In this document: in pieces, positions 1 through 64,000 of the stretch
Position numbering within the stretch: position 1 is the first letter of the stretch
Layout of the letters: each line of letters opens with the position of its first letter
Assembly (NCBI GenBank): GCA_001898385.1
Contig: MKTT01000087.1
Span: 1-64,000 of the forward strand
DNA: 64,000 nt
DNA from: Planctomycetales bacterium 71-10
GTDB lineage: Bacteria; Planctomycetota; Planctomycetia; Isosphaerales; Isosphaeraceae
Direction of reading: 5' to 3'
Position numbers and translations under genes: made by a program
The notes under the pieces: generated by a model
The model's input: only the letters and a program-made list of their open reading frames with translations
Database searches by the model: none
Told to the model about the DNA's origin: nothing

Positions 1-314
1 TTGGCGGGGGCCTGCGGGGCCGGCGCGATCTTGGTCGGGGCCTGGGCCACGGGCAGGACCTTCACCGGGGCCTGGGGGGCCGGGGCGATCTTGGCCGGGG
101 CCTGCGGGGCCGGGGCGATCTTGGCGGGGGCCTGCGGGGCCGGCGCGATCTTGGTCGGGGCCTGGGCCACGGGCAGGACCTTCACCGGGGCCTGGGGGGC
201 CGGGGCGATCTTGGCGGGGGCCTGCGGGGCCGGGGCGATCTTGGCCGGGGCCTGGGGGGCCGGGGCGATCTTGGCCGGGGCCTGGGCCACGGGCAGGACC
301 TTCACCGGGGCCTG
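1..314. repeat. 30-bp tandem repeat with 120-bp higher-order period
   Basis: Thirty-base units encode the QAPxKxxPxx decapeptides on the minus strand. Unit types alternate so that a block of about 120 bp (one QAPVKVLPVA unit followed by three QAPAKIAPAP-type units) recurs almost identically, which points to recent expansion by slippage or unequal exchange. Confidence 0.85.
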
Positions 315-380
315 CGGGGAGGATTGGGGGGACAGTTGGCCCGAGATGCTCAGGGCAACAACTAGAACCGCACTGGTCAT
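1..380 (-). CDS. Secreted Pro/Ala/Lys decapeptide-repeat protein (3' end outside window)
   Basis: The ATG at 380-378 is preceded by a GAGG Shine-Dalgarno-like block, and the frame stays open to the left edge, so the C-terminus is missing. A short hydrophobic N-terminus (MTSAVLVVALSIS) looks like a signal peptide. From about residue 23 the protein consists only of ten-residue units alternating between QAPVKVLPVA and QAPAKIAPAP (about ten units visible). No catalytic motif is present. It is probably an extracellular or periplasmic low-complexity linker, or the N-terminal stalk of a larger wall protein; I cannot give a function. The opposite-strand ORF through the same repeats is a by-product of the 30-bp periodicity. 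Confidence 0.7.
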   Translation of the reverse strand, partial: MTSAVLVVALSISGQLSPQSSPQAPVKVLPVAQAPAKIAPAPQAPAKIAPAPQAPAKIAPAPQAPVKVLPVAQAPTKIAPAPQAPAKIAPAPQAPAKIAPAPQAPVKVLPVAQAPTKIAPAPQAPA

Positions 381-988
381 CGCGATGTCCTCTGTGCTGA
401 GTGAGGTTGTCGGTCGACGTCTCGATCGACTCGGTGTACTGACAGTCCCCTGGTGGTCCGGTCCCGACCGATGCTTGACAACGTCCGATCGCCAACACCA
501 CCGCCCTGTCGAACCCCGGGGCACGTCCCGCCTGGGCGGGGGCCCCGAAGCCTGCCCCCCCTTCCGTTGTGGGAGGGGCAGCCTGAGAAAGGCCTCGGTT
601 GGTGGCGGAAGCCCGAGCGCCGGTCTTCATGGCCGATGCTCGCGCTCCACCCCAGGGGTGGCCAGAGCAGGTTATCGGCATCCGATCCCGGGGCATTGAG
701 GGAAGCTGGGGAAATCGAGGATATGCCTCGGCCTGGGGCTTTAGGGGTTCTGGGAGACTCTGAGGTCTTTGCGGGGTATCGAGACGCCGGCCGCCGCGGG
801 GGAGGAAATGGGATCGTCCCGCGATGGATTGGGAGCCGAACCATCAAGAGGTTTGAAAAGGAGCCGCTGTCTTGTCGGGGCGGTCGAGCATGAGTCGTCC
901 GTGAGAGGGACAAGGTGGTCCCCGCGGCGACTCCGCACTCCACATAGGATGCAGCGTCTTCAACTCTACACCGGTATCGGGAGGCAGC
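381..988. other. Non-coding interval between divergent genes
   Basis: About 600 bases separate the divergent repeat protein and the transglutaminase-like gene. The short ORFs here have no ribosome site or recognisable product. GGGAGG at about 980 serves the gene at 989. I see no convincing promoter pair, hairpin or RNA. Confidence 0.5.
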
Positions 989-2545
989 ATGCGTATCGGC
1001 AACCGGCTCGGCGGAGCGATGTTCGGGCTGGCCGTCGCCCTCTGGGGGACGAGCGCCCGTGCGGAGTCCGCGGAGCGAGTCGCGGCCGTCCCCTTGGGGG
1101 GCTCGCTCGAGGCCAGGGAGGGCGAGCACTATTATGGGGTCTACGTCCCGACCCGGTTCGGGGGCGAGCTGACCATCAAGTCGAGCGAAGGTAAGGTGGA
1201 GGAGATCAAGGGCCCCGACGGGGCGGCCCGGACGAACGGCCAGGAGGTGGGCGAGGACAAGCAGGGCTGGTACACCTTCAAGGTGACGGGGGCCAAGAAG
1301 CCCTACAAGGTGGAGACGCGGTTCGTCCAGTCGGGCCAGAGCGCCAAGAGGCCCTGGAACTTCTACTACTGGCCGACGAAGGCGGACTCGCTGCACGAGC
1401 CCTGGGCCGGCGGCAACGGCCGGGTGGACAGCTACGACCTGAAGGGCGACGACGTCCGGGTCGTGGCCCCGGGCGGATACATCGCGCCCGGCCAGGACAT
1501 CGTGCTGGCCGGCCGCAACGGCCTGCTGGAGACGATCCCCTCGTCCGGCGACGACGCCACCTGGTTCCCGAACCTGTACGACGACCTCTACTGGCAGGGC
1601 CCCAACAACACGCTGTTCCAGACCCCCTCGCCCCTGCTGAAGTACGACCAGCTCTTCGGGACTTCGGCCCGCGCGTGGGAGGCGGTCAACACCCAGAACA
1701 ACGACATCAGCCGCTGGCCCGGCCACTGCCTCGGCGGCGCCGTGGCCTCGATCGCCTTCAACGACCCGCTCCCGGCCCCGGGGACCGGCATGACCAAGGA
1801 CGAATTGAAGGCGCTGTACGCCGAGCTGGGCGAGAACCACCTCAACCACCGCATCGGCGACTACGCCGCGGACATCCCCGCCGGCCCCCCCCGCCCCGGC
1901 CCGGACGCGACCGACTGGAAGGCCCCGCGCGTCCACGCGATGTTCGAGACCCACATCCGCGGGGAGCGGCAGGCCCTGCTCTCGAACATGAGGGCGTTCC
2001 CCCCCCGCGGCACCGAGGCCGAGGTCTGGAACCAGGCGATCTACAAGTATGTCGCCGAGTACAAGTCGATCCCGGGCCGCGGCCCGCGCGCCGTCCTGAT
2101 CAACATCGACGTCCACGCCAACTCGGGGTCGTCGCTCAACGGCCAGGACGAGAAGGACCGGGTCGCCCATTATGAGTACAGCATCGTCTACGGCCTCGAC
2201 GGCCGGGTCGACGAGACCAACCCCGCCGCGGCCGACTGGATCGCGGTCGGCGGCGAGGCGCTCTTCGCGCCGCTGAACATCCTCCAGGTCATCAATTCCG
2301 CCTGGGCCGGTCACAACCCCTACGTCACGATCGACAACGTCCGTTCGCTCGACCTGGCCAACGGCGGCGCGGCGGTGGCCCGCTTCCAGGGCAAGGCGCC
2401 GGAGTTCCTCCCGGTCGCCCGCTACGAGGCCGGCCGCTCGCTGCCGAACGTCGGCGGGACGATGTTCGCCAGCGGCGCCGACGCCAACTCCGTGCCGGGC
2501 TCGTCGCGCCGCGGCGGCTTCTTCGGGTTCTTCCGGGGGCGCTGA
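989..2545 (+). CDS. Secreted transglutaminase-like (TGase elicitor-type) protein
   Basis: This 518-residue protein has a signal peptide (LGGAMFGLAVALWGTSARA) and starts at an ATG with GGGAGG six bases upstream. The central part carries a Cys in a WPGHCLGG context (Cys247), then INIDVHAN (His376) and a YGLDGRVDETNP segment with Asp near 408. This Cys-His-Asp order and the wording around each residue resemble the transglutaminase elicitor family (PF16683), known from oomycetes and some bacteria. By analogy it may crosslink or cleave proteins outside the cell. The C-terminal tail is Gly/Arg rich (GGFFGFFRGR). Family assignment is from motif memory only; a cysteine peptidase of the same fold is the alternative. 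It is followed by a strong hairpin and appears to be monocistronic. Confidence 0.5.
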   Translation: MRIGNRLGGAMFGLAVALWGTSARAESAERVAAVPLGGSLEAREGEHYYGVYVPTRFGGELTIKSSEGKVEEIKGPDGAARTNGQEVGEDKQGWYTFKVTGAKKPYKVETRFVQSGQSAKRPWNFYYWPTKADSLHEPWAGGNGRVDSYDLKGDDVRVVAPGGYIAPGQDIVLAGRNGLLETIPSSGDDATWFPNLYDDLYWQGPNNTLFQTPSPLLKYDQLFGTSARAWEAVNTQNNDISRWPGHCLGGAVASIAFNDPLPAPGTGMTKDELKALYAELGENHLNHRIGDYAADIPAGPPRPGPDATDWKAPRVHAMFETHIRGERQALLSNMRAFPPRGTEAEVWNQAIYKYVAEYKSIPGRGPRAVLINIDVHANSGSSLNGQDEKDRVAHYEYSIVYGLDGRVDETNPAAADWIAVGGEALFAPLNILQVINSAWAGHNPYVTIDNVRSLDLANGGAAVARFQGKAPEFLPVARYEAGRSLPNVGGTMFASGADANSVPGSSRRGGFFGFFRGR

Positions 2546-2867
2546 TCGCATCGCACGCGAGGCCGACGACCTCCCCGCCCGGCCGGACCTCGCGTCCGGC
2601 CGGGCGGTCGCGTTTCGAACGCCCGGCGTCGCGACCGTCGCGACCGATACCGCCGGCGCGTCGGCAACGGCCCCGGAATCGGACGTCTTTCCCGGCCCGG
2701 CATTTTCGTCACGGCTGTTCAAGTTTCCCGCCGGGGACGCCGATCCTTAGAACCATCGCGAGAGTGGACGACCGGGCCGCATCCCCAGGCGATCGACGGC
2801 GTCGAGCGGCCGCTCCGCGTGTCCTTGAGCAACCCAGCCGGCATCGATTGAATCGGGGGCGACCGTC
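2546..2867. other. Intergenic interval with the terminator hairpin
   Basis: Apart from the hairpin at 2575-2607 I see no gene or recognisable RNA in these 322 bases. The promoter of the following three-gene cluster should lie here, but I cannot place it. Confidence 0.4.
2575..2607 (+). terminator. Perfect 14-bp hairpin after the transglutaminase-like gene
   Basis: CCGCCCGGCCGGAC, a five-base loop CTCGC, then the exact complement, 30 bp after the stop codon. There is no clear T-tract, as is common in very GC-rich genomes. Confidence 0.6.
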
Positions 2868-3302
2868 ATGACTCCACTCCTCGCAACCACGGACGACCCG
2901 ACCGCCCGGTCCGACGGCGGTTTCGAGTGGGGTGCCACCCTGATCCGCGTGCCGGACCTCGGGCCGGTCCGCTCGCGGCCGACGGCCGCGGAGGGATGGG
3001 AGCGGGCCTGGGCCGAGAAGGTCCGGGCCAGGTCGGCGGCGGCCCGCCCCGCTCGGCGACGGTTGCGGCGCGAGTTCCGCGTCGCGGCGTGCCTCTGCCT
3101 GGCGGTCGCCCCGCTGGTCACGGCCGTGGGGGCCTGGGGGCTGGCCCAGCCGAGGCGGGCGGGGGCCGCCGAGGTCTCCGTCGCGCCGGCGATCCGGCTG
3201 TCGATCAAGCCGGTCGAGGCCGAGCCGGAGGCCCGGGTGTTGCTGCCGGGCTACGTCCTTCCCGCCGAGCGTCGCGAGGAGCCGTCCCATGAGGGAAGTT
3301 GA
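2868..3302 (+). CDS. Single-pass membrane protein, first gene of the CpsD/ExeA-like cluster
   Basis: This 144-residue protein has a long basic N-terminal region (many Arg at 45-70), one membrane segment at about residues 72-94 (AACLCLAVAPLVTAVGAWGL) and a short outer tail rich in Pro and Glu. It overlaps the next gene by 14 bases, so the two are probably translationally coupled. I do not recognise the family. Because the next gene is a soluble CpsD-like ATPase, this protein could act as its membrane anchor, as CapA/Wzd-type proteins do for split bacterial tyrosine kinases. That role is inferred from position only. Confidence 0.6.
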   Translation: MTPLLATTDDPTARSDGGFEWGATLIRVPDLGPVRSRPTAAEGWERAWAEKVRARSAAARPARRRLRREFRVAACLCLAVAPLVTAVGAWGLAQPRRAGAAEVSVAPAIRLSIKPVEAEPEARVLLPGYVLPAERREEPSHEGS

Positions 3303-4080
3303 CGAGGCCCTGAGCCGGGCCTTCGCCATCAAGGGGGCGTCCGCGCCGTCCGCCGCCGAGGTCCCCCCCGCGCCCCACCGGCCGCGGAAGGGGTCGCCGG
3401 CGCGGCCGTCTCGCGTGTTCCTGCCGCCGGCCGCGGGGGCCGAGCCCGCGGGCCGGGGCCTGGCCTGGCCGGAGGTCGTCTCCGTGCTCGAAGGCGAGTG
3501 GGGCGATCGGTTCCTCCAGATGGGGGACCGGGTGCTGGAGGCTCGCGAGAAGGCGGGCGTCCGGGTGCTCCTCTTCACGAGCTGCCATCGCGCCGAGGGT
3601 CGGTCGACGCTGGTCCTGACGCTGGCCCGCACGCTGGCCCGCCGGCCGCTGCGGACCCTGATCGTGGACGCCGACCTCACCGGGCCGATGCTCGCGCGGT
3701 CGCTGGGGCTGCGGCCCGAGGTCGGGCTCGACGACGTGGTCGAGGACGGCAAGCCGCTCGACGACGCGATCATCGAGTCGCCGGCCGACAACCTCTGGAT
3801 CCTGCCGATGCGCTCGGCGGTCTCGCGGCCTCGCGACTTCCTGGCCTCCGCCGGCTGGGCCTGCACGATGGCCCGGCTCCGGCGCGAATTCGACCTGGTG
3901 CTGGTCGACGGCAGCCCGCTGTTCACCGGGCTCTCGGCGGCGGTGCTGCACAGCTCGGTCGACGCCGCGGTGCTGGTCCACAGCCGCGACGCGACCGGCG
4001 GGCGCTCGATCCTGCGGGCGCGCGAGGTGTTGGAGGGGGGCGGAGTCCCCCTGCTCGGCCTGGCCGAGACGTTCGCCTGA
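3289..4080 (+). CDS. CpsD/CapB-like P-loop ATPase with altered Walker A
   Basis: This 263-residue protein resembles the cytoplasmic half of bacterial tyrosine kinases and exosortase-locus autokinases that control exopolysaccharide synthesis. A Pro/Arg-rich linker (residues 1-65) leads into a P-loop fold. The Walker A-like loop reads SCHRAEGRSTL, with Arg105 in place of the usual Lys. Walker A' is LIVDADLTGP (Asp127) and Walker B is LVLVDGSP. No C-terminal tyrosine cluster is visible: the protein ends LLGLAETFA, where active kinases carry several Tyr. It may therefore be a regulatory or inactive homologue, or a ParA-like ATPase. It overlaps the upstream membrane-protein gene and lies 18 bases before the ExeA-like gene. 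Confidence 0.65.
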   Translation: MREVDEALSRAFAIKGASAPSAAEVPPAPHRPRKGSPARPSRVFLPPAAGAEPAGRGLAWPEVVSVLEGEWGDRFLQMGDRVLEAREKAGVRVLLFTSCHRAEGRSTLVLTLARTLARRPLRTLIVDADLTGPMLARSLGLRPEVGLDDVVEDGKPLDDAIIESPADNLWILPMRSAVSRPRDFLASAGWACTMARLRREFDLVLVDGSPLFTGLSAAVLHSSVDAAVLVHSRDATGGRSILRAREVLEGGGVPLLGLAETFA

Positions 4081-4098
4081 GCCGGCCGGAGGCCCCTC

Positions 4099-4899
4099 GT
4101 GTACGAGTCGCATTACGGGCTGCGTGACCGCCCCTTCGGAGAGACCGCGCTCGCGTCGGCGTACGTCGCGCTCCCCAGCCGAGACGCCGCCCTGCGACGG
4201 CTGCGCTACGGGCTGGAGTACGGCCAGGGGCCCGCCCTGCTCCACGGCGCGCCGGGGGTGGGCAAGTCGCTGGTCGCGAGCCGGCTCGCCGCCGACATGG
4301 CCGCGGCCGTCGTCCACCTGACCTGCCCCGCGATGTCGGCCGCCGACCTGATCGTGCACCTGGCCGAGGAATTCGGCGGCGGGCCGGTCGAACCGCCCGC
4401 GACGGCTGCCGGCGTGCGGCGGCTCCGCGAAGCCCTGGGCGAACTGGTCGCGGACGGTCGCAGGCCGCTCCTCGTGGTCGACGAGGCGCAGTCCGTCCCG
4501 GAAGATTCCTTCGAAGTCCTCCGCCTCCTCCTCAACTTCCAGGTGGACGGCGCGCCCGCGCTGGCCCTGGTGCTGGTCGGATCGGGCGAGGTCGCGTGGC
4601 GGCTCCCCGCGGCCCTCCTGGATCGCCTCGCCGCGCGTAGCCCCCTGCCCCCCCTGACCCTCTCCGAGACCGCGGCCTACGTCGCCGGCCGGCTCGACGC
4701 CGCGGGGGCGAGCCGGCCCCTGTTCGCCCCGGAGGCCATCGCCGCCCTGCACCACGCGGCGCTCGGCGTCCCCAGGCGGCTGAACCACGTCGCCGACCTG
4801 GCCCTCCTCATCGCGTTCGCCGACGGGGCCCCGATCGTCGACGCCCGCATCGTGGGCGTGGCCGCTCGCGAGTTCCAGGGCGACCCCCTGGCCGCCTGA
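4099..4899 (+). CDS. ExeA/GspA-like AAA ATPase
   Basis: This 266-residue protein starts at a GTG 18 bases after the CpsD-like gene. It opens with YESHYGLRDRPFGET, the typical start of ExeA/GspA-type secretion ATPases (YxxFGLxxxPF). Walker A is GAPGVGKS (Lys56) and Walker B is LLVVDEAQ (Asp128-Glu129). The C-terminal lid includes the usual GVPRRLNHVADLALL stretch. Relatives in PEP-CTERM/exosortase loci (TIGR03015) sit next to CpsD-like autokinases, as here, and are thought to act in export or assembly of exopolysaccharide or surface proteins. It lacks the long C-terminal peptidoglycan-binding part of classical ExeA. Confidence 0.75.
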   Translation: MYESHYGLRDRPFGETALASAYVALPSRDAALRRLRYGLEYGQGPALLHGAPGVGKSLVASRLAADMAAAVVHLTCPAMSAADLIVHLAEEFGGGPVEPPATAAGVRRLREALGELVADGRRPLLVVDEAQSVPEDSFEVLRLLLNFQVDGAPALALVLVGSGEVAWRLPAALLDRLAARSPLPPLTLSETAAYVAGRLDAAGASRPLFAPEAIAALHHAALGVPRRLNHVADLALLIAFADGAPIVDARIVGVAAREFQGDPLAA

Positions 4900-5068
4900 C
4901 GCGTCGCGATCGACGGGGACGGATCGGCCGGATCCTGGTAGAACATCCTCGGTCGCGGCACGGTTTCGGCGTATTCCTTCATGGAAGAACCGGGCGACCG
5001 CGGCGGACGGAGCGCCTCGCAGACGTCCGCCGGCCCGGCCGCGACCTTACGACACCGGGGGCGCAGGG

Positions 5069-6955
5069 ATGGGACGTTCATCGGGGCCATGCATCCGGAG
5101 ATGGGACGGGGCGATCGTCGGCCTCTGGGCGGTCGGGCTGGCGACGGTCTTCGCGACCGCCCGCGCGCAGGGGACGGACGGCGGCGCGCCCGACGGCGTG
5201 GAGGTCCTGACGCGAGGGCCCGTCCACGAGGCGTTCGCCGTGCCCGTGGTCAACGACCCGAAACCCGGGCTGGTCGCCCCCAAGGCCCCGCCGGATCCGG
5301 TCGAGGAGATGCCCCCCGACCAGAAGCCGGCCGGCCAGGACGTGCGCTGGATCCCCGGCTACTGGAGCTGGGACCAGGCCCGTACGGACTTCGTCTGGGT
5401 CAGCGGCATCTGGCGCGAGCCGCCCCCGGGCCGGCAGTGGGTCCCCGGCTACTGGAACCCGGTCGCGAACGGCGTGCAGTGGATCCCCGGCGCGTGGATC
5501 CCGGTAGGCGGCTCGCCGGGGGCCCTGGACGCGAGCGTGACCGTGGCGCAGGGGGAGGCGGCCTACCTGCCGGAGCCCCCCGCCAGCCTGGAGGCGGGCC
5601 CCAACATCCCCCAGCCCGCCGGCGAGGTCTTCTGGAGCCCCGGCTGCTGGTTCTGGCGGCAGGGCCGATACGCCTGGCGGCCCGGGTTCTGGTCGATCGT
5701 CCAGCCGGCCTGGGTCTGGGTGCCGGCGCATTACGTCTGGACCCCCGGCGGCTGCCTGTTCGTCGAGGGCTACTGGGACCTGCCGCTGGGCGACCGCGGC
5801 ATCCTGTTCGCCCCCGTCTACTACGCGCGGCCGGTCTACCTCCAGCCGACGTACGTCTACACGCCGACGATCACCGTCGCCGCGCCGGGGCTGGTCGCCA
5901 ACCTGTTCGTGCAGCCGTCCTATCATCATTATTGCTTCGGTGATTATTATGATCGGACGTTCCTGACGGCCGGCGTCTTCCCCTGGTTCTCGTTCACCTA
6001 CGTCTCCGGGCCCCGCCCGCCGGCGTACTACGACCCGCTGTTCACCTTCTACGCCTCGGTGAACGTCCGCAGCAACCCGGGGTGGGCGGCGCATTGCCGC
6101 CAGGAATACATCCTCCGGCGCGACAACGTCGCGATGCGTCCGCCGCGCACCTATATCGAGCAGACGCGCATCGTCCAGAACAACATCAACATCACGCGCA
6201 ACACGACGATCATCAACAACAATGGCGGGAGATCCGGCCCCGGCCCGGCCGCTCTGATCGGCCGGCCGATCGAGCAGGTGGCGATGCGACGCCCCGAGGC
6301 GGGCATGCCCCGGCTGGAGCGGATCGACCCGGCGGCGCGGCAGGAATGGCGGGCGCGGTCGCGCGAGATGGCCGACTTCCGGCTCCAGCGAGCCGGGCGC
6401 GAGGTCGAGGCCGCGCCGCGGCCCGGCCCGCAGGCGCAGGCCCGGCCCCGGCCGTTCGCGATGCCGGCTTCTCCCGTGGCCGACCCGCCGGTCGAGCGAG
6501 CCATGGGGCCGATGCGCCGGCCCGAGCACGTCGCCAGGCCCGCGACTGTAGAAGCCCCCCGGCCCATGCCGCGGCACGTCAACCCCGGGATGAACACCCC
6601 GGCCCCGGGCACCGAGCGGCGCGAGGCGCCGATCGCGCGCGGCCCCGCCGCGAGCCTCCCCCGGCATCGCCCCGATCCGGCGGTCGCCGTCCCGCCCCAC
6701 ATCGAGCGGAAGGGGCCGGCCGCGAACGCCGGGCCTCGGCCGGGGGTCGCCCGCTCGCAAGCGTCCCCGCCCTTCGCGCCGCGGCACTTGCGCGAGGGGG
6801 CCTCGCCGGATCCCTCCTCGGGGCGCGGCCCGGTCCCGACGCACGCCGAAGGCCAGCGTCCCGCCGGCCGACGTCCCCCGCCGGCCCCCCGCCCGGCCGG
6901 CCCGGCCGCCCGCCGCGCCGCCGCGGAAGGAACGCGGCCCGGCCCGAATCCCTGA
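5069..6955 (+). CDS. Secreted WXXGXW-repeat protein
   Basis: This 628-residue protein has an N-terminal hydrophobic export signal (IVGLWAVGLATVFATARA). Residues about 85-270 contain repeated W-P-G-Y-W elements (WIPGYWSW, WVSGIW, WVPGYWNP, WIPGAWIP, WSPGCWFW, WRPGFW), matching the WXXGXW/YXWGXW repeat family (PF12779). The middle is Tyr/Phe rich. The last 230 residues are a basic Pro/Arg/Ala-rich tail with a short NNNG patch before it. Homologues are common planctomycete exported proteins of unknown role, likely wall- or matrix-associated. The 3' end runs close to a decayed mobile element, so part of the tail may come from inserted DNA. Confidence 0.65.
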   Translation: MGRSSGPCIRRWDGAIVGLWAVGLATVFATARAQGTDGGAPDGVEVLTRGPVHEAFAVPVVNDPKPGLVAPKAPPDPVEEMPPDQKPAGQDVRWIPGYWSWDQARTDFVWVSGIWREPPPGRQWVPGYWNPVANGVQWIPGAWIPVGGSPGALDASVTVAQGEAAYLPEPPASLEAGPNIPQPAGEVFWSPGCWFWRQGRYAWRPGFWSIVQPAWVWVPAHYVWTPGGCLFVEGYWDLPLGDRGILFAPVYYARPVYLQPTYVYTPTITVAAPGLVANLFVQPSYHHYCFGDYYDRTFLTAGVFPWFSFTYVSGPRPPAYYDPLFTFYASVNVRSNPGWAAHCRQEYILRRDNVAMRPPRTYIEQTRIVQNNINITRNTTIINNNGGRSGPGPAALIGRPIEQVAMRRPEAGMPRLERIDPAARQEWRARSREMADFRLQRAGREVEAAPRPGPQAQARPRPFAMPASPVADPPVERAMGPMRRPEHVARPATVEAPRPMPRHVNPGMNTPAPGTERREAPIARGPAASLPRHRPDPAVAVPPHIERKGPAANAGPRPGVARSQASPPFAPRHLREGASPDPSSGRGPVPTHAEGQRPAGRRPPPAPRPAGPAARRAAAEGTRPGPNP

Positions 6956-6964
6956 TACGATCGG

Positions 6965-7204
6965 CGTCTTCCCCCCTCGCGGGGGAAGACAGACCGCGAA
7001 GCGGTCAGATGAGGGGGACGCGGAGCATGGGGGCCGTCGGGATTCGACGGCCCGCCCGATCGGGCCGGCTCGGGATCCCGACGGCTTTCTCGCTCGTCGT
7101 CCCCCTCATCCGGCCCTTCGGGCCACCTTCCCCCGCGAGGGGGGAAGGCCGTTATTGATGTCCCCCGACTCCGACGCGATTCACCAAAACCCAAAGGATC
7201 CCCT
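6965..7204 (-). mobile_element. Decayed MITE copy (same family as 20872-21153, opposite orientation)
   Basis: The core matches the reverse complement of the element at 20872-21153: the CTTCCCCCCTCGCGGGGGAAG-type palindrome, the AGATGAGGGGGACGC arm, a middle with CCGTCGGGATTCGA, the CTCATCCGGCCCTTCGGGCC arm, and the second palindrome. Beyond that, GATGTCCC...CTCCGACGCGAT and a degenerate terminal repeat (TTCACCAAAACCC...) are still recognisable at the right end. The left terminal repeat is not recognisable and seems to be lost in the 3' end of the upstream gene. Confidence 0.65.
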
Positions 7205-7321
7205 CAACCGGCGTGACCCGTTCCCAACGCCCGCTCGCCCGGGTATTATCGACGGACCTGATGGAAGTCGACCCCTCGGCCCCGTCCTGGTCCGTTCGCC
7301 GCCGGCGGTGGGGAGGTCGTT

Positions 7322-9949
7322 TTGACTCACGGCAGGGACGACGCCGGGGACGGGCTGGACGGGCTCTGCGATCCGGTGCGCGAGTGGTTCGAGGGAGCGT
7401 TCCCGGGCGGGCCGACCCCGGCGCAGCGGCTGGCGTGGCCGGCGATCGGGTCGGGCGAGCACGTCCTGCTGATCTCGCCGACCGGGACCGGGAAGACGCT
7501 GGCGGGGTTCCTGGCGATCGTCGACCGGCTGATGCGCGAGCACGCGGGGGATGGCTTGAAGCCCGGCCTGCGGTGCGTGTACGTCTCGCCGCTGCGCAGC
7601 CTGGGGTACGACGTCGAGAAGAACCTGGCGGTCCCGCTCCGCGGCCTCCAGCGGCTGCTGGGGCTGGGGAAGTGCCCGATCCGCGTGGGCGTGCGGACGG
7701 GCGACACGACGGCGCACGAGCGCCGGAAGCTGCGCGAGGGGCCGCCGCACATCCTCATCACCACTCCCGAGAGTCTCTCCCTCCTCCTGAGCCAGTCGGG
7801 ATGGGCCGAGCACTGGGGCGGGGTCGACCATCTGGTGGTCGACGAGGTCCACGCGCTCGCGGCGACGAAGCGCGGGGCGGACCTGGCGATCTCGCTGGAG
7901 CGGCTGGCGGACGCGGCCGGGGGCGATCCGGCGCGGGTCGGCCTGTCGGCGACGTGCCGGCCGCCGGAGCCCGTCGCGCGGTTCCTCGTGGGGTCGTCGC
8001 GATCGTGCCGAGTCGTCGAGGCCCCCCGCCCCGCCGGCTCGCACGCGATCGAGATCGAGGTGGAGTCGCTGCTCCGCCCCGGCGAGGGGCCGCATCGCGG
8101 GCTGACGTACAACCGGCTGATGCGCCGAGTCCGGCGCGCGGTCGTCGACAACCGGACGACGGTCGTCTTCGCCAACAGCCGGCCGATGACCGAGAAGATC
8201 GCCCACGATCTCCGCAACGCCCCGCCCGGCCGCGGCGAGGATCGCGACGCCTTCGACGGCGAGGCCGAGGTCGCCGTGCATCACTCGGCGCTGGACGCCT
8301 CGCGGCGGCGGGACGTGGAGGAGCGGCTGAAGGCGGGGAGGCTGCGGGCCGTCGTCACCAGCACCAGCCTGGAACTCGGCGTGGACATCGGCTCGGCCGA
8401 CCTGACGGTCCAGGTGGGATTGCCCGGCGGCGTGGCGCGTTGCGTCCAGCGCATCGGACGGTCGGGGCATCGCGTCGGCGGCCGGGCGCGGGGGCTGATC
8501 CTGGCCGCGACCGCCGCCGAGGTCGCCGCCGCCGCCGTCACAGCCCGCGCGGCGAGGGCCGGGGAGATCGAGCCGCTGAAGCCCGCAGCCTCGCCGCTCG
8601 ACGTCGTCTGCCAGCAGCTCATCGGCATGTCCTGCCGGGGCGAGACTTCCATCGACGCCGCCTACGACCTGCTCCGCAAGGCCGCGCCGACGGCCGACCT
8701 GGGCCGCGGCGACTTCCTGGCGTGCCTCGACTTCCTCGCGGGCGAGCTGTCGGTGCCGGCCGGCGCGTTCGAGCCCGAGCCGGGCGCGGCACCGCGGTGG
8801 ACGTCGCCGCGGATCTGGCGGCGCAACGGCTGGTTCGGCGTGCGATCGGGCCGTGTCAAACGCTGGTTCTGGAGCAACGTGGGGACGATCAACGCCGAGG
8901 AATCGGCCGCGGTGGTCGCCGACGGGGCGTCGGTGGGGACGGTCGAGGGGGCCTACGCCGAGCGGCTGTCGCCCGGCGATCGGTTCGTGCTGGACGGCCG
9001 CACGCTGGAGTTCCGCCGGTTGGACGGCCTGGTGCTGCACGCGAAGCACGTCGGCGGCGAGGCCGGGGCGCTGCCGGTCTGGCACAGCGACCGCCAGGCG
9101 CTCTCGACCGAGCTGGCCGCCGAACTGGCCGCCTTCCGCGCCGAGGCGTCGCGACGCTCGGCCTGCGACGGCCCCGAGGCCGTCCGCGCGTGGCTCGCCG
9201 AGGCCCTGCAACTCGACGCCTGCGCTGCGGACGTGGTCGCCGAATTGGTCGAGGCCCAGGACCGCTGGAGCGAGACGCCGGGCGTCGACGTGCTGCTGAT
9301 CGAGGAGTTCCAGACCCCGCTGGAGCCGGGCTGGACCTACGCCTTCCACGCGCCGTTGAATCGATCGGCCAGCGAGGCGCTGGGGCGGGCGGTCTCGGCG
9401 CGATTGGGCCGGCGGCACGGCCGCGACGCCGCGTTCCAGCCGGCCGACCTGGGCTGGACGATCCGCATCCCGGACGACGACGCGCGGCTCGACCCGGCCG
9501 ACTTCGCTGGCGTCGCGTCACTCGACGACCTGGAGGCCGACGTCCTGGAGGGGGTGGACCGGGGCGAGTTGGCGGCGCGGCGGTTCCGCCACGTCGCGTC
9601 CACCGCGCTGATGGTCCTGCGCAACCCGGAGCCGGGCAAGCGCGTGCGGGTCGGCGGGATGAACTGGGTCTCCACGCGGCTGTATCCGCTGGTGAAGGCC
9701 GCATGCCCCGACCACCCCCTGCTCCGCGAGACGCGCCGGGAGATCCTCAACGACGTCCTCGACGTGCCGGCCGCCGCGCGTTGGCTGGCGACGAGCCCGG
9801 CGATCCGCCTGCGACGCCTCCCCGGCCCCTCCCCCTTCGCCGCCGCCTGGATCGCCCCAGGCGGCGACGAGGCGATGCGGCACGATTCGCCCGACGACGC
9901 CCTGCGCCGGCTCCACGCCCGGATGACCGCGGCGTCGGGGGGGGCGTGA
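7322..9949 (+). CDS. Lhr-like DEXH helicase (ligase-associated type)
   Basis: This 875-residue superfamily 2 helicase starts at a TTG preceded by GGGGAGG. Motifs in order: Walker A SPTGTGKT (Lys58), TTPESL, DEVH box at 174-177, LSATCRPP, a second RecA domain with TSTSLELGVDIG and QRIGRSGHR, then a long Lhr-type C-terminal region. Length and order fit the ligase-associated DEXH helicase family (TIGR04121), which acts in DNA repair with an ATP-dependent ligase, an exonuclease and the phosphoesterase PdeM. Only PdeM follows here, sharing one base with the stop codon (TGATG). The ligase and exonuclease are not in the window. Confidence 0.85.
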   Translation: MTHGRDDAGDGLDGLCDPVREWFEGAFPGGPTPAQRLAWPAIGSGEHVLLISPTGTGKTLAGFLAIVDRLMREHAGDGLKPGLRCVYVSPLRSLGYDVEKNLAVPLRGLQRLLGLGKCPIRVGVRTGDTTAHERRKLREGPPHILITTPESLSLLLSQSGWAEHWGGVDHLVVDEVHALAATKRGADLAISLERLADAAGGDPARVGLSATCRPPEPVARFLVGSSRSCRVVEAPRPAGSHAIEIEVESLLRPGEGPHRGLTYNRLMRRVRRAVVDNRTTVVFANSRPMTEKIAHDLRNAPPGRGEDRDAFDGEAEVAVHHSALDASRRRDVEERLKAGRLRAVVTSTSLELGVDIGSADLTVQVGLPGGVARCVQRIGRSGHRVGGRARGLILAATAAEVAAAAVTARAARAGEIEPLKPAASPLDVVCQQLIGMSCRGETSIDAAYDLLRKAAPTADLGRGDFLACLDFLAGELSVPAGAFEPEPGAAPRWTSPRIWRRNGWFGVRSGRVKRWFWSNVGTINAEESAAVVADGASVGTVEGAYAERLSPGDRFVLDGRTLEFRRLDGLVLHAKHVGGEAGALPVWHSDRQALSTELAAELAAFRAEASRRSACDGPEAVRAWLAEALQLDACAADVVAELVEAQDRWSETPGVDVLLIEEFQTPLEPGWTYAFHAPLNRSASEALGRAVSARLGRRHGRDAAFQPADLGWTIRIPDDDARLDPADFAGVASLDDLEADVLEGVDRGELAARRFRHVASTALMVLRNPEPGKRVRVGGMNWVSTRLYPLVKAACPDHPLLRETRREILNDVLDVPAAARWLATSPAIRLRRLPGPSPFAAAWIAPGGDEAMRHDSPDDALRRLHARMTAASGGA

Positions 9950-10668
9950 TGGGCGGCGTCCTCGAACACGAGGGCTGGCTGCTCACTCCCGAGGGCGCCG
10001 CGATCCGGCCCGAGGAGGCGACGGCCGTGGTGGCCGACGTCCACCTGGGCTATGAATGGGCTCGCGGGGCGGCCGGCGACTGCGTGCCGGCGCACTCGCT
10101 GGCCGAGACGCGCGACCGGCTGACGAGGGCGTTCGCGCGGGCGGAGGTGCGCCGGCTGGTCGTCGCCGGGGACCTGGTGGAATCGCCGCGGCCCTGCGCG
10201 CGGACGGCGGCCGACGTGGCGAGGCTGGGCGACTGGCTGGCGTCGCGGGGCGTGGAACTGCTGGTCGTCCCCGGCAATCACGACCGGAGCCTGTCGGCGT
10301 CGCCGAGGCCCCCCGCGATCGCCGCGACGGTGGACGTGGGGGGCTGGACCATCCAGCACGGAGACAGGCCGACGGTCGGGGCTCGCGCGGTGATCGGCCA
10401 TCATCATCCGGTGTTGCGGGCGTCGGGGCTCGCCTCGCCCTGCTTCCTGGCCGGCCCGACCCTGCTGGTCCTGCCGGCGTTCTCCGGCAACGCGGCGGGG
10501 CTGGACGTGGCCTCCGTCACCTCGCCCGCGGCCTGGTCCGGGGCGGGCCTGCGGTGCCTGGCGGCGACGAGCGACGCGCTGCTGGATTTCGGGCCGGCGG
10601 CCACCCTGGCCGCCCGCCTCCGCGCGGCCGCCCGCCCTCGCATTGATCGGGCCCGGCGAGGCCATTAG
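9949..10668 (+). CDS. pdeM: PdeM-like metallophosphoesterase (ligase-associated)
   Basis: This 239-residue calcineurin-like phosphoesterase has metal-binding motifs in order: VADVHLGYEW, VVAGDLVES, VVPGNHDRS and IGHHHPVL. The size and its coupling to the helicase match the ligase-associated phosphoesterase PdeM (TIGR04123), which processes DNA ends in bacterial repair. The ATG was chosen because it overlaps the helicase stop as TGATG; longer in-frame versions run inside the helicase gene and are not real. The usual partners LigC-type ligase and Lhr-associated exonuclease are absent nearby. Confidence 0.8.
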   Translation: MGGVLEHEGWLLTPEGAAIRPEEATAVVADVHLGYEWARGAAGDCVPAHSLAETRDRLTRAFARAEVRRLVVAGDLVESPRPCARTAADVARLGDWLASRGVELLVVPGNHDRSLSASPRPPAIAATVDVGGWTIQHGDRPTVGARAVIGHHHPVLRASGLASPCFLAGPTLLVLPAFSGNAAGLDVASVTSPAAWSGAGLRCLAATSDALLDFGPAATLAARLRAAARPRIDRARRGH

Positions 10669-10718
10669 GATGGTGCTTGCACCCTTCTCCGACCGCCGTC
10701 CGATAAAGGTCCCCTCCG

Positions 10719-11159
10719 ATGACGATCCGTTTCCATGATCTCCCGCGACGGCTTGGGCGCGCCGCGATCGCGACGGTTCTGGCCGCGGCGGGTTGCGGGC
10801 CCGCCGTGGAGAACGGCGAGTCCCAGGTGTGGGGCCGAGTCACGGCCCGCGGGAAGCCGCTGACGCAGGGGACGGTCGTCTTCATGCCCCTGGCGGAGCG
10901 CGACGTCACCTGGGGGGCGGGCCACCTCGACGGCCAGGGCCGCTTCCACCTATCGGCCTCGCGGTCGGACGTCCCCCTGCTGCCGGGCCGATACTCCGTG
11001 TACATCAAGGCGCCGACCCGGGTGGATCCCGCCGAGGCCAGGCTCGTCCCCATCGACGGCTACCCGGTGCCGGCGAAATACCTGGACGCGAACGCCCCCA
11101 TCATCCAGGTCGAGATCAAGGACGAGCCGACGAGGTTCGACTTCAACCTCGACGACTGA
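10719..11159 (+). CDS. Lipoprotein with carboxypeptidase-regulatory-like fold
   Basis: This 146-residue protein has a lipobox-type signal (TVLAAAGC), so it should be lipidated and anchored to a membrane. The mature part, VWGRVTARGKPLTQGTVVF then GRYSVYIKAP, reads as a transthyretin/carboxypeptidase-regulatory-like beta sandwich. Many planctomycete genomes encode families of such small lipoproteins, of unknown role. It ends facing the YTV gene, with a hairpin between them. Confidence 0.7.
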   Translation: MTIRFHDLPRRLGRAAIATVLAAAGCGPAVENGESQVWGRVTARGKPLTQGTVVFMPLAERDVTWGAGHLDGQGRFHLSASRSDVPLLPGRYSVYIKAPTRVDPAEARLVPIDGYPVPAKYLDANAPIIQVEIKDEPTRFDFNLDD

Positions 11160-11175
11160 CCCCGCGCAAGGGACG

Positions 11176-11212
11176 GGGGCGGCGACCCCCCGGGATGGGA
11201 GGCCGCCGCCCC
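11176..11212. terminator. Bidirectional hairpin between convergent genes
   Basis: GGGGCGGCG (11176-11184) pairs with CGCCGCCCC (11204-11212), with a further inner CCC/GGG pairing. It lies between the stop of the lipoprotein gene and the stop of the YTV gene. Confidence 0.5.
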
Positions 11213-11276
11213 TCGTCATGATCCCGGCCGCCACGGTTTCGGCGTCGCGACCGGGTCGTTCGGGGCGTGTCGGAGG

Positions 11277-12845
11277 TCAGTTGCAGGTGAGGCAGGTCGG
11301 GACCACCACGGGGACGGTCGTCACCTGCTGGACGGCCACGGTCCGGGGGACGTAGCGGGCGACCACGCGGTTCGTGGTGACGGGGACCTGCTCGGCCACG
11401 CAGACCGGGACCTGACGGCTCGCGGTCTCGGCGACCATCCGGGTCTGGACGACCGGGACGTCCTCGGTCCGCTCCTCGTTGACGTAGCTGCACGTCGTCA
11501 CCGGGATGCTCTCGACGCGTTCCTCGGCGACGTAGCGGCAGGTCTGGACCTCGTAGGGCTCGACGCGCTCCTCGGCCTGGTAGCTGCACGTCGTGACCGG
11601 GATCGATTCGGTCCGCTCCTCGGCGACCATCTCGCAGGTGCGGACCTCGTAGTGCTCGTCCCGCTCCTCGTTGACGTAACTGCACGTCTGGACCTCGTAG
11701 GGCTCGACGCGCTCCTCGGCGACGTAGCGGCAGGTCTGGACCTCGTAGGGCTCGACGCGCTCCTCGGCGACGTAGCGGCAGGTGGTGACGGGCGTGGTCT
11801 CCACGCGCTCCTCGGCCACGGTGCGGCAGCGGGTGACGGGGACCTGGCGGACCATCGTCTCGCGGACGTAGCGGGTCTCGCTGACGTCGCGGGTGACGGG
11901 CCGCGAGACGAACACGCGCTGGCTGACCGTCCGCGGCGGGCACTGGACGGCGACTGTCGCGGTGACCTTCCGCTTGTGCAGGCAGCCGAGCAGGCCGCGA
12001 GGCCGCTCGTAGCCGCATTCGTCGCAGTCCGAGACCGGTACGCGGACCTGGCGCTCGACGACCGGGCCGGGGACCGTGGTGTACTGGCGCTCGTAATAGC
12101 CGGTCTCCACCACCTCCTGCCGGACCGTGGTGACGGGGCGACAGACGGTGTACGGCTGGTCGACCATCACGGTCTCGGTGACGGGCTTCATGACGGTGTA
12201 GCGCCGTTCCTGGTTGACCGTCTGGTAGACGGGCCGGGAGACGGTGTAGCGGCGCTCGCGACGCTCGGTCTGGTAGACCGGCTTCATCACGGTGTAGCGC
12301 CGCTCCATCTTCTGCGTCTGGTAGACCGGCTTGGCGACGGTGTAGCGCCGCTCCATCTGCTGGGTGCGCACCACGGGCTTCATCACCGTGTACTTGCGCT
12401 CCTGGTTCACGGTCTGGTACACCGGCTTGGTGACGGTGTAGCGGCGCTCGCGGCGCTCGGTCTGGTAGACCGGCTTCATGACCGTGTACTTGCGCTCCTG
12501 GTTCACGGTCTGGTACACCGGCTTGGCGACGGTGTACTTGCGCTGGACGACGGACGTCTCGGTGACGGGCCGCATGACCGTATAGTTCTCGGTCCGGTAG
12601 GCCGTCTTGTAGCGCGTCTCCATGACGGTGACGGGCTCGTTCTCGTATACGGTCTCGTAGACCGTCTGGTAGACGGTCTGGACCTGCGGCGCCAGGGCGA
12701 CGACGCTGGTGGCGACGACGGGGGCCGGGGCGCACGAGTGGCAGGCGCCGCCGCCGTAGGTGGCCCACGCCGGCGAGGCGGTCCCGCCGAGCAGGGCGAC
12801 GGCCGCGACCGCGGCCAGGCTCATGGGTCTCAAGGACGTGGACAT
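11277..12845 (-). CDS. Secreted YTV-motif repeat protein
   Basis: This 522-residue protein has a signal peptide (LAAVAAVALLGGTASPAWA). The first half repeats RKYTVMKPVYQT / RRYTVTKPVYQT about ten times, the planctomycete YTV motif (PF07639, described from Rhodopirellula). The second half repeats VxTCRYVAEERVEPYE every 18 residues or so. Between them is a small Cys-containing patch (SDCDECGYE), and the protein ends LTCN. The repeats are strongly beta-prone. The protein is presumably exported and structural; no enzymatic motif is seen. Near-identical repeats at DNA level suggest recent expansion. The long plus-strand ORF over the same bases is a shadow. Confidence 0.75.
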   Translation of the reverse strand: MSTSLRPMSLAAVAAVALLGGTASPAWATYGGGACHSCAPAPVVATSVVALAPQVQTVYQTVYETVYENEPVTVMETRYKTAYRTENYTVMRPVTETSVVQRKYTVAKPVYQTVNQERKYTVMKPVYQTERRERRYTVTKPVYQTVNQERKYTVMKPVVRTQQMERRYTVAKPVYQTQKMERRYTVMKPVYQTERRERRYTVSRPVYQTVNQERRYTVMKPVTETVMVDQPYTVCRPVTTVRQEVVETGYYERQYTTVPGPVVERQVRVPVSDCDECGYERPRGLLGCLHKRKVTATVAVQCPPRTVSQRVFVSRPVTRDVSETRYVRETMVRQVPVTRCRTVAEERVETTPVTTCRYVAEERVEPYEVQTCRYVAEERVEPYEVQTCSYVNEERDEHYEVRTCEMVAEERTESIPVTTCSYQAEERVEPYEVQTCRYVAEERVESIPVTTCSYVNEERTEDVPVVQTRMVAETASRQVPVCVAEQVPVTTNRVVARYVPRTVAVQQVTTVPVVVPTCLTCN

Positions 12846-13297
12846 GCGGAACTCCTCGGAGGAGCCTCGGGTTTCCGTCCGGCCCGCCGGGGGAGGTGCC
12901 CCGGCCGCCGGTCCCGAGGGAGTGCGCCGTCTCGTCCCTGAGAAAGCCCTCGCGAAAAAACTCGTTCGCCCCTCGGAAATCCTTCAAGGGGCCTGCCGAC
13001 TCGTGCCGAAATCGATACGTTCGCGGCCCGCTCGGGGGCCTCACGATTTCACTATATCACCGCCGATTCGCGCGACTTGAGGAATTGGCGGCGATTCCCG
13101 CGGGCCGGGATCCTCCTCTGCGGATTGCATCGGATGCATCGCCCGGGAGGAGGCTGATCGTCGGGCAAGGGATGCAACCCTCGCGCCCGGCGTCAGGCCG
13201 CGGGCGTCGCCCCCTCCATCGTCATCCTACGCAAAACCTGCGCGCGAGGTGCGGCTTTCGAAGAGGAAAAGTGAAGCTGCACGGCGCTTTGAAAATA
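12846..13297. other. Non-coding interval upstream of the YTV gene
   Basis: About 450 bases lie between the HEAT-repeat gene stop and the YTV start, both on the minus strand. The stretch is less GC-rich around 13030-13080. A TATAGT-like minus-strand box at 13051-13056 could be a -10 for the YTV gene with a leader of about 200 bases, but no good -35 box is visible. Confidence 0.35.
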
Positions 13298-14233
13298 TTA
13301 CAATCCGGGCGTTGATTGTATTTTTTGCAAGAGGCTTCGAGCCTCGTCGCGGACGGGGCCGTCGGTGGTGGAGGCGAGGGCCTCGACCTGGGGGCGGACG
13401 TCGCGGAGCAGTGCGACCGCGGCCGGCCGCGCCAGCGCCGCGAGGGCCTGGAGGCGCACGGTCTCGCCGAGGCCGGCCGGATCCTCATCGGTGGAGAGCA
13501 TCGCGCGGAGGGCGTCGGCGGCCGTCGGGTCGCCGCAGCGCGCCAGGGCGAGCGCGGCGTTGTCGCGGACGTAGCGGTCGGGGTCGTCGTGCAGGCGTTC
13601 GCGCAGGACGTCGGACGTTCCCCCTCCCCCGCAGAAGCTGAGGGCGAACGCGGCCACGCGGCGCAGCTCGGGGACGTCGGCCGCGCGCGAGGCGGCGGCG
13701 AGCGCACCGATCGTCCCGGGGTCGTCCAGCCTCCCTTCGAGCCGGGCGGCGTGGCGGGCTAGGCTCGCGGCCGAGGCGACGCGGACGGCGGGGTCGCGGC
13801 GGGCGTCGAGCCCCCGGGCGAGCGTCGCGATCGGGTCGACCGGGCGGCCGTCGGCGAGTTCGGCGTGCTCCGTCTGGAAGGCCCCGACGGCCAGCGCGAG
13901 GTACTCGGCCATCCTGGGCTCGGCGCCGCGGTCCAGCTCGGCGTCGAGCAGGTCCGTCAGCTCGCCGAGGAGGCGGGGGTCGGAGGCCGTCGCGGCGTCG
14001 GATCGCAGCCGGTTCGCCAACTCGAACGCCGCTCGCCAGCCGCCGCGGTCCTCGCGGATCCGCCTCGCGAACGTCAAGGCGTCGGCGCGGTCGCCCCCCA
14101 GCGCCCCCATCGCGAGCCAGAGGCCCACGATCCCCACCACGATCAGCGCGGGGATCACGAACAGGCGGACGATGAACTCAGCCGACGGCAGCTCGACCTC
14201 GGGGAGTTCGTGGGGGGGCTCTTGGGGCTGCAT
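13298..14233 (-). CDS. Membrane-anchored HEAT-repeat protein
   Basis: This 311-residue protein has an N-terminal cytoplasmic stretch rich in Pro/Glu, one membrane segment (residues about 24-46, VRLFVIPALIVVGIVGLWLAMGAL), then alpha-helical repeats such as DPAVRVASAASLARHA, VPELRRVAAFALSFCG and DRYVRDNAALALARCGD. These fit HEAT/PBS-lyase-like repeats used for protein-protein contacts. No catalytic motif is present. It stands alone on the minus strand, divergent from the Uma2-type gene. The binding partner is unknown. Confidence 0.65.
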   Translation of the reverse strand: MQPQEPPHELPEVELPSAEFIVRLFVIPALIVVGIVGLWLAMGALGGDRADALTFARRIREDRGGWRAAFELANRLRSDAATASDPRLLGELTDLLDAELDRGAEPRMAEYLALAVGAFQTEHAELADGRPVDPIATLARGLDARRDPAVRVASAASLARHAARLEGRLDDPGTIGALAAASRAADVPELRRVAAFALSFCGGGGTSDVLRERLHDDPDRYVRDNAALALARCGDPTAADALRAMLSTDEDPAGLGETVRLQALAALARPAAVALLRDVRPQVEALASTTDGPVRDEARSLLQKIQSTPGL

Positions 14234-14438
14234 GGGGATCGCCGCCGCGGGATCGTCCGCCTGGGCGCCTGGCGTGGGTGGGGTGAGGGGGATTCGGCTC
14301 CACCCTCATTACGCCGAGTCTAGGCCCGTCGTCGTCCCTTCGGCAAGACGTGGCCCGAGTCGCCTGGCGTCCGGAGGGGCCTCGTGGTATATCTCATGTG
14401 TACGCCTGAATCCGCAGCGACGCTCGGGAGGCCCGTCC

Positions 14439-15245
14439 ATGAGCACCGCCGACCAGCCCGTGCGGGAGGTCGCCCCGACGTGGTGGCGCAACCTCGACCC
14501 GTACGACCCGCGGTTCCCGACCAGCGACGGCAAGCCGATGGCCGATAGCATCAGCCAGTACCGCTGGATGGTCACCATCCAGGAGGGGTTGGACCTGCTG
14601 TTCCGCGACCAGGAAGTCCTGGTCGCCTGCAACATCCTCTGGTACTTCGACAAGACCGACCCGAAGAAGCGAGTCGCCCCGGACGTCCTCGTGGCCTTCG
14701 GCCGCCCGCGGGGGGACCGGGGATCTTACAAGCAGTGGTTCGAGGAGATCCCGCCGCACGTCGTCTTCGAAATCCATTCGAAGGGGAACCGCCCCGGGGA
14801 TATGCTCCGGAAACTGCATCAGTACGACGCGCTCGGGGTCGAGGAATACTACTACTATAATCCAATCGACGGATGGCTCCGCGGCTGGATCCGAGACGAG
14901 GGCGAGTTCCGCCCGATCGTCATGATCGAAGGCTGGACGAGCCCCCGCCTGGGCGTGACGTTTGAGAACACGATGATCATCGAGGGGATGGTCATCCGCG
15001 GCCCCGACGGCGAGCCTTTCCAGCACGCCCAGGAGGTCTACCAGGACCGCCTGGTCGCCCGCAAGCTCGCCCGCGACGAGCAGAGGCGACGGCTCCGGGC
15101 CGAGCGACGGGCCGAGGCGGAGAGCCAGCGGGCCGAAGCGGAGAGCCAGCGGGCCGAGGCGGAACGCAATCGGGCCGAGGCGGAACGCAATCGGGCCGAG
15201 CGGCTGGCGGCGCGGCTGCGGGAGCTGGGCGAGTCGGTCGATTGA
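14439..15245 (+). CDS. Uma2-type (PD-(D/E)XK-like) protein with repeat tail
   Basis: This 268-residue protein belongs to the Uma2/DUF820 family (PF05685), a restriction-endonuclease-like fold that is hugely amplified in planctomycetes and cyanobacteria. Visible marks are RVAPDVLVAFG and VVFEIHSKGNRPGDM, positions that correspond to the PD and ExK-like catalytic elements, followed by YDALGVEEYYYY. The C-terminal 60 residues form a charged coiled coil made of RAEAESQ and RAEAERN repeats. The ATG at 14439 is preceded by GGGAGG; the longer upstream frame has no support. The physiological role of the family is not established. Confidence 0.8.
   Translation: MSTADQPVREVAPTWWRNLDPYDPRFPTSDGKPMADSISQYRWMVTIQEGLDLLFRDQEVLVACNILWYFDKTDPKKRVAPDVLVAFGRPRGDRGSYKQWFEEIPPHVVFEIHSKGNRPGDMLRKLHQYDALGVEEYYYYNPIDGWLRGWIRDEGEFRPIVMIEGWTSPRLGVTFENTMIIEGMVIRGPDGEPFQHAQEVYQDRLVARKLARDEQRRRLRAERRAEAESQRAEAESQRAEAERNRAEAERNRAERLAARLRELGESVD
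15117..15200. repeat. Two pairs of 21-bp tandem repeats in the Uma2-type gene
   Basis: Two copies of a 21-base unit encoding AESQRAE are followed by two copies of a unit encoding AERNRAE. Both pairs are nearly perfect, so the coiled-coil length may vary between strains. Confidence 0.8.
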
Positions 15246-15521
15246 GGCGGCGGATTTAGCGAAAATTCCGGCCTTGACCGATTCGCCGGGCTCGGCTCTA
15301 ATCCCGGCGTCGAGGACCGTGGCGTGGCCCGGACCTCGGCCGACGGGCCTCGCGCACACCTTCGACCTGACACCATGGATTGAGAAGGGGCCCGCCGTCC
15401 GCTCTCCGGACCGCCCGATCGGCGCTGCTGCGCACCGGGCGGCCGTAGGGATCAGCATGATGCCGATCACCAGGAGGTCAGGTCGCGCCCGCGGGACGCG
15501 GGCGTACGAAGGAACGACGCC
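15246..15521. other. Intergenic interval
   Basis: I see no gene here. The in-frame ORF at 15274-15615 is a shadow. GGAACGACGCC directly precedes the next ATG. Confidence 0.35.
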
Positions 15522-16403
15522 ATGCAACGGATGCGCACCGACACCAGACGATGGGCCTTCCCCGCGTTCCTGCTCGCCCTCTCGGGCCTCGCGCCGGCGC
15601 TCCGCGCCGACCTGATCCGCCCGCACGGGTTCCGGGCCTACCCTAGCATCGCCGGCGACATGATCGGCGAGCAGACGTACTCGTACGACCCGCGGTCCCG
15701 GACGGGCGTGTTCCGGGTGACCAACGCGCCCCACGTCATCGCGCTGGGGCCGGGCGGCGGCCGGATGTTCGACGTGATGCCCGACGTCGAGGGGACGCTC
15801 AAGGAGACCCTGGAGCTGACCCTCGATCGCGACGGCCGGCTCGTCGACCAGGCCGACAACGCCTTCGAACTGCGCGGGTCGGTGACGATCGACGGCAAGG
15901 TGTACGAGGGGGTCTTGCTGACCGGCCGGCCGACGGCGTTCGGGGCCCAGGCGAAGGCCCCGGAGTCGCGGGGCCGGGCCGGCGTGTTCGACCTCAGCCT
16001 GAAGGTGACGGGGGGGAAGCTGGCGAGGGCGTTCGGCTCGGAGGCGTACTTCCGGATCACGCCCCAGGGGGGGAGCACGTTCCAGGGGGACTTCGGGGCC
16101 GACTTCTCCGGCGGCCGGCCCCTCACCAGCCTTCGCGCGGCCCGGGGCGAGGCGGCACCCGTCCCCGTCCCCGAGCCCAGCCTGATCCTCTTCGTCGCCG
16201 CCTGCGGGGGTGGCTGCCTGGCGACCCGGGCCCTGCGGCGGCGGAAGGCGCGCCGTCGCCAGGCGTTCGCGGCCTCGGTCAGTCGGCCTGGAGCGACGCA
16301 GACAGTTTCCCGAGCGCCTCGTTCTCGATCTGCCGGACCCGCTCCCTCGTCAGCCCGAGCGACTCGCCGATCTCCTTCAGGGTCTTCGGCGGGGCGTCGT
16401 TGA
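15522..16403 (+). CDS. PEP-CTERM-type exported protein with unusual C-terminal extension
   Basis: This 293-residue protein has an N-terminal signal peptide (AFPAFLLALSGLAPALRA) and a PEP-CTERM sorting signal: VPVPEPS at residue 214, a hydrophobic stretch and a basic cluster (RRRKARRR). Such proteins are processed by exosortases, which are not in this window. Normally the chain ends just after the basic cluster. Here it continues for about 45 residues of Ser/Arg-rich sequence over the 3' end of the opposite-strand sigma factor gene (125-base overlap). The extension may be an artefact of a lost stop codon. The mature domain (residues 30-210) is unfamiliar, probably beta-rich. Confidence 0.65.
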   Translation: MQRMRTDTRRWAFPAFLLALSGLAPALRADLIRPHGFRAYPSIAGDMIGEQTYSYDPRSRTGVFRVTNAPHVIALGPGGGRMFDVMPDVEGTLKETLELTLDRDGRLVDQADNAFELRGSVTIDGKVYEGVLLTGRPTAFGAQAKAPESRGRAGVFDLSLKVTGGKLARAFGSEAYFRITPQGGSTFQGDFGADFSGGRPLTSLRAARGEAAPVPVPEPSLILFVAACGGGCLATRALRRRKARRRQAFAASVSRPGATQTVSRAPRSRSAGPAPSSARATRRSPSGSSAGRR

Positions 16404-17115
16404 GGCCGAACCGCATGCGGAGGACGGTGGCCTCGCGCTTGTCCATCTCGTCCAGGCGGTTCATCACCAGGCGGAGGTTGTCGGCCTCGACCATCTCGAC
16501 GTCCGGGGCGCGGGTGCGCTCGTCCATCAGCATCTCGCCCAGGCTCCAGCCGTTCTCGGGCTGGTCGGTCTGCGGGACGAGGTTGTAGACCTTGATCGCC
16601 TTCTTCACGATCGCGAGCTTCTTCTTCGGCAGCTTCAGCGTCCTGGCGATCTCGTCGACCGTCGGGGCCCGGCCCAGCCCTTCCTGAAGCTCGGCCGAGG
16701 TCCGCCGCCACTTGAACAGCAGTTCGACCATATACGCGGGGATGCGGATCGGCTTGGCCGTGTTCACCAGGGCCCGCTTGATCGACTGCTTGATCCAGTA
16801 GCTGGCGTAGGTGCTGAACCGCGTGCCGACCGCCGGGTCGAAGCCCTCGACCGCGCGGAGCAGGCCGAGGTTCCCCTCCTCGATCAGGTCCTGGAGCGCC
16901 AGGCCCTTGCCGACATACCCGCGGGCGATATTCACGACCAGTCGGAGGTTGGCCCGGACCATGTGCTCCCGGGCCTGGTCGTCGCCGTCGGCGATCCGAC
17001 GGGCGAGTTCCTTCTCCTCGTCGGCGTTGAGCAGGGCCACCTCGTTGATCTCCCGGAGATAAGTCTCCAGGGGGCTCTGCACCGTGTCACGGCGATGTCT
17101 TCGAATCCGGGCCAT
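16279..17115 (-). CDS. RpoD/RpoS-like sigma-70 factor (group 2 type)
   Basis: This 278-residue sigma factor has regions in order: 1.2 (SPLETYLREINEVALL), 2 (VRANLRLVVNIARGY, LIEEGNLGLLRAVEGFDP, FSTYASYWIKQSI), 3 (PIRIPAYMVELLFKWRR) and 4 (EREATVLRMRFGLND-like, LGLTRERVRQIENEAL). It lacks the long acidic region 1.1 and the non-conserved insertion of the housekeeping RpoD, so it is probably an alternative primary-type sigma factor. It should recognise -35/-10 promoters. The gene stands alone, and its 3' end overlaps the PEP-CTERM gene. Confidence 0.9.
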   Translation of the reverse strand: MARIRRHRRDTVQSPLETYLREINEVALLNADEEKELARRIADGDDQAREHMVRANLRLVVNIARGYVGKGLALQDLIEEGNLGLLRAVEGFDPAVGTRFSTYASYWIKQSIKRALVNTAKPIRIPAYMVELLFKWRRTSAELQEGLGRAPTVDEIARTLKLPKKKLAIVKKAIKVYNLVPQTDQPENGWSLGEMLMDERTRAPDVEMVEADNLRLVMNRLDEMDKREATVLRMRFGLNDAPPKTLKEIGESLGLTRERVRQIENEALGKLSASLQAD

Positions 17116-17554
17116 GAAGATCCTCGTTGTGTCGGTCGTAACAAGGTCCGATCACGTCCCCGAGTCGGTAGACGAGGACCGAAGCCGAAGCGCCGGGGGC
17201 CGTCGATGGACGCCGATCTCCCCGGACCCGCGCGGCGACGTCGAGAGGCCCAGCGGGCGAGGAACGGGCTCGGCGATGCGGGACGCGACCCGGACGCCGG
17301 CGGGGCGACATCGCACCCCGCCTCTCGCCCATCGCCCGATCGACGCCCTTCCCCCCGCTCTTCCCTTCCGCCGCCGCTTGACAAACGAGATATCGGATGC
17401 CGTCCCTTCGCGTGATAAGCTGGTGATGGACCGGAAAGCTGGGATGTATTGTGGATACATGGGACGTGGGGGTTCGAGGTAGTCTGTCGATTGCCGAACA
17501 TCGAGCGGCCGTCGCGGTCTTGCGGGCTGCGCGGGTCGTCCGGCCTCGGCTTTC
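17116..17554. other. Non-coding interval between divergent sigma factor and methyltransferase
   Basis: About 440 bases with no supported gene. A small inverted repeat, TGTATtgtggATACA, lies near 17445-17460. A TTGACA box occurs near 17377 but has no -10 at a usable distance. Confidence 0.35.
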
Positions 17555-18754
17555 GTGGGAGGTGGTGTGGAGGGAGGCTCAGACTGGGAGATCCACCAAG
17601 GCGACTGCCTCGGCCCCCTGAAGACGATGGCGGATGGGATCGTCCACCTGGCGTACCTTGATCCCCCCTTCGCGACCGGCCGGGTCCATCGCCTCAGCGC
17701 CCGGGATCGCACGACCGCCTATGAGTTCGACGACGTGTGGGAGACGCCCGAGGCGTACGGGGCGTTCCTGCGTGCGAGGCTGGTCGAGGTCCGCCGCGTG
17801 CTCGCCGACTCGGGGAGCCTCTTCTTCCACTGCGGTCGCGACGCCGGCCACCTCGTGCGGGTGCTGCTCGACGAGGTGTTCGGGCCGGAGCGGTTCCGCT
17901 CGGAGATCGTCTGGCACTATCGGCGCTGGTCGAGCGGCGTGCGGGGCCTCCTGCCGGCCCACCAGACCATCCACTACTACACGAAGACCGGCGACTTCGT
18001 GTTCAACCCGGCGTGGGAGCCCTACTCGCCCGCGACGAACGTCGATCAACTCCTCCAGCGACGCCGGCGCGACGAGGCGTCCAAGTCGGTCTACGCCCGC
18101 GACGAAGGGGGGCGGCCGATCCCGTCCGGCGTCAAGCGAGGGGTGCCGCTGGGGGACGTGTGGGACCTCCCCTATCTGAACCCCAAGGCCCGCGAGAGGA
18201 CCGGCTATCCCACACAGAAGCCGCTCGCCCTGCTGGAGCGGATCGTCGCCCTGGCGAGCCGTCCCGGCGACGTGGTCCTCGACCCGTTCTGCGGCAGCGG
18301 GACGACGCTGGTCGCGGCCGTGGCCCTGGGGCGGCGCGCGATCGGGATCGACGCGTCCGAGGCGGCCGTCGCGCTGGCCCGCACGCGGCTCGAACGGCCG
18401 GTGCGCACGGCCTCGCGGCTGATGGAGCGAGGCCGGGAGTCCTATCGCACGGCCGACCCGGAGAGCCTGGGGCTCCTCGCCGGCCTGGACCTGGTCCCCG
18501 TCCACCGCAACGCGGGCGTCGACGCCCTGCTGAAATCGGGCGACGACGGCCGCCCCGTCGCCGTGCGCGTCCAGCGCCCCGGCGAGCCGCTCGCCGAGGC
18601 CGCCGCCAAGCTCCGCCGCGCCGGGGCCTCGATGCAGGCTGCGCGGCTGTTCCTGATCGTCCGCGAGCCGGGCGACGGGCCGATGCCGGAGGGCGTCGAA
18701 GTGATCGAAGCTCCGGCCGCGACGATCCTTCGGGCCCTGGGTGGAGACGTATGA
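17555..18754 (+). CDS. Orphan site-specific DNA methyltransferase (beta-class order)
   Basis: This 399-residue protein has methyltransferase motif IV (LDPPFATG, Asp36) near the N-terminus and motif I (DPFCGSGTT, residue 243) after it, the order of beta-class N6-adenine or N4-cytosine methyltransferases. TGYPTQKPLALLERIV before motif I is typical of this class. The catalytic part ends near residue 285. A further 110 residues contain AGVDALLKSGDDGRPVAVRV and read as a separate alpha/beta domain that I do not recognise. The GTG at 17555 or the one at 17567 could be the start. No restriction endonuclease gene is adjacent, so a solitary regulatory role is possible. Confidence 0.85.
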   Translation: MGGGVEGGSDWEIHQGDCLGPLKTMADGIVHLAYLDPPFATGRVHRLSARDRTTAYEFDDVWETPEAYGAFLRARLVEVRRVLADSGSLFFHCGRDAGHLVRVLLDEVFGPERFRSEIVWHYRRWSSGVRGLLPAHQTIHYYTKTGDFVFNPAWEPYSPATNVDQLLQRRRRDEASKSVYARDEGGRPIPSGVKRGVPLGDVWDLPYLNPKARERTGYPTQKPLALLERIVALASRPGDVVLDPFCGSGTTLVAAVALGRRAIGIDASEAAVALARTRLERPVRTASRLMERGRESYRTADPESLGLLAGLDLVPVHRNAGVDALLKSGDDGRPVAVRVQRPGEPLAEAAAKLRRAGASMQAARLFLIVREPGDGPMPEGVEVIEAPAATILRALGGDV

Positions 18755-18795
18755 GCAGGAGGGGCGACGCCTCCTCTCGGAGCTTCATTCGAAGC

Positions 18796-18828
18796 GACGC
18801 CGCCCCGGGGGATGCCCGGGGCGGCGTC
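18796..18828. terminator. Perfect 14-bp hairpin between convergent methyltransferase and rpsA
   Basis: GACGCCGCCCCGGG, loop GGATG, then its exact complement. It lies between two convergent stops and can serve both strands. Confidence 0.65.
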
Positions 18829-18862
18829 GGTCAACCTACCTTCGCGATGCGACGGGGTCGGA

Positions 18863-20656
<1,794 letters not shown>

Positions 20657-20826
20657 AAGACCCGATTCGTGGTGTCTTCCGCCTCCGGCCGATCCGACGA
20701 CCGGGGCGGACTCGCCGGACCGCGAGCCCCGGCGGCCGGCAGGCCGGGCCGGACGCCTCGCGACGCTCGACGAAAGCCGAAAAGGAAAACCACCCCGGCA
20801 CGCGCGGGATGGGTGGACCATATCGA

Positions 20827-20856
20827 ATACTATCAGGGAAGGCGAACCCCTGACAA
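20827..20856 (-). promoter_or_regulatory. Candidate sigma-70-type promoter of rpsA
   Basis: On the minus strand, TTGTCA (20856-20851) is followed after 18 bases by TAGTAT (20832-20827). It lies 170 bases before the rpsA start and 16 bases inside the end of the MITE at 20872. The long leader would leave room for autoregulation by S1, which is inference. Confidence 0.4.
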
Positions 20857-20871
20857 CCGGACTTGCCGAGG

Positions 20872-21153
20872 GGGTGTGCCTTCGGAATTTGGCGGATCGC
20901 GTCGGAGGTTGAAGGGACATCATAACGGCCTTCCCCCTGACGGGGGAAGGTGGCCCGAAGGGCCGGATGAGGGGGAAGACGAGCGCGGGGGCCGCCGGAT
21001 CTCGCGCCGGCCCGGACGGGCGGGCCTTCGAATCCCGACGGTGCCCGTGCTTCGCGTCCCCCTCATCTGACCCCTCCGGGGTCTGTCTTCCCCCGCGAGG
21101 GGGGAAGACGTCCATGAACCCGCGACCTTCCGCCAAATTCCGAAGGCACACCC
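20872..21153. mobile_element. MITE-like element with 25-bp perfect terminal inverted repeats
   Basis: Ends GGGTGTGCC...TTTGGCGGA (20872-20896) and its exact complement (21129-21153) enclose 282 bp. Both sides carry the 8-bp direct repeat TGCCGAGG (20864-20871 and 21154-21161), a target duplication. Inside are two palindromes (CTTCCCCC/GGGGGAAG type) and arms GGCCCGAAGGGCC and GGATGAGGG. No coding capacity is seen. The ends share 20 of 25 positions with the right terminal repeat of the IS at 52402-53811, so a related transposase probably moved it. Confidence 0.85.
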
Positions 21154-21289
21154 TGCCGAGGTGGGTCGCCGCGGGCCCCGGGGACGGCCTTGACCGCGCG
21201 CGCCGGCCGCGATAGCGTGCCCCCGCGATCGGTCCCCGCGGGCGGCGGCCCCGCCGATCGCGCGGGCGGACGCCCCGGGGAATGGCGAC

Positions 21290-21814
21290 ATGCGACGGCG
21301 AGCGAACGGACGGGCGACCCTGGCGGCCTTGCTGGCCCTCTCGCCGGGCTGCGCCCTCCCCAGGCCCGCCATGGCCCCCGTCAGCCGCGACTTCGAGTTT
21401 TCGACCGGCCAGGGTGCCCAGACCTTCCCCGCCCCCTCCTCCGCCGTCGCCGTCGCCGTCGCCGAGGCCCTCTCCGACCTGGACATGCGCGACGTCCGCC
21501 CGCTACGGGACGGGGCCGTCCTCCGCTACGAGGCGGTCACCAAGGACGACCGCTCCTGCTCCGCGACCATCCGGTCGCTGGCCGGCTCCTCCACCGCGAC
21601 GGTCCGCGTCGGCTGGTTCGGCGACGAGGCCCTCTCGCGCGCGATCCTCGATCGGGTCGCCGTCCGGCTGGGCGAACGCCCGCCCGAGCCCATCCCCGAC
21701 GAGCCGCCGAGCACGCCGGCGCGCAACCCATTCTTCTCGCGCGACGCCGTGCCCGACTCGGTCATGCTCCGCGATCAGGTGGAGGCCCCGTACAACGACC
21801 GCGTCGTCCCCTGA
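21290..21814 (+). CDS. Lipoprotein, DUF3568-like
   Basis: This 174-residue protein has a lipobox (ALLALSPGC) and should be lipidated. After the Cys comes a small alpha/beta domain with AVAVAEALSDLDMRDV, then VTKDDRSCSATIRSL and an ILDRVAVRLGE helix. This pattern fits the DUF3568 family of short lipoproteins: a helix with an L-x-x-L-x-M turn, then a beta hairpin. The tail is Pro rich. The function of the family is unknown. It stands alone between the MITE and a gene-free stretch. Confidence 0.6.
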   Translation: MRRRANGRATLAALLALSPGCALPRPAMAPVSRDFEFSTGQGAQTFPAPSSAVAVAVAEALSDLDMRDVRPLRDGAVLRYEAVTKDDRSCSATIRSLAGSSTATVRVGWFGDEALSRAILDRVAVRLGERPPEPIPDEPPSTPARNPFFSRDAVPDSVMLRDQVEAPYNDRVVP

Positions 21815-22588
21815 CCTCGTGGGGCGAGGGGGACGCACGATCGCGTGGGGGGGAGGATGTCGCGCCTTGAATGGCCCGGCCTGGGGACGCCAAGATTGGC
21901 GTTCCCGTTGGCCAACGGCGACCCGGTCCGATGCCTGCGTCCGTGCGGGATCGGGGTCCGGGCCGTGTGGCCGAACGTGGACGGGCCCATCCGGCGGGGC
22001 CGGGCGGGACCATCCAAAAAAAGGCCGTACCCGACGCGCGCTTCCTTGCCGCCGGGAAATCGGACCTTGAGCTTCGAGGGAGGAACCGCATCGCCGGGAT
22101 CGGCGGGCGGCGGGGCTGCATGAAGGGATCGTATGATAACCAACTTGAACAGCGGCATGACTTAGCGTTGAACTTGAATCGTCGTCATGTCGCGAACGAT
22201 CGTCAAAATACGATCAATCCGCGTGCGAGTCAACCCTCGCTCCGATTTTTCTGGGTGTCCAGGGCGGCCCCTTCCGGGCGGATTCCGGGCTCGCGGGGCA
22301 TGCCCCGATCTCCGTCGCGTCCCGCCCCGATGCGGCGCGACGGTCGGCCCGCGATCGGATCGATGATCCCCAAGGACGGCCTCGCCCTCCGATCCCCCCC
22401 CGCTCTCGGCGTGGCCATACTAGACCTGCGACGGTCGTTTGTGGATGGCTATGTGAAAGTTTTCATGGGTGGCCCGGGGCCGCAGCCGCCCGCGGAAACT
22501 TGTCCCACGCCGTCGCGTGCGCTACGCTGGTCGTCTCCCGGTCGGTGCGGCCGGACGTAGCACCCCGACGCGAAAGGCGAGGACGAAG
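21815..22588. other. 774-base gene-free stretch, partly lower in GC
   Basis: No ORF here has a ribosome site, codon bias or family features of a real gene. Bases about 22110-22250 are distinctly less GC-rich than the surroundings. I find no tRNA-like, terminator-like or repeat structure. A small RNA or a decayed gene cannot be excluded. Confidence 0.4.
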
Positions 22589-23683
22589 ATGTCCGACGGG
22601 TCGACGGAGCCTCGCGGGCGGATCGCGTCCCTGGACCAGTTCCGGGGCTATACGGTCGCGGCCATGCTGTTCGTGAACTTCGTGGGCGGGCTCGACGCCT
22701 TCGCGGCGACGTTCAAGCACCACCGGACGTATTGCAGCTACGCCGACACGATCATGCCCCACTTCTTCTTCGCGGTGGGGTTCTCGTACCGCCTGACGTT
22801 CCTCCGTCGGCTGGCGGCGCTCGGCCGCCGCTCCGCGTCGACGGCCGTGGTCCGGCGGGCGCTCGGGCTGATCGTGCTCGGGTTCGTGCTCTACCACCTG
22901 GACGGCCGGGTCAAGACGTGGGACGAGCTGCGGGAGCTGGGGGCGGGCGGGTTCCTGGCGACGGCCTTCCGCCGCGAGCCGTGCCAGACGCTCGTCCAGA
23001 TCGCGCTCACGTCGCTCTGGATCCTGCCGGTGGTGGCGGCCTCGGCGCGGGCGCGGGTCGCCTTCATGGTCGTCGGCGCGGCGTTGCATCTGGCGCTGTC
23101 GCGGTGGTTCTGGCTCGACTTCGCGTGGAAGACGCCCGTGATCGACGGCGGCTGGCTGGGGATCCTGACCTGGGCGATCCCGACGCTGGTCGGCACGCTG
23201 GCCTACGACGCGATCGCCGCGCGCGACGCCGACGGTCGCCCGCGAGCCTCGGCCGCCCCGGCGCTCCTGGGCTGGTCGATCGTCCTGATGGCGGCCGGCT
23301 ACGGCCTGGCCTCGATGAACGGCCTCGCCCCGCCCCCGTTCACGCCGCCGCCGGACGGGTCGGTCGTCGACCTGTGGACGATGAGCCAGCGCACCGGGAG
23401 CGCGTCGTACCTGACGTTCGCCGCGGGGTTCTCGCTGGCGGTCTGCGCCCTGTTCGTGCTCCTGTGCGACGCCGCGGGGCTGTCGGTCGGCGTCTTCCGG
23501 ACCTTCGGGACGAACGCCCTGGCGGCGTACGTCCTCCATCCGCTCGTCGAGCAAGCCGTCCGCCCCTACATCCCGCGCGACGCGCCGCTCTGGTATGCGG
23601 CGCTCGGGACGGCCCTGTACTTCCTCATCTGCTGGGCCCTGGTCCGACGCCTTGAGAAGGACCGGATTTTCCTGAAGCTCTGA
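22589..23683 (+). CDS. HGSNAT/NagX-like multipass membrane protein
   Basis: This 364-residue integral membrane protein starts SLDQFRGYTVAAMLFVNF, the hallmark of the heparan-alpha-glucosaminide N-acetyltransferase / NagX / DUF5009 family, which transfer acetyl groups to sugars across the membrane. About nine hydrophobic segments follow. Conserved marks include HHRTYCSYADTIMPHFFF and FGTNALAAYVLHPLVE near the C-terminus. It is probably a membrane acetyltransferase for an outer glycan; the acceptor is unknown. The start codon is the ATG before SDGSTEPRG, with AGGCGAGGA upstream. No partner genes are adjacent. Confidence 0.75.
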   Translation: MSDGSTEPRGRIASLDQFRGYTVAAMLFVNFVGGLDAFAATFKHHRTYCSYADTIMPHFFFAVGFSYRLTFLRRLAALGRRSASTAVVRRALGLIVLGFVLYHLDGRVKTWDELRELGAGGFLATAFRREPCQTLVQIALTSLWILPVVAASARARVAFMVVGAALHLALSRWFWLDFAWKTPVIDGGWLGILTWAIPTLVGTLAYDAIAARDADGRPRASAAPALLGWSIVLMAAGYGLASMNGLAPPPFTPPPDGSVVDLWTMSQRTGSASYLTFAAGFSLAVCALFVLLCDAAGLSVGVFRTFGTNALAAYVLHPLVEQAVRPYIPRDAPLWYAALGTALYFLICWALVRRLEKDRIFLKL

Positions 23684-23930
23684 TCGGGCCTTTTCGGCGG
23701 CCCTGGTTGCCGCCGCTCGGTCCGCGTCCTAGGTTCGGGTTGACGAGCCCCTCGACCGCGGGATTTCGACGCGGATCGATCCAATTCGGATCGGGCGCGC
23801 CCCGGCCCGCACATCCCCCACGGCCCCTATCGGACGGGCGACGCGCGTCGTCGCGCCCGGCCCGGGGCCGCCTCGCGCGCCGGAGTGGGACGCGGCCTTC
23901 ACAAGATTCACCCCCAGCAGGTGCGCCCCC

Positions 23931-26900
23931 ATGAACCTCCTCGACGCCCGCGCCGGTTCTCGTGGCACCCAACGACGGCGATCGGCCCGCGGCCCGGCCC
24001 CGCGGCCCCGCCGCCGCCGGCCCGACCTGCGGCTGGAGCCGCTGGAGGACCGCATGGTCCTCGCCAGCTACATCCTGGGCGGCCTGGAGTTCGTCGCCGA
24101 CGACGCCTTCGTCGCCGTCGGCTCGACGGCGACGAACTCCGGGACGATCTCCGTCGGGTTCGCGACCGGCCCGAGCGGCACGTTCCAGCCGCTCCTCTCG
24201 CTGGCCGGCGACTTGACGATCCAGACGGGGGGCGACCCCTCGTTCGCGCTGAGCGGCTCGATCGCCTCGGCGTTCGGCGATGCGACGCCCCTGCTCGACT
24301 CGGGCTCGTACTCCTTCGACATCGACGGCCTCATCAACGACGGCCTGTCGAGCCTGGACGGGAAGTCGCTGACGGTCGCCGGGGCGACGTTCACGCTCGA
24401 TTCGATCAAGCTGGTCGACGACCCGGCGGCCGGCCCGCAGGTCCGGCTCCAGGGCGGGCTGTCCATCCCGGCGCTGGCCGGCCTGGACGCGACCGTGACC
24501 GGCCAGGACTACGTCTGGATCGGCGCGGCCGGGATCGGGCTCACGGGGGTCGACGCCTCGATCACCGGGTCGGTGCAGGCCGCCGGCCTGACCTTCGACG
24601 CCACCAATCTGTCGATCGACTACTCCGACGCCGGAGGCCACGATCGGTTCACGCTGACCGGCGGCACGTCGTTCGCCCTCGGGTCGGAGCAGGTCGCGGT
24701 CCAGTGGGGCGGGTCGTCGACCGACGGCCTGGCGATCGTCGACGGCGTCCTGACGAGCCTGGACATGGCCGTGACCGGCTCGCTGAGCGTGGGCTCGCTG
24801 GCCTTCTCGCCCAGCGCCCTGACCATGACCTATTCGGCGTCGCCCGAGCGGTTCACCGTGACCGGCGGCGCGTCGTTCACGCTCGAAGGCCAGTCGGTCG
24901 ACGTCCAGTTCGGCGGCGGCTCGACGACCGGGCTGGTGATCCAGGGCGGCGCGCTGACGAGCCTGGACGCGGCCGTGACGGGCTCGTTGAGCGTCGGCTC
25001 GCTGGCGATCTCGGCCCAGGCGCTCACGCTGACCTACGCGGCCCCGTCCACCTACACCGTGAGCGGCGCGGCGACGTTCACGATCGGCCAGGAGACGGTG
25101 AGCGTCCAGCTCGGCGGCGGGGGGACGCAGGGCCTGGTGGTCGTCGACGGCGACCTGACGAGCCTGGACATGGCGGTGACGGGCTCGTTCAGCCTGGGCT
25201 CGCTGACGATCTCGGCCGACGCCCTGGCCGTGACCTACGCGGCGGCGACCGGCTCGCAGCCGGCGACGTACACGATGTCCGGGACGGCCCACTTCGCCCT
25301 GGCCGGCGACACGATGACCGTGCAACTCGGCGGCGCGGGCACGGCCGGGCTGGTGATCGAGGGCGGCGAGCTTTCGAGCCTGGACGCGGCCGTGACCGGG
25401 ACGTTCGACGTCTCGTCGCTGACGTTCTCGGCCCAGTCGCTGACGCTGGACTACCAGGCGGCGCAGTCGAGCTACGCCGTGACCGGCGGCGCGACGGTCG
25501 GGCTGGCGGGCGAGACGGTGAGCGTGCAGTTCGGCGGAGGCGGGTCCCAGGGCCTGGTGATCGAGGGCGGCGAGCTTTCGAGCCTGGACATGGCGATCAC
25601 CGGCTCGTTCACGGCGCTCGGGCTGACGCTGGCGGCCCAGGGGCTGCGGTTCGAGTACGACGCCGCCCAGGACCAGTTCGAGATGTCCGGCGGCGTCGCG
25701 CTGTCGACGTCGTCGCAGCCGTTCAACAGCGGCGGCACGGGCAAGATGTTCGACGGCGTGTCGGCGACGTTCGGCTCGGGCTCGACGCCCGGCCTCGTCG
25801 TCAAGGACGGGTCGATCCGGCAGCTCGACGTCACGATCAACGGCGGCTTCGACCTCTTCGGCCTGACCGTCGCGCCGAACGACCTCCACATCGCCTACGA
25901 CGCGGGCGACGAGCTGTTGCAGGTGACGGGCGGCCTGACCGTCACCGAGCTGTTCGGCGCCTCGGCCGACCTGCCGAACGGCGGGATCACGATCGACCTG
26001 GCCACCGGGGCCGTGACGATCGACGGCCTGCAACTCGGCCTCAGCGACGTCTCGCTGGGGGCGTTCACGATCCAGCAGTTCACGATCCTGTACGAGCAGA
26101 CGGCGCAGGGGACGGACGTCGATGCGACGATCGAGCTGGCGTTCCCGGCCGGCTGGGCGGTCGGCGGCTCGATCGCCATCGTGAACGGCGAGGTCCAGGA
26201 CGTCTCGATCAACTATTCGGACGCGCAGGGCGAGGGGATACCGATCGGGGCGACGGGCCTGTTCGCGACGGCCATCTCGGCCACGGTCGACAACCTGGAG
26301 CAGCCCGACGACCTGGTCGTCAGCGGCTCGATCACGGCCGACCTGGGCCCGCACGTCACGATCCAGGGCCGCAGCGTCTCCATCGTCTCCGTCACCGGCA
26401 CGTTCACCGTCGACGCTAGCTCGCTGGTCATCACGGCGAACGTCAGCATGGCCGACGGCCTCATCGGCCAGGGCTCCGGCAAGCTCACGGCCGACTGGGC
26501 GACTGGATACTACGCCCTGACCGTCGACGTCTCGATGTTCGACGGGGCGTTCGACGTCAGCGGCGAGATCCAGTTCAACAACCAGGGCGACCTGGCCATC
26601 AACGCCCAGGCGTCCGTGGAGGTGCCGGAGTCCGTGCCGATCATCGGCGGCGACCGGATCGGCGACGTCGGGTTCGCGTTCGAGTACATGTACAACAACG
26701 GCGACCCGACCGGCTTCGCGGCGGCCTGGACGACGATCAGCTTCCTCTGGTCGTCGACGACGGTCGGCTTCGAGTACGACCTGAACGGCGGCTTCTCCAT
26801 CCTGGGATCCGGCGGCGTGGCGGCGGTCGACGGCCCGCTCAGGTTGCCGCCGAACGTGCCGGCCTCGGCGCAGCCGTTGCTGGCGCAGTACGTCCCGATC

Positions 26901-29366
26901 GGGCAGCTCCCCGCCGCTCCCGGGCGGGCGAATCCGACGGGCGCGGCGCTGGACGTCCCCGCGGGGGTCTCCACGGCCACGCTGACGCTGGACGTCGCCT
27001 CGCCCTGGCGGCGCATGGCGCTGGTGCGGACGGTCGGCGGCTCGTCGTCGTCCATCGACCTGGCCGACCCGGTGCTCGGCCGCATGTATCTCGTCGACCT
27101 GGGCTCCGGGGCCGTCTACCCGTATGACGCCGCGTCGGTCGGCTCGGCGACGCCTTCGGCCGCCTACGCGAACTTCGCATTCCTGACCGTCGTGCAGGAG
27201 ACGCCGACGACCAACACGGTCGTCCTCCAGGCGGCGACGCCGCTGGGGGCGAAGGCGCTGCCCGTCGGGCCCTATCATCTGGCGCTCTACTGGGACGGCT
27301 CGGCCGCGGCGGTGCCGGCGATCGCGTCGTCGTCGGCGTCGACGATCTGGGCCTCCCCCGTCGTCGCCGCGGCCTCGGTCGACGCGAGCGTCGCGGGGGG
27401 CCGGGCCACGCTGTCGGGGACGATGGCCCCGGGGCTGGCGAACTCGGCGCAGGTGGTCTTCTACGCCACTTCGAAGGCGGGCGGCCGGACGGGCGTGAGG
27501 ATCGGGACGGCGACGGTCGCGAACGGCGGCCTGGTCGTCGCGGCCGACGGGACGTTCACGGCGACGGTCGTCCCCGACGCGACGTACCTCGCGCCGGGCC
27601 GCTACTACGTCTATGCGGCGCTCCGCGACGGCGCGAACCCGCACGCCTTCTCCGCGACGTCTTCCGACTCGTTCTCGACGGCGGCGGTCGCCGGGCGCGT
27701 GGTCGACGCCGCTGGCGAGGGCGTGGCGGGGGTGACGGTCCGGCTCGCCGTCCCCGGCGGGGGCGTGACGACCACCGCGACCGACGCGGACGGGTACTAC
27801 TCGATCGGCGCCGTCGGGGCGTCCTTCTCCGGCGTCGTCTCGATCGTCCTGCCGAATGGGGCCGAAGTCGACTCGCCGACGTCCGTGGCCGTCGACTACG
27901 ACGGGATCCATCCCGCCGCCGTTCAGTTCTCCATCCTCACGCCGGCGATGATCTCCGGCACGGTGGCCGAGAAGCCCGTCGGCTCGACGGCGGCGAATCC
28001 GCTGGCCGGCGTGCGGGTCTTCCTCGACCTCGACGACGACGGCGAGCTGGACGAGGGCGAGCGCTCGGTCGTGACCGACTCGCGCGGGCGATATCGGTTC
28101 CGCGACGTGGGCGTCGGGTCGTACAAGGTCGTGGTGATCGCGCCCGACGGCCATTCGGCCAACGCGACGCTCTCCCGGGCGGTGACGACGGCCGACGACC
28201 ACGACCACGACCACGTCGCGGGGGTCGACTTCGACTTCTCCCGGGCGAACCACCGGCCCGATTCGACCGTGACGAGCCCGACGAAGGCGACCGTCGGCCG
28301 GCTGACGTACCTGGGCTCGGTGAGCGGCCGGGCCGACGACCCGGACGGCAAGGCGGACCTGGCCTACGTCTCGGTGACGATCCGAGACGCGACGACGGGC
28401 CTCTACTGGGACGGCTCCGCGTTCGCCTCCGCGTCCCCGGTCGCGATCACGGCCCGCGGGACGGCGACGTGGTCGGTCGAGCTGCCGGCCTCCGCCCTGA
28501 CCCACGGCCACGGCTACACCGTCGAGAGCCGCGCCTTCGACCGTTACGGCTCGTCCCAGGAGACCCCCTCCGTCCGGACGTTCGCCTACGATGCGCCGGT
28601 GGTCGTCGACGCTTCGAACCCCTCCACGCCGACGACTCCCACGGACCCGACGACGCCGACGACTCCCACGGACCCGACGACGCCGACCACCCCCACCACG
28701 CCGACCACGCCCACCACGCCGACGGCGGAACGCGCGGCCTCGACGACGACGCTGACCGCTTCCACGTCGACGGCGGTGGGCGGCCAGGCGGTGACCCTGA
28801 CGGTCCGCGTGACGGCCGCCGGCGCGGCGGCGAGCGGGCAAGTCCAGGTCCTCGACGGCGATCAGGTCGTCGCGGTGCTGACCCTGCAAGGGGGCGAGGC
28901 GAGCTACACCGCGACGCTGGGGCTCGGGGTCCACGCGCTGACGGCCCGCTACCTCGGCGACGCGGCGACGCTGCCGGGCGGGTCGGACGTCGCGACGGTG
29001 GACGTCGCTCTGGGTCGGGCCGAGGTCGTCGACGCGCAGGGGAGGATCGGGATGGCGGTCGGCGGGACCGACGCGGACGAGCAGGTCACGATCATGGCCG
29101 TCGGCAACCGGATCCGCGTGATCGTCCGCTCGGGCGCCTCGCTGCGGCAACGGACCGTGCGGACGTACACCGCCGGCCGGCGGACGGCCTTCGTGGACGT
29201 CTACACCGGCGGGGGCCGCGACGTCGTCCGCGTCGTGGGCCGCCTCCCCCGCGGCCTCCAGATCCGCCTCCCCGACCTCTCGGCGACGGACGTCGTCCGC
29301 GGCCTCGGCGGCCGGGCCGCCGGCTTCCTGCAGGCGGCCGGCCGGCTGATCCGCCGGGGGTGGTGA
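23931..29366 (+). CDS. Giant surface protein with LEPLEDR N-terminus and beta repeats
   Basis: This 1811-residue protein has an Arg-rich N-terminus followed by LRLEPLEDRMVLAS (residues 33-46), the planctomycete LEPR-XLL-type N-terminal signal of very large exported proteins. Residues about 215-670 hold roughly eight degenerate 55-residue repeats (GLVIxGGxLxSLDxAVTGSL ... VxVQxGGG). Two carboxypeptidase-regulatory/SdrD-B-like domains follow near 1253 and 1340 (GRVVDAAGEGVAGVTV; FLDLDDDGELDEGE, Ca-binding style). Then come a Thr/Pro linker (1563-1598), an Ig-like Big_3 domain (1601-1693) and a C-terminal beta segment. It is likely an adhesin or outer-layer component. Only 5 bases separate its stop from the convergent reductase. 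Confidence 0.8.
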   Translation: MNLLDARAGSRGTQRRRSARGPAPRPRRRRPDLRLEPLEDRMVLASYILGGLEFVADDAFVAVGSTATNSGTISVGFATGPSGTFQPLLSLAGDLTIQTGGDPSFALSGSIASAFGDATPLLDSGSYSFDIDGLINDGLSSLDGKSLTVAGATFTLDSIKLVDDPAAGPQVRLQGGLSIPALAGLDATVTGQDYVWIGAAGIGLTGVDASITGSVQAAGLTFDATNLSIDYSDAGGHDRFTLTGGTSFALGSEQVAVQWGGSSTDGLAIVDGVLTSLDMAVTGSLSVGSLAFSPSALTMTYSASPERFTVTGGASFTLEGQSVDVQFGGGSTTGLVIQGGALTSLDAAVTGSLSVGSLAISAQALTLTYAAPSTYTVSGAATFTIGQETVSVQLGGGGTQGLVVVDGDLTSLDMAVTGSFSLGSLTISADALAVTYAAATGSQPATYTMSGTAHFALAGDTMTVQLGGAGTAGLVIEGGELSSLDAAVTGTFDVSSLTFSAQSLTLDYQAAQSSYAVTGGATVGLAGETVSVQFGGGGSQGLVIEGGELSSLDMAITGSFTALGLTLAAQGLRFEYDAAQDQFEMSGGVALSTSSQPFNSGGTGKMFDGVSATFGSGSTPGLVVKDGSIRQLDVTINGGFDLFGLTVAPNDLHIAYDAGDELLQVTGGLTVTELFGASADLPNGGITIDLATGAVTIDGLQLGLSDVSLGAFTIQQFTILYEQTAQGTDVDATIELAFPAGWAVGGSIAIVNGEVQDVSINYSDAQGEGIPIGATGLFATAISATVDNLEQPDDLVVSGSITADLGPHVTIQGRSVSIVSVTGTFTVDASSLVITANVSMADGLIGQGSGKLTADWATGYYALTVDVSMFDGAFDVSGEIQFNNQGDLAINAQASVEVPESVPIIGGDRIGDVGFAFEYMYNNGDPTGFAAAWTTISFLWSSTTVGFEYDLNGGFSILGSGGVAAVDGPLRLPPNVPASAQPLLAQYVPIGQLPAAPGRANPTGAALDVPAGVSTATLTLDVASPWRRMALVRTVGGSSSSIDLADPVLGRMYLVDLGSGAVYPYDAASVGSATPSAAYANFAFLTVVQETPTTNTVVLQAATPLGAKALPVGPYHLALYWDGSAAAVPAIASSSASTIWASPVVAAASVDASVAGGRATLSGTMAPGLANSAQVVFYATSKAGGRTGVRIGTATVANGGLVVAADGTFTATVVPDATYLAPGRYYVYAALRDGANPHAFSATSSDSFSTAAVAGRVVDAAGEGVAGVTVRLAVPGGGVTTTATDADGYYSIGAVGASFSGVVSIVLPNGAEVDSPTSVAVDYDGIHPAAVQFSILTPAMISGTVAEKPVGSTAANPLAGVRVFLDLDDDGELDEGERSVVTDSRGRYRFRDVGVGSYKVVVIAPDGHSANATLSRAVTTADDHDHDHVAGVDFDFSRANHRPDSTVTSPTKATVGRLTYLGSVSGRADDPDGKADLAYVSVTIRDATTGLYWDGSAFASASPVAITARGTATWSVELPASALTHGHGYTVESRAFDRYGSSQETPSVRTFAYDAPVVVDASNPSTPTTPTDPTTPTTPTDPTTPTTPTTPTTPTTPTAERAASTTTLTASTSTAVGGQAVTLTVRVTAAGAAASGQVQVLDGDQVVAVLTLQGGEASYTATLGLGVHALTARYLGDAATLPGGSDVATVDVALGRAEVVDAQGRIGMAVGGTDADEQVTIMAVGNRIRVIVRSGASLRQRTVRTYTAGRRTAFVDVYTGGGRDVVRVVGRLPRGLQIRLPDLSATDVVRGLGGRAAGFLQAAGRLIRRGW
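24575..25935 (+). repeat. Degenerate 55-residue (about 165-bp) coding repeats
   Basis: About eight imperfect copies of a beta-rich unit with SLDxAVTGS and VSVQxGGGxTxGLV signatures occur within the surface protein. Copies differ in sequence and by short insertions (for example GSQPATYT), so they are older than the repeats in the YTV gene. Confidence 0.75.
28618..28728 (+). repeat. Thr/Pro linker repeat in the surface protein gene
   Basis: Tandem codons encode TPTTPTDPTTPTTPT-type units, a flexible spacer probably open to O-glycosylation. Near-perfect 9- to 24-base repetition is visible. Confidence 0.8.
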
Positions 29367-29371
29367 GGCGG

Positions 29372-30322
29372 TCAGGCGCTCGCTTCATCCAGGCGCCGGA
29401 TCGCCTCGGCGTCGAGCGTGATCGAGACGGCCTTCACCAGGTCGTCGAGCTGCTCGACGCTGGTGGCGCTGGCGATGGGGGCGGTGACGCTCGGGCGGGC
29501 GATGAGCCAGGCGAGGGCCACGCTCGCCGGCTTCACGCCCAGGCCGGCCGCCACCTCGTCCAGCGCCTTCACGACCTTCAGGCCCTTCGCGTTCAGGTAC
29601 TTCTTCACGTTCCCGCTCCGCGCGGCGCTCTGGGAGAGGTCGGCCTCGGAGCGGTACTTGCCGGTCAGGAAGCCGCTGGCCAGCGAGTAGTACGGGATGA
29701 CGCCGACCTGCTCTTTCAGGCATAGCGGCTCAAGCTCGTCCTCGAAGCCGCGCTCCACCAGGTTGTAGTGCGGCTGGAGGCATTCGTAGCGGGCGAGGCC
29801 CTTCTCGGCGCTGATCTTCAGCGCCTCGGCCAGCCGAGCGGCGGTGAAGTTGGAGGCGCCGATGACGCGGACCTTCCCCTGCTTGATGAGCTGGTCGTAG
29901 GCCGCCAGGGTCTCCTCCTGGGGCGTCTTCGGATCCTCGTCCTTGTGGGTCTGGTAGAGGTCGATGCGATCGGTCTGGAGCCGCCTGAGCGAGTCCTCCA
30001 CCGCACGGAGGATGTAGGGCTTGCTCAGGCCGACCTTGCCGTCGCCCATGTCCATGCCGACCTTGGTCGCCAGGACGACCCGATCCCGCTTGCCGGACGC
30101 CTTGAACCACTTGCCCAGGATCGTCTCCGACTCGCCGCCGACGTTCCCCGGGGCCCAGCGGGAGTAGACGTCGGCCGTGTCGATGAAGTCGAGCCCCGCG
30201 GCGACGAAGGCGTCGAGGATCCGGAACGAGGCCGCCTCGTCGATGGTCCACCCGAATACGTTCCCGCCCAGGCACAGCGGGGCGACGTTCAATTCCGACC
30301 GGCCGATCTGCCGCTTCTGCAT
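29372..30322 (-). CDS. Aldo/keto reductase
   Basis: This 316-residue NADPH-dependent oxidoreductase has an aldo/keto reductase TIM barrel. The catalytic tetrad is visible: Asp and Tyr in FIDTADVYSRW, Lys in LATKVG and His in YQTHKDE. The signature GKVRVIGASNFTAARL and the cofactor loop near SVTAPIASATSVEQL are present. It resembles the YajO/YghZ group acting on small aldehydes or ketones; the natural substrate is unknown. It is convergent with the surface protein gene and divergent from the HAD phosphatase gene. Confidence 0.9.
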   Translation of the reverse strand: MQKRQIGRSELNVAPLCLGGNVFGWTIDEAASFRILDAFVAAGLDFIDTADVYSRWAPGNVGGESETILGKWFKASGKRDRVVLATKVGMDMGDGKVGLSKPYILRAVEDSLRRLQTDRIDLYQTHKDEDPKTPQEETLAAYDQLIKQGKVRVIGASNFTAARLAEALKISAEKGLARYECLQPHYNLVERGFEDELEPLCLKEQVGVIPYYSLASGFLTGKYRSEADLSQSAARSGNVKKYLNAKGLKVVKALDEVAAGLGVKPASVALAWLIARPSVTAPIASATSVEQLDDLVKAVSITLDAEAIRRLDEASA

Positions 30323-30530
30323 CGCGAAGACCCTCCAAGCGGTGACTCGTCACGGCGTCCGGACGCGCTCCGGTCCGGGGCCTCGCCGCATTGTAGCGCG
30401 GGCGTAAACCCGCCGCGGGTCGCGTGGACGCCCGGCGCGATGGATGCGGCGGGCGGAAATGGGTAAGCTCTCGGGACGACCGGCCCGGGATGGAGGGGCC
30501 GCGAAGCCGACCCGAAGGATCCCCGCGACG

Positions 30531-31187
30531 ATGCAAGCGACGATCGAGGCCGTGGCGTTCGACCTGGACGGCCTGATGTTCGACACGGAGGCCCTGTTCT
30601 TCCGCGTCGCGTGCGAGGCCCTGGAGGCCCGCGGCGGGCGGTTCACGGCCGAGATGATGGCCGCCATGATCGGCCGGCGGGCCGTCGAGGCCGGGCACGT
30701 CCTCCAGACGATGAGCGGCATCGCCGCCGAGCCGGAGGAATTGCTGGGCGACGTCCGCGAACGCTACCTCGCCGTGCTCGACACCGACGCAGCCCCCACG
30801 CCCGGCCTGGCGACGCTCCTGGACGAGCTGGAGCGGAGGTCGATCCCGAAGGCCGTCGCCACGTCGTCGCGGCGGGCCCACGCGGAACGGCTGCTGGGTG
30901 GGCACGCGATCCGCGATCGGTTCGCGTTCGTGCTGGGGTCGGAGGATGTGGAACGCGGCAAGCCGGATCCGGAAATCTACCGGAAGGCGGCGGAAGGTTT
31001 CGGCGTGTCGGCCGAACGGCTTATGGTGTTGGAGGACAGCCCGGCCGGGGTCGCCGCCGCGAAGGCCGCCGGGGCGTTCGTCGTCGCCGTCCCGCACGAG
31101 CACAGCACGGCGGCGGGCCTGGCGCCGGCCGACCTGATCGTCCCCCGCCTCGACGCCCCCGCGCTGCTGGCGCGGCTGGGCCTCTGA
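30531..31187 (+). CDS. HAD-superfamily phosphatase (beta-phosphoglucomutase-like)
   Basis: This 218-residue HAD subfamily IA hydrolase has motif I FDLDGLMFDTE (Asp11, Asp13), motif II AVATSSRR, motif III GKPDPEIY with Lys, and motif IV VLEDSPAGVAAA. This pattern fits sugar-phosphate phosphatases or beta-phosphoglucomutases; the Asp-Asp pair is complete. I chose the ATG at 30531 because the family starts a few residues before the first Asp. It is the first gene of a tight operon: 19 bases to the CPBP protease gene, then 13 bases to the rhomboid gene. Confidence 0.85.
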   Translation: MQATIEAVAFDLDGLMFDTEALFFRVACEALEARGGRFTAEMMAAMIGRRAVEAGHVLQTMSGIAAEPEELLGDVRERYLAVLDTDAAPTPGLATLLDELERRSIPKAVATSSRRAHAERLLGGHAIRDRFAFVLGSEDVERGKPDPEIYRKAAEGFGVSAERLMVLEDSPAGVAAAKAAGAFVVAVPHEHSTAAGLAPADLIVPRLDAPALLARLGL

Positions 31188-31206
31188 CCCGAACCGGAGA
31201 CCGCCG

Positions 31207-31917
31207 ATGTCCTCCCCCGTCGCGACCTCGCCCGACACCTCCGACGCCCTGCCCACCGTCACCCGCGACTTCCTCCCCTACGTCGCCCCCATGTTCGCCT
31301 ACATCGCGCTCTCCAGCCTGGAGGGCTACCTCCCCTCCCCCGGCTGGTATCCCGCGGCCTACGCGGCGAAGGCAGTGGTCGTCGCGGCGATCATGTGGCA
31401 TTACCGATCGACCTGGCAGGACCTCCGGCCGAGGCCCGGGATCCTGGACCTGATCCTGGCCGCGGCGACGGGCCTGGTGGTCATCGCCCTCTGGATCGGC
31501 CTCGACGGCCTGTATCCCGACCTGCCGTTCATGGGCGGGGCGCGGCAGGCGTTCGACCCCAACGTCCTGGGCCCGGGCGGCAAGTGGGCGTTCATCGCCG
31601 TCCGGATGGTCGGCCTCGTGCTGCTGGTGCCGGTCTTCGAGGAGCTGTTCTGGCGGTCGTTCCTCAATCGCTTCGTGATCGACCAGGAGTTCTGGAAGGT
31701 CCCCATCGGCCGCGTGACCTGGCTGTCGGCCGGGGTCGTCTCCGTGCTGTTCGCGCTGGCGCACCCGGAATGGCTGCCGGCGCTGCTGACGGGGCTGATC
31801 TGGGCCGGGCTGCTGTGGTATACGAAGTCGGTCTCGGCGTGCGTGGTCAGCCACGTCGTCGCCAACCTGGCGCTGGGCGTCTATGTGATCGCGACCGGGC
31901 ACTGGAAGTTCTGGTGA
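31207..31917 (+). CDS. CPBP intramembrane protease, PEP-CTERM CAAX-protease-like
   Basis: This 236-residue protein has about seven membrane segments. The CPBP (Abi/Rce1) motifs are in order: FEELFWRSFLNRF (Glu145-Glu146), FALAHPEW (His) and VSHVVANLALGVYV (His/Asn). It resembles the CAAX prenyl protease-related family found with exosortase systems (TIGR03008). Since a PEP-CTERM protein is encoded at 15522, a role in processing sorted surface proteins is plausible but unproven. It sits between a HAD phosphatase and a rhomboid protease. Confidence 0.8.
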   Translation: MSSPVATSPDTSDALPTVTRDFLPYVAPMFAYIALSSLEGYLPSPGWYPAAYAAKAVVVAAIMWHYRSTWQDLRPRPGILDLILAAATGLVVIALWIGLDGLYPDLPFMGGARQAFDPNVLGPGGKWAFIAVRMVGLVLLVPVFEELFWRSFLNRFVIDQEFWKVPIGRVTWLSAGVVSVLFALAHPEWLPALLTGLIWAGLLWYTKSVSACVVSHVVANLALGVYVIATGHWKFW

Positions 31918-31930
31918 TCGGAGGCCCTGC

Positions 31931-33127
31931 TTGATCATCCCCTGGGGGACCGACGCCCCGATCTACCACCGGCCGATCGCCACGATCGGCGTGATGATCG
32001 CGTGCGTCGCGGCGTTCGCGGTCGACCCGAGGCACGAGCACACGGAATACCTGCTGGCGCTGGGGGACGGCGTCCACCCGCTCCAGTGGGTGACGAATAT
32101 CTTCCTCCACGGCGACGTCATGCACCTGCTGGGGAACCTGCTGTTCCTCTGGGCGTTCGGCATCATCGTGGAGGGGAAGCTGGGGGCGATCGGCTTCCTG
32201 GCCGTGTTCGTGGCGATGGGGACGTTCCAGAGCGCCTTGATCCAGATGTTCGCCGACCCCGGCCACTCGCGGTACATGCTGGGGGCGTCGGGGTCGATCT
32301 ACGGGCTGATGGCCCTCTGCATGATCTGGGCCCCGCGGAACGACCTGTACTGCCTGGTGATCCTCTCGGGCTTCATGCGGCTGCTGGTCTTCCAGCCCGA
32401 GATCCCGATCCTCTGGTTCTCGGTGTTCTACATCGCGTGGGAGGTGATGATCGCGGGGCTGCTGTCGCTGTCGGCCTCGTCGTCGCTGGCCCACGCGACG
32501 GGGGCGCTCGGCGGGGTGATCCTCGGCCTGCTGCTCCTCAAGCTGGACCTCGTCGACTGCGAGGGCTGGGACCTGCTCTCGCGGATGAAGCACGGCAAAA
32601 CGGGCACGATGCACCGGCCGACGAAGAAGCGCCCCCAGCGCTCGCTGGTCGAGCGCGTGCAGAAGAAGGTGACGAAGGCCAAGAAGGCGCGGGCGGCCGG
32701 CGAGGACCCGGACGTCGTCGCCCTGCGGACGCTCCGCGCGCACCTCGACGCCGACGAGACCGAGGCCGCCATGGGCTTCTACCGAGCCATGCGCCGGAAG
32801 CGCCCCTCGTGGCGTCCCCCCGACCCCGAGCGCGTCGACCTCATCAAGGCCCTCGTCGCCGTCCAGCAGTGGGAGGACGCCGCCGGCGTGATGCAGGCGT
32901 ACCTGGACGAGTCCCGCCTCCCCGCCCCCAAGATCCGCCTGAAGCTCGCCGAGGTCCTCATCCGCCGCCTGGAGCGCCCCGTCGCCGGCCTGCGGATCCT
33001 GGAACGCCTCCCCGTCTCCGACCTCCCCGCCAACCTGGCCGAAGGCCGTCGCAAGCTGGTGGCGATGGCCCAGCACCTCCAGGACGAGGGGACGCTGGAA
33101 CTGGACGACCCGGTGCAGGCGATCTAG
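31931..33127 (+). CDS. Rhomboid-family intramembrane serine protease with helical C-terminal domain
   Basis: This 398-residue protein starts at a TTG preceded by GGAGG. The N-terminal 215 residues form a six-segment rhomboid domain. It has FLHGDVMHLLGNLLFLW, the catalytic GASGSIYG (Ser120) and a later His in LAHATGALGG, which together give the Ser-His dyad. A basic linker (KKVTKAKKAR) joins a soluble helical domain of about 130 residues that reads like TPR-type repeats (ALVAVQQWEDAAGVMQAYL). It cleaves membrane-embedded substrates. It is the last gene of the HAD-CPBP-rhomboid unit. Confidence 0.85.
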   Translation: MIIPWGTDAPIYHRPIATIGVMIACVAAFAVDPRHEHTEYLLALGDGVHPLQWVTNIFLHGDVMHLLGNLLFLWAFGIIVEGKLGAIGFLAVFVAMGTFQSALIQMFADPGHSRYMLGASGSIYGLMALCMIWAPRNDLYCLVILSGFMRLLVFQPEIPILWFSVFYIAWEVMIAGLLSLSASSSLAHATGALGGVILGLLLLKLDLVDCEGWDLLSRMKHGKTGTMHRPTKKRPQRSLVERVQKKVTKAKKARAAGEDPDVVALRTLRAHLDADETEAAMGFYRAMRRKRPSWRPPDPERVDLIKALVAVQQWEDAAGVMQAYLDESRLPAPKIRLKLAEVLIRRLERPVAGLRILERLPVSDLPANLAEGRRKLVAMAQHLQDEGTLELDDPVQAI

Positions 33128-33278
33128 AGGTCGAGCGTCCATCCGCTTCCCGTGTCGCAACAAACTCCGCCCGGCCGAAGCCCCGGCGACGCTGAAAGGA
33201 TCATGGGACATCTGCCATGCTCGGGCTTCGGGCCTCGCCTCGCCAGCGCCTCGGGTTCGCCTAATCGAGGGGGAGATC

Positions 33279-33848
33279 ATGACGCCGACTCCCGAGCGAC
33301 GATTCACGCTCCTCGACGCGATGGTCCTGATCGCGGCCACCGCCGCGGCGCTGACCTTCATTCGGGCCACGGGCCTGTCCTTCCTGGAGCCGACCTTCGA
33401 CCACCCGAGGGCGAAATACGCCGCGCTGGCGCGGCACGAGGCCTCGATGGCGATGCCCTTCCTGACGTCATGGACCCTGGCGTTTTTCGGGCTTCGTCTC
33501 ATACCGCCGCGGCCGAGGCTCCGGCGGCTCGGTCGCCAGCCCGGGACCGCGGCCTGCATCGCGGCGATCCTGGCCGTCGCGATCCATTCCATGTGGTTGC
33601 TGAGCGTGTTCATCGGGGTCGTCGACCCGGTCGGCAAGGGTTGGCTCAGGGTTCCAAGGTTCTTCTTCGAGTCCTTCGGCGACGTGGCCCCCTATGCGAT
33701 CATCGGGGCGTGGTCGACCTATGCGCTATCGGCGCGACGTCGGCCCCGAACGGACTGGGTCGATCGATTCGGGAACATCCTCGGCGTCGCGTGGATCGTC
33801 GCCGTGCTGGCTCGATCCGTCGCACTGCTGGGAATCTTGTCGATTTGA
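33279..33848 (+). CDS. Four-segment membrane protein, planctomycete type
   Basis: This 189-residue protein has a GGGGGAG ribosome site just before its ATG. It begins RRFTLLDAMVLIAATAAAL, a start shared by many small planctomycete membrane proteins of unknown role. Four hydrophobic segments are visible (about 10-28, 60-78, 92-118, 160-185). No catalytic motif is seen. I cannot assign a function. Codon use is slightly less GC-biased than in the upstream operon. Confidence 0.6.
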   Translation: MTPTPERRFTLLDAMVLIAATAAALTFIRATGLSFLEPTFDHPRAKYAALARHEASMAMPFLTSWTLAFFGLRLIPPRPRLRRLGRQPGTAACIAAILAVAIHSMWLLSVFIGVVDPVGKGWLRVPRFFFESFGDVAPYAIIGAWSTYALSARRRPRTDWVDRFGNILGVAWIVAVLARSVALLGILSI

Positions 33849-34198
33849 CCCCGCGTTGTGCCGGGGCTGGCGAGTCCATCCCGAGAGGCTTGCAATGAGC
33901 ACGTGTTCATGTTGTCGGCGAGCCCTTGCGAACCTTGAATCCCCTGCATCCGTAACAGTCGGACGGGCCGCGTGGCCCCACGCGATCGGACTGCCTGCCG
34001 GAGTTGCAAACTCCGAAACGCTTCGGCAGGATTGAAGGGTCGCACGTCCTGGGGGAGATGGGACGGCGCTCGCCCGTCTCGGCTCTCCGGCCGGCGACGA
34101 TCCGGCCCCTCCCCTCGCGGATCGTCGGCGCGCGGCTCTCTCGCGATCATTCGACGCGGCATCTCGGCTTCGGTCATCCACGGTTCGAGGAGGGCTCC
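33849..34198. other. Intergenic interval with a doubtful small ORF
   Basis: 350 bases precede the metalloprotease gene. They include the small ORF at 33895-34035 and a small hairpin CGGAGTTgcaAACTCCG near 34000. No promoter could be placed with confidence. Confidence 0.35.
33895..34035 (+). CDS. Doubtful 46-residue ORF with Cys cluster
   Basis: The ATG has GAGAGG upstream. The product begins MSTCSCCRRALANLE, recalling the first Cys pair of a zinc ribbon, but no second Cys pair follows in this frame. A neighbouring frame does contain CRSCKLRN. It may be a frameshifted remnant of a small zinc-ribbon protein or simply chance. Confidence 0.2.
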   Translation: MSTCSCCRRALANLESPASVTVGRAAWPHAIGLPAGVANSETLRQD

Positions 34199-37180
34199 AT
34201 GACTCGCATCGGTCGATTCGGCGTATTGGCCTCGCTGGCGCTGGGGGCGATCCCCGCGGCCAAGGCCCAGGAAGCCCAGCCACCGGCCGCCTCGCCGGCG
34301 CAGAACGTCCCGCAGGACGCCGCGAAGCTCGACATCGGCCAGATCATGGCGAACCGCGGCGTCCCGGCCTCCGGGCTGACGAGCCCGGCGAGCAAATTCC
34401 GCGACTTCAACGAGGTCGTGAAGGACGCCGAGAAGGTCGAGGGCCTGTTCACACTCTACAAGACCGGGGACCACCTGTACGCCGAGATCCGCCCCGACCA
34501 GTTCAACCAAACGTTGCTGGTCCCGGTGACGATCGCCCGCGGCATGGCCAACGCCGGCATGCCCGTCGGCGACGACGACCTCGTCATCGTATTCAAGCGG
34601 GTCGGCGACCGGATCCAGGTGATCCGGCGCAACATCTTCTACAAGGCCCCGGGCGGCACGCCGATCGAGAAGGCGGTGAAGCAGAACTACACCGACTCGA
34701 TCCTCATGGCCCTCCCCATCGTGACCCTCAACATGATGCGCGGGGGCGCGCCGCTGGTCGACCTGTCGGACGTCTTCATGACCGACTTCGCCCAGCTCGG
34801 CCTGGGGCCCATCGACCGCTCGCGCAGCTCGTGGCAGAAGGTGAAGGGCTTCCCGAACAACATGGAGCTGGAGCTGGAGACGACCTACGCCGGCGGCCGG
34901 GGCCGTGGGGGCGACGGCGGCGTCGCCGACGCTCGCGGCAACACGATCGTCGTCCACTACAGCCTCATGAAGACCCCCGACATGGGCTACCGGCCCCGCC
35001 AGGCCGACGACCGCGTGGGGTACTTCCTCTCGGCCGCGAAGGACTTCGGCGTGAGCGGCCAGGACGGCAACTTCGTCCGCTACATCTACCGCTGGCGGCT
35101 GGAGAAGTCCGACTCCCGCGCCAAGCTCTCGCCCCCCAAGAAGCAGATCGTGTGGTACGTCGAGGACACCGTCCCGCAGGAGTACCGGCCGTACGTCGAG
35201 GAGGGGATCCTCGAATGGAACAAGGCGTTCGAGAAGATCGGCTTCAAGAACGCCCTGGCCGTCCGCTGGCAGGAGGCCGGCCGCGACGACTTCGACCCCG
35301 AGGACGCCAACTACTGCACCTTCCGCTGGGTCGCCAGCGAGAGCGGCTCGGCCATGTCGTGCGTCCGGGCCAACCCCCTGACCGGCGAGATCATCGACGG
35401 CGACGTCATCTTCGATTCGAGCTGGATCCGCCACTGGAAGCAGGAATACGCCCTGCTGCTGGGGACCACCACGGCCGCCGGCGGCCAGCCCGAGTCGACC
35501 CCGCTGGCCCTCGGCGAGGTCGTCAGCCCGATCCTCGCCTCCAAGATGGGCTACGGCGTCCCGCAGGCGCTGAGCATGCCCGGCCTCGAACCGCTCTCGC
35601 GCATCCCCGGCCAGATGGTCCCCGAGCTGATCCCCGCCGACCAGGGCCTCTTCCAGTGGCGGCTGGCGCAGAACCTCGCCCGCAACGCCCGGGGCTTCTG
35701 CCAGCGCCAGCAGGGTTTCACCCAGGACCTCAGCCTGGCCGCCATCAGCCTGTCCGGCCAGGCCCCCACGCCTCCCGCCGACGCCCCCAAGGAGGGCGAG
35801 AAGAAGGACGCCCCCAAGCCCGACGAGAAGAAGAAGATCGAGCCCAAGGACGAGCTCCCCGAGGAGTTCCTCGCCCAGGCGATCAAGGACGTCGTGATGC
35901 ACGAGGTCGGCCACTCGCTCGGCCTTCGGCACAACTTCAAGTCCAGCACCATGCTGAGCGCCGACCAGCTCAACGACACCGCCGTCACGCACGAGAAGGG
36001 CCTCGGCGGCAGCGTGATGGACTACAACCCGGTGAACATCGCCCCCCGCGGCAAGAAGCAGGGGGACTACTACTCGACGACCCTCGGCCCCTACGACTAC
36101 TGGGCCATCGAGTACGGCTACAAGCAGGCCGACGGCGACGAGGCGGGCGAGCTGAAGAAGATCGCCGCGCGGGCCGCCGAGAAGGACCTGGCCTACGCCA
36201 CCGACGAGGACGTCGTCCTGAATGACGACCCCTACGTCAACCGCTGGGACCTGGGCTCCGACCCCTGCCAGTTCGCCCGCGACCGGATCGAGCTGGCCCG
36301 CGAGCTGATGCAGGACCTCGACTCGCGCGTCGTGAAGGACGGCGAGCCCTGGGCCCGCATGCGGCGCGCGTTCAGCGTGCTGCTGAACCAGTGGGGCAAC
36401 GCGGCGACGCTGGCCTCGCAGTACGTCGGCGGCCAGTCGGTCAGCCGCGACCACAAGGCCGACAAGGACGCCCACGACCCCATCGACCCCATCCCGGGCG
36501 ACAAGCAGCGCGAGTGCCTGAAGTTCCTGGCCGAGCACGTCCTGACCGACAAGGACTTCACGTTCTCGCCGGCCGTCATGCGGCGCCTCGGCAACGAGCG
36601 CTGGATGCACTGGGGCAACGACGGCCTGTTCTCCGGCCCCAACGCCGACATCTCGGTGTACGAGCGGATCCTGGGCATCCAGCGGATCGTCCTGGGCCAC
36701 TGCCTGAGCGGGTCGACCCTCTCGCGGCTCCAGAACCAGGAGTTGCAGGCCAACGCCGGCTCGTCGCCGCTCCGCATGGAGGAGGTCTTCCGCGCCCTGA
36801 CCGACGGCGTCTGGGCCGACCTGGACAAGCTCCCGACCAAGGACGAGAAGGACCCGAAGCCGGGCCTCTCCACCATCCGTCGCAACCTCCAGCGCGAGCA
36901 CCTGCGGCGCCTCGGCACGCTGGTCGTCGGCTCGGGCGGCAACGCCGGCCTGGGCGACGGCTCGACGTTCGTCGTCCTCCTCGGCCGCGGCGGGAACTCG
37001 GTCCCGGCCGACGCCCGCTCGCTGGCCCGCCTCCACCTCAAGGACGTCTCCGCCCGCATCGCGAAGGAACTCGACGCCAAGGGCGCGCAGCTCGACGACA
37101 CCACGAAGGCCCACTTGGAGGAGAGCAAGGAGAAGATCGCCAAGATCCTCGACGCGAGGATCGACTCGCGCGAGCTTTGA
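34199..37180 (+). CDS. Large secreted zinc metalloprotease (DUF5117/DUF4953 type)
   Basis: This 993-residue protein has a signal peptide (GVLASLALGAIPAAKA). The zinc site is HEVGHSLGLRH (His568, Glu569, His572, His578), a metzincin-like HExxHxxGxxH motif. Upstream is an N-terminal beta domain of DUF5117/5118 type (LYKTGDHLYAEIRPDQF, GYRPRQADDRVGYF) and the EGILEWNKAFEKIGF stretch seen in this family. SVMDYNPVN after the zinc site may act as a Met-turn. A charged insert of Lys/Glu/Pro (about 520-545) breaks the domain just before the zinc site. It is probably an extracytoplasmic peptidase of broad planctomycete and Bacteroidetes distribution. A strong hairpin follows. Confidence 0.85.
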   Translation: MTRIGRFGVLASLALGAIPAAKAQEAQPPAASPAQNVPQDAAKLDIGQIMANRGVPASGLTSPASKFRDFNEVVKDAEKVEGLFTLYKTGDHLYAEIRPDQFNQTLLVPVTIARGMANAGMPVGDDDLVIVFKRVGDRIQVIRRNIFYKAPGGTPIEKAVKQNYTDSILMALPIVTLNMMRGGAPLVDLSDVFMTDFAQLGLGPIDRSRSSWQKVKGFPNNMELELETTYAGGRGRGGDGGVADARGNTIVVHYSLMKTPDMGYRPRQADDRVGYFLSAAKDFGVSGQDGNFVRYIYRWRLEKSDSRAKLSPPKKQIVWYVEDTVPQEYRPYVEEGILEWNKAFEKIGFKNALAVRWQEAGRDDFDPEDANYCTFRWVASESGSAMSCVRANPLTGEIIDGDVIFDSSWIRHWKQEYALLLGTTTAAGGQPESTPLALGEVVSPILASKMGYGVPQALSMPGLEPLSRIPGQMVPELIPADQGLFQWRLAQNLARNARGFCQRQQGFTQDLSLAAISLSGQAPTPPADAPKEGEKKDAPKPDEKKKIEPKDELPEEFLAQAIKDVVMHEVGHSLGLRHNFKSSTMLSADQLNDTAVTHEKGLGGSVMDYNPVNIAPRGKKQGDYYSTTLGPYDYWAIEYGYKQADGDEAGELKKIAARAAEKDLAYATDEDVVLNDDPYVNRWDLGSDPCQFARDRIELARELMQDLDSRVVKDGEPWARMRRAFSVLLNQWGNAATLASQYVGGQSVSRDHKADKDAHDPIDPIPGDKQRECLKFLAEHVLTDKDFTFSPAVMRRLGNERWMHWGNDGLFSGPNADISVYERILGIQRIVLGHCLSGSTLSRLQNQELQANAGSSPLRMEEVFRALTDGVWADLDKLPTKDEKDPKPGLSTIRRNLQREHLRRLGTLVVGSGGNAGLGDGSTFVVLLGRGGNSVPADARSLARLHLKDVSARIAKELDAKGAQLDDTTKAHLEESKEKIAKILDARIDSREL

Positions 37181-37200
37181 TCCGACGGCGATCTGACCGA

Positions 37201-37242
37201 CCGGCCGCCCGGCCTCTCTCGAAGAGGAGTCCGGGCGGCCGG
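37201..37242 (+). terminator. Two-tier hairpin after the metalloprotease gene
   Basis: Outer stem CCGGCCGCCCGG (37201-37212) pairs with CCGGGCGGCCGG (37231-37242). An inner stem CCTCT/AGAGG (37213-37217, 37223-37227) stacks inside. It lies 20 bases after the stop codon. Confidence 0.7.
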
Positions 37243-37276
37243 ATCGTTGGCGACTCATTCGGGGAGGAGCGATGAG

Positions 37277-37531
37277 ATGAGTCGGACGAGGACCGACAGG
37301 AGTCGCATGGTCGTCGGGACGTCTTCCTTCTCGCCCGAAGATCAGAGGCGACAGCTTGAAGAGACGTTCGCCTACTGGGAGCAAGCCGGTCCGAGGGCCA
37401 TCTGGGATGCTACCAGCGAGCTGACGGCCGAGTGGTTCTTGCTGCGCGGCGTCGATCCATCGACTCAGCGGGTAGAGAAGGATGTGAGCGGCACCCTCCC
37501 CGTGCCTTGGGCGAAGCAAGGCGAGATGTGA
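37277..37531 (+). CDS. Small protein paired with a nucleotidyltransferase
   Basis: This 84-residue protein has GGGGAGGAG upstream of its ATG. Its sequence FSPEDQRRQLEETFAYW, then WDATSELTAEWFLLRGVD, then TLPVPW is unfamiliar as a characterised family. It is predicted to be mostly helical and cytoplasmic. The next gene, 13 bases downstream, encodes a nucleotidyltransferase, and the two have clearly lower GC than their neighbours. The layout (small first gene, nucleotidyltransferase second) recalls toxin-antitoxin modules, but no HEPN Rx4-6H motif is present, so this is not the classical MNT-HEPN pair. Confidence 0.6.
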   Translation: MSRTRTDRSRMVVGTSSFSPEDQRRQLEETFAYWEQAGPRAIWDATSELTAEWFLLRGVDPSTQRVEKDVSGTLPVPWAKQGEM

Positions 37532-37544
37532 AGAGGCCAAACTC

Positions 37545-38060
37545 GTGGAACTGCCCTACAGCCGCGACATGCTCGACCTGCTCGAGATCCTGAATCGATG
37601 GCAGGTCCAGTACCTCATCGTGGGTGGAAGGGCGGTCAACGCCTACACGGAAGCCAGGGGTACGAAAGACCTCGACATCTGGACGAACCCGACGCCGGAT
37701 AACGCAAGGCGGATCTACGCCGCTCTCAAGGAGTTCGGTGCGCCGCTTTTCGGAGCGACCGAGGAGAGCTTCGTCCGCAAGGACGATTTCCTCTTCATCG
37801 GCGTGCCTCCGAATCGCATCGACATACTCAAGGACATTCCGGGCGTCGAGTTCGACGATTGCTGGGAGAAGAGGCAGACCTTCGATCTCGGCGAGGGCCT
37901 CGAAGCCAACTACCTCGGATTGCCCGAATTGCTCGCCGCCAAGCGAGCCTCCGGTCGATACATCGATCTCGCAGACGCCGAAAAGTTGGAGGCCGCTCTC
38001 GAACGAAAGTTGCGATTGGAGCAGGAACAACCCGAATCGCAGGAGCGAGATGCGGAATAG
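37545..38060 (+). CDS. Nucleotidyltransferase (DUF6036/AbiEii-like fold)
   Basis: This 171-residue protein starts at GTG 13 bases after the small gene. YLIVGGRAVNAYTEARGTKDLDIW is the GG(x)9+DxD-type core of minimal nucleotidyltransferases: the Gly-Gly helix start, then Asp-x-Asp metal ligands. A third acidic position may be in NRIDILKDI. The C-terminus is a charged helix (ALERKLRLEQEQ). Enzymes of this group transfer NMPs to proteins or tRNA, and several act as toxins or antitoxins. The longer overlapping ORF in another frame is a shadow. Confidence 0.75.
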   Translation: MELPYSRDMLDLLEILNRWQVQYLIVGGRAVNAYTEARGTKDLDIWTNPTPDNARRIYAALKEFGAPLFGATEESFVRKDDFLFIGVPPNRIDILKDIPGVEFDDCWEKRQTFDLGEGLEANYLGLPELLAAKRASGRYIDLADAEKLEAALERKLRLEQEQPESQERDAE

Positions 38061-38169
38061 CCTGCGACGAGGGCGCCGAATCAGAAACCCGAGCGGTGGA
38101 TGGGCCGCGGGTACTATTTGGAGCCAGAACCGTCGACTCGTCGGCGCGCGAAAAGGCCCCGCCGGGCCC

Positions 38170-38201
38170 CCGGCCTCGCCCTCTTGCGAGGGCGAGGCCG
38201 G
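38170..38201. terminator. Perfect 14-bp hairpin between convergent genes
   Basis: CCGGCCTCGCCCTC, loop TTGC, then the exact complement, flanked by further GC-rich complementary bases (CCCGCCGGGCC before, GGCCCGGCGGG after). It separates the nucleotidyltransferase gene from the convergent RdgC-like gene. Confidence 0.65.
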
Positions 38202-38259
38202 AGGATGTCGGGCCCGGCGGGGGGTCGCGTTCGGTCGTGTTCGGTCGGGGAGCTTCAGG

Positions 38260-39438
38260 TCAGGCGGCGGTGATCCACTTCTTGATGCGGCCGACTTCCT
38301 CGGCCCAGGACTGGCCCGTCTTGCGGGAGCGGTAGGCGTCGAAGAGGAGGTCGAGCGTCTGGCTGAGGTGCCGCAGGCCGTCGATGCGGGCGCACTTGGC
38401 CTCATAGGGCTCCAGGCGCTCCTCCGGCTTGGGGAGGGCCGCGCCGGAGACGGCGAGGCTCTCGGCCTGGATGGTCAGCTCGTACTGGGCCCCGTGGCGG
38501 ACGAGGATCAGGCCGGCCTTGCGCGGGAGCTTGCCCGACTGGAGGGCGCGGAAGGCTTCCGGGAGGCGGGTCGGCGAGTCGTCGGTGAGGCTGTCGCGGC
38601 CGGTCTCGCCGCGGGGGCAGTCCAGCGTCAGGGTCTTGGCGACCATCACGGCGACGTCCGAGCCGTCGGCCAGCGGGATGGTGTCGCTCTCGTTCTGGAG
38701 CTGGTGCCAGAGCCAGACCAGGAACTCGTTGCCCAGGTGGTCCAGCATGTTCGGGGCCTTCTCGGCCCAGGCGACGGTGGAGAGCTGGTCGCCGCTGTCG
38801 CCGCCGTAGAGGTTGAGCGAGCCCTCGCCCAGCCTGGCGACGACGCGGTCGGACTCGGCGATCGACTCGTGCTCGCCGACGGCCAGCGACCCGGCCGTGA
38901 TCGGCTCCAGCGGCCGGTCGAACGTCTCGCGGAACAGCGCCGTGGCACGCTCGACGACGGTCGAGCTGTTCGACCCGACGTAGAGGATCTCGTCGCGGGC
39001 GTCCCAGAGGATCGGGTAGTGGTTGCAGCGGCGGAAGCGGCCGTCGGCGGCCTCGCTCTCGGCGCGGGCCTTGGCGGCCTCCTTCGCCTCGGTCTTCTGG
39101 GCCTTGTTCGGCCGGCCGCTGGGGTTCATCGCGGCGCGGGCATCCAACTCGATCTGCGTGTAGGCCCGCAACAGGGAGCCGGGGATCTTGTCGGTGTCGA
39201 CCCGGATGGCGGCGTGGAGCGCGTCGTTGATGAAGTTCTTCGCGAAGTCGAACGTGACGTCCAGGACGTGCCCGCCGCCGGCCCAGCCGGTGCTGACGCC
39301 GTCGACCGGATCCGCGGCGCTGTGCTTGCCGATCTTGTGATTTTCCAGCAGCGTCAGCGCCTCTTCCGAGAACGGCAGCGGCGACGGGCCGCCGACGCGG
39401 AAGCGGGTGAAGGTCATACGTCCGTTCAGGAAGCCCAT
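38260..39438 (-). CDS. RdgC-like recombination-associated protein
   Basis: This 392-residue protein starts at an ATG with GGAGGAGGA upstream. MGFLNGRMTFTRFRV at the start, STGWAGGGHVLD, a Lys/Ala-rich helical stretch (NKAQKTEAKEAAKARAESE), then FRRCNHYPILWDARDEILYV and FRETFDRPLEPI follow the order seen in RdgC proteins (FKN..YR; GWV; KL.KTEKD..; MMWIDT..). RdgC forms a DNA-binding ring that limits RecA loading. The protein is longer than enterobacterial RdgC (about 300), and similarity is at pattern level only. A longer ORF that fuses this gene to upstream frames is not real. Confidence 0.6.
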   Translation of the reverse strand: MGFLNGRMTFTRFRVGGPSPLPFSEEALTLLENHKIGKHSAADPVDGVSTGWAGGGHVLDVTFDFAKNFINDALHAAIRVDTDKIPGSLLRAYTQIELDARAAMNPSGRPNKAQKTEAKEAAKARAESEAADGRFRRCNHYPILWDARDEILYVGSNSSTVVERATALFRETFDRPLEPITAGSLAVGEHESIAESDRVVARLGEGSLNLYGGDSGDQLSTVAWAEKAPNMLDHLGNEFLVWLWHQLQNESDTIPLADGSDVAVMVAKTLTLDCPRGETGRDSLTDDSPTRLPEAFRALQSGKLPRKAGLILVRHGAQYELTIQAESLAVSGAALPKPEERLEPYEAKCARIDGLRHLSQTLDLLFDAYRSRKTGQSWAEEVGRIKKWITAA

Positions 39439-39602
39439 CCGTCGTCCTCCTCCTGGATTGTCCGTCCGGGCGGACCCGCCCGACCGCGAACCCGGATCGA
39501 TCGCCGCCGGGTTCCCTAGTGATCGGACGCATGAGGAGGACGCTTCACCCCGGGGGGCCCGCCGCGGCCGTCGACCTTGACGGCGCGGCGTAGTCGGTCC
39601 CG

Positions 39603-40100
39603 TCAGGTGAGATTGGTAAACTGGATAGGATATTTCGGCCCATTCTCCTTCAGGTGGGCCATGACCGCCTGGAGGTCGTCGATCTTCTTGGCCGTGATCC
39701 GGACCTTGTCGTCCATGATCTGGGCCTGCACCTTGATCTTCATCTGCTTGACGTCCTTGACGATCTGGCGCGCGTCGTCGGTGTCGATCCCGGAGTGGAT
39801 CGTGACGACCTCGCGCACCGAGTCGTGCGACGCCTCCTCGATCTTGCCCCGGACCAGGGCGTTCACGGCCACCCCGCGCTTGGCCATCTTCTCCTTGAGC
39901 ACCTGGATGACGGTCTCCAACTGGGCGTTGTGGTCGGCCGTGAACGTGAGCTTGTCGTCCTTCTTGTTGTACTCGATGGCCGCCTTGGTCCCCTTGAAGT
40001 CGTACCTCACGGCGCACTCGTGCTGGGCCTGGGTGACGGCGTTGTGCATCTCGACCTGGTTGATCTCGCTGACCACGTCGAACGAATGATTGTCGGCCAC
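39603..40100 (-). CDS. yajQ: YajQ-family nucleotide-binding protein
   Basis: This 165-residue protein is a clear YajQ/UPF0234 member: it begins SFDVVSEINQVEMHNAV, continues RYDFKGTKAAIEYN and ends with QAVMAHLKENGPKYPIQFTN. The full length matches the family. YajQ proteins have two ferredoxin-like domains; some homologues bind cyclic di-GMP and act with a transcription factor. No obvious cyclic di-GMP enzyme gene lies in the window. It is followed by the RdgC-like gene on the same strand after 164 bases. Confidence 0.92.
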   Translation of the reverse strand: MADNHSFDVVSEINQVEMHNAVTQAQHECAVRYDFKGTKAAIEYNKKDDKLTFTADHNAQLETVIQVLKEKMAKRGVAVNALVRGKIEEASHDSVREVVTIHSGIDTDDARQIVKDVKQMKIKVQAQIMDDKVRITAKKIDDLQAVMAHLKENGPKYPIQFTNLT

Positions 40101-40132
40101 GGCGATCCGCTCCCTGATGTCGGTCGTGCTCC

Positions 40133-40148
40133 CCTCGCGCGCGAGGGG
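40133..40148. terminator. Short palindrome downstream of the DcuC-like gene
   Basis: CCCCTCGC directly followed by GCGAGGGG, followed by AAACC on the plus strand. As a hairpin only about 6 pairs can form, so it may be a weak terminator or a protein site. Confidence 0.3.
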
Positions 40149-40199
40149 AAACCTTAACCGATACCAGCCGCCGTGGCCGTCGGCAAGATGAGCCGACGC

Positions 40200-41498
40200 T
40201 CAGACCATCCCCAGCACCGTCGCGCCGACCATCACCGCCATGCCCACCAGCAACGGCGGGGCGACGCGGGCGATCAGTCGCAGGCCCGACTCGTCGGTCA
40301 GGCGGGCGCACATGACGACGACGGCGGCGGCGGGGCTCATCGTGCGGCCGAAGTGGGCGCCGAGCGAGGCCAGCGTGCCGATCCGGACCGGGTCCAGGCC
40401 GAGGACGTCGGCGGCGGGGACGAAGAATTCCATGATCGCCACGGCCGGCGCGATGCCGCTGCCGCCGATCACGCCCAGGCCCCAGGGGAGGATGGCCGAC
40501 GCGAACGGCGCGAGCGCGGGGCGGTCGGCCAGCATCCTCACCGTCACCTGGATCAGGCCGCTCTTGCGGACACCCTCGGCGAAGGTCGAAGCCGCGACGA
40601 TCAGGGAGATGACGTGGGTGTACGCGAAGCCGGCCCCCTCGAAGAACTCGGGGGCCAGCCGCGACCCGCATCTCGGGACAGCCAGCCACGCCATCATCAG
40701 GCCCACGAGCATCGCCGCCAGGATCTTCGAAGGTCCCACGAACGCCGCCAGCGGCGACGCCGACCCGAGCGCCCCGTCCATGAACAGGATCGCCAGCGGC
40801 ACGACGGGGATAGACGCCTTGAACGGGTTGATGCGGGCCTCGCCGTCCTCGTCCTCGGCCGCCCGATTCGGTTCGACGGACTTCGATCGTCGCCAGGCCA
40901 GGAGCCAGAACGTCAGCAGGGCCGCGCCGCAGGCCAGGAAGTTCAGCGGGGCCTGGCGCGAGACGACCGTATGGCCGTCGAGCCCCGTCAGGTCCGAGAG
41001 CTTCCGCATCTCCACCGCGCCGGGGTTGAACAGTTCGCCCCCCATCGAGGCCCCGAGGAGCAGCGTCGCGCCGGCGGTCGCGGCGTCGAGTCCCCCGGCC
41101 CGCAGCAGGGGGATCAAGATCGGGCCGAGGACGGCCGCCGTCCCGGACTGGCTGACGATGGTCGTGTTGACCAGATAGCCCGCCGCCACCCCCCCCGGCA
41201 CCAGCAACGCCGGGGCCGAGCGGAGCGGACGGAGCAGCAGCCGGACCATCTCGCGGTCGCAGCCGGTGACGCGCAGGACGAAGGCGAACCCCATCGCCGA
41301 GCCGATCGGCACGATGGTCGCCGCGTTGGACATCTCGGCGACGACCTTCGCCAGCATCTCCGCCATCCCCGCCCCGCCGTCCGCCGCGAACAACGCCGCG
41401 GCCCCCAGCAGCAGCGTCAGCCGCACGTCGACCCGCATCGCGGTCAGGACGACGACCGCGACGAGATCCAGCACGGCCAGCCAGGCGAGGGACGTCAT
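40200..41498 (-). CDS. DcuC-like C4-dicarboxylate transporter
   Basis: This 432-residue integral membrane protein has about twelve hydrophobic segments. NAATIVPIGSAMGFAFVLRVTGCD, GGVAAGYLVNTTIVSQSGTA and LGASMGGELFNPGA match the DcuC/YfcC family of carriers (PF03606), which exchange dicarboxylates across the inner membrane. Late motifs are PWGLGVIGGSGIAPAVAI and AHFGRTMSPAAAVVV. The start is the ATG before TSLAWLAVLD. The precise substrate is unknown. It stands alone, between YajQ and a toxin-antitoxin pair. Confidence 0.8.
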   Translation of the reverse strand: MTSLAWLAVLDLVAVVVLTAMRVDVRLTLLLGAAALFAADGGAGMAEMLAKVVAEMSNAATIVPIGSAMGFAFVLRVTGCDREMVRLLLRPLRSAPALLVPGGVAAGYLVNTTIVSQSGTAAVLGPILIPLLRAGGLDAATAGATLLLGASMGGELFNPGAVEMRKLSDLTGLDGHTVVSRQAPLNFLACGAALLTFWLLAWRRSKSVEPNRAAEDEDGEARINPFKASIPVVPLAILFMDGALGSASPLAAFVGPSKILAAMLVGLMMAWLAVPRCGSRLAPEFFEGAGFAYTHVISLIVAASTFAEGVRKSGLIQVTVRMLADRPALAPFASAILPWGLGVIGGSGIAPAVAIMEFFVPAADVLGLDPVRIGTLASLGAHFGRTMSPAAAVVVMCARLTDESGLRLIARVAPPLLVGMAVMVGATVLGMV

Positions 41499-41664
41499 GG
41501 GGGGGCTCGATCGCACGACTCGGGGGATTTCGGAGCCCACGATCTTGCGGCGTCGTCGAGGCCAAAGCAAGGGGCCGCCCATTGAGGTCGGCTCGGCTTT
41601 GCGGCTCGCCGTCGACTCCCGATCGAGCCGATCGGTGATCGATCGGAAACTCGAAGCATCCTCT

Positions 41665-42183
41665 TCAAGCCGGCCCAGATTCGGGAGTCGGGTGCCGTCG
41701 TTCGGCGTCGCGCCTGAGCATGCCGCCCAGGATGGCATCGACCGCCGGACCTGTGCGGAAATTGGTCGTCGTCACCAGGCGGTCGAGCACGCCCGCGAGA
41801 TCGGTGATGAATCCTCGATGGGCCGCTTCATCAAGGACGGCGAGCGTGCCGAGGACGATCAACCCACGGCGGCGAGCGTGCCTGGCCGCGTCGCGATCAT
41901 CGATCAGGACGGCGTCGACTCTCAATTCCTCCGCGAGCGAGATCGCCTCGCGCTCGCCGAGGCCCAGCCCGGCGGCCTCGATCGTGGATGTCGGTGCCGC
42001 CGGCTCAAGCCAGGCCGGCCGTGCCGCGAGCCATCGGCGTACCGCTTCGGGAGTGCGAGGCGTGCCCAATTCGGCGAGCACGGCGGGAGGCACGGCCACC
42101 CGGGGGAAGAGATCGTGCAGGGCGTCGATGCACCCCACCAGGATCAGGTAGCGCAGGGGCGAGGCGTCGCAGACGACCTGCAT
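41665..42183 (-). CDS. DUF3368-type PIN-like toxin
   Basis: This 172-residue protein is a DUF3368 (PF11848) PIN-fold protein: VVCDASPLRYLILVG (first Asp), AVLAELGTPRTPEAVRRWL (Glu), GLGEREAISLAEEL (Glu) and DAVLIDDRDAARHARRRG (Asp) give the acidic ribonuclease pocket. Such proteins act as the toxin partner of UPF0175 proteins. The ATG at 42183 shares a base with the antitoxin stop (TGATG); a GTG three bases earlier is also possible. The C-terminal tail (residues 150-172) is low complexity. Confidence 0.8.
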   Translation of the reverse strand: MQVVCDASPLRYLILVGCIDALHDLFPRVAVPPAVLAELGTPRTPEAVRRWLAARPAWLEPAAPTSTIEAAGLGLGEREAISLAEELRVDAVLIDDRDAARHARRRGLIVLGTLAVLDEAAHRGFITDLAGVLDRLVTTTNFRTGPAVDAILGGMLRRDAERRHPTPESGPA

Positions 42184-42434
42184 CACCGTCCTCGACGCAG
42201 GAAGTCCCGTTGCTCCTCAAACTCCTCGATCGACGTGTCGCCATCCACCCCATATCGCTTCAGGGTGCCGTCGGCCTCGTATGAGTCCATGCCGAGCGCA
42301 ACGCCGAATTGATGCTTTGTGATTTTACCTTCGCGATACAGCTCGACCAGCAGCGCCTCCTTGGCCATGGCCGCCAGGTCGCTCCCCGCGGCCTGGTCGG
42401 TGATCGCCCGGGGCAATTCGAAGCTGACCGTCAT
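42183..42434 (-). CDS. UPF0175-type antitoxin
   Basis: This 83-residue protein has MTVSFELPRAI, then AKEALLVELYREGKITKHQFGVALGM, the helix-turn-helix-like core of UPF0175 proteins (PF03683). The C-terminus (SIEEFEEQRDFLRRGR) should bind the toxin. It overlaps the DUF3368 gene, the usual order antitoxin then toxin. It probably autoregulates the pair. I preferred the ATG at 42434, with GGGAGGG upstream, to longer in-frame starts. Confidence 0.82.
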   Translation of the reverse strand: MTVSFELPRAITDQAAGSDLAAMAKEALLVELYREGKITKHQFGVALGMDSYEADGTLKRYGVDGDTSIEEFEEQRDFLRRGR

Positions 42435-42483
42435 GTGCGACCCTCCCAGGACGTTCGCGTGCCCGCACAAGCCTCGTTCGATT

Positions 42484-43467
42484 CTACAGCCACCGCGACG
42501 CCAGCGCGTCGAAGAACGGGCCCAGGTCCACGTTGCCGCCGCTGAGGACGGCCCCGACGCGGCGGCCTTCGAGGCCGATGCGACGCTCCAGGAGCGGCGC
42601 GACGACGACGGCGCTGGAGGGCTCGACGACGATCTTGAGGCGTTCCCAGAGGAAGCGGAGGGCGTCGACGATCCCGGGCTCGCTCGCGGTATCGATCCGG
42701 TCGACGAGGCGGGAGACGACGGCGAAGGGGCGTTCGCCCAGGCTGGTCCGGAGGCCGTCGGCGATGGTGCGGGGGTCGCCGGAGGGCTCGATCTTGCCCG
42801 AGGCCAGCGAGCGCCGGGCGTCGTCGGCGCGCTCGGGCTCGACGCCGATCACGAGGGTCTGCGGCGAGCGGGCCTTGACCGCGACCGCCGTCCCCGAGAT
42901 CAGCCCGCCCCCGCCCACCGGGACGACCACGGCGTCGAGCGAGCCGGCCTGGTTGAGCAGTTCCCAGGCGGCCGTGGCCTGGCCTGCGATGACGTTCCAG
43001 TTGTCGAACGGGTGGATTACGATCAGCCCCTTGCGGGCGACCTCGTCGGCGACGGCGGCCTCGCGGGCGGCGAGGGTCGGCTCGCAGAGGCGGATCGTCG
43101 CGCCGTAGGCGTTCATCGCCGACTGCTTGATCGCCGGCGCGGTGTGCGGGACCACCACCGTCACCGGCACGCCCAGCAGCGACCCCGCCAGCGCCAGCGC
43201 CTGGCCGTGGTTCCCGGACGAGTGGGTCACGACGCCCCGGCCCCGGGCCGCCTCGTCCAGTTGCAGCAGGGCGTTCATCGCCCCCCGGAACTTGAACGCC
43301 CCCACGCGCTGGAGGTTCTCGCACTTGAGGAAGACCGTCGACCCCGATCGCTCGTCCAGCGTCCGCGAGGTCATGACGGGCGTGACGTGGGCCCAGGGCT
43401 TCAGGCGCTCGACGGCCTCGCGGACCTGGCGTTCGCCGATCGGGATCGCATTCGGATCAATACTCAT
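42484..43467 (-). CDS. Threonine/serine dehydratase (PLP fold type II)
   Basis: This 327-residue enzyme is a PLP-dependent beta-family member. The Schiff-base Lys lies in GAFKFRGA, the substrate loop is [12 protein letters not shown] and the phosphate-binding loop is [18 protein letters not shown] near the end contacts the pyridine ring. It should deaminate L-threonine or L-serine, or act as serine racemase. No C-terminal regulatory ACT domain is present, so it is catabolic rather than IlvA-type. The start at 43467 overlaps the end of thrS by 11 bases, suggesting coupling. Confidence 0.88.
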
Positions 43468-45658
43468 GCTTCTCACCGGATTCATCCGTCGCGGCCGGCG
43501 GGGCGAGCGGGGCGGCCTGGTGGAAGGCGCGCTCGGCGTCCTCCTTCCGGACGCGGGCGATGGCGTCGGCGACGGTCATGACGCCGAGATCGCCGGCGTG
43601 GCGGTCGCGGTAGGCGACGCTGTCGGCCTCGGCCTCCTTGGCGCCGACGACGAACATCACCGGCACCTTCTGGAGCTGGGCGTCGCGGATCTTGGCGCCG
43701 ATCTTCTCCGGCCGGTGGTCCATCGTGGCGCGGAGGCCGGCGTCGGCCAGCCGCTTCAGGACGGTCTCAGCGTAGTCGGCGGCCTTGTCGGAGATCGGCA
43801 GGACGCGGACCTGCTCGGGCGCCAGCCAGAGCGGGAAGGCCCCGGCGAAGTGCTCGATCAGGATCCCCATGAACCGCTCCATGCTCCCGAACGGGGCGCG
43901 GTGGATCATGACCGGCGTGTGCGGCTGGTTGTCGGCCCCGACGTACTCCAGGCCGAACCGCTGCGGCAGGACGTAGTCGAGCTGCACCGTCCCCAGTTGC
44001 CACTGGCGGCCGATGCAGTCGCGGACGATGAAATCCGCCTTGGGGCCGTAGAAGGCCGCCTCGCCGGCCGCCTCCTCGTAGGGGAGCTTCATCTCGTCGA
44101 GCACGGAGCGGATGTCGTCCTCGGCCCGCCGCCAGGTGTCGCCCTCGGCGCCCTGATACTTGGGATCCTCGGGATCGTGCTTGGAGAGGCGGAGCTTGTA
44201 GTCGGTCAGTCCCAGCGAATTCAGGACGAACTGGGTCAGCTCCATCGTCGAGCGGAACTCGTCGCGGACCTGCTCGTGGGTACAGAACAGGTGGGCGTCG
44301 TCCTGGGTGAAGCCGCGGACGCGGGTCATGCCCGACAGCTCGCCCGACTGCTCGTAGCGATAGACGGTGCCGAACTCGGCCAGGCGCAGCGGGAGGTCGC
44401 GGTAACTCCTCGGCTGGGCGGCGAAGATCTGGATGTGGTGCGGGCAGTTCATCGGCTTGAGGAGGTATTCCTCGAACTCGCAGGTCTGTTCGAGGTAGCC
44501 GATCCGCTCCGCGACGCCCATCTCGAAGTACGGCCGGGTGTACTTCGTCTCCGACGACGGGTCGGGCAGGCGCTCGGGGATGCCGGCCTTGCCCAGCAGC
44601 ACGCGCTGGGCGTCGTCGTCGAGGTTCCCGGCGATGAGGCCGTCGAGCAGCTCCTTGGCGGAGGCGTCGGCGGGCATCTTCAGGGTCGGGAACTGGGAGT
44701 CCTTGTAATAAGGATAGTGGCCGCTGGTCTTGTAGAGGTCGACCTTGCCGATGTGCGGCGTGTAGACCGGCTGATACCCGCGCTTGGTCAGCTCGGCCTT
44801 GAGGAAGTTCTCCAGCTGGCCGCGGACGATCGCCCCCTTGGGCATCCACAGGATGAGCCCGGGGCCGACGAGCGGCGAGATGGTGAACAGCCCCAACTCC
44901 TTGCCCAGCCGGCGGTGGTCGCGCTTGCGGGCCTCCTCGACCTGGGCGATGTAGGCGTCCAGCTCCTTCTTGTCGAAGAAGGCGGTGCCGTAGAGCCGCT
45001 GGAGCATGGGGCGGTCGGTGCGGCCCTTCCAGTACGACCCGGCGATGGAGAGGAGCTTGAACGCCCCCACCTTCCCCGCGTGCGGGATGTGGGGCCCGCG
45101 GCAGAGGTCGACGAACTCGCCCTGGCGGTAGAAGCTGAGGACGCCGTACTTCGCCAGCTCCTCGTCGATGTGCTCCACCTTCAAGGTCTGCCCCAGGTCG
45201 CCGACGAACGCGCGGGCCTGGTCGACGGGGAGGGAGAACCGTTCGAAGGGCTCGGCCTCCTTGGTGATCCTGGCCATCTCGGCCTCGATCGCCGGGAAGT
45301 CGTCCTCGGAGATGGAGCGGCCATCGACTTCCATATCGTAATAGAAGCCGTTGCCGGTGGTCGGCCCGAAGGCGAGCCGGACGCCGGGGAACAGCCGCAT
45401 CACGGCGCGGGCCATGATGTGGGCGGTGCTGTGTCGCAGGACGTCCAGGGCCTCGCGGTCGCGCGACGTCAGCAGCCGCAGCTCGGCCGGGCCGTCGCCG
45501 TTCTCGATCGGGCGATCCAGGTCGACGATCGTCCCGTCGACGACGGCGGCCACGGCGGCGTCCGCCAGCCGCTTGCCGATCCCGGCCGCGACGTCGCGGG
45601 CGCTGGTCCCCTCGGGATATTCCTTGACCGACCCGTCCGGCAGCTTGATCTGGAGCAT
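43457..45658 (-). CDS. thrS: Threonine--tRNA ligase
   Basis: This 733-residue class II aminoacyl-tRNA synthetase has an N-terminal TGS domain ([20 protein letters not shown], residues 3-65), an editing domain with [16 protein letters not shown] and [12 protein letters not shown], a catalytic core with MNCPHHI near residue 402 and [14 protein letters not shown], motif 3 [14 protein letters not shown], and a C-terminal anticodon-binding domain ([20 protein letters not shown]). It charges tRNA-Thr. A 40-residue Ala/Pro-rich tail follows the last domain. It is divergent from the esterase gene and followed at once by a threonine/serine dehydratase. Confidence 0.97.
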
Positions 45659-45810
45659 CTTCGGCCGCTTTCTCCGTCCCCCGGCGCAGTCCTTCGACCC
45701 CCGAGGCCGTCCTCCGCACCCGCTTCCAAGCTCACAAGCGTACCCGACCGCCGGCCGGATGCCAACGTCAAGGGGGGGCGGGGACGAGCCGAGCGTCGTC
45801 GGATGGATCG

Positions 45811-45839
45811 TTGCTTATTGACTGGAAGTCGCCTAAACT
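45811..45839 (+). promoter_or_regulatory. Candidate sigma-70-type promoter of the esterase gene
   Basis: TTGCTT (45811-45816), a 17-base spacer and TAAACT (45834-45839), 43 bases before the ATG, in a patch visibly less GC-rich than its surroundings. Confidence 0.45.
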
Positions 45840-45882
45840 CCCAGGCTCGATCCCGCTCGAACCTCTCCGCGACCCGACTCCC

Positions 45883-47514
45883 ATGAAATCGACCCGCTCG
45901 CTCGCCATCCTCGCCGTGCTGACCTTCGCCGTGACCGAACGGGCCGCCACGGCCTCCGACGCCCCCTTGCGCGCGGGCGACCGGGTCGAAGCGACCCTCG
46001 CCGCGGGCGAGGTTCGGCCGTTCCCGCTGGAGGCCGCCCCCGGCGACTTCGTCCAGGGGAATCTTGAGAAGGGTCGCGGTCGGCTCGCCTTGATCGACGC
46101 GGCCGGCGGGCGCGAGCGGGTGCTCGTCGAGGAAGACGGCCGTCGGGAGTTCCTGTTCGTCTCGGGCGATCGCGGGCCGTACTCGCTGGAACTCCGGGCG
46201 GGCGAGGCCGGCCCGTTCGTCCTGAAGGTCGAGCGCATCGTCCCCCTCGCGGCGCAGGTGAAGCCGAAGGAAGTCCTGGAGAGCCCGCGGCTGCGGCGGC
46301 TCCAGGAGACCCTGGCGGCGGGCGGCGGGACCGACGAATTCTGGGGCGAGGTCGAACGCGGCCGGGGGCCGGTCATCGAGACGGAGGAGGTCGAGCCGCC
46401 GCTCGCCGACGGCCAGGCGCTCGTCACGTTCGTCTGGCGCGGGGCGAGGCGCGGCGTGCGGCTGTTCGGGGCGCCGTCGAACGACTTCGACGACCTCAAG
46501 CGGCTGGGCGATTCCGACGTCTGGTTCGGCTCGTACCGCGTGCCGAGGACGGCCCGGGTGACGTACAAGTATGCGCCCGACGTCCCCGAGCTGGACGCCT
46601 CGCCGATGGTCCGCCGCCGGGCGATCCTCGCCACCGCCCAGCGCGACCCGTTCAACCCCAAACATCTCCCCGAGGGGGAGCCCACCGACAAGTACGCGGG
46701 CGAGTCGCTCCTGGAACTCCCCGACGCCCCCCCCTGCCCCTGGCTGGATCGCAAGGACGGCGTCCCCACAGGCTCCGTGGAGCGGCTGCCGTTGGCGAGC
46801 ACGATCCTGGGGAACACGCGCGACGTCTGGGTCTACCGCCCCCACGGCTACACGCCCGGCGCGGACGGGAACGCTCTGCTCGTCCTGTTCGACGGCGAGC
46901 GATACATGGACGAGGTGCCGACGCCGCGGATCCTCGACAACCTGATCGCCGCCGGGGCCATCCCGCCGACGGCCGCGGTGCTGGTCGGCAACCCGACGAG
47001 CGAGAGCCGGTCGGCCGAACTGCCGCCGAACCCGAAGTTCGCGCGGTTCCTGGCCGAGGAGCTGACGCCCTGGGCCCGCGAGCGGGGCGTCCACGCGCCG
47101 GCGTCGGCGACGGTCGTCGCGGGGGCGAGCTACGGCGGGCTCGCCGCGGCCTACGCCGGGTTCGCGCACCCGGAGATTTTCGGCAAGGTGCTGAGCCAGT
47201 CCGGGTCGTTCTGGTGGGCCCCGGGCTCGTCCCCCGCGGCCGAGCCCGACGAGCCCGAATGGCTCGCGCGGCAGGTCGCGAAGGCCCCGGCGGTCCGGGT
47301 CGTCTTCCACTTCCAGGCCGGGACGTTCGAGGTCGGCCGAGGCGGCTCGGCCGGCATCCGGCAGACGTCGCAACACCTGCGCGACGTCCTGGAGGCCAAG
47401 GGCTGCATCGCGAGCTACGCCGACTTCGGCGGCGGCCACGGCTACGCCTACTGGCGCTACACCCTGGCCGACGGCCTCATCAAGCTCCTGGGCCGTCCCG
47501 TCCCGGCCCCGTGA
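45883..47514 (+). CDS. Enterochelin-esterase-like secreted hydrolase
   Basis: This 543-residue protein has a signal peptide (RSLAILAVLTFAVTERAATA). Residues about 25-115 form a beta domain. The middle (ALVTFVWRGARRGVRLFGAP, SDVWFGSYRVPRTARVTYKY) resembles the N-terminal domain of enterochelin esterases, and the last 250 residues are an esterase D-type alpha/beta hydrolase: LLVLFDGERYMDE, nucleophile elbow GASYGG, and His in GGGHGYAYWR. Fes-type enzymes hydrolyse ferric siderophore esters. No siderophore genes are in the window, so another ester substrate is equally possible. Confidence 0.75.
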   Translation: MKSTRSLAILAVLTFAVTERAATASDAPLRAGDRVEATLAAGEVRPFPLEAAPGDFVQGNLEKGRGRLALIDAAGGRERVLVEEDGRREFLFVSGDRGPYSLELRAGEAGPFVLKVERIVPLAAQVKPKEVLESPRLRRLQETLAAGGGTDEFWGEVERGRGPVIETEEVEPPLADGQALVTFVWRGARRGVRLFGAPSNDFDDLKRLGDSDVWFGSYRVPRTARVTYKYAPDVPELDASPMVRRRAILATAQRDPFNPKHLPEGEPTDKYAGESLLELPDAPPCPWLDRKDGVPTGSVERLPLASTILGNTRDVWVYRPHGYTPGADGNALLVLFDGERYMDEVPTPRILDNLIAAGAIPPTAAVLVGNPTSESRSAELPPNPKFARFLAEELTPWARERGVHAPASATVVAGASYGGLAAAYAGFAHPEIFGKVLSQSGSFWWAPGSSPAAEPDEPEWLARQVAKAPAVRVVFHFQAGTFEVGRGGSAGIRQTSQHLRDVLEAKGCIASYADFGGGHGYAYWRYTLADGLIKLLGRPVPAP

Positions 47515-47523
47515 CCCGCGCCG

Positions 47524-47970
47524 TCAGTTCGCGAGGATCTCGTCGGGCGACTGGGCCCGTACGCCGGTGTAGGGGCGGAAATCCTGGACGTTGAACGTCA
47601 GGAGCCGGTCGACGCCGTGGACCATCATCGCCGCCACGAGGCGGGCGTCGTGCGCCTTCTTGCCGACGACGCCGGCGGTCGCGACCAGATGCTCCCAGGT
47701 CGGATAGACGGCCGGCGTGTCGTCGAGGAGCGTGAACAGCTTCTTGCACAGCCTCAAGTCCGCCGCGGCCTCGACGACGGATTTGCCCAGGCCGTTCACC
47801 GCGACCGGACGAGTCGCGACGGCCCAGAACTCGAAAAGATTCTGCGGAACGATGAACAACTCCTCCGAATCGGAGCGTAATCTCGCGATCGCCAGGCGGG
47901 TCGTGTGGTGGGACGGGGCCGTGAGGTCGATCAATCGGAGGAGGATGTTCGTGTCGACGAGGGTGCTCAT
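47524..47970 (-). CDS. VapC-like PIN-domain toxin
   Basis: This 148-residue PIN protein begins STLVDTNILLRLID (first catalytic Asp). QNLFEFWAVATRP provides the Glu, KKAHDARLVAAMMVHGV the second Asp and LLTFNVQDFRPY the last acidic position. These are the marks of VapC ribonucleases, which cut tRNA or rRNA. The start was chosen because it overlaps the upstream small gene by four bases (ATGA). It forms a toxin-antitoxin pair with that gene. Confidence 0.82.
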   Translation of the reverse strand: MSTLVDTNILLRLIDLTAPSHHTTRLAIARLRSDSEELFIVPQNLFEFWAVATRPVAVNGLGKSVVEAAADLRLCKKLFTLLDDTPAVYPTWEHLVATAGVVGKKAHDARLVAAMMVHGVDRLLTFNVQDFRPYTGVRAQSPDEILAN

Positions 47971-48239
47971 TCCCCCCGTCCCTCGTAGATGGACTCCCGA
48001 TCGTCGCGCACCCCGCCCACGCGGACCCCATTTGAGGCGATCCAGGCGTCCAGCCGCGCGATCCACTCCTCGGCCGTTTCTTCGACGGGTCTCGTCGGCG
48101 TCGTCGGATGTTGCACTCGCAAGCTCGCCACGATCGTCCGCAGCCCCTCGACCACCGGCGCAGGGAGGCCGGTGAGGTCGAGGATTTGAGGGGACTGGGC
48201 GTTCGGAGCATCGATCCGGGTTTCGACTTCGGTGCTCAT
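47967..48239 (-). CDS. Putative antitoxin of the VapC-like toxin
   Basis: This 90-residue acidic protein (STEVETRIDAPN start, ILDLTGLPAPVVEGLRTIV helix, EEWIARLDAWI helix) directly precedes and overlaps the PIN toxin gene. The PxxVxxxLRxIVxxLR stretch resembles short antitoxins in planctomycete PIN pairs; I do not recognise a standard VapB DNA-binding domain. Its assignment as antitoxin rests on position, size and overlap. Confidence 0.65.
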   Translation of the reverse strand: MSTEVETRIDAPNAQSPQILDLTGLPAPVVEGLRTIVASLRVQHPTTPTRPVEETAEEWIARLDAWIASNGVRVGGVRDDRESIYEGRGE

Positions 48240-48303
48240 GGCTTGCTCCTTGTGTCGGCCGGGGTAAACCTCCATCGCTATTGTAGGGGCCGCCCCTCTA
48301 CCG

Positions 48304-48678
48304 TCACGGCTCGATCTCGAAGAACGGCGCGATGCGGGTGACGCGGAAGATCTCCACGAGGTCGGGGTGGAGGCGGCGGAGGATGAGGCGGCCCTGGGCG
48401 GCGAGCAGGCGCTTGCGCAGGGTCATCAGACGGCCGATGGCCTCGCTGGCGATGTAGTGGACGTCGGAGAGGTCCAGCACGAGACGGCCCCCCGGGCTGA
48501 AGGGATAAGACGCCAGAAACCCGTCGAAGGTGTGGGCGAACATCAGGTCGCCCTTCGGCCTCATGACGGGGCCGTCCTCGTCGTCCCAGGTGAACCAGTC
48601 GCCCCGGCCGCAGCGGGAGCAGACGCCGTCGGGGGCCTCGGCCGGGAGTGGTGCGGCGCAGGTCGGGCAGGAGGTCAC
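48304..48678 (-). CDS. STAS-domain protein with N-terminal zinc ribbon
   Basis: This 124-residue protein starts with a four-Cys zinc ribbon (CPTCAAPLPAEAPDGVCSRCG) and continues into an anti-sigma-antagonist-like STAS fold: LVLDLSDVHYIASEAIGRL, then GRLILRRLHPDLVEIFRV. The Ser in IASEAIG is where SpoIIAA-type proteins are phosphorylated. It may report or relay a partner-switch signal; no kinase of that type is adjacent. The start overlaps the end of pdxH by four bases (ATGA), so it is probably co-translated with it. Confidence 0.75.
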   Translation of the reverse strand: MTSCPTCAAPLPAEAPDGVCSRCGRGDWFTWDDEDGPVMRPKGDLMFAHTFDGFLASYPFSPGGRLVLDLSDVHYIASEAIGRLMTLRKRLLAAQGRLILRRLHPDLVEIFRVTRIAPFFEIEP

Positions 48679-49310
48679 GGCGAGAGCCTCTCGATGGTCC
48701 AGGCGCCGCCGTCCTTGCGGTAGCGCAGCCGGTCGTGCAGCCGGCTGGGGCGGCCCTGCCAGAACTCGACCGTCTCGGGCAGGATGCGGAAGCCGCCCCA
48801 GTGGGCCGGGCGGGGGATCGGCGCGCCGGCGAACTTCGCCTCATACTCGCGGAACAGCGCCTCCAGGTGCTCGCGGTCGGGGATCGCCCGCGACTGCTTC
48901 GACGCCCACGCGCCGACCTGCGACGCCTCCGGACGGACGCGGAAGTACTCCTCGGACTCCTCGGCCGAGACCCTCTCCACGGGGCCCTCGACCGCCACCT
49001 GCCGCTCCAGGTCCTTCCAGAAGAACAGCATCGAGGCGCGGGGGTTGGCGGCCAATTCGCGGCCCTTGCGGCTCTCGTAGTTGGTGAAGAAGGTGAAGCC
49101 TCGCGGGTCGCAGCCCTTGAGCAGGACGATCCGGGCCGAGGGCCGGCCGTCGGGCGTGGCGGTCGCGAGCGTGGCGGCGTTGGCCTCCAGGGCGTCGATC
49201 GCCAGGGCGTCGGCGAACCAGCGTTCGAACTGGCGGATCGGGTCCGGGTCGACGTCCTTCTCGTCGAGGGCGTGTCGGGCGTAGTCGCGGCGGATGTCGG
49301 GGAGGCTCAT
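48675..49310 (-). CDS. pdxH: Pyridoxamine 5'-phosphate oxidase
   Basis: This 211-residue FMN enzyme oxidises pyridoxamine or pyridoxine phosphate to pyridoxal phosphate. Visible marks are LATATPDGRPSARIVLLKG, FTFFTNYESRKGRELA, LFFWKDLERQVAVEG and the C-terminal FWQGRPSRLHDRLRYR, with the substrate-binding Arg-x-His. Length and order match the family. It lies downstream of the AGE-type epimerase gene on the same strand and overlaps the STAS gene. Confidence 0.95.
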   Translation of the reverse strand: MSLPDIRRDYARHALDEKDVDPDPIRQFERWFADALAIDALEANAATLATATPDGRPSARIVLLKGCDPRGFTFFTNYESRKGRELAANPRASMLFFWKDLERQVAVEGPVERVSAEESEEYFRVRPEASQVGAWASKQSRAIPDREHLEALFREYEAKFAGAPIPRPAHWGGFRILPETVEFWQGRPSRLHDRLRYRKDGGAWTIERLSP

Positions 49311-49317
49311 CGTCTCG

Positions 49318-50664
49318 TCACTTTCCGGGAGGCTCGGGGGCTCGCGAGAGGAGGCGGGCGACGTTCATCATCGCCCGCGCGGTGTGGTAATTCGCCTTCC
49401 ATTCGTTGGCCTTCGCGCCGTCGCCCTTCAGGCGGCCGTCGCGTTCGGTCTCGGCGTACCAGCCGTCGTGTTCGGGGTCGAGCATGTGCCGCTCGATGAA
49501 CCCCCACTGGTCGGCCAGGGCCCGCGCGTAGCGGTCGGTCTCGCGGCCGAACCGATGGTCCATCACGGCCAGGGCGTTCAGGCCCTCGGCCTGGGTCCAC
49601 CAGACCTTGGTGAAGTCGTACGAGCCGGCGGCGAAGGCGTCCCCCTTGTCGTTGAATCCGCCGAATCGCTCGTCCCAGCCCCAGTCGAGCGCGTGGTCGA
49701 CGAGGCTGCGGGCGACCTCCCACGTCCTCGCGTCGTCGGGCGTGTGCTGGGCTTCGGCGGCCTCGATCAGGAGGTACGCCGTCTCGACGTCGTGGCCGAA
49801 CGAGTCGTGGGCGGGGATCGGCCGCCAGTCGCGCGTGAGGTAGAGGTTCAGCGCCCCGGGCTCCACGGCGATCCGGTCGCGGACCAGGTGGAACGCCTCG
49901 GTTAGACGCTCCCGGACGATCGGCCGGTGGTCGACCTTCGCCAGCTCGGCCAGCGCCTCCAGGATGTGGATGTGGCTGTTCATCGTCTTGCAGCCGTAGT
50001 ACACGCCCAGGCGGTCCTTGCGGGCGGAGACGGGGGTGGCGGGGTCGTGGGACGTGATCGCCGTCCCGTCGCGGCGGATCCCCTCGAACCAGCCGCCGTG
50101 CTCGCGGTCGTGGGCCTTCGCTTCGAGCCAGTCGAAGGCGTCGCGGGCGACCTTCAGGGCGAGGTCGTCGCCGCCGACGGCCCGGACCTTCGCCGCGGCG
50201 TAGATGACGAATGCCGTCCCGTAGACGTGCTTCTCGTCCCCGAGCTTCGGGTCGACCTTCCCGTCGGGGCCGAGGATCCAGTGGAAGCCCCCCTGCTCCG
50301 CGTCGCGCATCGTCTCGTCGAGGAACGCCAGGCCGTGGCGGGCGTACTTCAGGTATTCGTCGCGGCGGGCGGGGTCGAACTCGGCGTAGGCGGCGGCCGT
50401 CCAGGTCATGCGCGACTGGTACACCAGCGATTTCGAGCGGTCGGGCCGGACCGTCCAGTCGCGGGCGATCTCCTGATGGAACCCGCCTCGGTCGTCGACG
50501 GCCGCGGGATACCAGCGGGCCATCTCGGCGGCGAGGAGCGTTCGGAGGCGGTCGGCCGTGGGATGGACGGCCTGCTCCTCGGCGCGGGCCGGGATCGCGA
50601 CCGCCGGGGCGAGGCTCGCCAGGGCCAGAATCGTCGTGCACGTCCGCTGCAGCGCAACCATCAT
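49318..50664 (-). CDS. Secreted AGE-type (N-acylglucosamine 2-epimerase-like) protein
   Basis: This 448-residue protein has a signal peptide (TTILALASLAPAVAIPARA). The rest is an alpha/alpha barrel of AGE family: WYPAAVDDRGGFHQEI, QSRMTWTAAAYAEF, HVYGTAFVIYAAAKV, HGGWFEGI, TMNSHIHILEALAEL and WWTQAEGLNALAVMD. These repeats of Trp/His-rich helices are the substrate pocket of cellobiose or acylglucosamine epimerases. Its export suggests it acts on glycans outside the cytoplasm. The stop lies seven bases before the pdxH start. Confidence 0.85.
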   Translation of the reverse strand: MMVALQRTCTTILALASLAPAVAIPARAEEQAVHPTADRLRTLLAAEMARWYPAAVDDRGGFHQEIARDWTVRPDRSKSLVYQSRMTWTAAAYAEFDPARRDEYLKYARHGLAFLDETMRDAEQGGFHWILGPDGKVDPKLGDEKHVYGTAFVIYAAAKVRAVGGDDLALKVARDAFDWLEAKAHDREHGGWFEGIRRDGTAITSHDPATPVSARKDRLGVYYGCKTMNSHIHILEALAELAKVDHRPIVRERLTEAFHLVRDRIAVEPGALNLYLTRDWRPIPAHDSFGHDVETAYLLIEAAEAQHTPDDARTWEVARSLVDHALDWGWDERFGGFNDKGDAFAAGSYDFTKVWWTQAEGLNALAVMDHRFGRETDRYARALADQWGFIERHMLDPEHDGWYAETERDGRLKGDGAKANEWKANYHTARAMMNVARLLSRAPEPPGK

Positions 50665-50765
50665 CGGCGTCCTCCCCGGCCGCCTTGCCGGGACGGCGGC
50701 TCAGGATCCGATTATCGCCGTCGGGGCGACCCCGGGCAATCGCGGCCCGACCCCGGCGGCTCGAC

Positions 50766-52265
50766 TCAATCGGACTTCGACCCGTCTTCGAAGCGGAGGG
50801 CGAAGAGGTCGGCGTCTTTCATCACGAAGCGAAGGCGGACGGGCCGGCCGGCCAGCCCGCCGAGGTCGCCCCCGGCGAAGGCCACGGCGCGCTCGATCTC
50901 GTTGCCGATCAGCTCGGTGCAATCGGCCAGCGCGAAGCCGGGGATCGGCGTCCCGTCCGGGCCCTGGACCTCCACCCGCACGCCGCCCGCGGCCGAGGTC
51001 GAGAAGTTCAGCATCAGCCTCGAGCCCCGGAACGTCAGCGGCCGGGTCGTCATCTCCCCGCCGTCGTAGTCGGCGTGGACGGAGGCGAAGCCGTCGAGCC
51101 GCAGGCTGTAGCGCCTGAGGTGGGCCGTCGGCTGGCCGTAGTTCTGATTGACGTAGAGCGACATCTCGGACGGGCCCGTCTGCACGATGTTGCGGGCGGG
51201 GTAGTTCGTCCGCGATGTCCAGTTCTCGGCCCCGACCCCCGGCGCGACGAACGCCTCCATGAACGTGCGATCGTAGACGCCCCCGCCCCGGCTGCTCATC
51301 AGGACCGCGTCCGAGACGTCATGGAAGTACCCCGGGTCGACCCCGATCGCCTTCGCCTGCGCCTCGGTGAGCGCGCGACGGCCCTGCATGAACCGGGCGG
51401 CCGTCGCGATGGAGATGTGAGGCGCCCGGAAATACGGATGGGTCTGGCTGGTGTAGAGCTGCTCGACGGGCGCCGCCCCGTCGCCGCGCCGGTACTCCAT
51501 CAGCGTGGGGTTGCGCCATTCGAGGAAGTCGTCGCTCTCGACCCGCGCGATCCGCCGCTTGCCCCCCTCGTAGATGCGGTAGTAGAGGAGATACTTCCCC
51601 TCGGCGGCCGACCAGAACGCGACGTTCTGGGAGTCGAAGACGTAGGAATCGCCCCCCTCGCGGGTCTGCACGTCCCGTTTCGTGAGGATGGGGCCGTCGC
51701 GGAGTCGCTTCCAGCGGAGGCCGTCGGGGGAGGCGTAGGCGCTCAGCCCCTGCTCGTGGACGCCGCCGACGGCCTTGTACCGCTCGGCGGGATCGACTCC
51801 CGGGCGGTCGTCCAGGAACGGCGCGAAGTTGTGCGTGACGGCCGCCGCGTCGGCCAGCACGATGTTGGTCGCGGGCCGGCCCGCTCGGGGGTGGAGGTCC
51901 AGCGACGGCCTGGTCCAGGCGACGCCGTCCTCGGACTCGGCGCAGCAGACGACCTGCCCGGGATCGTCGTCCTTCTTCGCCCCGCCGCCTCCCGTCCCCC
52001 GATAGTAGGCCCGGTATCTCCCCCCGGAATGGACGATCGTCGCGTAGCCGCTGAAGGGCCCCTCCCAGGGCTCGTCGAAGGCGAGCACGGGCCCGCGGTC
52101 CACGGGGCGATGCTGCCGCAGTTCGAGGTGCGAGAGCGAGTCGACCAGATGCCGGTCGAGGAACAGCTCGCGCCGCGAGCCGACCTCGACCGCCTCGGGC
52201 GGCTCGGCCCGCGCGGCCAGCGACGCCGCGAATGCCAGGATCGTCGTCGCGAGGATTCGATTCAT
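50766..52265 (-). CDS. Secreted beta-propeller (glycosidase-like) protein
   Basis: This 499-residue protein has a signal peptide (ATTILAFAASLAARA). FLDRHLVDSLSHLELRQHRP then GYATIVHSGGRYRAYYRG and repeated DSYVFDSQNVAFWS/YLLYYRIYEGG blades suggest the five-bladed propeller of GH32/GH43-type enzymes; acidic residues occur at the right places but no full catalytic trio is clear. A C-terminal beta sandwich (MLNFSTSAAGGVRVEVQGPDG) is common to this planctomycete family. It probably binds or cuts a polysaccharide. I chose the ATG at 52265, which directly precedes the signal peptide. Confidence 0.7.
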   Translation of the reverse strand: MNRILATTILAFAASLAARAEPPEAVEVGSRRELFLDRHLVDSLSHLELRQHRPVDRGPVLAFDEPWEGPFSGYATIVHSGGRYRAYYRGTGGGGAKKDDDPGQVVCCAESEDGVAWTRPSLDLHPRAGRPATNIVLADAAAVTHNFAPFLDDRPGVDPAERYKAVGGVHEQGLSAYASPDGLRWKRLRDGPILTKRDVQTREGGDSYVFDSQNVAFWSAAEGKYLLYYRIYEGGKRRIARVESDDFLEWRNPTLMEYRRGDGAAPVEQLYTSQTHPYFRAPHISIATAARFMQGRRALTEAQAKAIGVDPGYFHDVSDAVLMSSRGGGVYDRTFMEAFVAPGVGAENWTSRTNYPARNIVQTGPSEMSLYVNQNYGQPTAHLRRYSLRLDGFASVHADYDGGEMTTRPLTFRGSRLMLNFSTSAAGGVRVEVQGPDGTPIPGFALADCTELIGNEIERAVAFAGGDLGGLAGRPVRLRFVMKDADLFALRFEDGSKSD

Positions 52266-52428
52266 CCCCCTGCCCCTCTCAACCCGTGGGATCGGTCGGA
52301 CGTGACGTCGGAGGCCGCCTTCGCAGGGGGCCGCCCCCGTTCTACGGCATCCGCGGCCCGCGTTCGAGGGCGTGCCGGCCGCCCGGCCCGCGCCCGCGGC
52401 CGGGTGCCCCTTTAGAACTTGGCAGTTG

Positions 52429-53517
52429 TCAAGCGGCCCAGAGGTGATGCCACTCGGGTTGGTCGGCGAGGGCGACGAGCTCGACGAGGGGGCCGACGTG
52501 TTCCACACGCCAGCGGGCTCCGGTCCGTTTCATTCGGCGGTTGACCAGCTGCTTGATCGCCCCTTCGACCATGCCACTGCCGATCGAGCGGCCTCGGGAG
52601 AGTCGGGCGGCGTAGTCGAGGCGGGTCGGGTGCGACGCCAGATAGGCCGACAGTCCGCGCAGCGGTTCGCCGTCGGAGCCCTCGGGCAGCTCGGCGAACA
52701 GGCCGGCGATCCAGCGGTCGAGGCCGCGCTTCCCCGCGGCCGGCAGGACGGCGACGCCCGCCTCGCGATGCGTCGCCGCGGCGGCCGGGTCGGCCCAGGT
52801 CGCCTTGATCGCGCCGCCTATGTGCTCGACGGCGTGGAAGACGTCGAGCACGCCTTCGGCCTGCGGCAGGACCTCGTCGGCGAGGTTCCAGATCCATTCG
52901 GTGCCATCGCCGAGCACGGTCGCGTCGGCGATGGTCGTCGCCTCCAGGCGGTCGGCCTCGCGGCGGACCCGCTTCGCGAACTCCTCGGCCTCCTCGACGG
53001 CCGCGACCACCGCGTGGAACGAGGGCTCGGGGAGCTCGCGATCGGCCCACTCCTCGACCGGCGTCGGCCCGCCGGATTCGCGGCGGGCGAGGATCGCGAC
53101 CTTGACGTCGCGCCAGCCGCCGGTGGTCGGGACCTTGCCGGCGTCGACCTCCAACTCGACGGCCCCGGCCGCCACGGCGAACCGGCCGGCGTCGCGACGC
53201 GACGGGCGGGCCTCGGCGGCGCGACGGGCCGCGGCGTGGGTCGCGCGGCGGATCACGTCGTCGTCGGGGGCCCAGCCGAGCATTTCGCCCATCAGCCGCT
53301 GGGCCCGCGCGAACGAGTCGTGGACGCCGGCCAGGACGGCCATCCGCTCGCCGCCGGGGCTCAGCAGGCCCGTCACGCCGAGCGCCTCGTCGGCCGGGAA
53401 CGAGCCGCCGCCGGCGGTCGCGACGTAGGCCCGCTCCAGCCGGATCGGCCCGGCGGCCGTCAGGAGCCGCCGCGACCGCCGCCCCTTCGACCTGGCCCCG
53501 GCCGGCCGTTTTGGGGG
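52429..53517 (-). CDS. ISKra4-like transposase, catalytic frame
   Basis: This is the -1 frame continuing the N-terminal ORF, about 362 residues to the stop at 52429. The DDE-type acidic residues are in ELEVDAGKVPTTGGWRDVKV, VLGDGTEWIWNL and GSGMVEGAIKQL. VLDVFHAVEHIGGAIKATWA and NRRMKRTGARW are typical of the ISKra4 family. It has no start codon of its own; the frame runs open far upstream into the sigma/kinase genes only as a shadow. Together the two frames would give about 434 residues, close to normal. Confidence 0.8.
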   Translation of the reverse strand, partial: PPKRPAGARSKGRRSRRLLTAAGPIRLERAYVATAGGGSFPADEALGVTGLLSPGGERMAVLAGVHDSFARAQRLMGEMLGWAPDDDVIRRATHAAARRAAEARPSRRDAGRFAVAAGAVELEVDAGKVPTTGGWRDVKVAILARRESGGPTPVEEWADRELPEPSFHAVVAAVEEAEEFAKRVRREADRLEATTIADATVLGDGTEWIWNLADEVLPQAEGVLDVFHAVEHIGGAIKATWADPAAAATHREAGVAVLPAAGKRGLDRWIAGLFAELPEGSDGEPLRGLSAYLASHPTRLDYAARLSRGRSIGSGMVEGAIKQLVNRRMKRTGARWRVEHVGPLVELVALADQPEWHHLWAA

Positions 53518-53732
53518 GCGTCGACCTCGGCGACGCGACGCCGCAAGGCCTCCTCCAACGCCGAAGCGGTCAGCTTCCGCCCCTTCGCCACGGCCTCGGC
53601 CTCGCACGCCGCCAGGACCGTCCCGTGCGGGGCCTCCAACGCCGTCCGCTTCAGGTCCGAGACCATCGCCAACGCCTGCTCGATCAGCAGCCGTTCCGAC
53701 TCGTCCTCGTACTCGATCGTCAGTGTTGGCAT
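53460..53732 (-). CDS. ISKra4-like transposase, N-terminal frame
   Basis: This 90-residue ORF has an ATG 55 bases inside the IS right end. MPTLTIEYEDESERL and LEAPHGTVLAACE are typical starts of ISKra4-family transposases, which normally continue in one reading frame to about 450 residues. Here the frame closes at 53460 and the rest lies in the -1 frame. The overlap contains a C6A4 run (53518-53509). Either a programmed -1 shift makes the full protein or the copy carries a frameshift mutation. Confidence 0.75.
   Translation of the reverse strand: MPTLTIEYEDESERLLIEQALAMVSDLKRTALEAPHGTVLAACEAEAVAKGRKLTASALEEALRRRVAEVDAPQNGRPGPGRRGGGRGGS
53509..53518 (-). promoter_or_regulatory. C6A4 run at the transposase frame junction
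   Basis: On the minus strand CCCCCCAAAA lies where the two transposase frames overlap (53460-53518). A -1 step here joins them. A Pro codon in the C run can slip without mismatch; the AAA part is less clear as a classical slippery heptamer. Confidence 0.45.
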
Positions 53733-53941
53733 GGCGGCCCCTCCCTGTTGCGAACGACGGCGACTCCTTCGCCATCATCCCGCAATCCCGCCAAATTCTA
53801 AAGGGGCACCCCCGCGGCCGGACGGCTTGCCAACGGCGACGGCCGCCGGTTAGCCTGGGGTGGTCCCGCGCCGTGTCGAGGCGGCGAGCAGGATTCGGGA
53901 CGGATGCCGGGCGACGGCCCGGCTGGCTCAGGAGGCGAAAC

Positions 53942-54550
53942 ATGTCGGTCGGCGACCCTTCGGTCCGGGGAGAGAGCCAGCTGGCCGACTTCCTGCGGCG
54001 GATCCAGCAGGGGGACGAGGGGGCGGCCCGCGAGCTGCTCCAGCGGTATGAGCCGGAGGTCCGGCTGGTCGTGCGCCGGCAACTCCCCCGGCTGCTCCGC
54101 TCGCGGTTCGACTCGCTGGACTTCCTCCAGAGCGTCTGGGGGAGCTTCTTCCGCCGGATGCGCGACGCGCCCACCGACTTCGAAGATTCGCGGCACCTTG
54201 TCGCCTTCCTGGCGCGGGCTGCGAAGAACAAGGTGATCGACGAGTACCGTCGCGCCGCCAGCCTGAAGAACGACATGCATCGCGAGGAGCCCCTCTGGGC
54301 CGACGGCAATCGGCCCCGGGAGGTCGCCGACCCGATTGACTCGCCCAGCGAGGTGGCCCAGGCCCACGAGGCGTACGACCGCCTGCATGCGCTGCTGCCC
54401 CTCGAGCGCCGGAACATGCTGGAATTGAAGGCGCAGGGGCTGTCGAGCAAGGACATCGGCGATCGCCTGGGCGTCAGCGAGCGGACGGTCCAGAGGGTGC
54501 TGGAAGACCTGAGGCGGCGCGTGGAGTCGGAGTGGGAGCCGGCCGGATGA
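53942..54550 (+). CDS. ECF-type sigma factor coupled to a kinase gene
   Basis: This 202-residue sigma factor has region 2 (LLQRYEPEVRLVVRRQL, FDSLDFLQSVWGSFF, HLVAFLARAAKNKVIDEYRR) and region 4 (LLPLERRNMLELKAQGLSSKDIGDRLGVSERTVQRVL). The family is the planctomycete ECF group encoded next to Ser/Thr kinases. Its stop overlaps the kinase start (ATGA), so the kinase probably regulates it, perhaps by phosphorylation, although this is inferred. No anti-sigma factor gene is adjacent. Confidence 0.9.
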   Translation: MSVGDPSVRGESQLADFLRRIQQGDEGAARELLQRYEPEVRLVVRRQLPRLLRSRFDSLDFLQSVWGSFFRRMRDAPTDFEDSRHLVAFLARAAKNKVIDEYRRAASLKNDMHREEPLWADGNRPREVADPIDSPSEVAQAHEAYDRLHALLPLERRNMLELKAQGLSSKDIGDRLGVSERTVQRVLEDLRRRVESEWEPAG

Positions 54551-57500
54551 GCGTTGGCGCCTGGGGGCGCACGTGGGAGGACGCCTCGACCCCCTCCGCG
54601 GCGCGCCTCACACGACGATACGAGCAGGCCTGGCGCGAGGCCGAGGCCACGGGCTCGCGCCCGGACCCTCGCTCGTTCCTCGCCGGCTGGCCCGAGCCCG
54701 GGGGGTTCCCCGGCGCCCGCCTGGCCCTCCTGCGCACCGACATGTCGCTCCGCTGGGAGTCCGGCCAGCGCGCCTCGGCCGAGTGGTACGCCGGCCGCTT
54801 CCCCGAGCTGGGCGAGGACACCGTCGTCGCGCTGATCTACGAGGAATTCTGCCTGCTCGAAGAGGCCGGCGAGGCCCCCGGCGTCGACGCCTTCCTCGCC
54901 CGCTACTCCGCCTTCGCCGAGCCGCTGCGGCGCGTGCTCGACATCCACAACCTGGTGGGGACCGCCTCCACCTCCGACCTCCCCGGCGAGTCCACCTCGC
55001 TCGGCCCCCTCCCGCGCGACGACCGCCCGAAGTTCCCCGAGGCGGGCGACGCCGTCGCCGGGTTCCAGCTCGTCGAGGAGCTGGGCCGCGGCTCGTTCGC
55101 CCGCGTCTTCCTCGCCCGCGAGACCCAGCTAGGCGACCGCGCCGTCGCCCTGAAGGTGAGCCTCCGGGGCTCGCGCGAGCCCCAGACCCTGGCGCGGCTC
55201 CAGCACACCCACATCGTCCCGGTCCACTCCCACAGCGTCGACCCGGCGACCGGGATGCACGTCCTCTGCATGCCCTACTTCGGCCGCGTCACGCTCGGCC
55301 GCCTGCTGTCCGAGGTGGCGCGCGAGGGGGCCGACTCGCCGCCGACCGGGGCCGACCTCGTCGCCGCCCTCGACCGCCTGGAGCCGGCCGACGGCGCGGC
55401 CTCGGCCCCCTCGCCCAACCGCCAGGAGCTGGCCGCCCGCCCCTTCGCCCGCGCCCTGGCCTGGTGGGGCGCCCGGCTGGCCGAGGCCCTGGCCCACGCC
55501 CACCGGCGAGGCGTCCTCCACCGCGACGTCAAGCCGTCGAACGTCCTGATCGCCGCCGACGGCACCCCCATGCTCCTCGACTTCAACCTCGCGCACGAGC
55601 AGATCGCCGCCGACGAGACGGGCGGCGGGGCGAGCCTGGGGGGGACGGTCGACTACATGGCCCCGGAGCACCTGGAGGCCCTGGCCGACGCCCGCGGCGA
55701 CCTGGTCGACGCCCGCTCCGACGTCTTCTCGATGGGCGTCCTGCTGTATGAGGGCCTGCTGGGCGTCAAGCCGTTCGAGCCCCCCCCGAAGGCGGCCTCC
55801 GTCTTGGAATCGCTCCTGGACGCGGCCGACGCCCGCCGCGGCGACCCCCGCGCCCTGTTCCCCCCGTCGGCCGACCTCCCCGCGCCCCTCCGTGCCGTCC
55901 TGCTGCGCTGCCTCGCCCCCGACCCGGCCGACCGCTACCGCACGGCCGCCGACCTGGCCGAGGACCTCCAGGCCGTCGCCGACGACCTGCCGCTGGCCTT
56001 CGCCCGCGAGCCGCTCTGGAGTCGCCTGGCCCGTCGCGCGCGCAGGAACCGCCTGCGCTTCGCCACCGCCGCCGTCGTCCTGGTCTCTTGCGCCGCCGCC
56101 GGTGCCGCCGCGATCAACCTGAACATCGAGCGAGCCGGCCGTCGCACCGAGGCCGAGCAGCGCCTCCAGCGCGGCGACGAGCTGATGCGCAAGCGCGAGT
56201 TCGACAAGGCGCTCGTCCAGTTCGAGGCCGCCTTGAAGTTCGCCGAGGGGCCGCCCGAGGGGTTCCTCGGCCGGATCTTCGACTGGCGCAACCTCCGCGA
56301 CCTGGCGGAGCGCGTGCGCGTCGGCCTGGCCGAGCCCGACGCCCACTCCGACCTGGAGCGACAGGAGGAGACCGCCAAGGAGAAGGTGCGGCTCGCCCGC
56401 CGCTCGGCCGCCATGCGCGAGCACGCCGAGCGGATCCACCGCGAGTCCGAGGGGCTGCGCATGCGGTTCATCGGGCTCGTCGAGGGCCGGTCCGCCGCCG
56501 TCGAGACGCTCCTCGGCCTGCTGAAGCCGTTCTACGTCCTGGGCCCCCAGGACTGGACCAGGCTCGACCACAACCTGAGCATGCTCGACGCCGACGAGCG
56601 CGCCCGGCTCCGGGCCGAGGTCGACGAGCTGATGTTCCTCTGGACCGTCGGCGTCGAGCGGGCCGTCGACCCGGCGCACCCGGAGGCCGCGGCGCGGATC
56701 GCCGCGGCCGTCGACGTCTGCGACAAGGCCCTCAAGTTCGCCGGCCGCGACGGCCCCTGGCTCGAGCTGCGGGCCCGCCTCCTGCGCAAGGGGGGCGCCG
56801 AGGCGGCCGTCGGGCCCGCCCGGCCCGCCCCCCGCGACGAGCGCTCCGCCCTGGCCTGCTTCCAGTGGGGCCTGCTCCACTCCGCGAGCCGCGACTCCGA
56901 GGGCGCCATCGAATGGCTCCAGCGGGCGGTCCGCATCGATTGGTCCAACTACTGGTATCAGTTCTACCTGGGCTTCCTGGAGGACGACTTCGGCCTGGAG
57001 GCCGAGGCGCTCGTCCAGTACGACGTGGCCGCCGCCGTGAAGCCCGACTCCCCCTGGGTCCTCTTCAGCCGCGCCCGCCTGTTCCACAAGAAAGGGGCCT
57101 GGGATCAGGCCCGCGAGGACATGGAGCGGGCCCTGGCGATGCTGGGGGGGCGGCCCGAGTCGATCCGGATCCGCCTGGAGCTGGGCTACGTCCACCAGGC
57201 GATGGGCGACTTCCCCCGCGCCCGCGCCCGCTATGCAGAGGTCCTGTCCGCCGCCCCCGACGGCCCGTTCGCCCGCGCCGCGCGCCTGAACCTGGCGAAC
57301 ATCGCCGCCGAGTCGGGCGACGTCGCCGGGGCGCTGGCCGGGTTCGACGAACTCCTGGAGACCGACCCGGGCGACGCCCCCGCGCGGCTCAGCCGCGCCC
57401 TGCTCGACCTGCGGCTGGGCCGGGCCGCCTCGGCGTCCTCGTCGCTCGACATCCTGGTCGATCGCGTGCGTCGCGACGTGGAGCGGGGCGACCTGCTGGC

Positions 57501-58446
57501 GACCCGGGCCGTGGTCCGGATGATGCTGGGCCGCGCCGACGAGGCGGTCGAGGACGCCCGGGCCGCCCGCCGGATCGACCCCACGCCGGCCCGCGACCGC
57601 CTCGTCGCCCGGGCGCTCCTGGCCGCCGGCCGCGTCGAAGAACTCCAGCTCGACGACCCGGGCCAGGCGGACCTGTTCCCCCTGGGCGGCCCGCGGCTGC
57701 GGGCCGACCTGGCCGCCGCCGAGCGCAAGCTCGCCGCGGCCGCGCCGGACGGCCCCGAGTCCGCCTATCGCGCCCGGCTGACGCGGGCGGCGATCCTCTC
57801 GGCGCTGGGGCGGCACGCCGGGGCGACGAAGGCCGTCCGCGGCGCCCTGGCCGCATCGAACGGCAGCTCCGCCGACGCCCACCTGGTCGCCGCCCGCATC
57901 GCCCGCCGCGCCTCCGAGCCGCGCGAGGCCATGCGGCAGGCCGAGGCCGGCCTGAGGCTCGACCCCGACGACCCCGCCCTGCTGGAACTCCGCGGCTCGT
58001 TGCGGTCCGAGGCGGGCGACCCGGCCTCCGCGCTGGGCGACCTGGACCTGGCGTCGGCCCGCTCCGACTCGGCCTCCGCCCACGCCGCGCGGGCCGCGAC
58101 CCTCCGGGCCCTCGGGGACCTCGACTCGGCCATCCGCGAGTGGTCGCAGGCCATCCGTCGCGACCCCGAGTCGCCCCACGCCTACATCGGCCGCGCCCGC
58201 AGCTGCCTCGACCGTCCGGAGCCGCTCTACGGCCCGGCGCTGGTCGACCTGGAACAGGCCGCCTCGTGGTCTCGCGACGACTTCGCCGCCGAGGTCGGCG
58301 TGGTGTCGGCCTACGCCCGCTGCCTGCGGGCGCATCCCGACCGCCTCCCCCGATGGCTCACCTTCGTCCGTCGCGCCGCCGACCACGCCTGGACCCGCGC
58401 CCGACCCTGGGCCCAGATCCTCGCCACGGCCGCCCGGGCGACCTGA
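54547..58446 (+). CDS. Membrane Ser/Thr protein kinase with TPR region, DFN in place of DFG
   Basis: This 1299-residue protein has an N-terminal acidic helical region, then a Hanks-type kinase domain: GRGSFARV (residue 180), VALKV (Lys203), HRDVKPSN (Asp327) and LLDFNLA (Asp345, with Asn in place of the usual Gly of DFG), MAPEHLE. A membrane segment lies at about residues 503-523. The last 770 residues hold many TPR-like helix pairs (for example ALVQYDVAAAVKPDSPW, GYVHQAMGDFPRARARY). It overlaps the ECF sigma gene, the usual planctomycete ECF/kinase pairing. The kinase probably senses outside ligands through its TPR part. Confidence 0.9.
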   Translation: MSVGAWGRTWEDASTPSAARLTRRYEQAWREAEATGSRPDPRSFLAGWPEPGGFPGARLALLRTDMSLRWESGQRASAEWYAGRFPELGEDTVVALIYEEFCLLEEAGEAPGVDAFLARYSAFAEPLRRVLDIHNLVGTASTSDLPGESTSLGPLPRDDRPKFPEAGDAVAGFQLVEELGRGSFARVFLARETQLGDRAVALKVSLRGSREPQTLARLQHTHIVPVHSHSVDPATGMHVLCMPYFGRVTLGRLLSEVAREGADSPPTGADLVAALDRLEPADGAASAPSPNRQELAARPFARALAWWGARLAEALAHAHRRGVLHRDVKPSNVLIAADGTPMLLDFNLAHEQIAADETGGGASLGGTVDYMAPEHLEALADARGDLVDARSDVFSMGVLLYEGLLGVKPFEPPPKAASVLESLLDAADARRGDPRALFPPSADLPAPLRAVLLRCLAPDPADRYRTAADLAEDLQAVADDLPLAFAREPLWSRLARRARRNRLRFATAAVVLVSCAAAGAAAINLNIERAGRRTEAEQRLQRGDELMRKREFDKALVQFEAALKFAEGPPEGFLGRIFDWRNLRDLAERVRVGLAEPDAHSDLERQEETAKEKVRLARRSAAMREHAERIHRESEGLRMRFIGLVEGRSAAVETLLGLLKPFYVLGPQDWTRLDHNLSMLDADERARLRAEVDELMFLWTVGVERAVDPAHPEAAARIAAAVDVCDKALKFAGRDGPWLELRARLLRKGGAEAAVGPARPAPRDERSALACFQWGLLHSASRDSEGAIEWLQRAVRIDWSNYWYQFYLGFLEDDFGLEAEALVQYDVAAAVKPDSPWVLFSRARLFHKKGAWDQAREDMERALAMLGGRPESIRIRLELGYVHQAMGDFPRARARYAEVLSAAPDGPFARAARLNLANIAAESGDVAGALAGFDELLETDPGDAPARLSRALLDLRLGRAASASSSLDILVDRVRRDVERGDLLATRAVVRMMLGRADEAVEDARAARRIDPTPARDRLVARALLAAGRVEELQLDDPGQADLFPLGGPRLRADLAAAERKLAAAAPDGPESAYRARLTRAAILSALGRHAGATKAVRGALAASNGSSADAHLVAARIARRASEPREAMRQAEAGLRLDPDDPALLELRGSLRSEAGDPASALGDLDLASARSDSASAHAARAATLRALGDLDSAIREWSQAIRRDPESPHAYIGRARSCLDRPEPLYGPALVDLEQAASWSRDDFAAEVGVVSAYARCLRAHPDRLPRWLTFVRRAADHAWTRARPWAQILATAARAT

Positions 58447-58828
58447 CGCGGGCGGCCTTCCTCTCTCTCCCGCCGGCGAGAGCCGCCAGGTTTCAGGAGG
58501 TGCGAGGGGGGTGGTCCGGGCGGTGTCACGCGACGGGGGGTTGAGCCGGGGATTGCGACCTGTCCTCACCGGCCGGTTCAAGCGGGACGGCGGCCGGCAT
58601 GGGAGGCCCTCGATCGATGGACTCAGGGGGACGCTGCGCCACGCCCCCAGCCTCCACCACCCCCGCCGCCGGCGAAAGGGGATGTCGCATCTCCCGGCTA
58701 AACCCCGTGTCGGGCGACACCGGCCCGGCCACTGTCCCCGATCGATCCCGGTGGTGTTCGGCGAGGAGTGTCACAAAAGCCGTCTCCTTCCCCTGGGCTG
58801 TAACGCCACATTTTCTCACCGTTCACTC
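58447..58828. other. Non-coding interval between convergent kinase and esterase genes
   Basis: 382 bases with the hairpin above and no supported gene. Overlapping ORFs on both strands lack ribosome sites and family features. Confidence 0.4.
58451..58487. terminator. Imperfect hairpin after the kinase gene
   Basis: GGCGGC (58451-58456) pairs with GCCGCC (58482-58487), with an inner CTCTC/GAGAG pairing. It lies five bases after the stop codon. Confidence 0.4.
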
Positions 58829-59758
58829 TCACTTCGCCGGCCTCAACTGCTCGTCGAACCAGTCGGCGAACAGCGAGAGGTCCTTGTCGAGCGTCGGCAT
58901 GGCGTGGCCGAGGCCGGGGCGGACCTCCAGCTTGTGCTTCACGCCGGCCTGGTCGAGCCTGGCGGCGAAGGTCTGCGACTGCTGGAGCGGGACGAGCTCG
59001 TCGGCGTCGCCGTGGATGATGAAGGTGGGGGCGTCGTCGGGCGAGACCTGGGCGATGGGGGAGATCGCGCGGGCCTTCTCGCGGAGGCGGGCGTCGTCGG
59101 CGATCGGGACCCAGAGCATGGTCTTCGGGTCCAGCTCGCGGTAGTCGAACGCGGCGCGGAAGGGGGGCAGGTGGTCGGTCGGGTGGATGCGCTCCATCCC
59201 CGGGCCGCCCCAGCCCAGGAAGTCGGTCGGCGGGAAGAAGCAGGCGACGGCCTGCACGCGGCTGGACTCGCGGTCGACGGGGTCGGCGGCCGAGGGGTCG
59301 CCCGGCGTGCCGGCGGTGCCGAGCATCAGCGACAGGTGGCCCCCCGCCGACGCGCCGTAGACGCCCAGCCGGTCCGGGTCGACGCCGTAATCCTTCGCAT
59401 GATGCCGGACGAACCGCACGGCGCGGTTGACGTCGCCGACGATCTCGTCGACCTGGAACCGCGGCTGGCAGCCGTGGACGACGGCGAAGACGGTGTACCC
59501 GCGGTCGACCAGCGGCTTGAAGATCGGCGGCTGGATCATGTCGTGCGAGGAGACGAAGCCGCCGCTCGCCATCAGGAGGACGCCGACGCCCTTCGCCCCA
59601 GTCTTCGGCGCGATCACGTCCATCGTCAGCGCGGTGCCGTACTTCCGGCCGTACACGACGTCGGATTTGCGGTCGTACCCGGGCTCGTCGCCGCGGGCGG
59701 AGAGGCCGAGGATCAGGAGGAGGGAGGCGAGGCCGAAGCAGGCTCGTCGCGAGTTCAT
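58829..59758 (-). CDS. Secreted alpha/beta-hydrolase (BD-FAE/acetyl-esterase-like)
   Basis: This 309-residue protein has a signal peptide (CFGLASLLLILGLSARG). LLMASGGFVSSHDM then VVHGCQPRF form the oxyanion part, GASAGGHLSLML contains the nucleophile Ser, HGDADELVPLQQS the Asp and GLGHAMP the His of the triad. It probably removes acyl groups from plant or microbial polysaccharides, like bacterial feruloyl or acetyl esterases. The ATG was chosen just before the signal peptide. It is divergent from the ClpV-like gene. Confidence 0.85.
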   Translation of the reverse strand: MNSRRACFGLASLLLILGLSARGDEPGYDRKSDVVYGRKYGTALTMDVIAPKTGAKGVGVLLMASGGFVSSHDMIQPPIFKPLVDRGYTVFAVVHGCQPRFQVDEIVGDVNRAVRFVRHHAKDYGVDPDRLGVYGASAGGHLSLMLGTAGTPGDPSAADPVDRESSRVQAVACFFPPTDFLGWGGPGMERIHPTDHLPPFRAAFDYRELDPKTMLWVPIADDARLREKARAISPIAQVSPDDAPTFIIHGDADELVPLQQSQTFAARLDQAGVKHKLEVRPGLGHAMPTLDKDLSLFADWFDEQLRPAK

Positions 59759-59948
59759 CGATGCACCTCGTAAGGTCCGTCGGGAGGGATCGTACACGTT
59801 CCGGACGTTCGGAAGTCGGGCGGACACGAATCCCGACGGTTCCGTAGCTTTTGTTGTTGGCACCGAAATCGGGCCGTCGTTACGATCCAGGCGACCGGAG
59901 CCGACCCGTGCGCGAATGCGTTGGAAAGCGTCTCAGGGAGCCGTCGCG

Positions 59949-62675
59949 ATGGCCGTGGAATCCGCAGCGCTGATCAAGGTCCTGAACAAGACCTGCTTGA
60001 ACGCCCTCCAGGGCGCCGCCGGACTGGCCCTCACGCGCACGAACCCCAGCATCGAGGTCGAGCACTGGCTGGTCAAGCTGGTCGAGACGCCGAACTCGGA
60101 CGTCCTCCGGATCTTCCGCCAGTTCGAGGTCGATCCCGCGGTCGTGCTCCGCGACCTGACGAAGACGCTCGACGGCTTCCGGCGCGGGGTGCAGAGGAAC
60201 CCGGAAATCTCGCTGTCGATCGTGCGGCTGATCCAGTCGGCGTGGGTGACGGCCTCGCTCCAGTACCACGCGCCGGAGGTCCGGTCGGGCGTCCTGCTGC
60301 TGGCCCTGCTGGACCACGAGGAGCTGGGGCGGATCGCCCGCAACGCCTCGCGAGAGCTGATCAAGATCAAGCCGGAGCAGCTCCAGCCGAGCCTGATGAA
60401 GATCGTCGCCGGCTCGGTCGAGGACGAGGGGCCCGCCGCGACGTCAGGTGCCGCCTCGGCCGGGGAGTCGCCCGCGTCGGCCGGGACGGCCGCGGTGAGC
60501 CGGACGCCGGCGCTCGACCAGTACACGGTGAACCTGACCGAGCGGGCGAAGAAGGGGGAGATCGACCCGGTCGTCGGCCGCGAGGCCGAGGTCCGCCAGA
60601 TGGTCGACATCCTGATCCGGCGCCGACAGAACAACCCGATCCTCACCGGCGAGGCGGGGGTCGGCAAGACGGCCGTCGTCGAGGGCCTGGCCCGCCGCAT
60701 CGCCCTGGGGGACGTCCCGCCGGCGCTCAAGAACGTCGTCCTGCGCACGCTCGACCTGGGGCTGCTCCAGGCGGGCGCCAGCGTGAAGGGGGAGTTCGAG
60801 AACCGGCTCAAGTCGGTCATCGCCGAGGTCAAGGCGTCGGCCGTCCCGATCATCGTCTTCATCGACGAGGCCCACACGCTCATCGGCGCCGGCGGCTCGG
60901 CGGGCCAGGGGGACGCGGCCAACCTCCTCAAGCCGGCCCTCGCCCGCGGCGAGCTGCGCACCATCGCCGCCACCACCTGGGCCGAGTACAAGAAATACTT
61001 CGAGAAGGACGCCGCCCTCGCCCGCCGTTTCCAGGTCGTGAAGGTGGAGGAGCCGAGGGAGGACGTCGCCGTACGGATGATGCGCGGGCTGACCGACATC
61101 CTGGAGAAGCACCACGGCGTCCGGATCCTGGACGAGGCGGTGGAGGCCGCGGTGAAGCTCTCGCACCGCTACATCCCCGCGCGGCAGCTCCCGGACAAGG
61201 CCGTGAGCCTGCTCGACACCGCCTGCGCCCGCGTGGCCATCGGCCAGAACGCCATCCCGCCGGCCGTGGAGGACTCCCGACGCGAGATCGAGCACCTGGA
61301 GCTGGAGATCCAGATCCTCGAACGCGAGATGGCCACCGGGGCCGCCCACGCCGACGACGTGAAGGCCCTGAAGGCGGACCTCGCCGCGGCCAAGGACCGG
61401 CTCGCCGGGCTCGAAGCCCGCTGGGAGGACGAGAAGGCCCGCGTCGCCGAGATCCGCGAATCGGCCGGCGTCGTCGAGGGGCGCTATCGCGAGGAATACG
61501 CCCGCCACGCCGCCGAGGCCGCATCGAACGGCGACGCCGCGTTCGCCCCCTCGGCCGACCTGGCCGCGATGCAGGCCGACCTCAACGCGAAGGCCGCCGC
61601 CCTCCGCGAGATCCAGGGCGAGGAGCCGCTGATGCAGGCGCTCGTCGACGCCCAGACCGTGGGCGAGGTCGTCGCCGGCTGGACGGGCATCCCCGTCGGC
61701 CGGATGCTCGCCAACGAGATCCAGACCGTGCTGAACCTGCGCGAGCGGCTGGAGCAGCGCGTGATCGGCCAGTCGCACGCCCTGGAGGCGATCAGCCAGC
61801 GGATCCGGACCGCCCGCGCCAACCTCACCGACCCCCGGCGGCCGATCGGCGTGTTCCTCCTCGTCGGCTCCAGCGGCGTCGGCAAGACCGAGACGGCCCT
61901 GGCCCTGGCCGAGGCCCTGTACGGCGGCGAGCGGAACCTGATCACGATCAACATGTCGGAATATCAGGAGTCGCACACGGTCTCGGGCCTGAAGGGCTCG
62001 CCGCCGGGCTACGTCGGCTACGGCGAGGGGGGCGTCCTCACCGAGGCCGTCCGCCGGCGGCCGTACAGCGTGGTCCTGCTGGACGAGGTGGAGAAGGCCC
62101 ACCCCGACGTCCTGGAGCTGTTCTTCCAGGTCTTCGACAAGGGGACGCTGGAGGACGGCGAGGGGCGGGAGATCGACTTCAAGAACACGATCATCCTGCT
62201 GACCTCGAACGTCGGCACCGACACCATCCTGGAACTCTGCCGCGATTCCGCCAACCTGCCGACGCCCGAGGAGATCACGGAGGCCGTCCAGCCCGATCTG
62301 CTGGCGGCCACCACCGAGCGCGGGGTGCAGGTCTTCAAGCAGGCGTTCCTGGGCCGCCTGATCGTGGTCCCGTACTATCCGATCTCCGACGAGGTCATGC
62401 GGCGGATCATCCGCCTGCAACTCGGCCGGATCGCCGACCGCATGCGCGAGAACCACGGCGCGAGCTTCACCTACGACGACGCCGTCGTCGAGTGCATCGG
62501 CGGCCGTTGCAAGGAGGTCATGACGGGCGGCCGGAACGTCGACCACATCCTGACGCGGTCCGTCCTCCCCGACATCTCCCAGCAGGTCCTGGCCCGCATG
62601 GCCCAGGCCCAGGCGGTCTCGCGGGTCCACGTCGCCGTGGGCGAGGACGGGGGATTCGCGTTCACGGTGGAGTGA
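59949..62675 (+). CDS. ClpV/TssH-like AAA+ disaggregase (type VI secretion type)
   Basis: This 908-residue Clp/Hsp100 ATPase has an N-terminal helical domain (ALIKVLNKTCLNALQGA; HWLVKLVETPNSDVLRIF, as in ClpV rather than ClpB), a first AAA module (GEAGVGKT, Walker B IIVFIDEAHTLIGAGG), a short coiled-coil middle and a second AAA module (GSSGVGKT, LLDEVEKAHPDVLELFFQVFDKGTLEDGEGR). TTWAEYKKYFEKDAALARRFQ is the ClpV wording of the linker. In type VI systems this protein disassembles the TssB/TssC sheath. No other tss gene lies in the window. It is divergent from an esterase gene. Confidence 0.88.
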   Translation: MAVESAALIKVLNKTCLNALQGAAGLALTRTNPSIEVEHWLVKLVETPNSDVLRIFRQFEVDPAVVLRDLTKTLDGFRRGVQRNPEISLSIVRLIQSAWVTASLQYHAPEVRSGVLLLALLDHEELGRIARNASRELIKIKPEQLQPSLMKIVAGSVEDEGPAATSGAASAGESPASAGTAAVSRTPALDQYTVNLTERAKKGEIDPVVGREAEVRQMVDILIRRRQNNPILTGEAGVGKTAVVEGLARRIALGDVPPALKNVVLRTLDLGLLQAGASVKGEFENRLKSVIAEVKASAVPIIVFIDEAHTLIGAGGSAGQGDAANLLKPALARGELRTIAATTWAEYKKYFEKDAALARRFQVVKVEEPREDVAVRMMRGLTDILEKHHGVRILDEAVEAAVKLSHRYIPARQLPDKAVSLLDTACARVAIGQNAIPPAVEDSRREIEHLELEIQILEREMATGAAHADDVKALKADLAAAKDRLAGLEARWEDEKARVAEIRESAGVVEGRYREEYARHAAEAASNGDAAFAPSADLAAMQADLNAKAAALREIQGEEPLMQALVDAQTVGEVVAGWTGIPVGRMLANEIQTVLNLRERLEQRVIGQSHALEAISQRIRTARANLTDPRRPIGVFLLVGSSGVGKTETALALAEALYGGERNLITINMSEYQESHTVSGLKGSPPGYVGYGEGGVLTEAVRRRPYSVVLLDEVEKAHPDVLELFFQVFDKGTLEDGEGREIDFKNTIILLTSNVGTDTILELCRDSANLPTPEEITEAVQPDLLAATTERGVQVFKQAFLGRLIVVPYYPISDEVMRRIIRLQLGRIADRMRENHGASFTYDDAVVECIGGRCKEVMTGGRNVDHILTRSVLPDISQQVLARMAQAQAVSRVHVAVGEDGGFAFTVE

Positions 62676-62956
62676 GGCGACGACGGCCGACGTCGCCGCC
62701 GATCGCGCGGCCTGTGCTGTCCGGCACGAGACTCGATCGGCCTGGGAACGTCCCCACTCCCGCCGGGCTGACGACCCTCACCGGCCGCTGCTCGCCTGCC
62801 CTCTCACGGCGGGAGATGGGACGATCCCGCAGCCCCGACTCGATGGGAAAGCCGTCGGGACACCCGGCCCGAAATCCGGGACGGTCGGATTCTTTACGCT
62901 ATCACGGGCGAGCGTCGCCCGGCGACGCGCGAGGCCGAACGAAGCGGCCGCGCGGC
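62676..62956. other. Intergenic interval between convergent ClpV-like and hslU genes
   Basis: About 280 bases with no supported gene. TTTACGC near 62893 is a local lower-GC spot. No strong terminator hairpin is clear. Confidence 0.35.
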
Positions 62957-64000
62957 TCAGAGGATGTAGCGGCTCAGGTCCTCATCCTTGGCCACGTCTT
63001 CGAGGCGACGGCGGACGAGGGGGGCGTCGACGAGGAGGCGTTCGCCCTTCTTCTCGGGGGCGTCGAAGCTGATCTCGTCGAGCACGCGCTCCAGGATGGT
63101 GTGGAGGCGGCGGGCGCCGATGTTCTGGGTGGAGCGGTTGACCTGGAACGCCAGGTCGGCCATCGCCTCGATGGCGTCGTCGGAGAACTCGACCTGCACG
63201 CCTTCGGTGGAGAGGAGGGCCTCGTACTGGCGGAGCAGCGAGGCGCGGGGCTCGCGGAGGATGCGGGCGAAGTCGTCGCGGGCCAGGTCGTGCATCTCGA
63301 CGCGGATCGGGAACCGGCCCTGAAGCTCGGGCATCAGGTCCGAGGGCTTGGTGCGGTGGAAGGCGCCGGCGGCGATGAACAGGACGTGGTCGGTCTTCAC
63401 CGGGCCGTGCTTGGTGTTGACGGTCGTCCCCTCGACGATCGGCAGCAGGTCGCGCTGGACGCCCTGGCGGGAAACGTCGGGCCCGCGCGAGCCGCCGCCG
63501 TCGTCGCCGGCCACCTTGTCGATCTCGTCGATGAAGACGATGCCCGACTCCTGGGCCAGCTCGACGGCCGCCTGGTTCACCTTCTCGGGGTCGAGCAGGG
63601 AGTCGACCTCCTGCTGGAGCAGGATCGGCCGGGCCTCGCGGACGGCGACGCGACGCGCCTGGGAGGGCTTGGGCATGATCTTCTCGAACATGCCCTGGAT
63701 GTCCATCTCCATCTGCTCCATGTTCCCCGCGCCCAGGATCGAGACCGGGGCGGCGGCCCGGCCGGGGACGGTGACCTCGACCTCGCGGTCCTCCAACTCG
63801 CCGGCGGCGAGGCGGGCCCGCAGCTTCTCGCGCGAGCGGGCCCGGCGCTCGGCGGCCTCGTCGACCGCGCCCGGCGGCGGGGCGGGGGCGTGCGGGGCCG
63901 GCGGCAGGAGGAGGTCGAGCAGCCGGTCCTCGACGCGGGCCTCGGCCTGCTCCTGGACCCGCTTCCGCTCGGATTCGCGGACGAGGAGGATGGCCGCCTC
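62957..64000 (-). CDS. hslU: ATP-dependent protease ATPase subunit HslU (5' part outside window)
   Basis: The frame is open to the right edge (348 codons visible). The Walker A end is missing. Walker B is GIVFIDEIDKVAG; LPELQGRFPIRVEM and RSTQNIGARRLHTILERVL are the sensor and C-terminal signatures of HslU, which ends YIL as here. It unfolds proteins for the HslV peptidase. The visible part includes the I-domain region with several acidic and Ala-rich stretches. HslV would be expected next to it beyond the edge; I cannot see it. Confidence 0.92.
   Translation of the reverse strand, partial: EAAILLVRESERKRVQEQAEARVEDRLLDLLLPPAPHAPAPPPGAVDEAAERRARSREKLRARLAAGELEDREVEVTVPGRAAAPVSILGAGNMEQMEMDIQGMFEKIMPKPSQARRVAVREARPILLQQEVDSLLDPEKVNQAAVELAQESGIVFIDEIDKVAGDDGGGSRGPDVSRQGVQRDLLPIVEGTTVNTKHGPVKTDHVLFIAAGAFHRTKPSDLMPELQGRFPIRVEMHDLARDDFARILREPRASLLRQYEALLSTEGVQVEFSDDAIEAMADLAFQVNRSTQNIGARRLHTILERVLDEISFDAPEKKGERLLVDAPLVRRRLEDVAKDEDLSRYIL

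Follow-up and report, generated by a model that had tools for sequence, protein, structure and literature searches.

The window analysed here comprises 64,000 nucleotides at the start of contig MKTT01000087.1 (C87) in the 7.7-Mb genome of Planctomycetales bacterium 71-10, a member of the Isosphaeraceae whose named relatives include Paludisphaera soli, Singulisphaera acidiphila and Tautonia sociabilis. ORF calling confirmed a three-gene cluster at 2868-4899, which a preliminary description had reported, consisting of gene A (2868-3302), gene B (3289-4080) and gene C (4099-4899), all on the forward strand. Genes A and B share 14 nt, the stop codon of A included, and gene C has a GTG start lying 18 nt 3' of the B stop codon. 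The same A-B-C order was found across the Isosphaeraceae and in related families, and therefore the trio is not a chance arrangement; moreover, the A-B overlap distance is identical in 30/34 Isosphaeraceae. No pattern resembling a sigma-70 promoter or a terminator turned up between 2500 and 5200, which is a weak test in a planctomycete. The four flanking genes scanned with Pfam include no polysaccharide gene, in keeping with the earlier claim that none adjoins the cluster, and no PCP-2 partner of a polysaccharide locus is present among the scanned flanking genes of the trio. The gene at 989-2545 gave a weak transglutaminase-elicitor match below cut-off (E 0.85), the gene at 5069-6955 contains WXXGXW repeats, the gene at 7322-9949 encodes an Lhr-type helicase, and 10056-10646 had no Pfam match. 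The 989-2545 gene (forward strand) encodes a secreted protein of 518 aa with GHCLGGA and HYEYSIVY stretches, which is 56-85% identical across the Isosphaeraceae, and the 628-aa product of 5069-6955 (forward strand) has three of its repeats followed by a long Pro/Arg-rich tail. The contig begins with a short repeat-rich protein of APxKIAPAPQAP units (1-524 on the reverse strand, and 1-699), open at the contig end. A defence system was also considered and rejected, as PADLOC returned one weak partial match, between B and PDC-M28B (E 6e-5, 20 bits); A and C had no match.

Gene A, the first of the trio, is an ORF conserved in position among relatives and encodes a single-pass membrane protein of 144 aa with no Pfam or NCBIfam match. 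A hydropathy scan located a lone hydrophobic helix at residues 72-90 (3081-3137), C-terminal of the basic stretch RRRLRREFR, which under the positive-inside rule suggests that the protein is probably oriented with its N-terminus inside. The conserved motif TLIRVPDL (residues 24-31, 2937-2960), N-terminal of the helix, is thus predicted to be cytoplasmic, and the tail motif VLLPGYVLP (residues 124-132, 3237-3263) is predicted to be extracytoplasmic. With motif patterns that, for A and B alike, were composed after the sequences had been viewed, an LIRVPDL-like motif was found in 31/34 A proteins of the Isosphaeraceae and 18/26 of other families (shuffled sequences gave means of 0.25 and 0.28). 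The tail motif is present in 33/34 Isosphaeraceae, with VVFPGYLLPDD in relatives, and the tail in other families often reads RLxGxI (12/26 against a shuffle mean of 1.2). In the Isosphaeraceae and in other families alike, A is a one-helix protein. A role as polysaccharide co-polymerase was rejected for it, since such proteins have two membrane helices and a large periplasmic domain, and A has a single hydrophobic helix followed by a tail of 54 residues.

Gene C encodes an ExeA/TIGR03015-like AAA ATPase of 266 aa, which matches TIGR03015 below cut-off (E 4.4e-33, 114.9 bits against 324.5) and Pfam AAA_22 above it (E 1.2e-18, 68.1 bits against 27). Its P-loop, GAPGVGKS (residues 50-57, 4246-4269), is intact, and alignment places Walker B at LLVVDEAQ (residues 124-131, 4468-4491). 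The P-loop Lys is retained in 53 of the 54 aligned C proteins, that of locus L072 among them; the sole exception is the orthologue at L153:3999-5177 (genome G130), where Gln replaces Lys (GSGQT). Within its own genome, C is the single match to its profile at such length and strength, the other four matches being weak and lying in other, mostly long, frames.

Gene B encodes a CpsD-like protein of 263 aa that falls below the cut-offs of both TIGR01007 (E 1.9e-23, 83.1 bits against 108.05) and TIGR03018 (74.2 bits against 230.65). The first Foldseek matches of its structure model (mean pLDDT 86.1) are the BY-kinase domains of CapAB, Wzc and VpsO, with a VIA alignment to CapAB 4jlv over 200 residues (Z 26.7, rmsd 1.9), a Z of about 26 to Wzc and 16.2 to MinD 1g3q. 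A profile search against solved structures was in agreement (VpsO 7.5e-28, CapB 7.3e-27, MinD 5.2e-21), and since BY-kinase matches stand ahead of MinD in both searches, B descends from BY kinases and is not a MinD/ParA protein proper. At its N-terminus, B has the helix motif VDEALSRAF (residues 4-12, 3298-3324; helix 2-16 in the model), which occurs in the loose form (V/I)DxAL in 34/38 Isosphaeraceae and in the strict form MSxxDxAFI(R/K)AY in 13/28 other-family B proteins. The P-loop SCHRAEGRST (residues 98-107, 3580-3609) carries Arg105, encoded by CGG at 3601-3603, in place of the catalytic Lys, confirming the substitution that the preliminary description had noticed. The Walker A' region LIVDADLTGP (residues 124-133, 3658-3687) and the Walker B region DLVLVDGSPLF (residues 202-212, 3892-3924) retain all three Walker Asps in the window protein. 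Asp127 is found in 36/38 and Asp129 in 38/38 Isosphaeraceae; in other families Asp129 is kept in 15/28 and lost in 13/28, and Asp207 is kept in 66/66 (38/38 in the Isosphaeraceae).

The C-terminus of B ends in GLAETFA and has no Tyr among its final 40 residues, so that the absence of a Tyr tail, also proposed earlier, was borne out. Across the family, the last 40 residues contain no Tyr in 54/66 members, one in 11/66 and two in 1/66, and at least two Tyr were found in the tails of 15/20 CpsD-like controls and of all 12 closed Wzc ORFs. The EX2RX2R motif is likewise absent from all 66 B proteins and present in 13/20 CpsD-like and 12/22 Wzc-type controls, although its absence from the remaining 7/20 and 10/22 controls makes this a soft test. 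B is therefore a BY fold without the catalytic Lys or the Tyr tail and has the sequence features of a BY pseudokinase. The loss of kinase function that these features indicate is well supported, and the earlier term 'non-kinase' is strongly supported by the sequences. 'Reduced', another term used, says too little, since the trio occurs throughout the class, has its own motifs and is not a decayed remnant; the 'regulatory' role suggested with it is putative.

Close B homologues (55-100% identity) were found in 32/37 Isosphaeraceae genomes, the own genome included, and in 38/45 genomes of a larger survey; the genomes without B were G010, G024, G026, G027, G036, G165 and G175, among which G026, G036, G165 and G175 are just 64-77% complete. 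Arg stands at the P-loop Lys position in all 38 Isosphaeraceae B proteins, and its codons are CGG in 21, CGC in 10, CGA in 5 and CGT in 2. The use of all four CGN codons, with silent changes common and replacements absent, indicates that Arg105 is under selection, and the same two results rule out a sequencing error or a local change. In B proteins of other families (n=29), the residue is Arg in 13, Cys in 8, Ala in 3, Thr in 2, Val in 2 and Ser in 1; these comprise 28 proteins accepted by the tree (Arg in 12) and that of L191 (genome G054; Arg), which was included by profile match only and is absent from the tree. Most close homologues might have been expected to carry Lys if the Arg were a local feature, but Lys was found in 0/67 B members (38 Isosphaeraceae, the 28 and L191), the other-family members being a subset of the profile matches, chosen because they reached the WPx region or stood alone, in which a Lys-bearing member could be missed. 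L072 (genome G056), whose P-loop residue is Thr, was left out of these counts because in the tree it joins L217 and lies outside the B clade. The tree contained 91 rows, and the 49 B rows (21 Isosphaeraceae and 28 others) are separated from the rest by a branch whose support is 100/96, or 100/98 without the P-loop columns.

Among the controls, the P-loop Lys is present in 40/42. Wzc-type kinases, 20 from Planctomycetia and two from the own genome, have it in 21/22, the exception being L155 with Arg, and of their 21 genomes, counting the own one, 14 also yielded a B protein that was read; CpsD-like proteins of other planctomycete classes have it in 19/20, the exception being L217 with Thr. These two exceptions mean that loss of the Lys alone is not unique to the B family. 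In L155 (G033:C83), the P-loop of the Wzc-type kinase domain reads HEGRTT, an independent Arg change outside the B clade.

These residue patterns bear on the possibility that B has remained active as an ATPase or kinase, with Arg substituting for Lys, as in the ATPases with a variant KGGVGR motif. The Arg frozen throughout the Isosphaeraceae and the retained Walker Asps would fit such an enzyme, and intact Asps in Walker A' and B may even permit some ATPase activity with Arg, which speaks against our main reading. NF047398, which describes the KGGVGR variant, also matches B (E 3e-6, below cut-off); however, it matches the Lys-bearing kinases of L210 and L211 as well, so its match to B says little. 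Moreover, 16/29 other-family B proteins have Cys, Ala, Thr, Val or Ser at this position, and this variation, together with the loss of Asp129 in other families, means that catalysis cannot be the shared function of the family. With the Tyr tail missing too, we regard an active B as unlikely.

With regard to linkage, C is found in the B locus in 36/38 Isosphaeraceae (one miss is a contig end) and in 20/28 loci of other families. B stands without a nearby C in 8/28 other-family loci, in L191 and in G020, whose genome contains no C anywhere; in seven of the eight other genomes without a nearby C, the ExeA-type proteins found elsewhere are all more distant, and in G126 there is none at 1e-10. In such loci B must act without C. 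B and C are jointly absent from G010, G024, G027, G036 and G165. In a search of 352 genomes from other classes of the phylum with a wide B profile, the best match in a listing ordered by E was Lys-bearing (E 4.8e-40), and among the matches listed, the B proteins of Planctomycetia scored E 7e-57 or better and L191 4.4e-38; within this sample, the B family thus looks confined to Planctomycetia.

The neighbouring genes are less constant than the trio. In most Isosphaeraceae loci the 989-2545 gene adjoins the trio, and a metH-type gene cluster, one member of which is a methionine synthase by Pfam, adjoins the module in 22/29 loci of other families, as judged from neighbour genes called with a custom gene caller that mis-called some high-GC ORFs. 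In these 22 loci (L069, L070, L071 and L125-L148), the metH-type gene is usually divergent from the module. Such adjacency might suggest that the trio is functionally tied to one neighbour or the other, but the trio remains constant as the neighbour changes between families. In addition, the 989-2545 gene is kept in 4/5 Isosphaeraceae genomes without B and C, lies on another contig than the trio in G006 and G016, and was not found in G040 or G072. Its retention without B and C and its unlinked copies weaken the coupling, and a functional tie to a neighbour is very improbable.

The origin of the module can be traced in other planctomycete classes, where the likeness to a pair of CpsD-like kinase and ExeA-like ATPase, recognized in the preliminary description, is matched by pairs that bear the Lys. 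A C-like ATPase was found in 9/20 fetched CpsD-like loci of these classes, and in 5/5 loci scanned, a TIGR03007-type co-polymerase (below cut-off) lies beside the Lys-bearing kinase-ATPase pair. The order is co-polymerase, ATPase, kinase in 4/5 loci and co-polymerase, kinase, ATPase in L224, so that gene A occupies the place of the co-polymerase in the trio. Descent of B from a tyrosine autokinase of the CpsD/XrtA type is the best explanation of these data. A second locus of G040 (L242:2952-7518) encodes a co-polymerase-like protein with two TM segments, an ExeA-like ATPase and a BY-fold protein that has a coiled coil and no P-loop at all; it adjoins an epimerase and a TrpF-like ORF, and L243 is arranged similarly. 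The P-loop-less protein beside an ExeA-like ATPase in L242 suggests that loss of catalysis may have occurred more than once.

Such kinship raises the question of whether the trio is a BY pseudokinase with its ATPase that serves a polysaccharide pathway, with the co-polymerase supplied in trans as a partner of the EcpK/HfsB type. The relation to co-polymerase-linked pairs, the composition of L242 in G040 and the precedent of EcpK are in favour of this reading. However, the scanned flanking genes of the trio lack polysaccharide functions, it is always gene A that lies nearer, and no co-polymerase match was obtained among trio members, eight other-family A proteins having been scanned. Of the 28 genomes tested, 25 have exosortase; G040, G063 and G066 carry the trio but no exosortase, and G010, G024 and G027 have exosortase but neither B nor C. 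The exosortases of the own genome sit 0.3 and 4.7 kb from its own Lys-bearing Wzc kinases. Coupling of the trio to exosortase is thereby weakened, as B and C do not track it, and we consider service to a polysaccharide pathway with a partner in trans improbable.

The reading we favour, and hold to be slightly more probable than not, is that the BY pseudokinase B tethers and controls the AAA ATPase C at the membrane anchor A. B would have stopped being a kinase and would serve as a non-enzymatic adaptor between C and A, a proposal that draws on the scaffold role proposed for EcpK and the damping by FleN, described below. The loss of Lys, Tyr tail and EX2RX2R makes phosphorylation cycling and BY-kinase rings unlikely, and in the Isosphaeraceae, the frozen Arg with intact Walker Asps suggests that B may have kept the ability to bind nucleotide, with turnover low or absent. 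On this proposal, B would bind the cytoplasmic N-terminal LIxVPDL motif of A and also the active ATPase C, might position C at the inner membrane and might turn its ATPase on or off. A, with its tail and second motif outside, could then transmit C's state through the membrane to a step of envelope assembly, and the process served would most likely be one that exports or assembles a surface polymer or protein. The contacts among A, B and C, the regulation of C by B, the adaptor role of B and the process served are all parts that we infer, and the B genes that have no C nearby count against this reading. A bolder and more doubtful extension is that the trio might be an undescribed trans-envelope ATPase machine of Planctomycetia outside polysaccharide and exosortase pathways. 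In it, a BY-fold pseudo-ATPase would act as a nucleotide-sensing clutch through which an AAA motor is coupled to a transducer that has one helix and, on either side of the membrane, a docking motif, and the frozen Arg of the Isosphaeraceae would re-tune the pocket so that ATP is held but not turned over.

If B acts in this way, the trio would represent a second natural case, spread over a clade, in which BY-kinase machinery works without phosphorylation, with an AAA ATPase attached and away from polysaccharide genes. To our knowledge, no role has been established for the TIGR03015-type ATPase beside BY kinases, and three small genes with defined motifs make that role testable. The annotation 'CpsD/CapB tyrosine kinase' is wrong for the B family. 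No description of the trio was found in searches of open-licence literature on planctomycete exosortases, ExeA, CpsD and bacterial tyrosine kinases. The BY pseudokinases EcpK and HfsB were already known; what is new is a trio present throughout the class and uncoupled from polysaccharide genes, together with the motifs in A and B.

Among known systems, the tyrosine autokinase TIGR03018 and the ATPase TIGR03015 of XrtA/PEP-CTERM loci are the same pair of protein types as B and C, and the nearest outgroup is formed by canonical pairs from other planctomycete classes; the trio differs in scoring below both cut-offs and in lacking the Lys, the Tyr tail and an adjoining co-polymerase or exosortase. 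C shares its AAA type with ExeA/GspA of type II secretion but is, at 266 aa, an AAA domain alone; ExeA and GspA possess membrane and peptidoglycan-binding parts, both of which C lacks. A mechanistic analogy for B and C might be offered by FleN, a MinD-type protein reported to bind and damp its AAA+ ATPase partner (PMC10723142), so that a protein of MinD/BY-type fold acts on an AAA+ ATPase. Unlike the trio, this system has a transcription factor, FleQ, as the ATPase, a Lys-bearing ATPase in FleN, and no membrane anchor gene. Parallels to B itself are provided by EcpK of Myxococcus xanthus and HfsB of Caulobacter, which share with B a BY-kinase fold without catalytic motifs or Tyr tail and for which a scaffold role has been proposed. 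This role was proposed for EcpK from two-hybrid data and modelling, and EcpK reportedly lacks all three Walker motifs and partners a PCP-2 protein in an EPS locus (PMC12004946). B differs from EcpK, so described, in keeping the Walker Asps, in having an AAA ATPase and a one-helix protein as its partners, and in lying outside EPS loci.

Follow-up and report, generated by a model that had tools for sequence, protein, structure and literature searches.

A REP-like dimer enclosed by ISKra4-type MITE ends and by a second, unrelated end type in a Paludisphaera-like planctomycete

What is the short element with inverted ends that lies upstream of rpsA in this planctomycete, what would move it, and what does it carry? 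The window, the whole stretch of 64,000 nucleotides analysed here, belongs to contig C87 of a Paludisphaera-like host whose assembly comprises 7.73 Mb in 158 contigs. Sequence comparison placed the element at 20872-21153 (282 bp, no strand assigned). The left terminal inverted repeat, GGGTGTGCCTTCGGAATTTGGCGGA (20872-20896, plus strand), agreed with the reverse complement of the right one (21129-21153, minus strand) at 25 of 25 positions, and TGCCGAGG occurred on both sides, at 20864-20871 and 21154-21161, as an 8-bp target duplication. The earlier note had described perfect 25-bp ends, an 8-bp duplication and a location upstream of rpsA, and we confirmed all three. The rpsA gene (18863-20656, minus strand), assigned to ribosomal protein S1 by eye from its S1-type sequence, has its ATG at 20656, 215 bp from the element. 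On the other side, a divergent 174-aa frame with a lipoprotein-like start (21290-21814, plus strand) begins 136 bp away. The element folds strongly, with a z of −11 as single-stranded DNA.

Copy counts were based on pattern searches and on ∼1.42 Mb of the host genome sequence. A 24-bp end with ≤3 mismatches matched 59 places in the genome, as compared with 0 in a reversed control. Counted as MITE ends at ≤3 mismatches, the host genome held 104 (own reversed control, 0) and five congeners held 0, 0, 1, 1 and 2. Accepting ≤6 mismatches per end, we identified 46 distinct copies with two consistent ends in the sampled sequence, ranging from 251 to 297 bp. Exact duplications peaked sharply at 8 bp, where they were present in 30% of these copies, against 0-2% at lengths of 3-7, 9 and 10. 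In exact register, duplications of at least 7/8 flanked 24 of the 46 copies, as opposed to 0.7% for mismatched flanks; the other 22 lacked a clear one. The match of the ends is therefore not due to chance, given the 59 places versus none in the reversed control and the 24 of 46 versus 0.7%.

The rpsA region was present in all five congeners, at 86-87% over the query. In four of these, forward alignments spanning the site showed that the flanks are continuous across the position upstream of rpsA, with no insert. In the fifth, G002, the locus has the reverse orientation, and its alignment does not include the site; absence of the insert there rests on the finding of 0 MITE ends in that genome. 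Further copies, 8-bp flanks and empty sites in relatives were the checks proposed in the earlier note, and each favoured mobility. Overall, these data demonstrate that the 282-bp element is a real mobile element that multiplied recently and, among the genomes compared, in this species only. It has the defining features of a MITE: terminal inverted repeats, a fixed 8-bp duplication, multiple copies, short length, no transposase and insert-free relatives.

The copy at rpsA belongs to the least diverged subfamily and shares 96% identity with copies from contigs C61 and C99. At the insertion point, relatives have, towards rpsA, a TTGTCA-18-TAGTAT-like sequence and, away from it, TTGACC...GATAGCGT. 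By eye, these conserved flanking sequences look like promoters, and the MITE lies between rather than inside them. The window contains a second, decayed copy of the MITE and core at 6950-7204 (minus strand), with one recognizable end at 7180-7204. Elsewhere in the host, a copy at L246 (G000:C83:44000-48500, positions 2177-3706) is situated between AhpD-like and peroxiredoxin-like frames and is flanked by the 8-bp duplication GATGGGTG. Its core is interrupted by a ∼1.2-kb insert with a transposase frame that is IS110-like by eye, a case of insertion of an IS into a REP-like hairpin unit. In congener G005, two ISKra4-type left ends occur beside core hairpins (L259, 1234-1440; L260, 981-1126); given these ends, the ISKra4-type wrapper may predate its multiplication in the present species.

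Sequence and a transposase profile identified an ISKra4-like IS of 1410 bp in the window (52402-53811, minus strand), the sole full ISKra4 element in the assembly. Its ends are GGGTGCCCCTTTAGAACTTGGC and GGGTGCCCCTTTAGAATTTGGCGGG, and the 8/8 duplication ccgcggcc (CCGCGGCC) is found at 52394-52401 and 53812-53819. The main open frame (52429-53532, minus strand) matched the ISKra4-type profile NF033572 at profile positions 56-412 of 422, with an E-value of 1.8e-56 and 192 bits (curated cutoff, 205), a score obtained for this frame alone. The remaining N-terminal part of the transposase would fall in a second, upstream frame of 90 aa (53460-53732, minus strand) that overlaps the first. The overlap lies around GCCCCCCAAAACGG on the minus strand, and the two frames are possibly a pair joined by programmed frameshifting. 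The GGG ends of this IS and its 8-bp duplication fit one subgroup of the ISKra4 family. A remnant of a further ISKra4-type element was observed at G000:C9:4979-5202, comprising ∼246 bp from one end at 76% identity; the end sequence is GGGTGCACCTTTAGAATTTGGCGG.

The MITE end agreed with the right end of the window IS at 20 of 25 positions and with its left end at 18 of 25; the next-best match in the window outside the MITE and the IS was 17 of 25. The 20/25 match and the occurrence of 8-bp duplications at both insertions, TGCCGAGG and ccgcggcc, bear out what the earlier note had reported. A sister IS in Paludisphaera soli JC670 (G004:C2), whose transposase has 84% aa identity to that of the window IS and which also has an 8/8 duplication, fitted the MITE better: its ends agreed at 22/25 and 19/25, and the outer 11 bases were identical at both ends. 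Genome G004 was assigned to P. soli JC670 through loci common to the two. No autonomous partner with exactly matching ends was found, these two being the best. The assignment to the family is therefore sound and the particular partner copy uncertain. There is good support for an ISKra4-type transposase as the driver, and this driver is probably not the exact window copy; the sole ISKra4 transposase in the assembly, whose IS differs from the MITE ends at 5 of 25 positions, is a candidate active partner only. The earlier proposal of a non-autonomous element moved by this IS family thus stands on the copies, ends, 8-bp duplications, insert-free congeners and NF033572 match, but the window IS yields to its P. 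soli sister as the best-matching partner.

The MITE lacks a transposase and has only its ends in common with these elements. Inside the ends, no significant similarity was detected to the window IS or to the P. soli IS, which makes the MITE an unlikely deletion derivative of either. It looks like a pair of ends with foreign cargo. This interior, on which the earlier note is silent, is the unusual part of the element. According to sequence comparison and folding, this cargo includes a REP-like dimer core of ∼178 bp (20930-21107, no strand assigned), in which two inverted units surround a variable spacer. Each unit combines two hairpins, the first being CTTCCCCC/GGGGGAAG, and has GGATGAGGGGG or a similar sequence after the second. 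When the MITE was used as a query in 59 genomes, its interior (approximately positions 47-244) was found in congeners without ISKra4-type ends. In 1.25 Mb of host sequence we counted 45 strong copies of the core, of which 18 had both ISKra4-type ends, 4 had one and 23 had none.

Cores without ends could be old MITEs whose ends have decayed, in which case the element would be an ordinary ISKra4 derivative with a filler interior. Consistent with this explanation, some copies without recognized ends still show traces of the MITE spacer (C50:152091) or of a single end, and ends drift, up to 6 mismatches having been accepted. The dissimilar interior speaks against it, however, as does the scarcity of ISKra4-type ends (0-2) in core-bearing congeners. 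Moreover, the core is genus-wide and occurs with a different end type, one with A/T-rich targets and duplications of its own. We consider this explanation improbable, the second end type having largely refuted it.

The second end type, CTGACCGTC..., is unrelated to the ISKra4-type ends and encloses the same core in the same genome. It was first recognized in the clearest examples, and a pattern search then served as the test. The pattern CTGACCGTCNCGGATTNTGGGGG occurred 45 times in the host genome, 13 times in G002, 0-4 times in others and ≤1 time in controls. Because contigs break inside elements of this type, both its count and its structure are incomplete. The two end types differ in target preference: the outer 8 bp are 65% A/T for the second type and 21% for the ISKra4 type, the window being 29% A/T. 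The core hairpin starts 36-42 bp inside most second-type ends. Duplications of 8/8 were found at L374, at C76:146439, where the core has CCGGCCGTCCCGGATTCGGGGGC ends and GAACGAAG is duplicated, and at C103:72105-72358 if the boundary is shifted by one base. Many second-type ends are located at contig ends in near-identical sequence, which fits a recent multiplication beyond the resolution of the assembler.

One second-type end, CTGACCGTCCCGGATTTTGGGGC, opens a partial element in the host genome with a 254-aa frame for an IS4-family transposase. This frame matched NF033591 with an E-value of 3.3e-24 and, as a partial copy, scored 85.6 bits, the cutoff being 152. A second end of the partial IS4-type element was not found. 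An IS4-family transposase is a candidate driver of the second end type. Two second-type elements, at L369 (1606-2039, 434 bp) and L370 (1318-1458, 141 bp), carry other palindromes, of the CTTCTCCC and CCCTCTCCC types, in place of the MITE core; cargo therefore varies within this end type. In a further core, C74:62075, the ends are GAGTCTGTTCCAGAAGG and TGA lies outside each of them, an arrangement known from some IS5-type elements. Around cores without ISKra4-type ends, a general search for inverted repeats in the flanks gave a slight excess only, 5 of 52 exceeding the 95% level. An automatic test of all cores for ends and duplications suffered from noise, since G+C-rich flanks give high scores to wrong registers too.

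We then compared core lineage with end type. On a tree of 78 cores, end type changed 29 times, as compared with a shuffled mean of 29.6, and the nearest-neighbour core had the same end type in 35 of 77 cases (shuffled, 32.9). Mean spacer identity was 0.74 within the ISKra4 type and 0.72 between types. There is thus no detectable association of core lineage with end type, which falls short of proof of exchange. Because the core tree is poorly resolved, with 1 starred branch, this absence of association carries less weight than it seems to. Gene conversion between cores could give the same pattern as exchange.

Because the same core occurs in two end types and shows no association with either, we infer that it is a passenger. 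Our preferred reading, to which we assign a probability of roughly 0.8, is a MITE with ends recognized by ISKra4-type transposases and a REP-like passenger core that spreads by means of different transposase ends. An ISKra4-family transposase would recognize the 24-25-bp MITE ends in trans and catalyze a staggered 8-bp insertion, and the palindromic dimer would ride between the ends as cargo. The core would spread whenever it is placed between different sets of transposase ends, and might reach new ends by recombination or template switching at its hairpins. More tentatively, and at somewhat less than even odds, transposase-less REP dimers with half-units common to several phyla may persist in general by switching between the ends of unrelated transposases, of the ISKra4, IS4 and possibly IS5 types.

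The outward-facing palindromes also recall REPINs, the inverted REP doublets that are moved as miniature mobile DNA by RAYTs (PMC3116915). Were the core a REPIN moved by a RAYT, a Y1 tyrosine transposase, the MITE ends would be incidental target palindromes. Y1_Tnp matches were indeed present in five of six genomes, and the 2013 REP survey describes REP dimers inside palindromes as insertions into palindromic targets (PMC3733652). By contrast, G002 has the core and no Y1_Tnp match, and a core-type hairpin was found near 0 of 14 Y1_Tnp loci. In addition, the 8-bp duplications bound the palindrome around the core, where a mere target would have none, and 0 of 59 ISKra4-type two-ended elements lack a core-type hairpin. 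In contrast to REPINs, the present ends with their 8-bp duplications are like those of DDE transposases. A RAYT association was not supported, and movement by a RAYT is very improbable. A transposase of the core's own was likewise not found among the Y1_Tnp loci of the six genomes.

The hairpins were nearly invariant across 64 core copies, while the spacer varied to ∼72% identity. In the right unit, the second hairpin showed paired changes at 152/161 (C-G in 49 copies, G-C in 15) and 153/160 (C-G in 35, G-C in 29), with 0 broken pairs. The core hairpin is thus maintained, with either selection or template switching as the cause. Both the invariant stems and the double compensatory changes would be expected if the hairpins were kept for a host function, as a terminator or protein-binding site for example, with mobility secondary. 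Nevertheless, compensatory changes in quasi-palindromes can arise by template switching without selection, and the species-specific multiplication together with the 8-bp duplications means that transposition is needed. Host function as the primary explanation is therefore unlikely, although less so than either alternative above, and the passenger reading is retained.

A 30-base half-unit, GGAAGGTGGCCCGNAGGGCCGGATGAGGGG, occurred letter for letter in Planctomycetota (Paludisphaera soli), Bacillota and Alphaproteobacteria among the matches listed (L261-L334). The Bacillota carriers among these matches included many Clostridia, of the Oscillospiraceae and Lachnospiraceae. In places, the half-unit forms a similar inverted pair. 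A comparison with Rfam gave nothing near gathering scores, and we found no mention of the unit sequence in the open-access literature.

Among described repeats, the core can be compared with CGTC-type REPs, as presented in the survey of Di Nocera et al. (2013; PMC3733652). Judged by eye, it appears to fit their CGTC tag, 8-9-bp stem opening with A/T pairs, 4-5-base loop and outward-facing dimers. In both cases, short C/G-rich hairpins form an outward-facing pair with CGTC or CGGC beside the stem and TT/AA at its base, and there is no dedicated transposase. The core unit differs by an additional hairpin and by a tail similar to GGATGAGGGGG, and the palindromes that surround it are the ends of MITEs flanked by duplications. 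In its results text, the survey lists CGTC repeats in five phyla, with Planctomycetota absent from that list, and notes REP dimers inside palindromes in other bacteria (PMC3733652). By analogy, those palindromes may be MITE ends.

The intrastrand-triplex (TM/PIT) motif of E. coli, reported without association to mobile elements (Holder et al., 2015; PMC4666352), has a similar layout: a pyrimidine/purine hairpin, then a second loop and, beyond it, a stretch of purines. These repeats are also intergenic and widespread. Their E. coli consensus, CCCTCNCCCN3-6GGGNGAGGGN3GGGNGAGGG, was not matched by the core unit CTTCCCCC...GGGGGAAGG...GGATGAGGGGG, and the second loop differs, being a hairpin loop in the core.

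MITEs and REPs are usually handled as separate classes of bacterial repeat, and here one REP-like dimer is found in two unrelated MITE end types, one of which multiplied in this species only. The MITE itself is of a known type; what is new is that a REP dimer without a transposase lies in MITE ends that are interchangeable. This arrangement suggests a route by which palindromic repeats without their own transposase can spread. If end switching were true, it would answer how CGTC-type REPs without a dedicated transposase move. In the 2013 survey, mobilization of these REPs by a broad spectrum of transposases was raised as a possibility and left open (PMC3733652), and the Paludisphaera-like genus provides a directly testable case.

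Finally, several cores in the host genome (L159, L176, L188 and L256) form a further group that lies between imperfect inverted repeats, and within these repeats CCTTCTCCC-type sequence is found together with a GGTGCTGCGTCGAAAACA motif.
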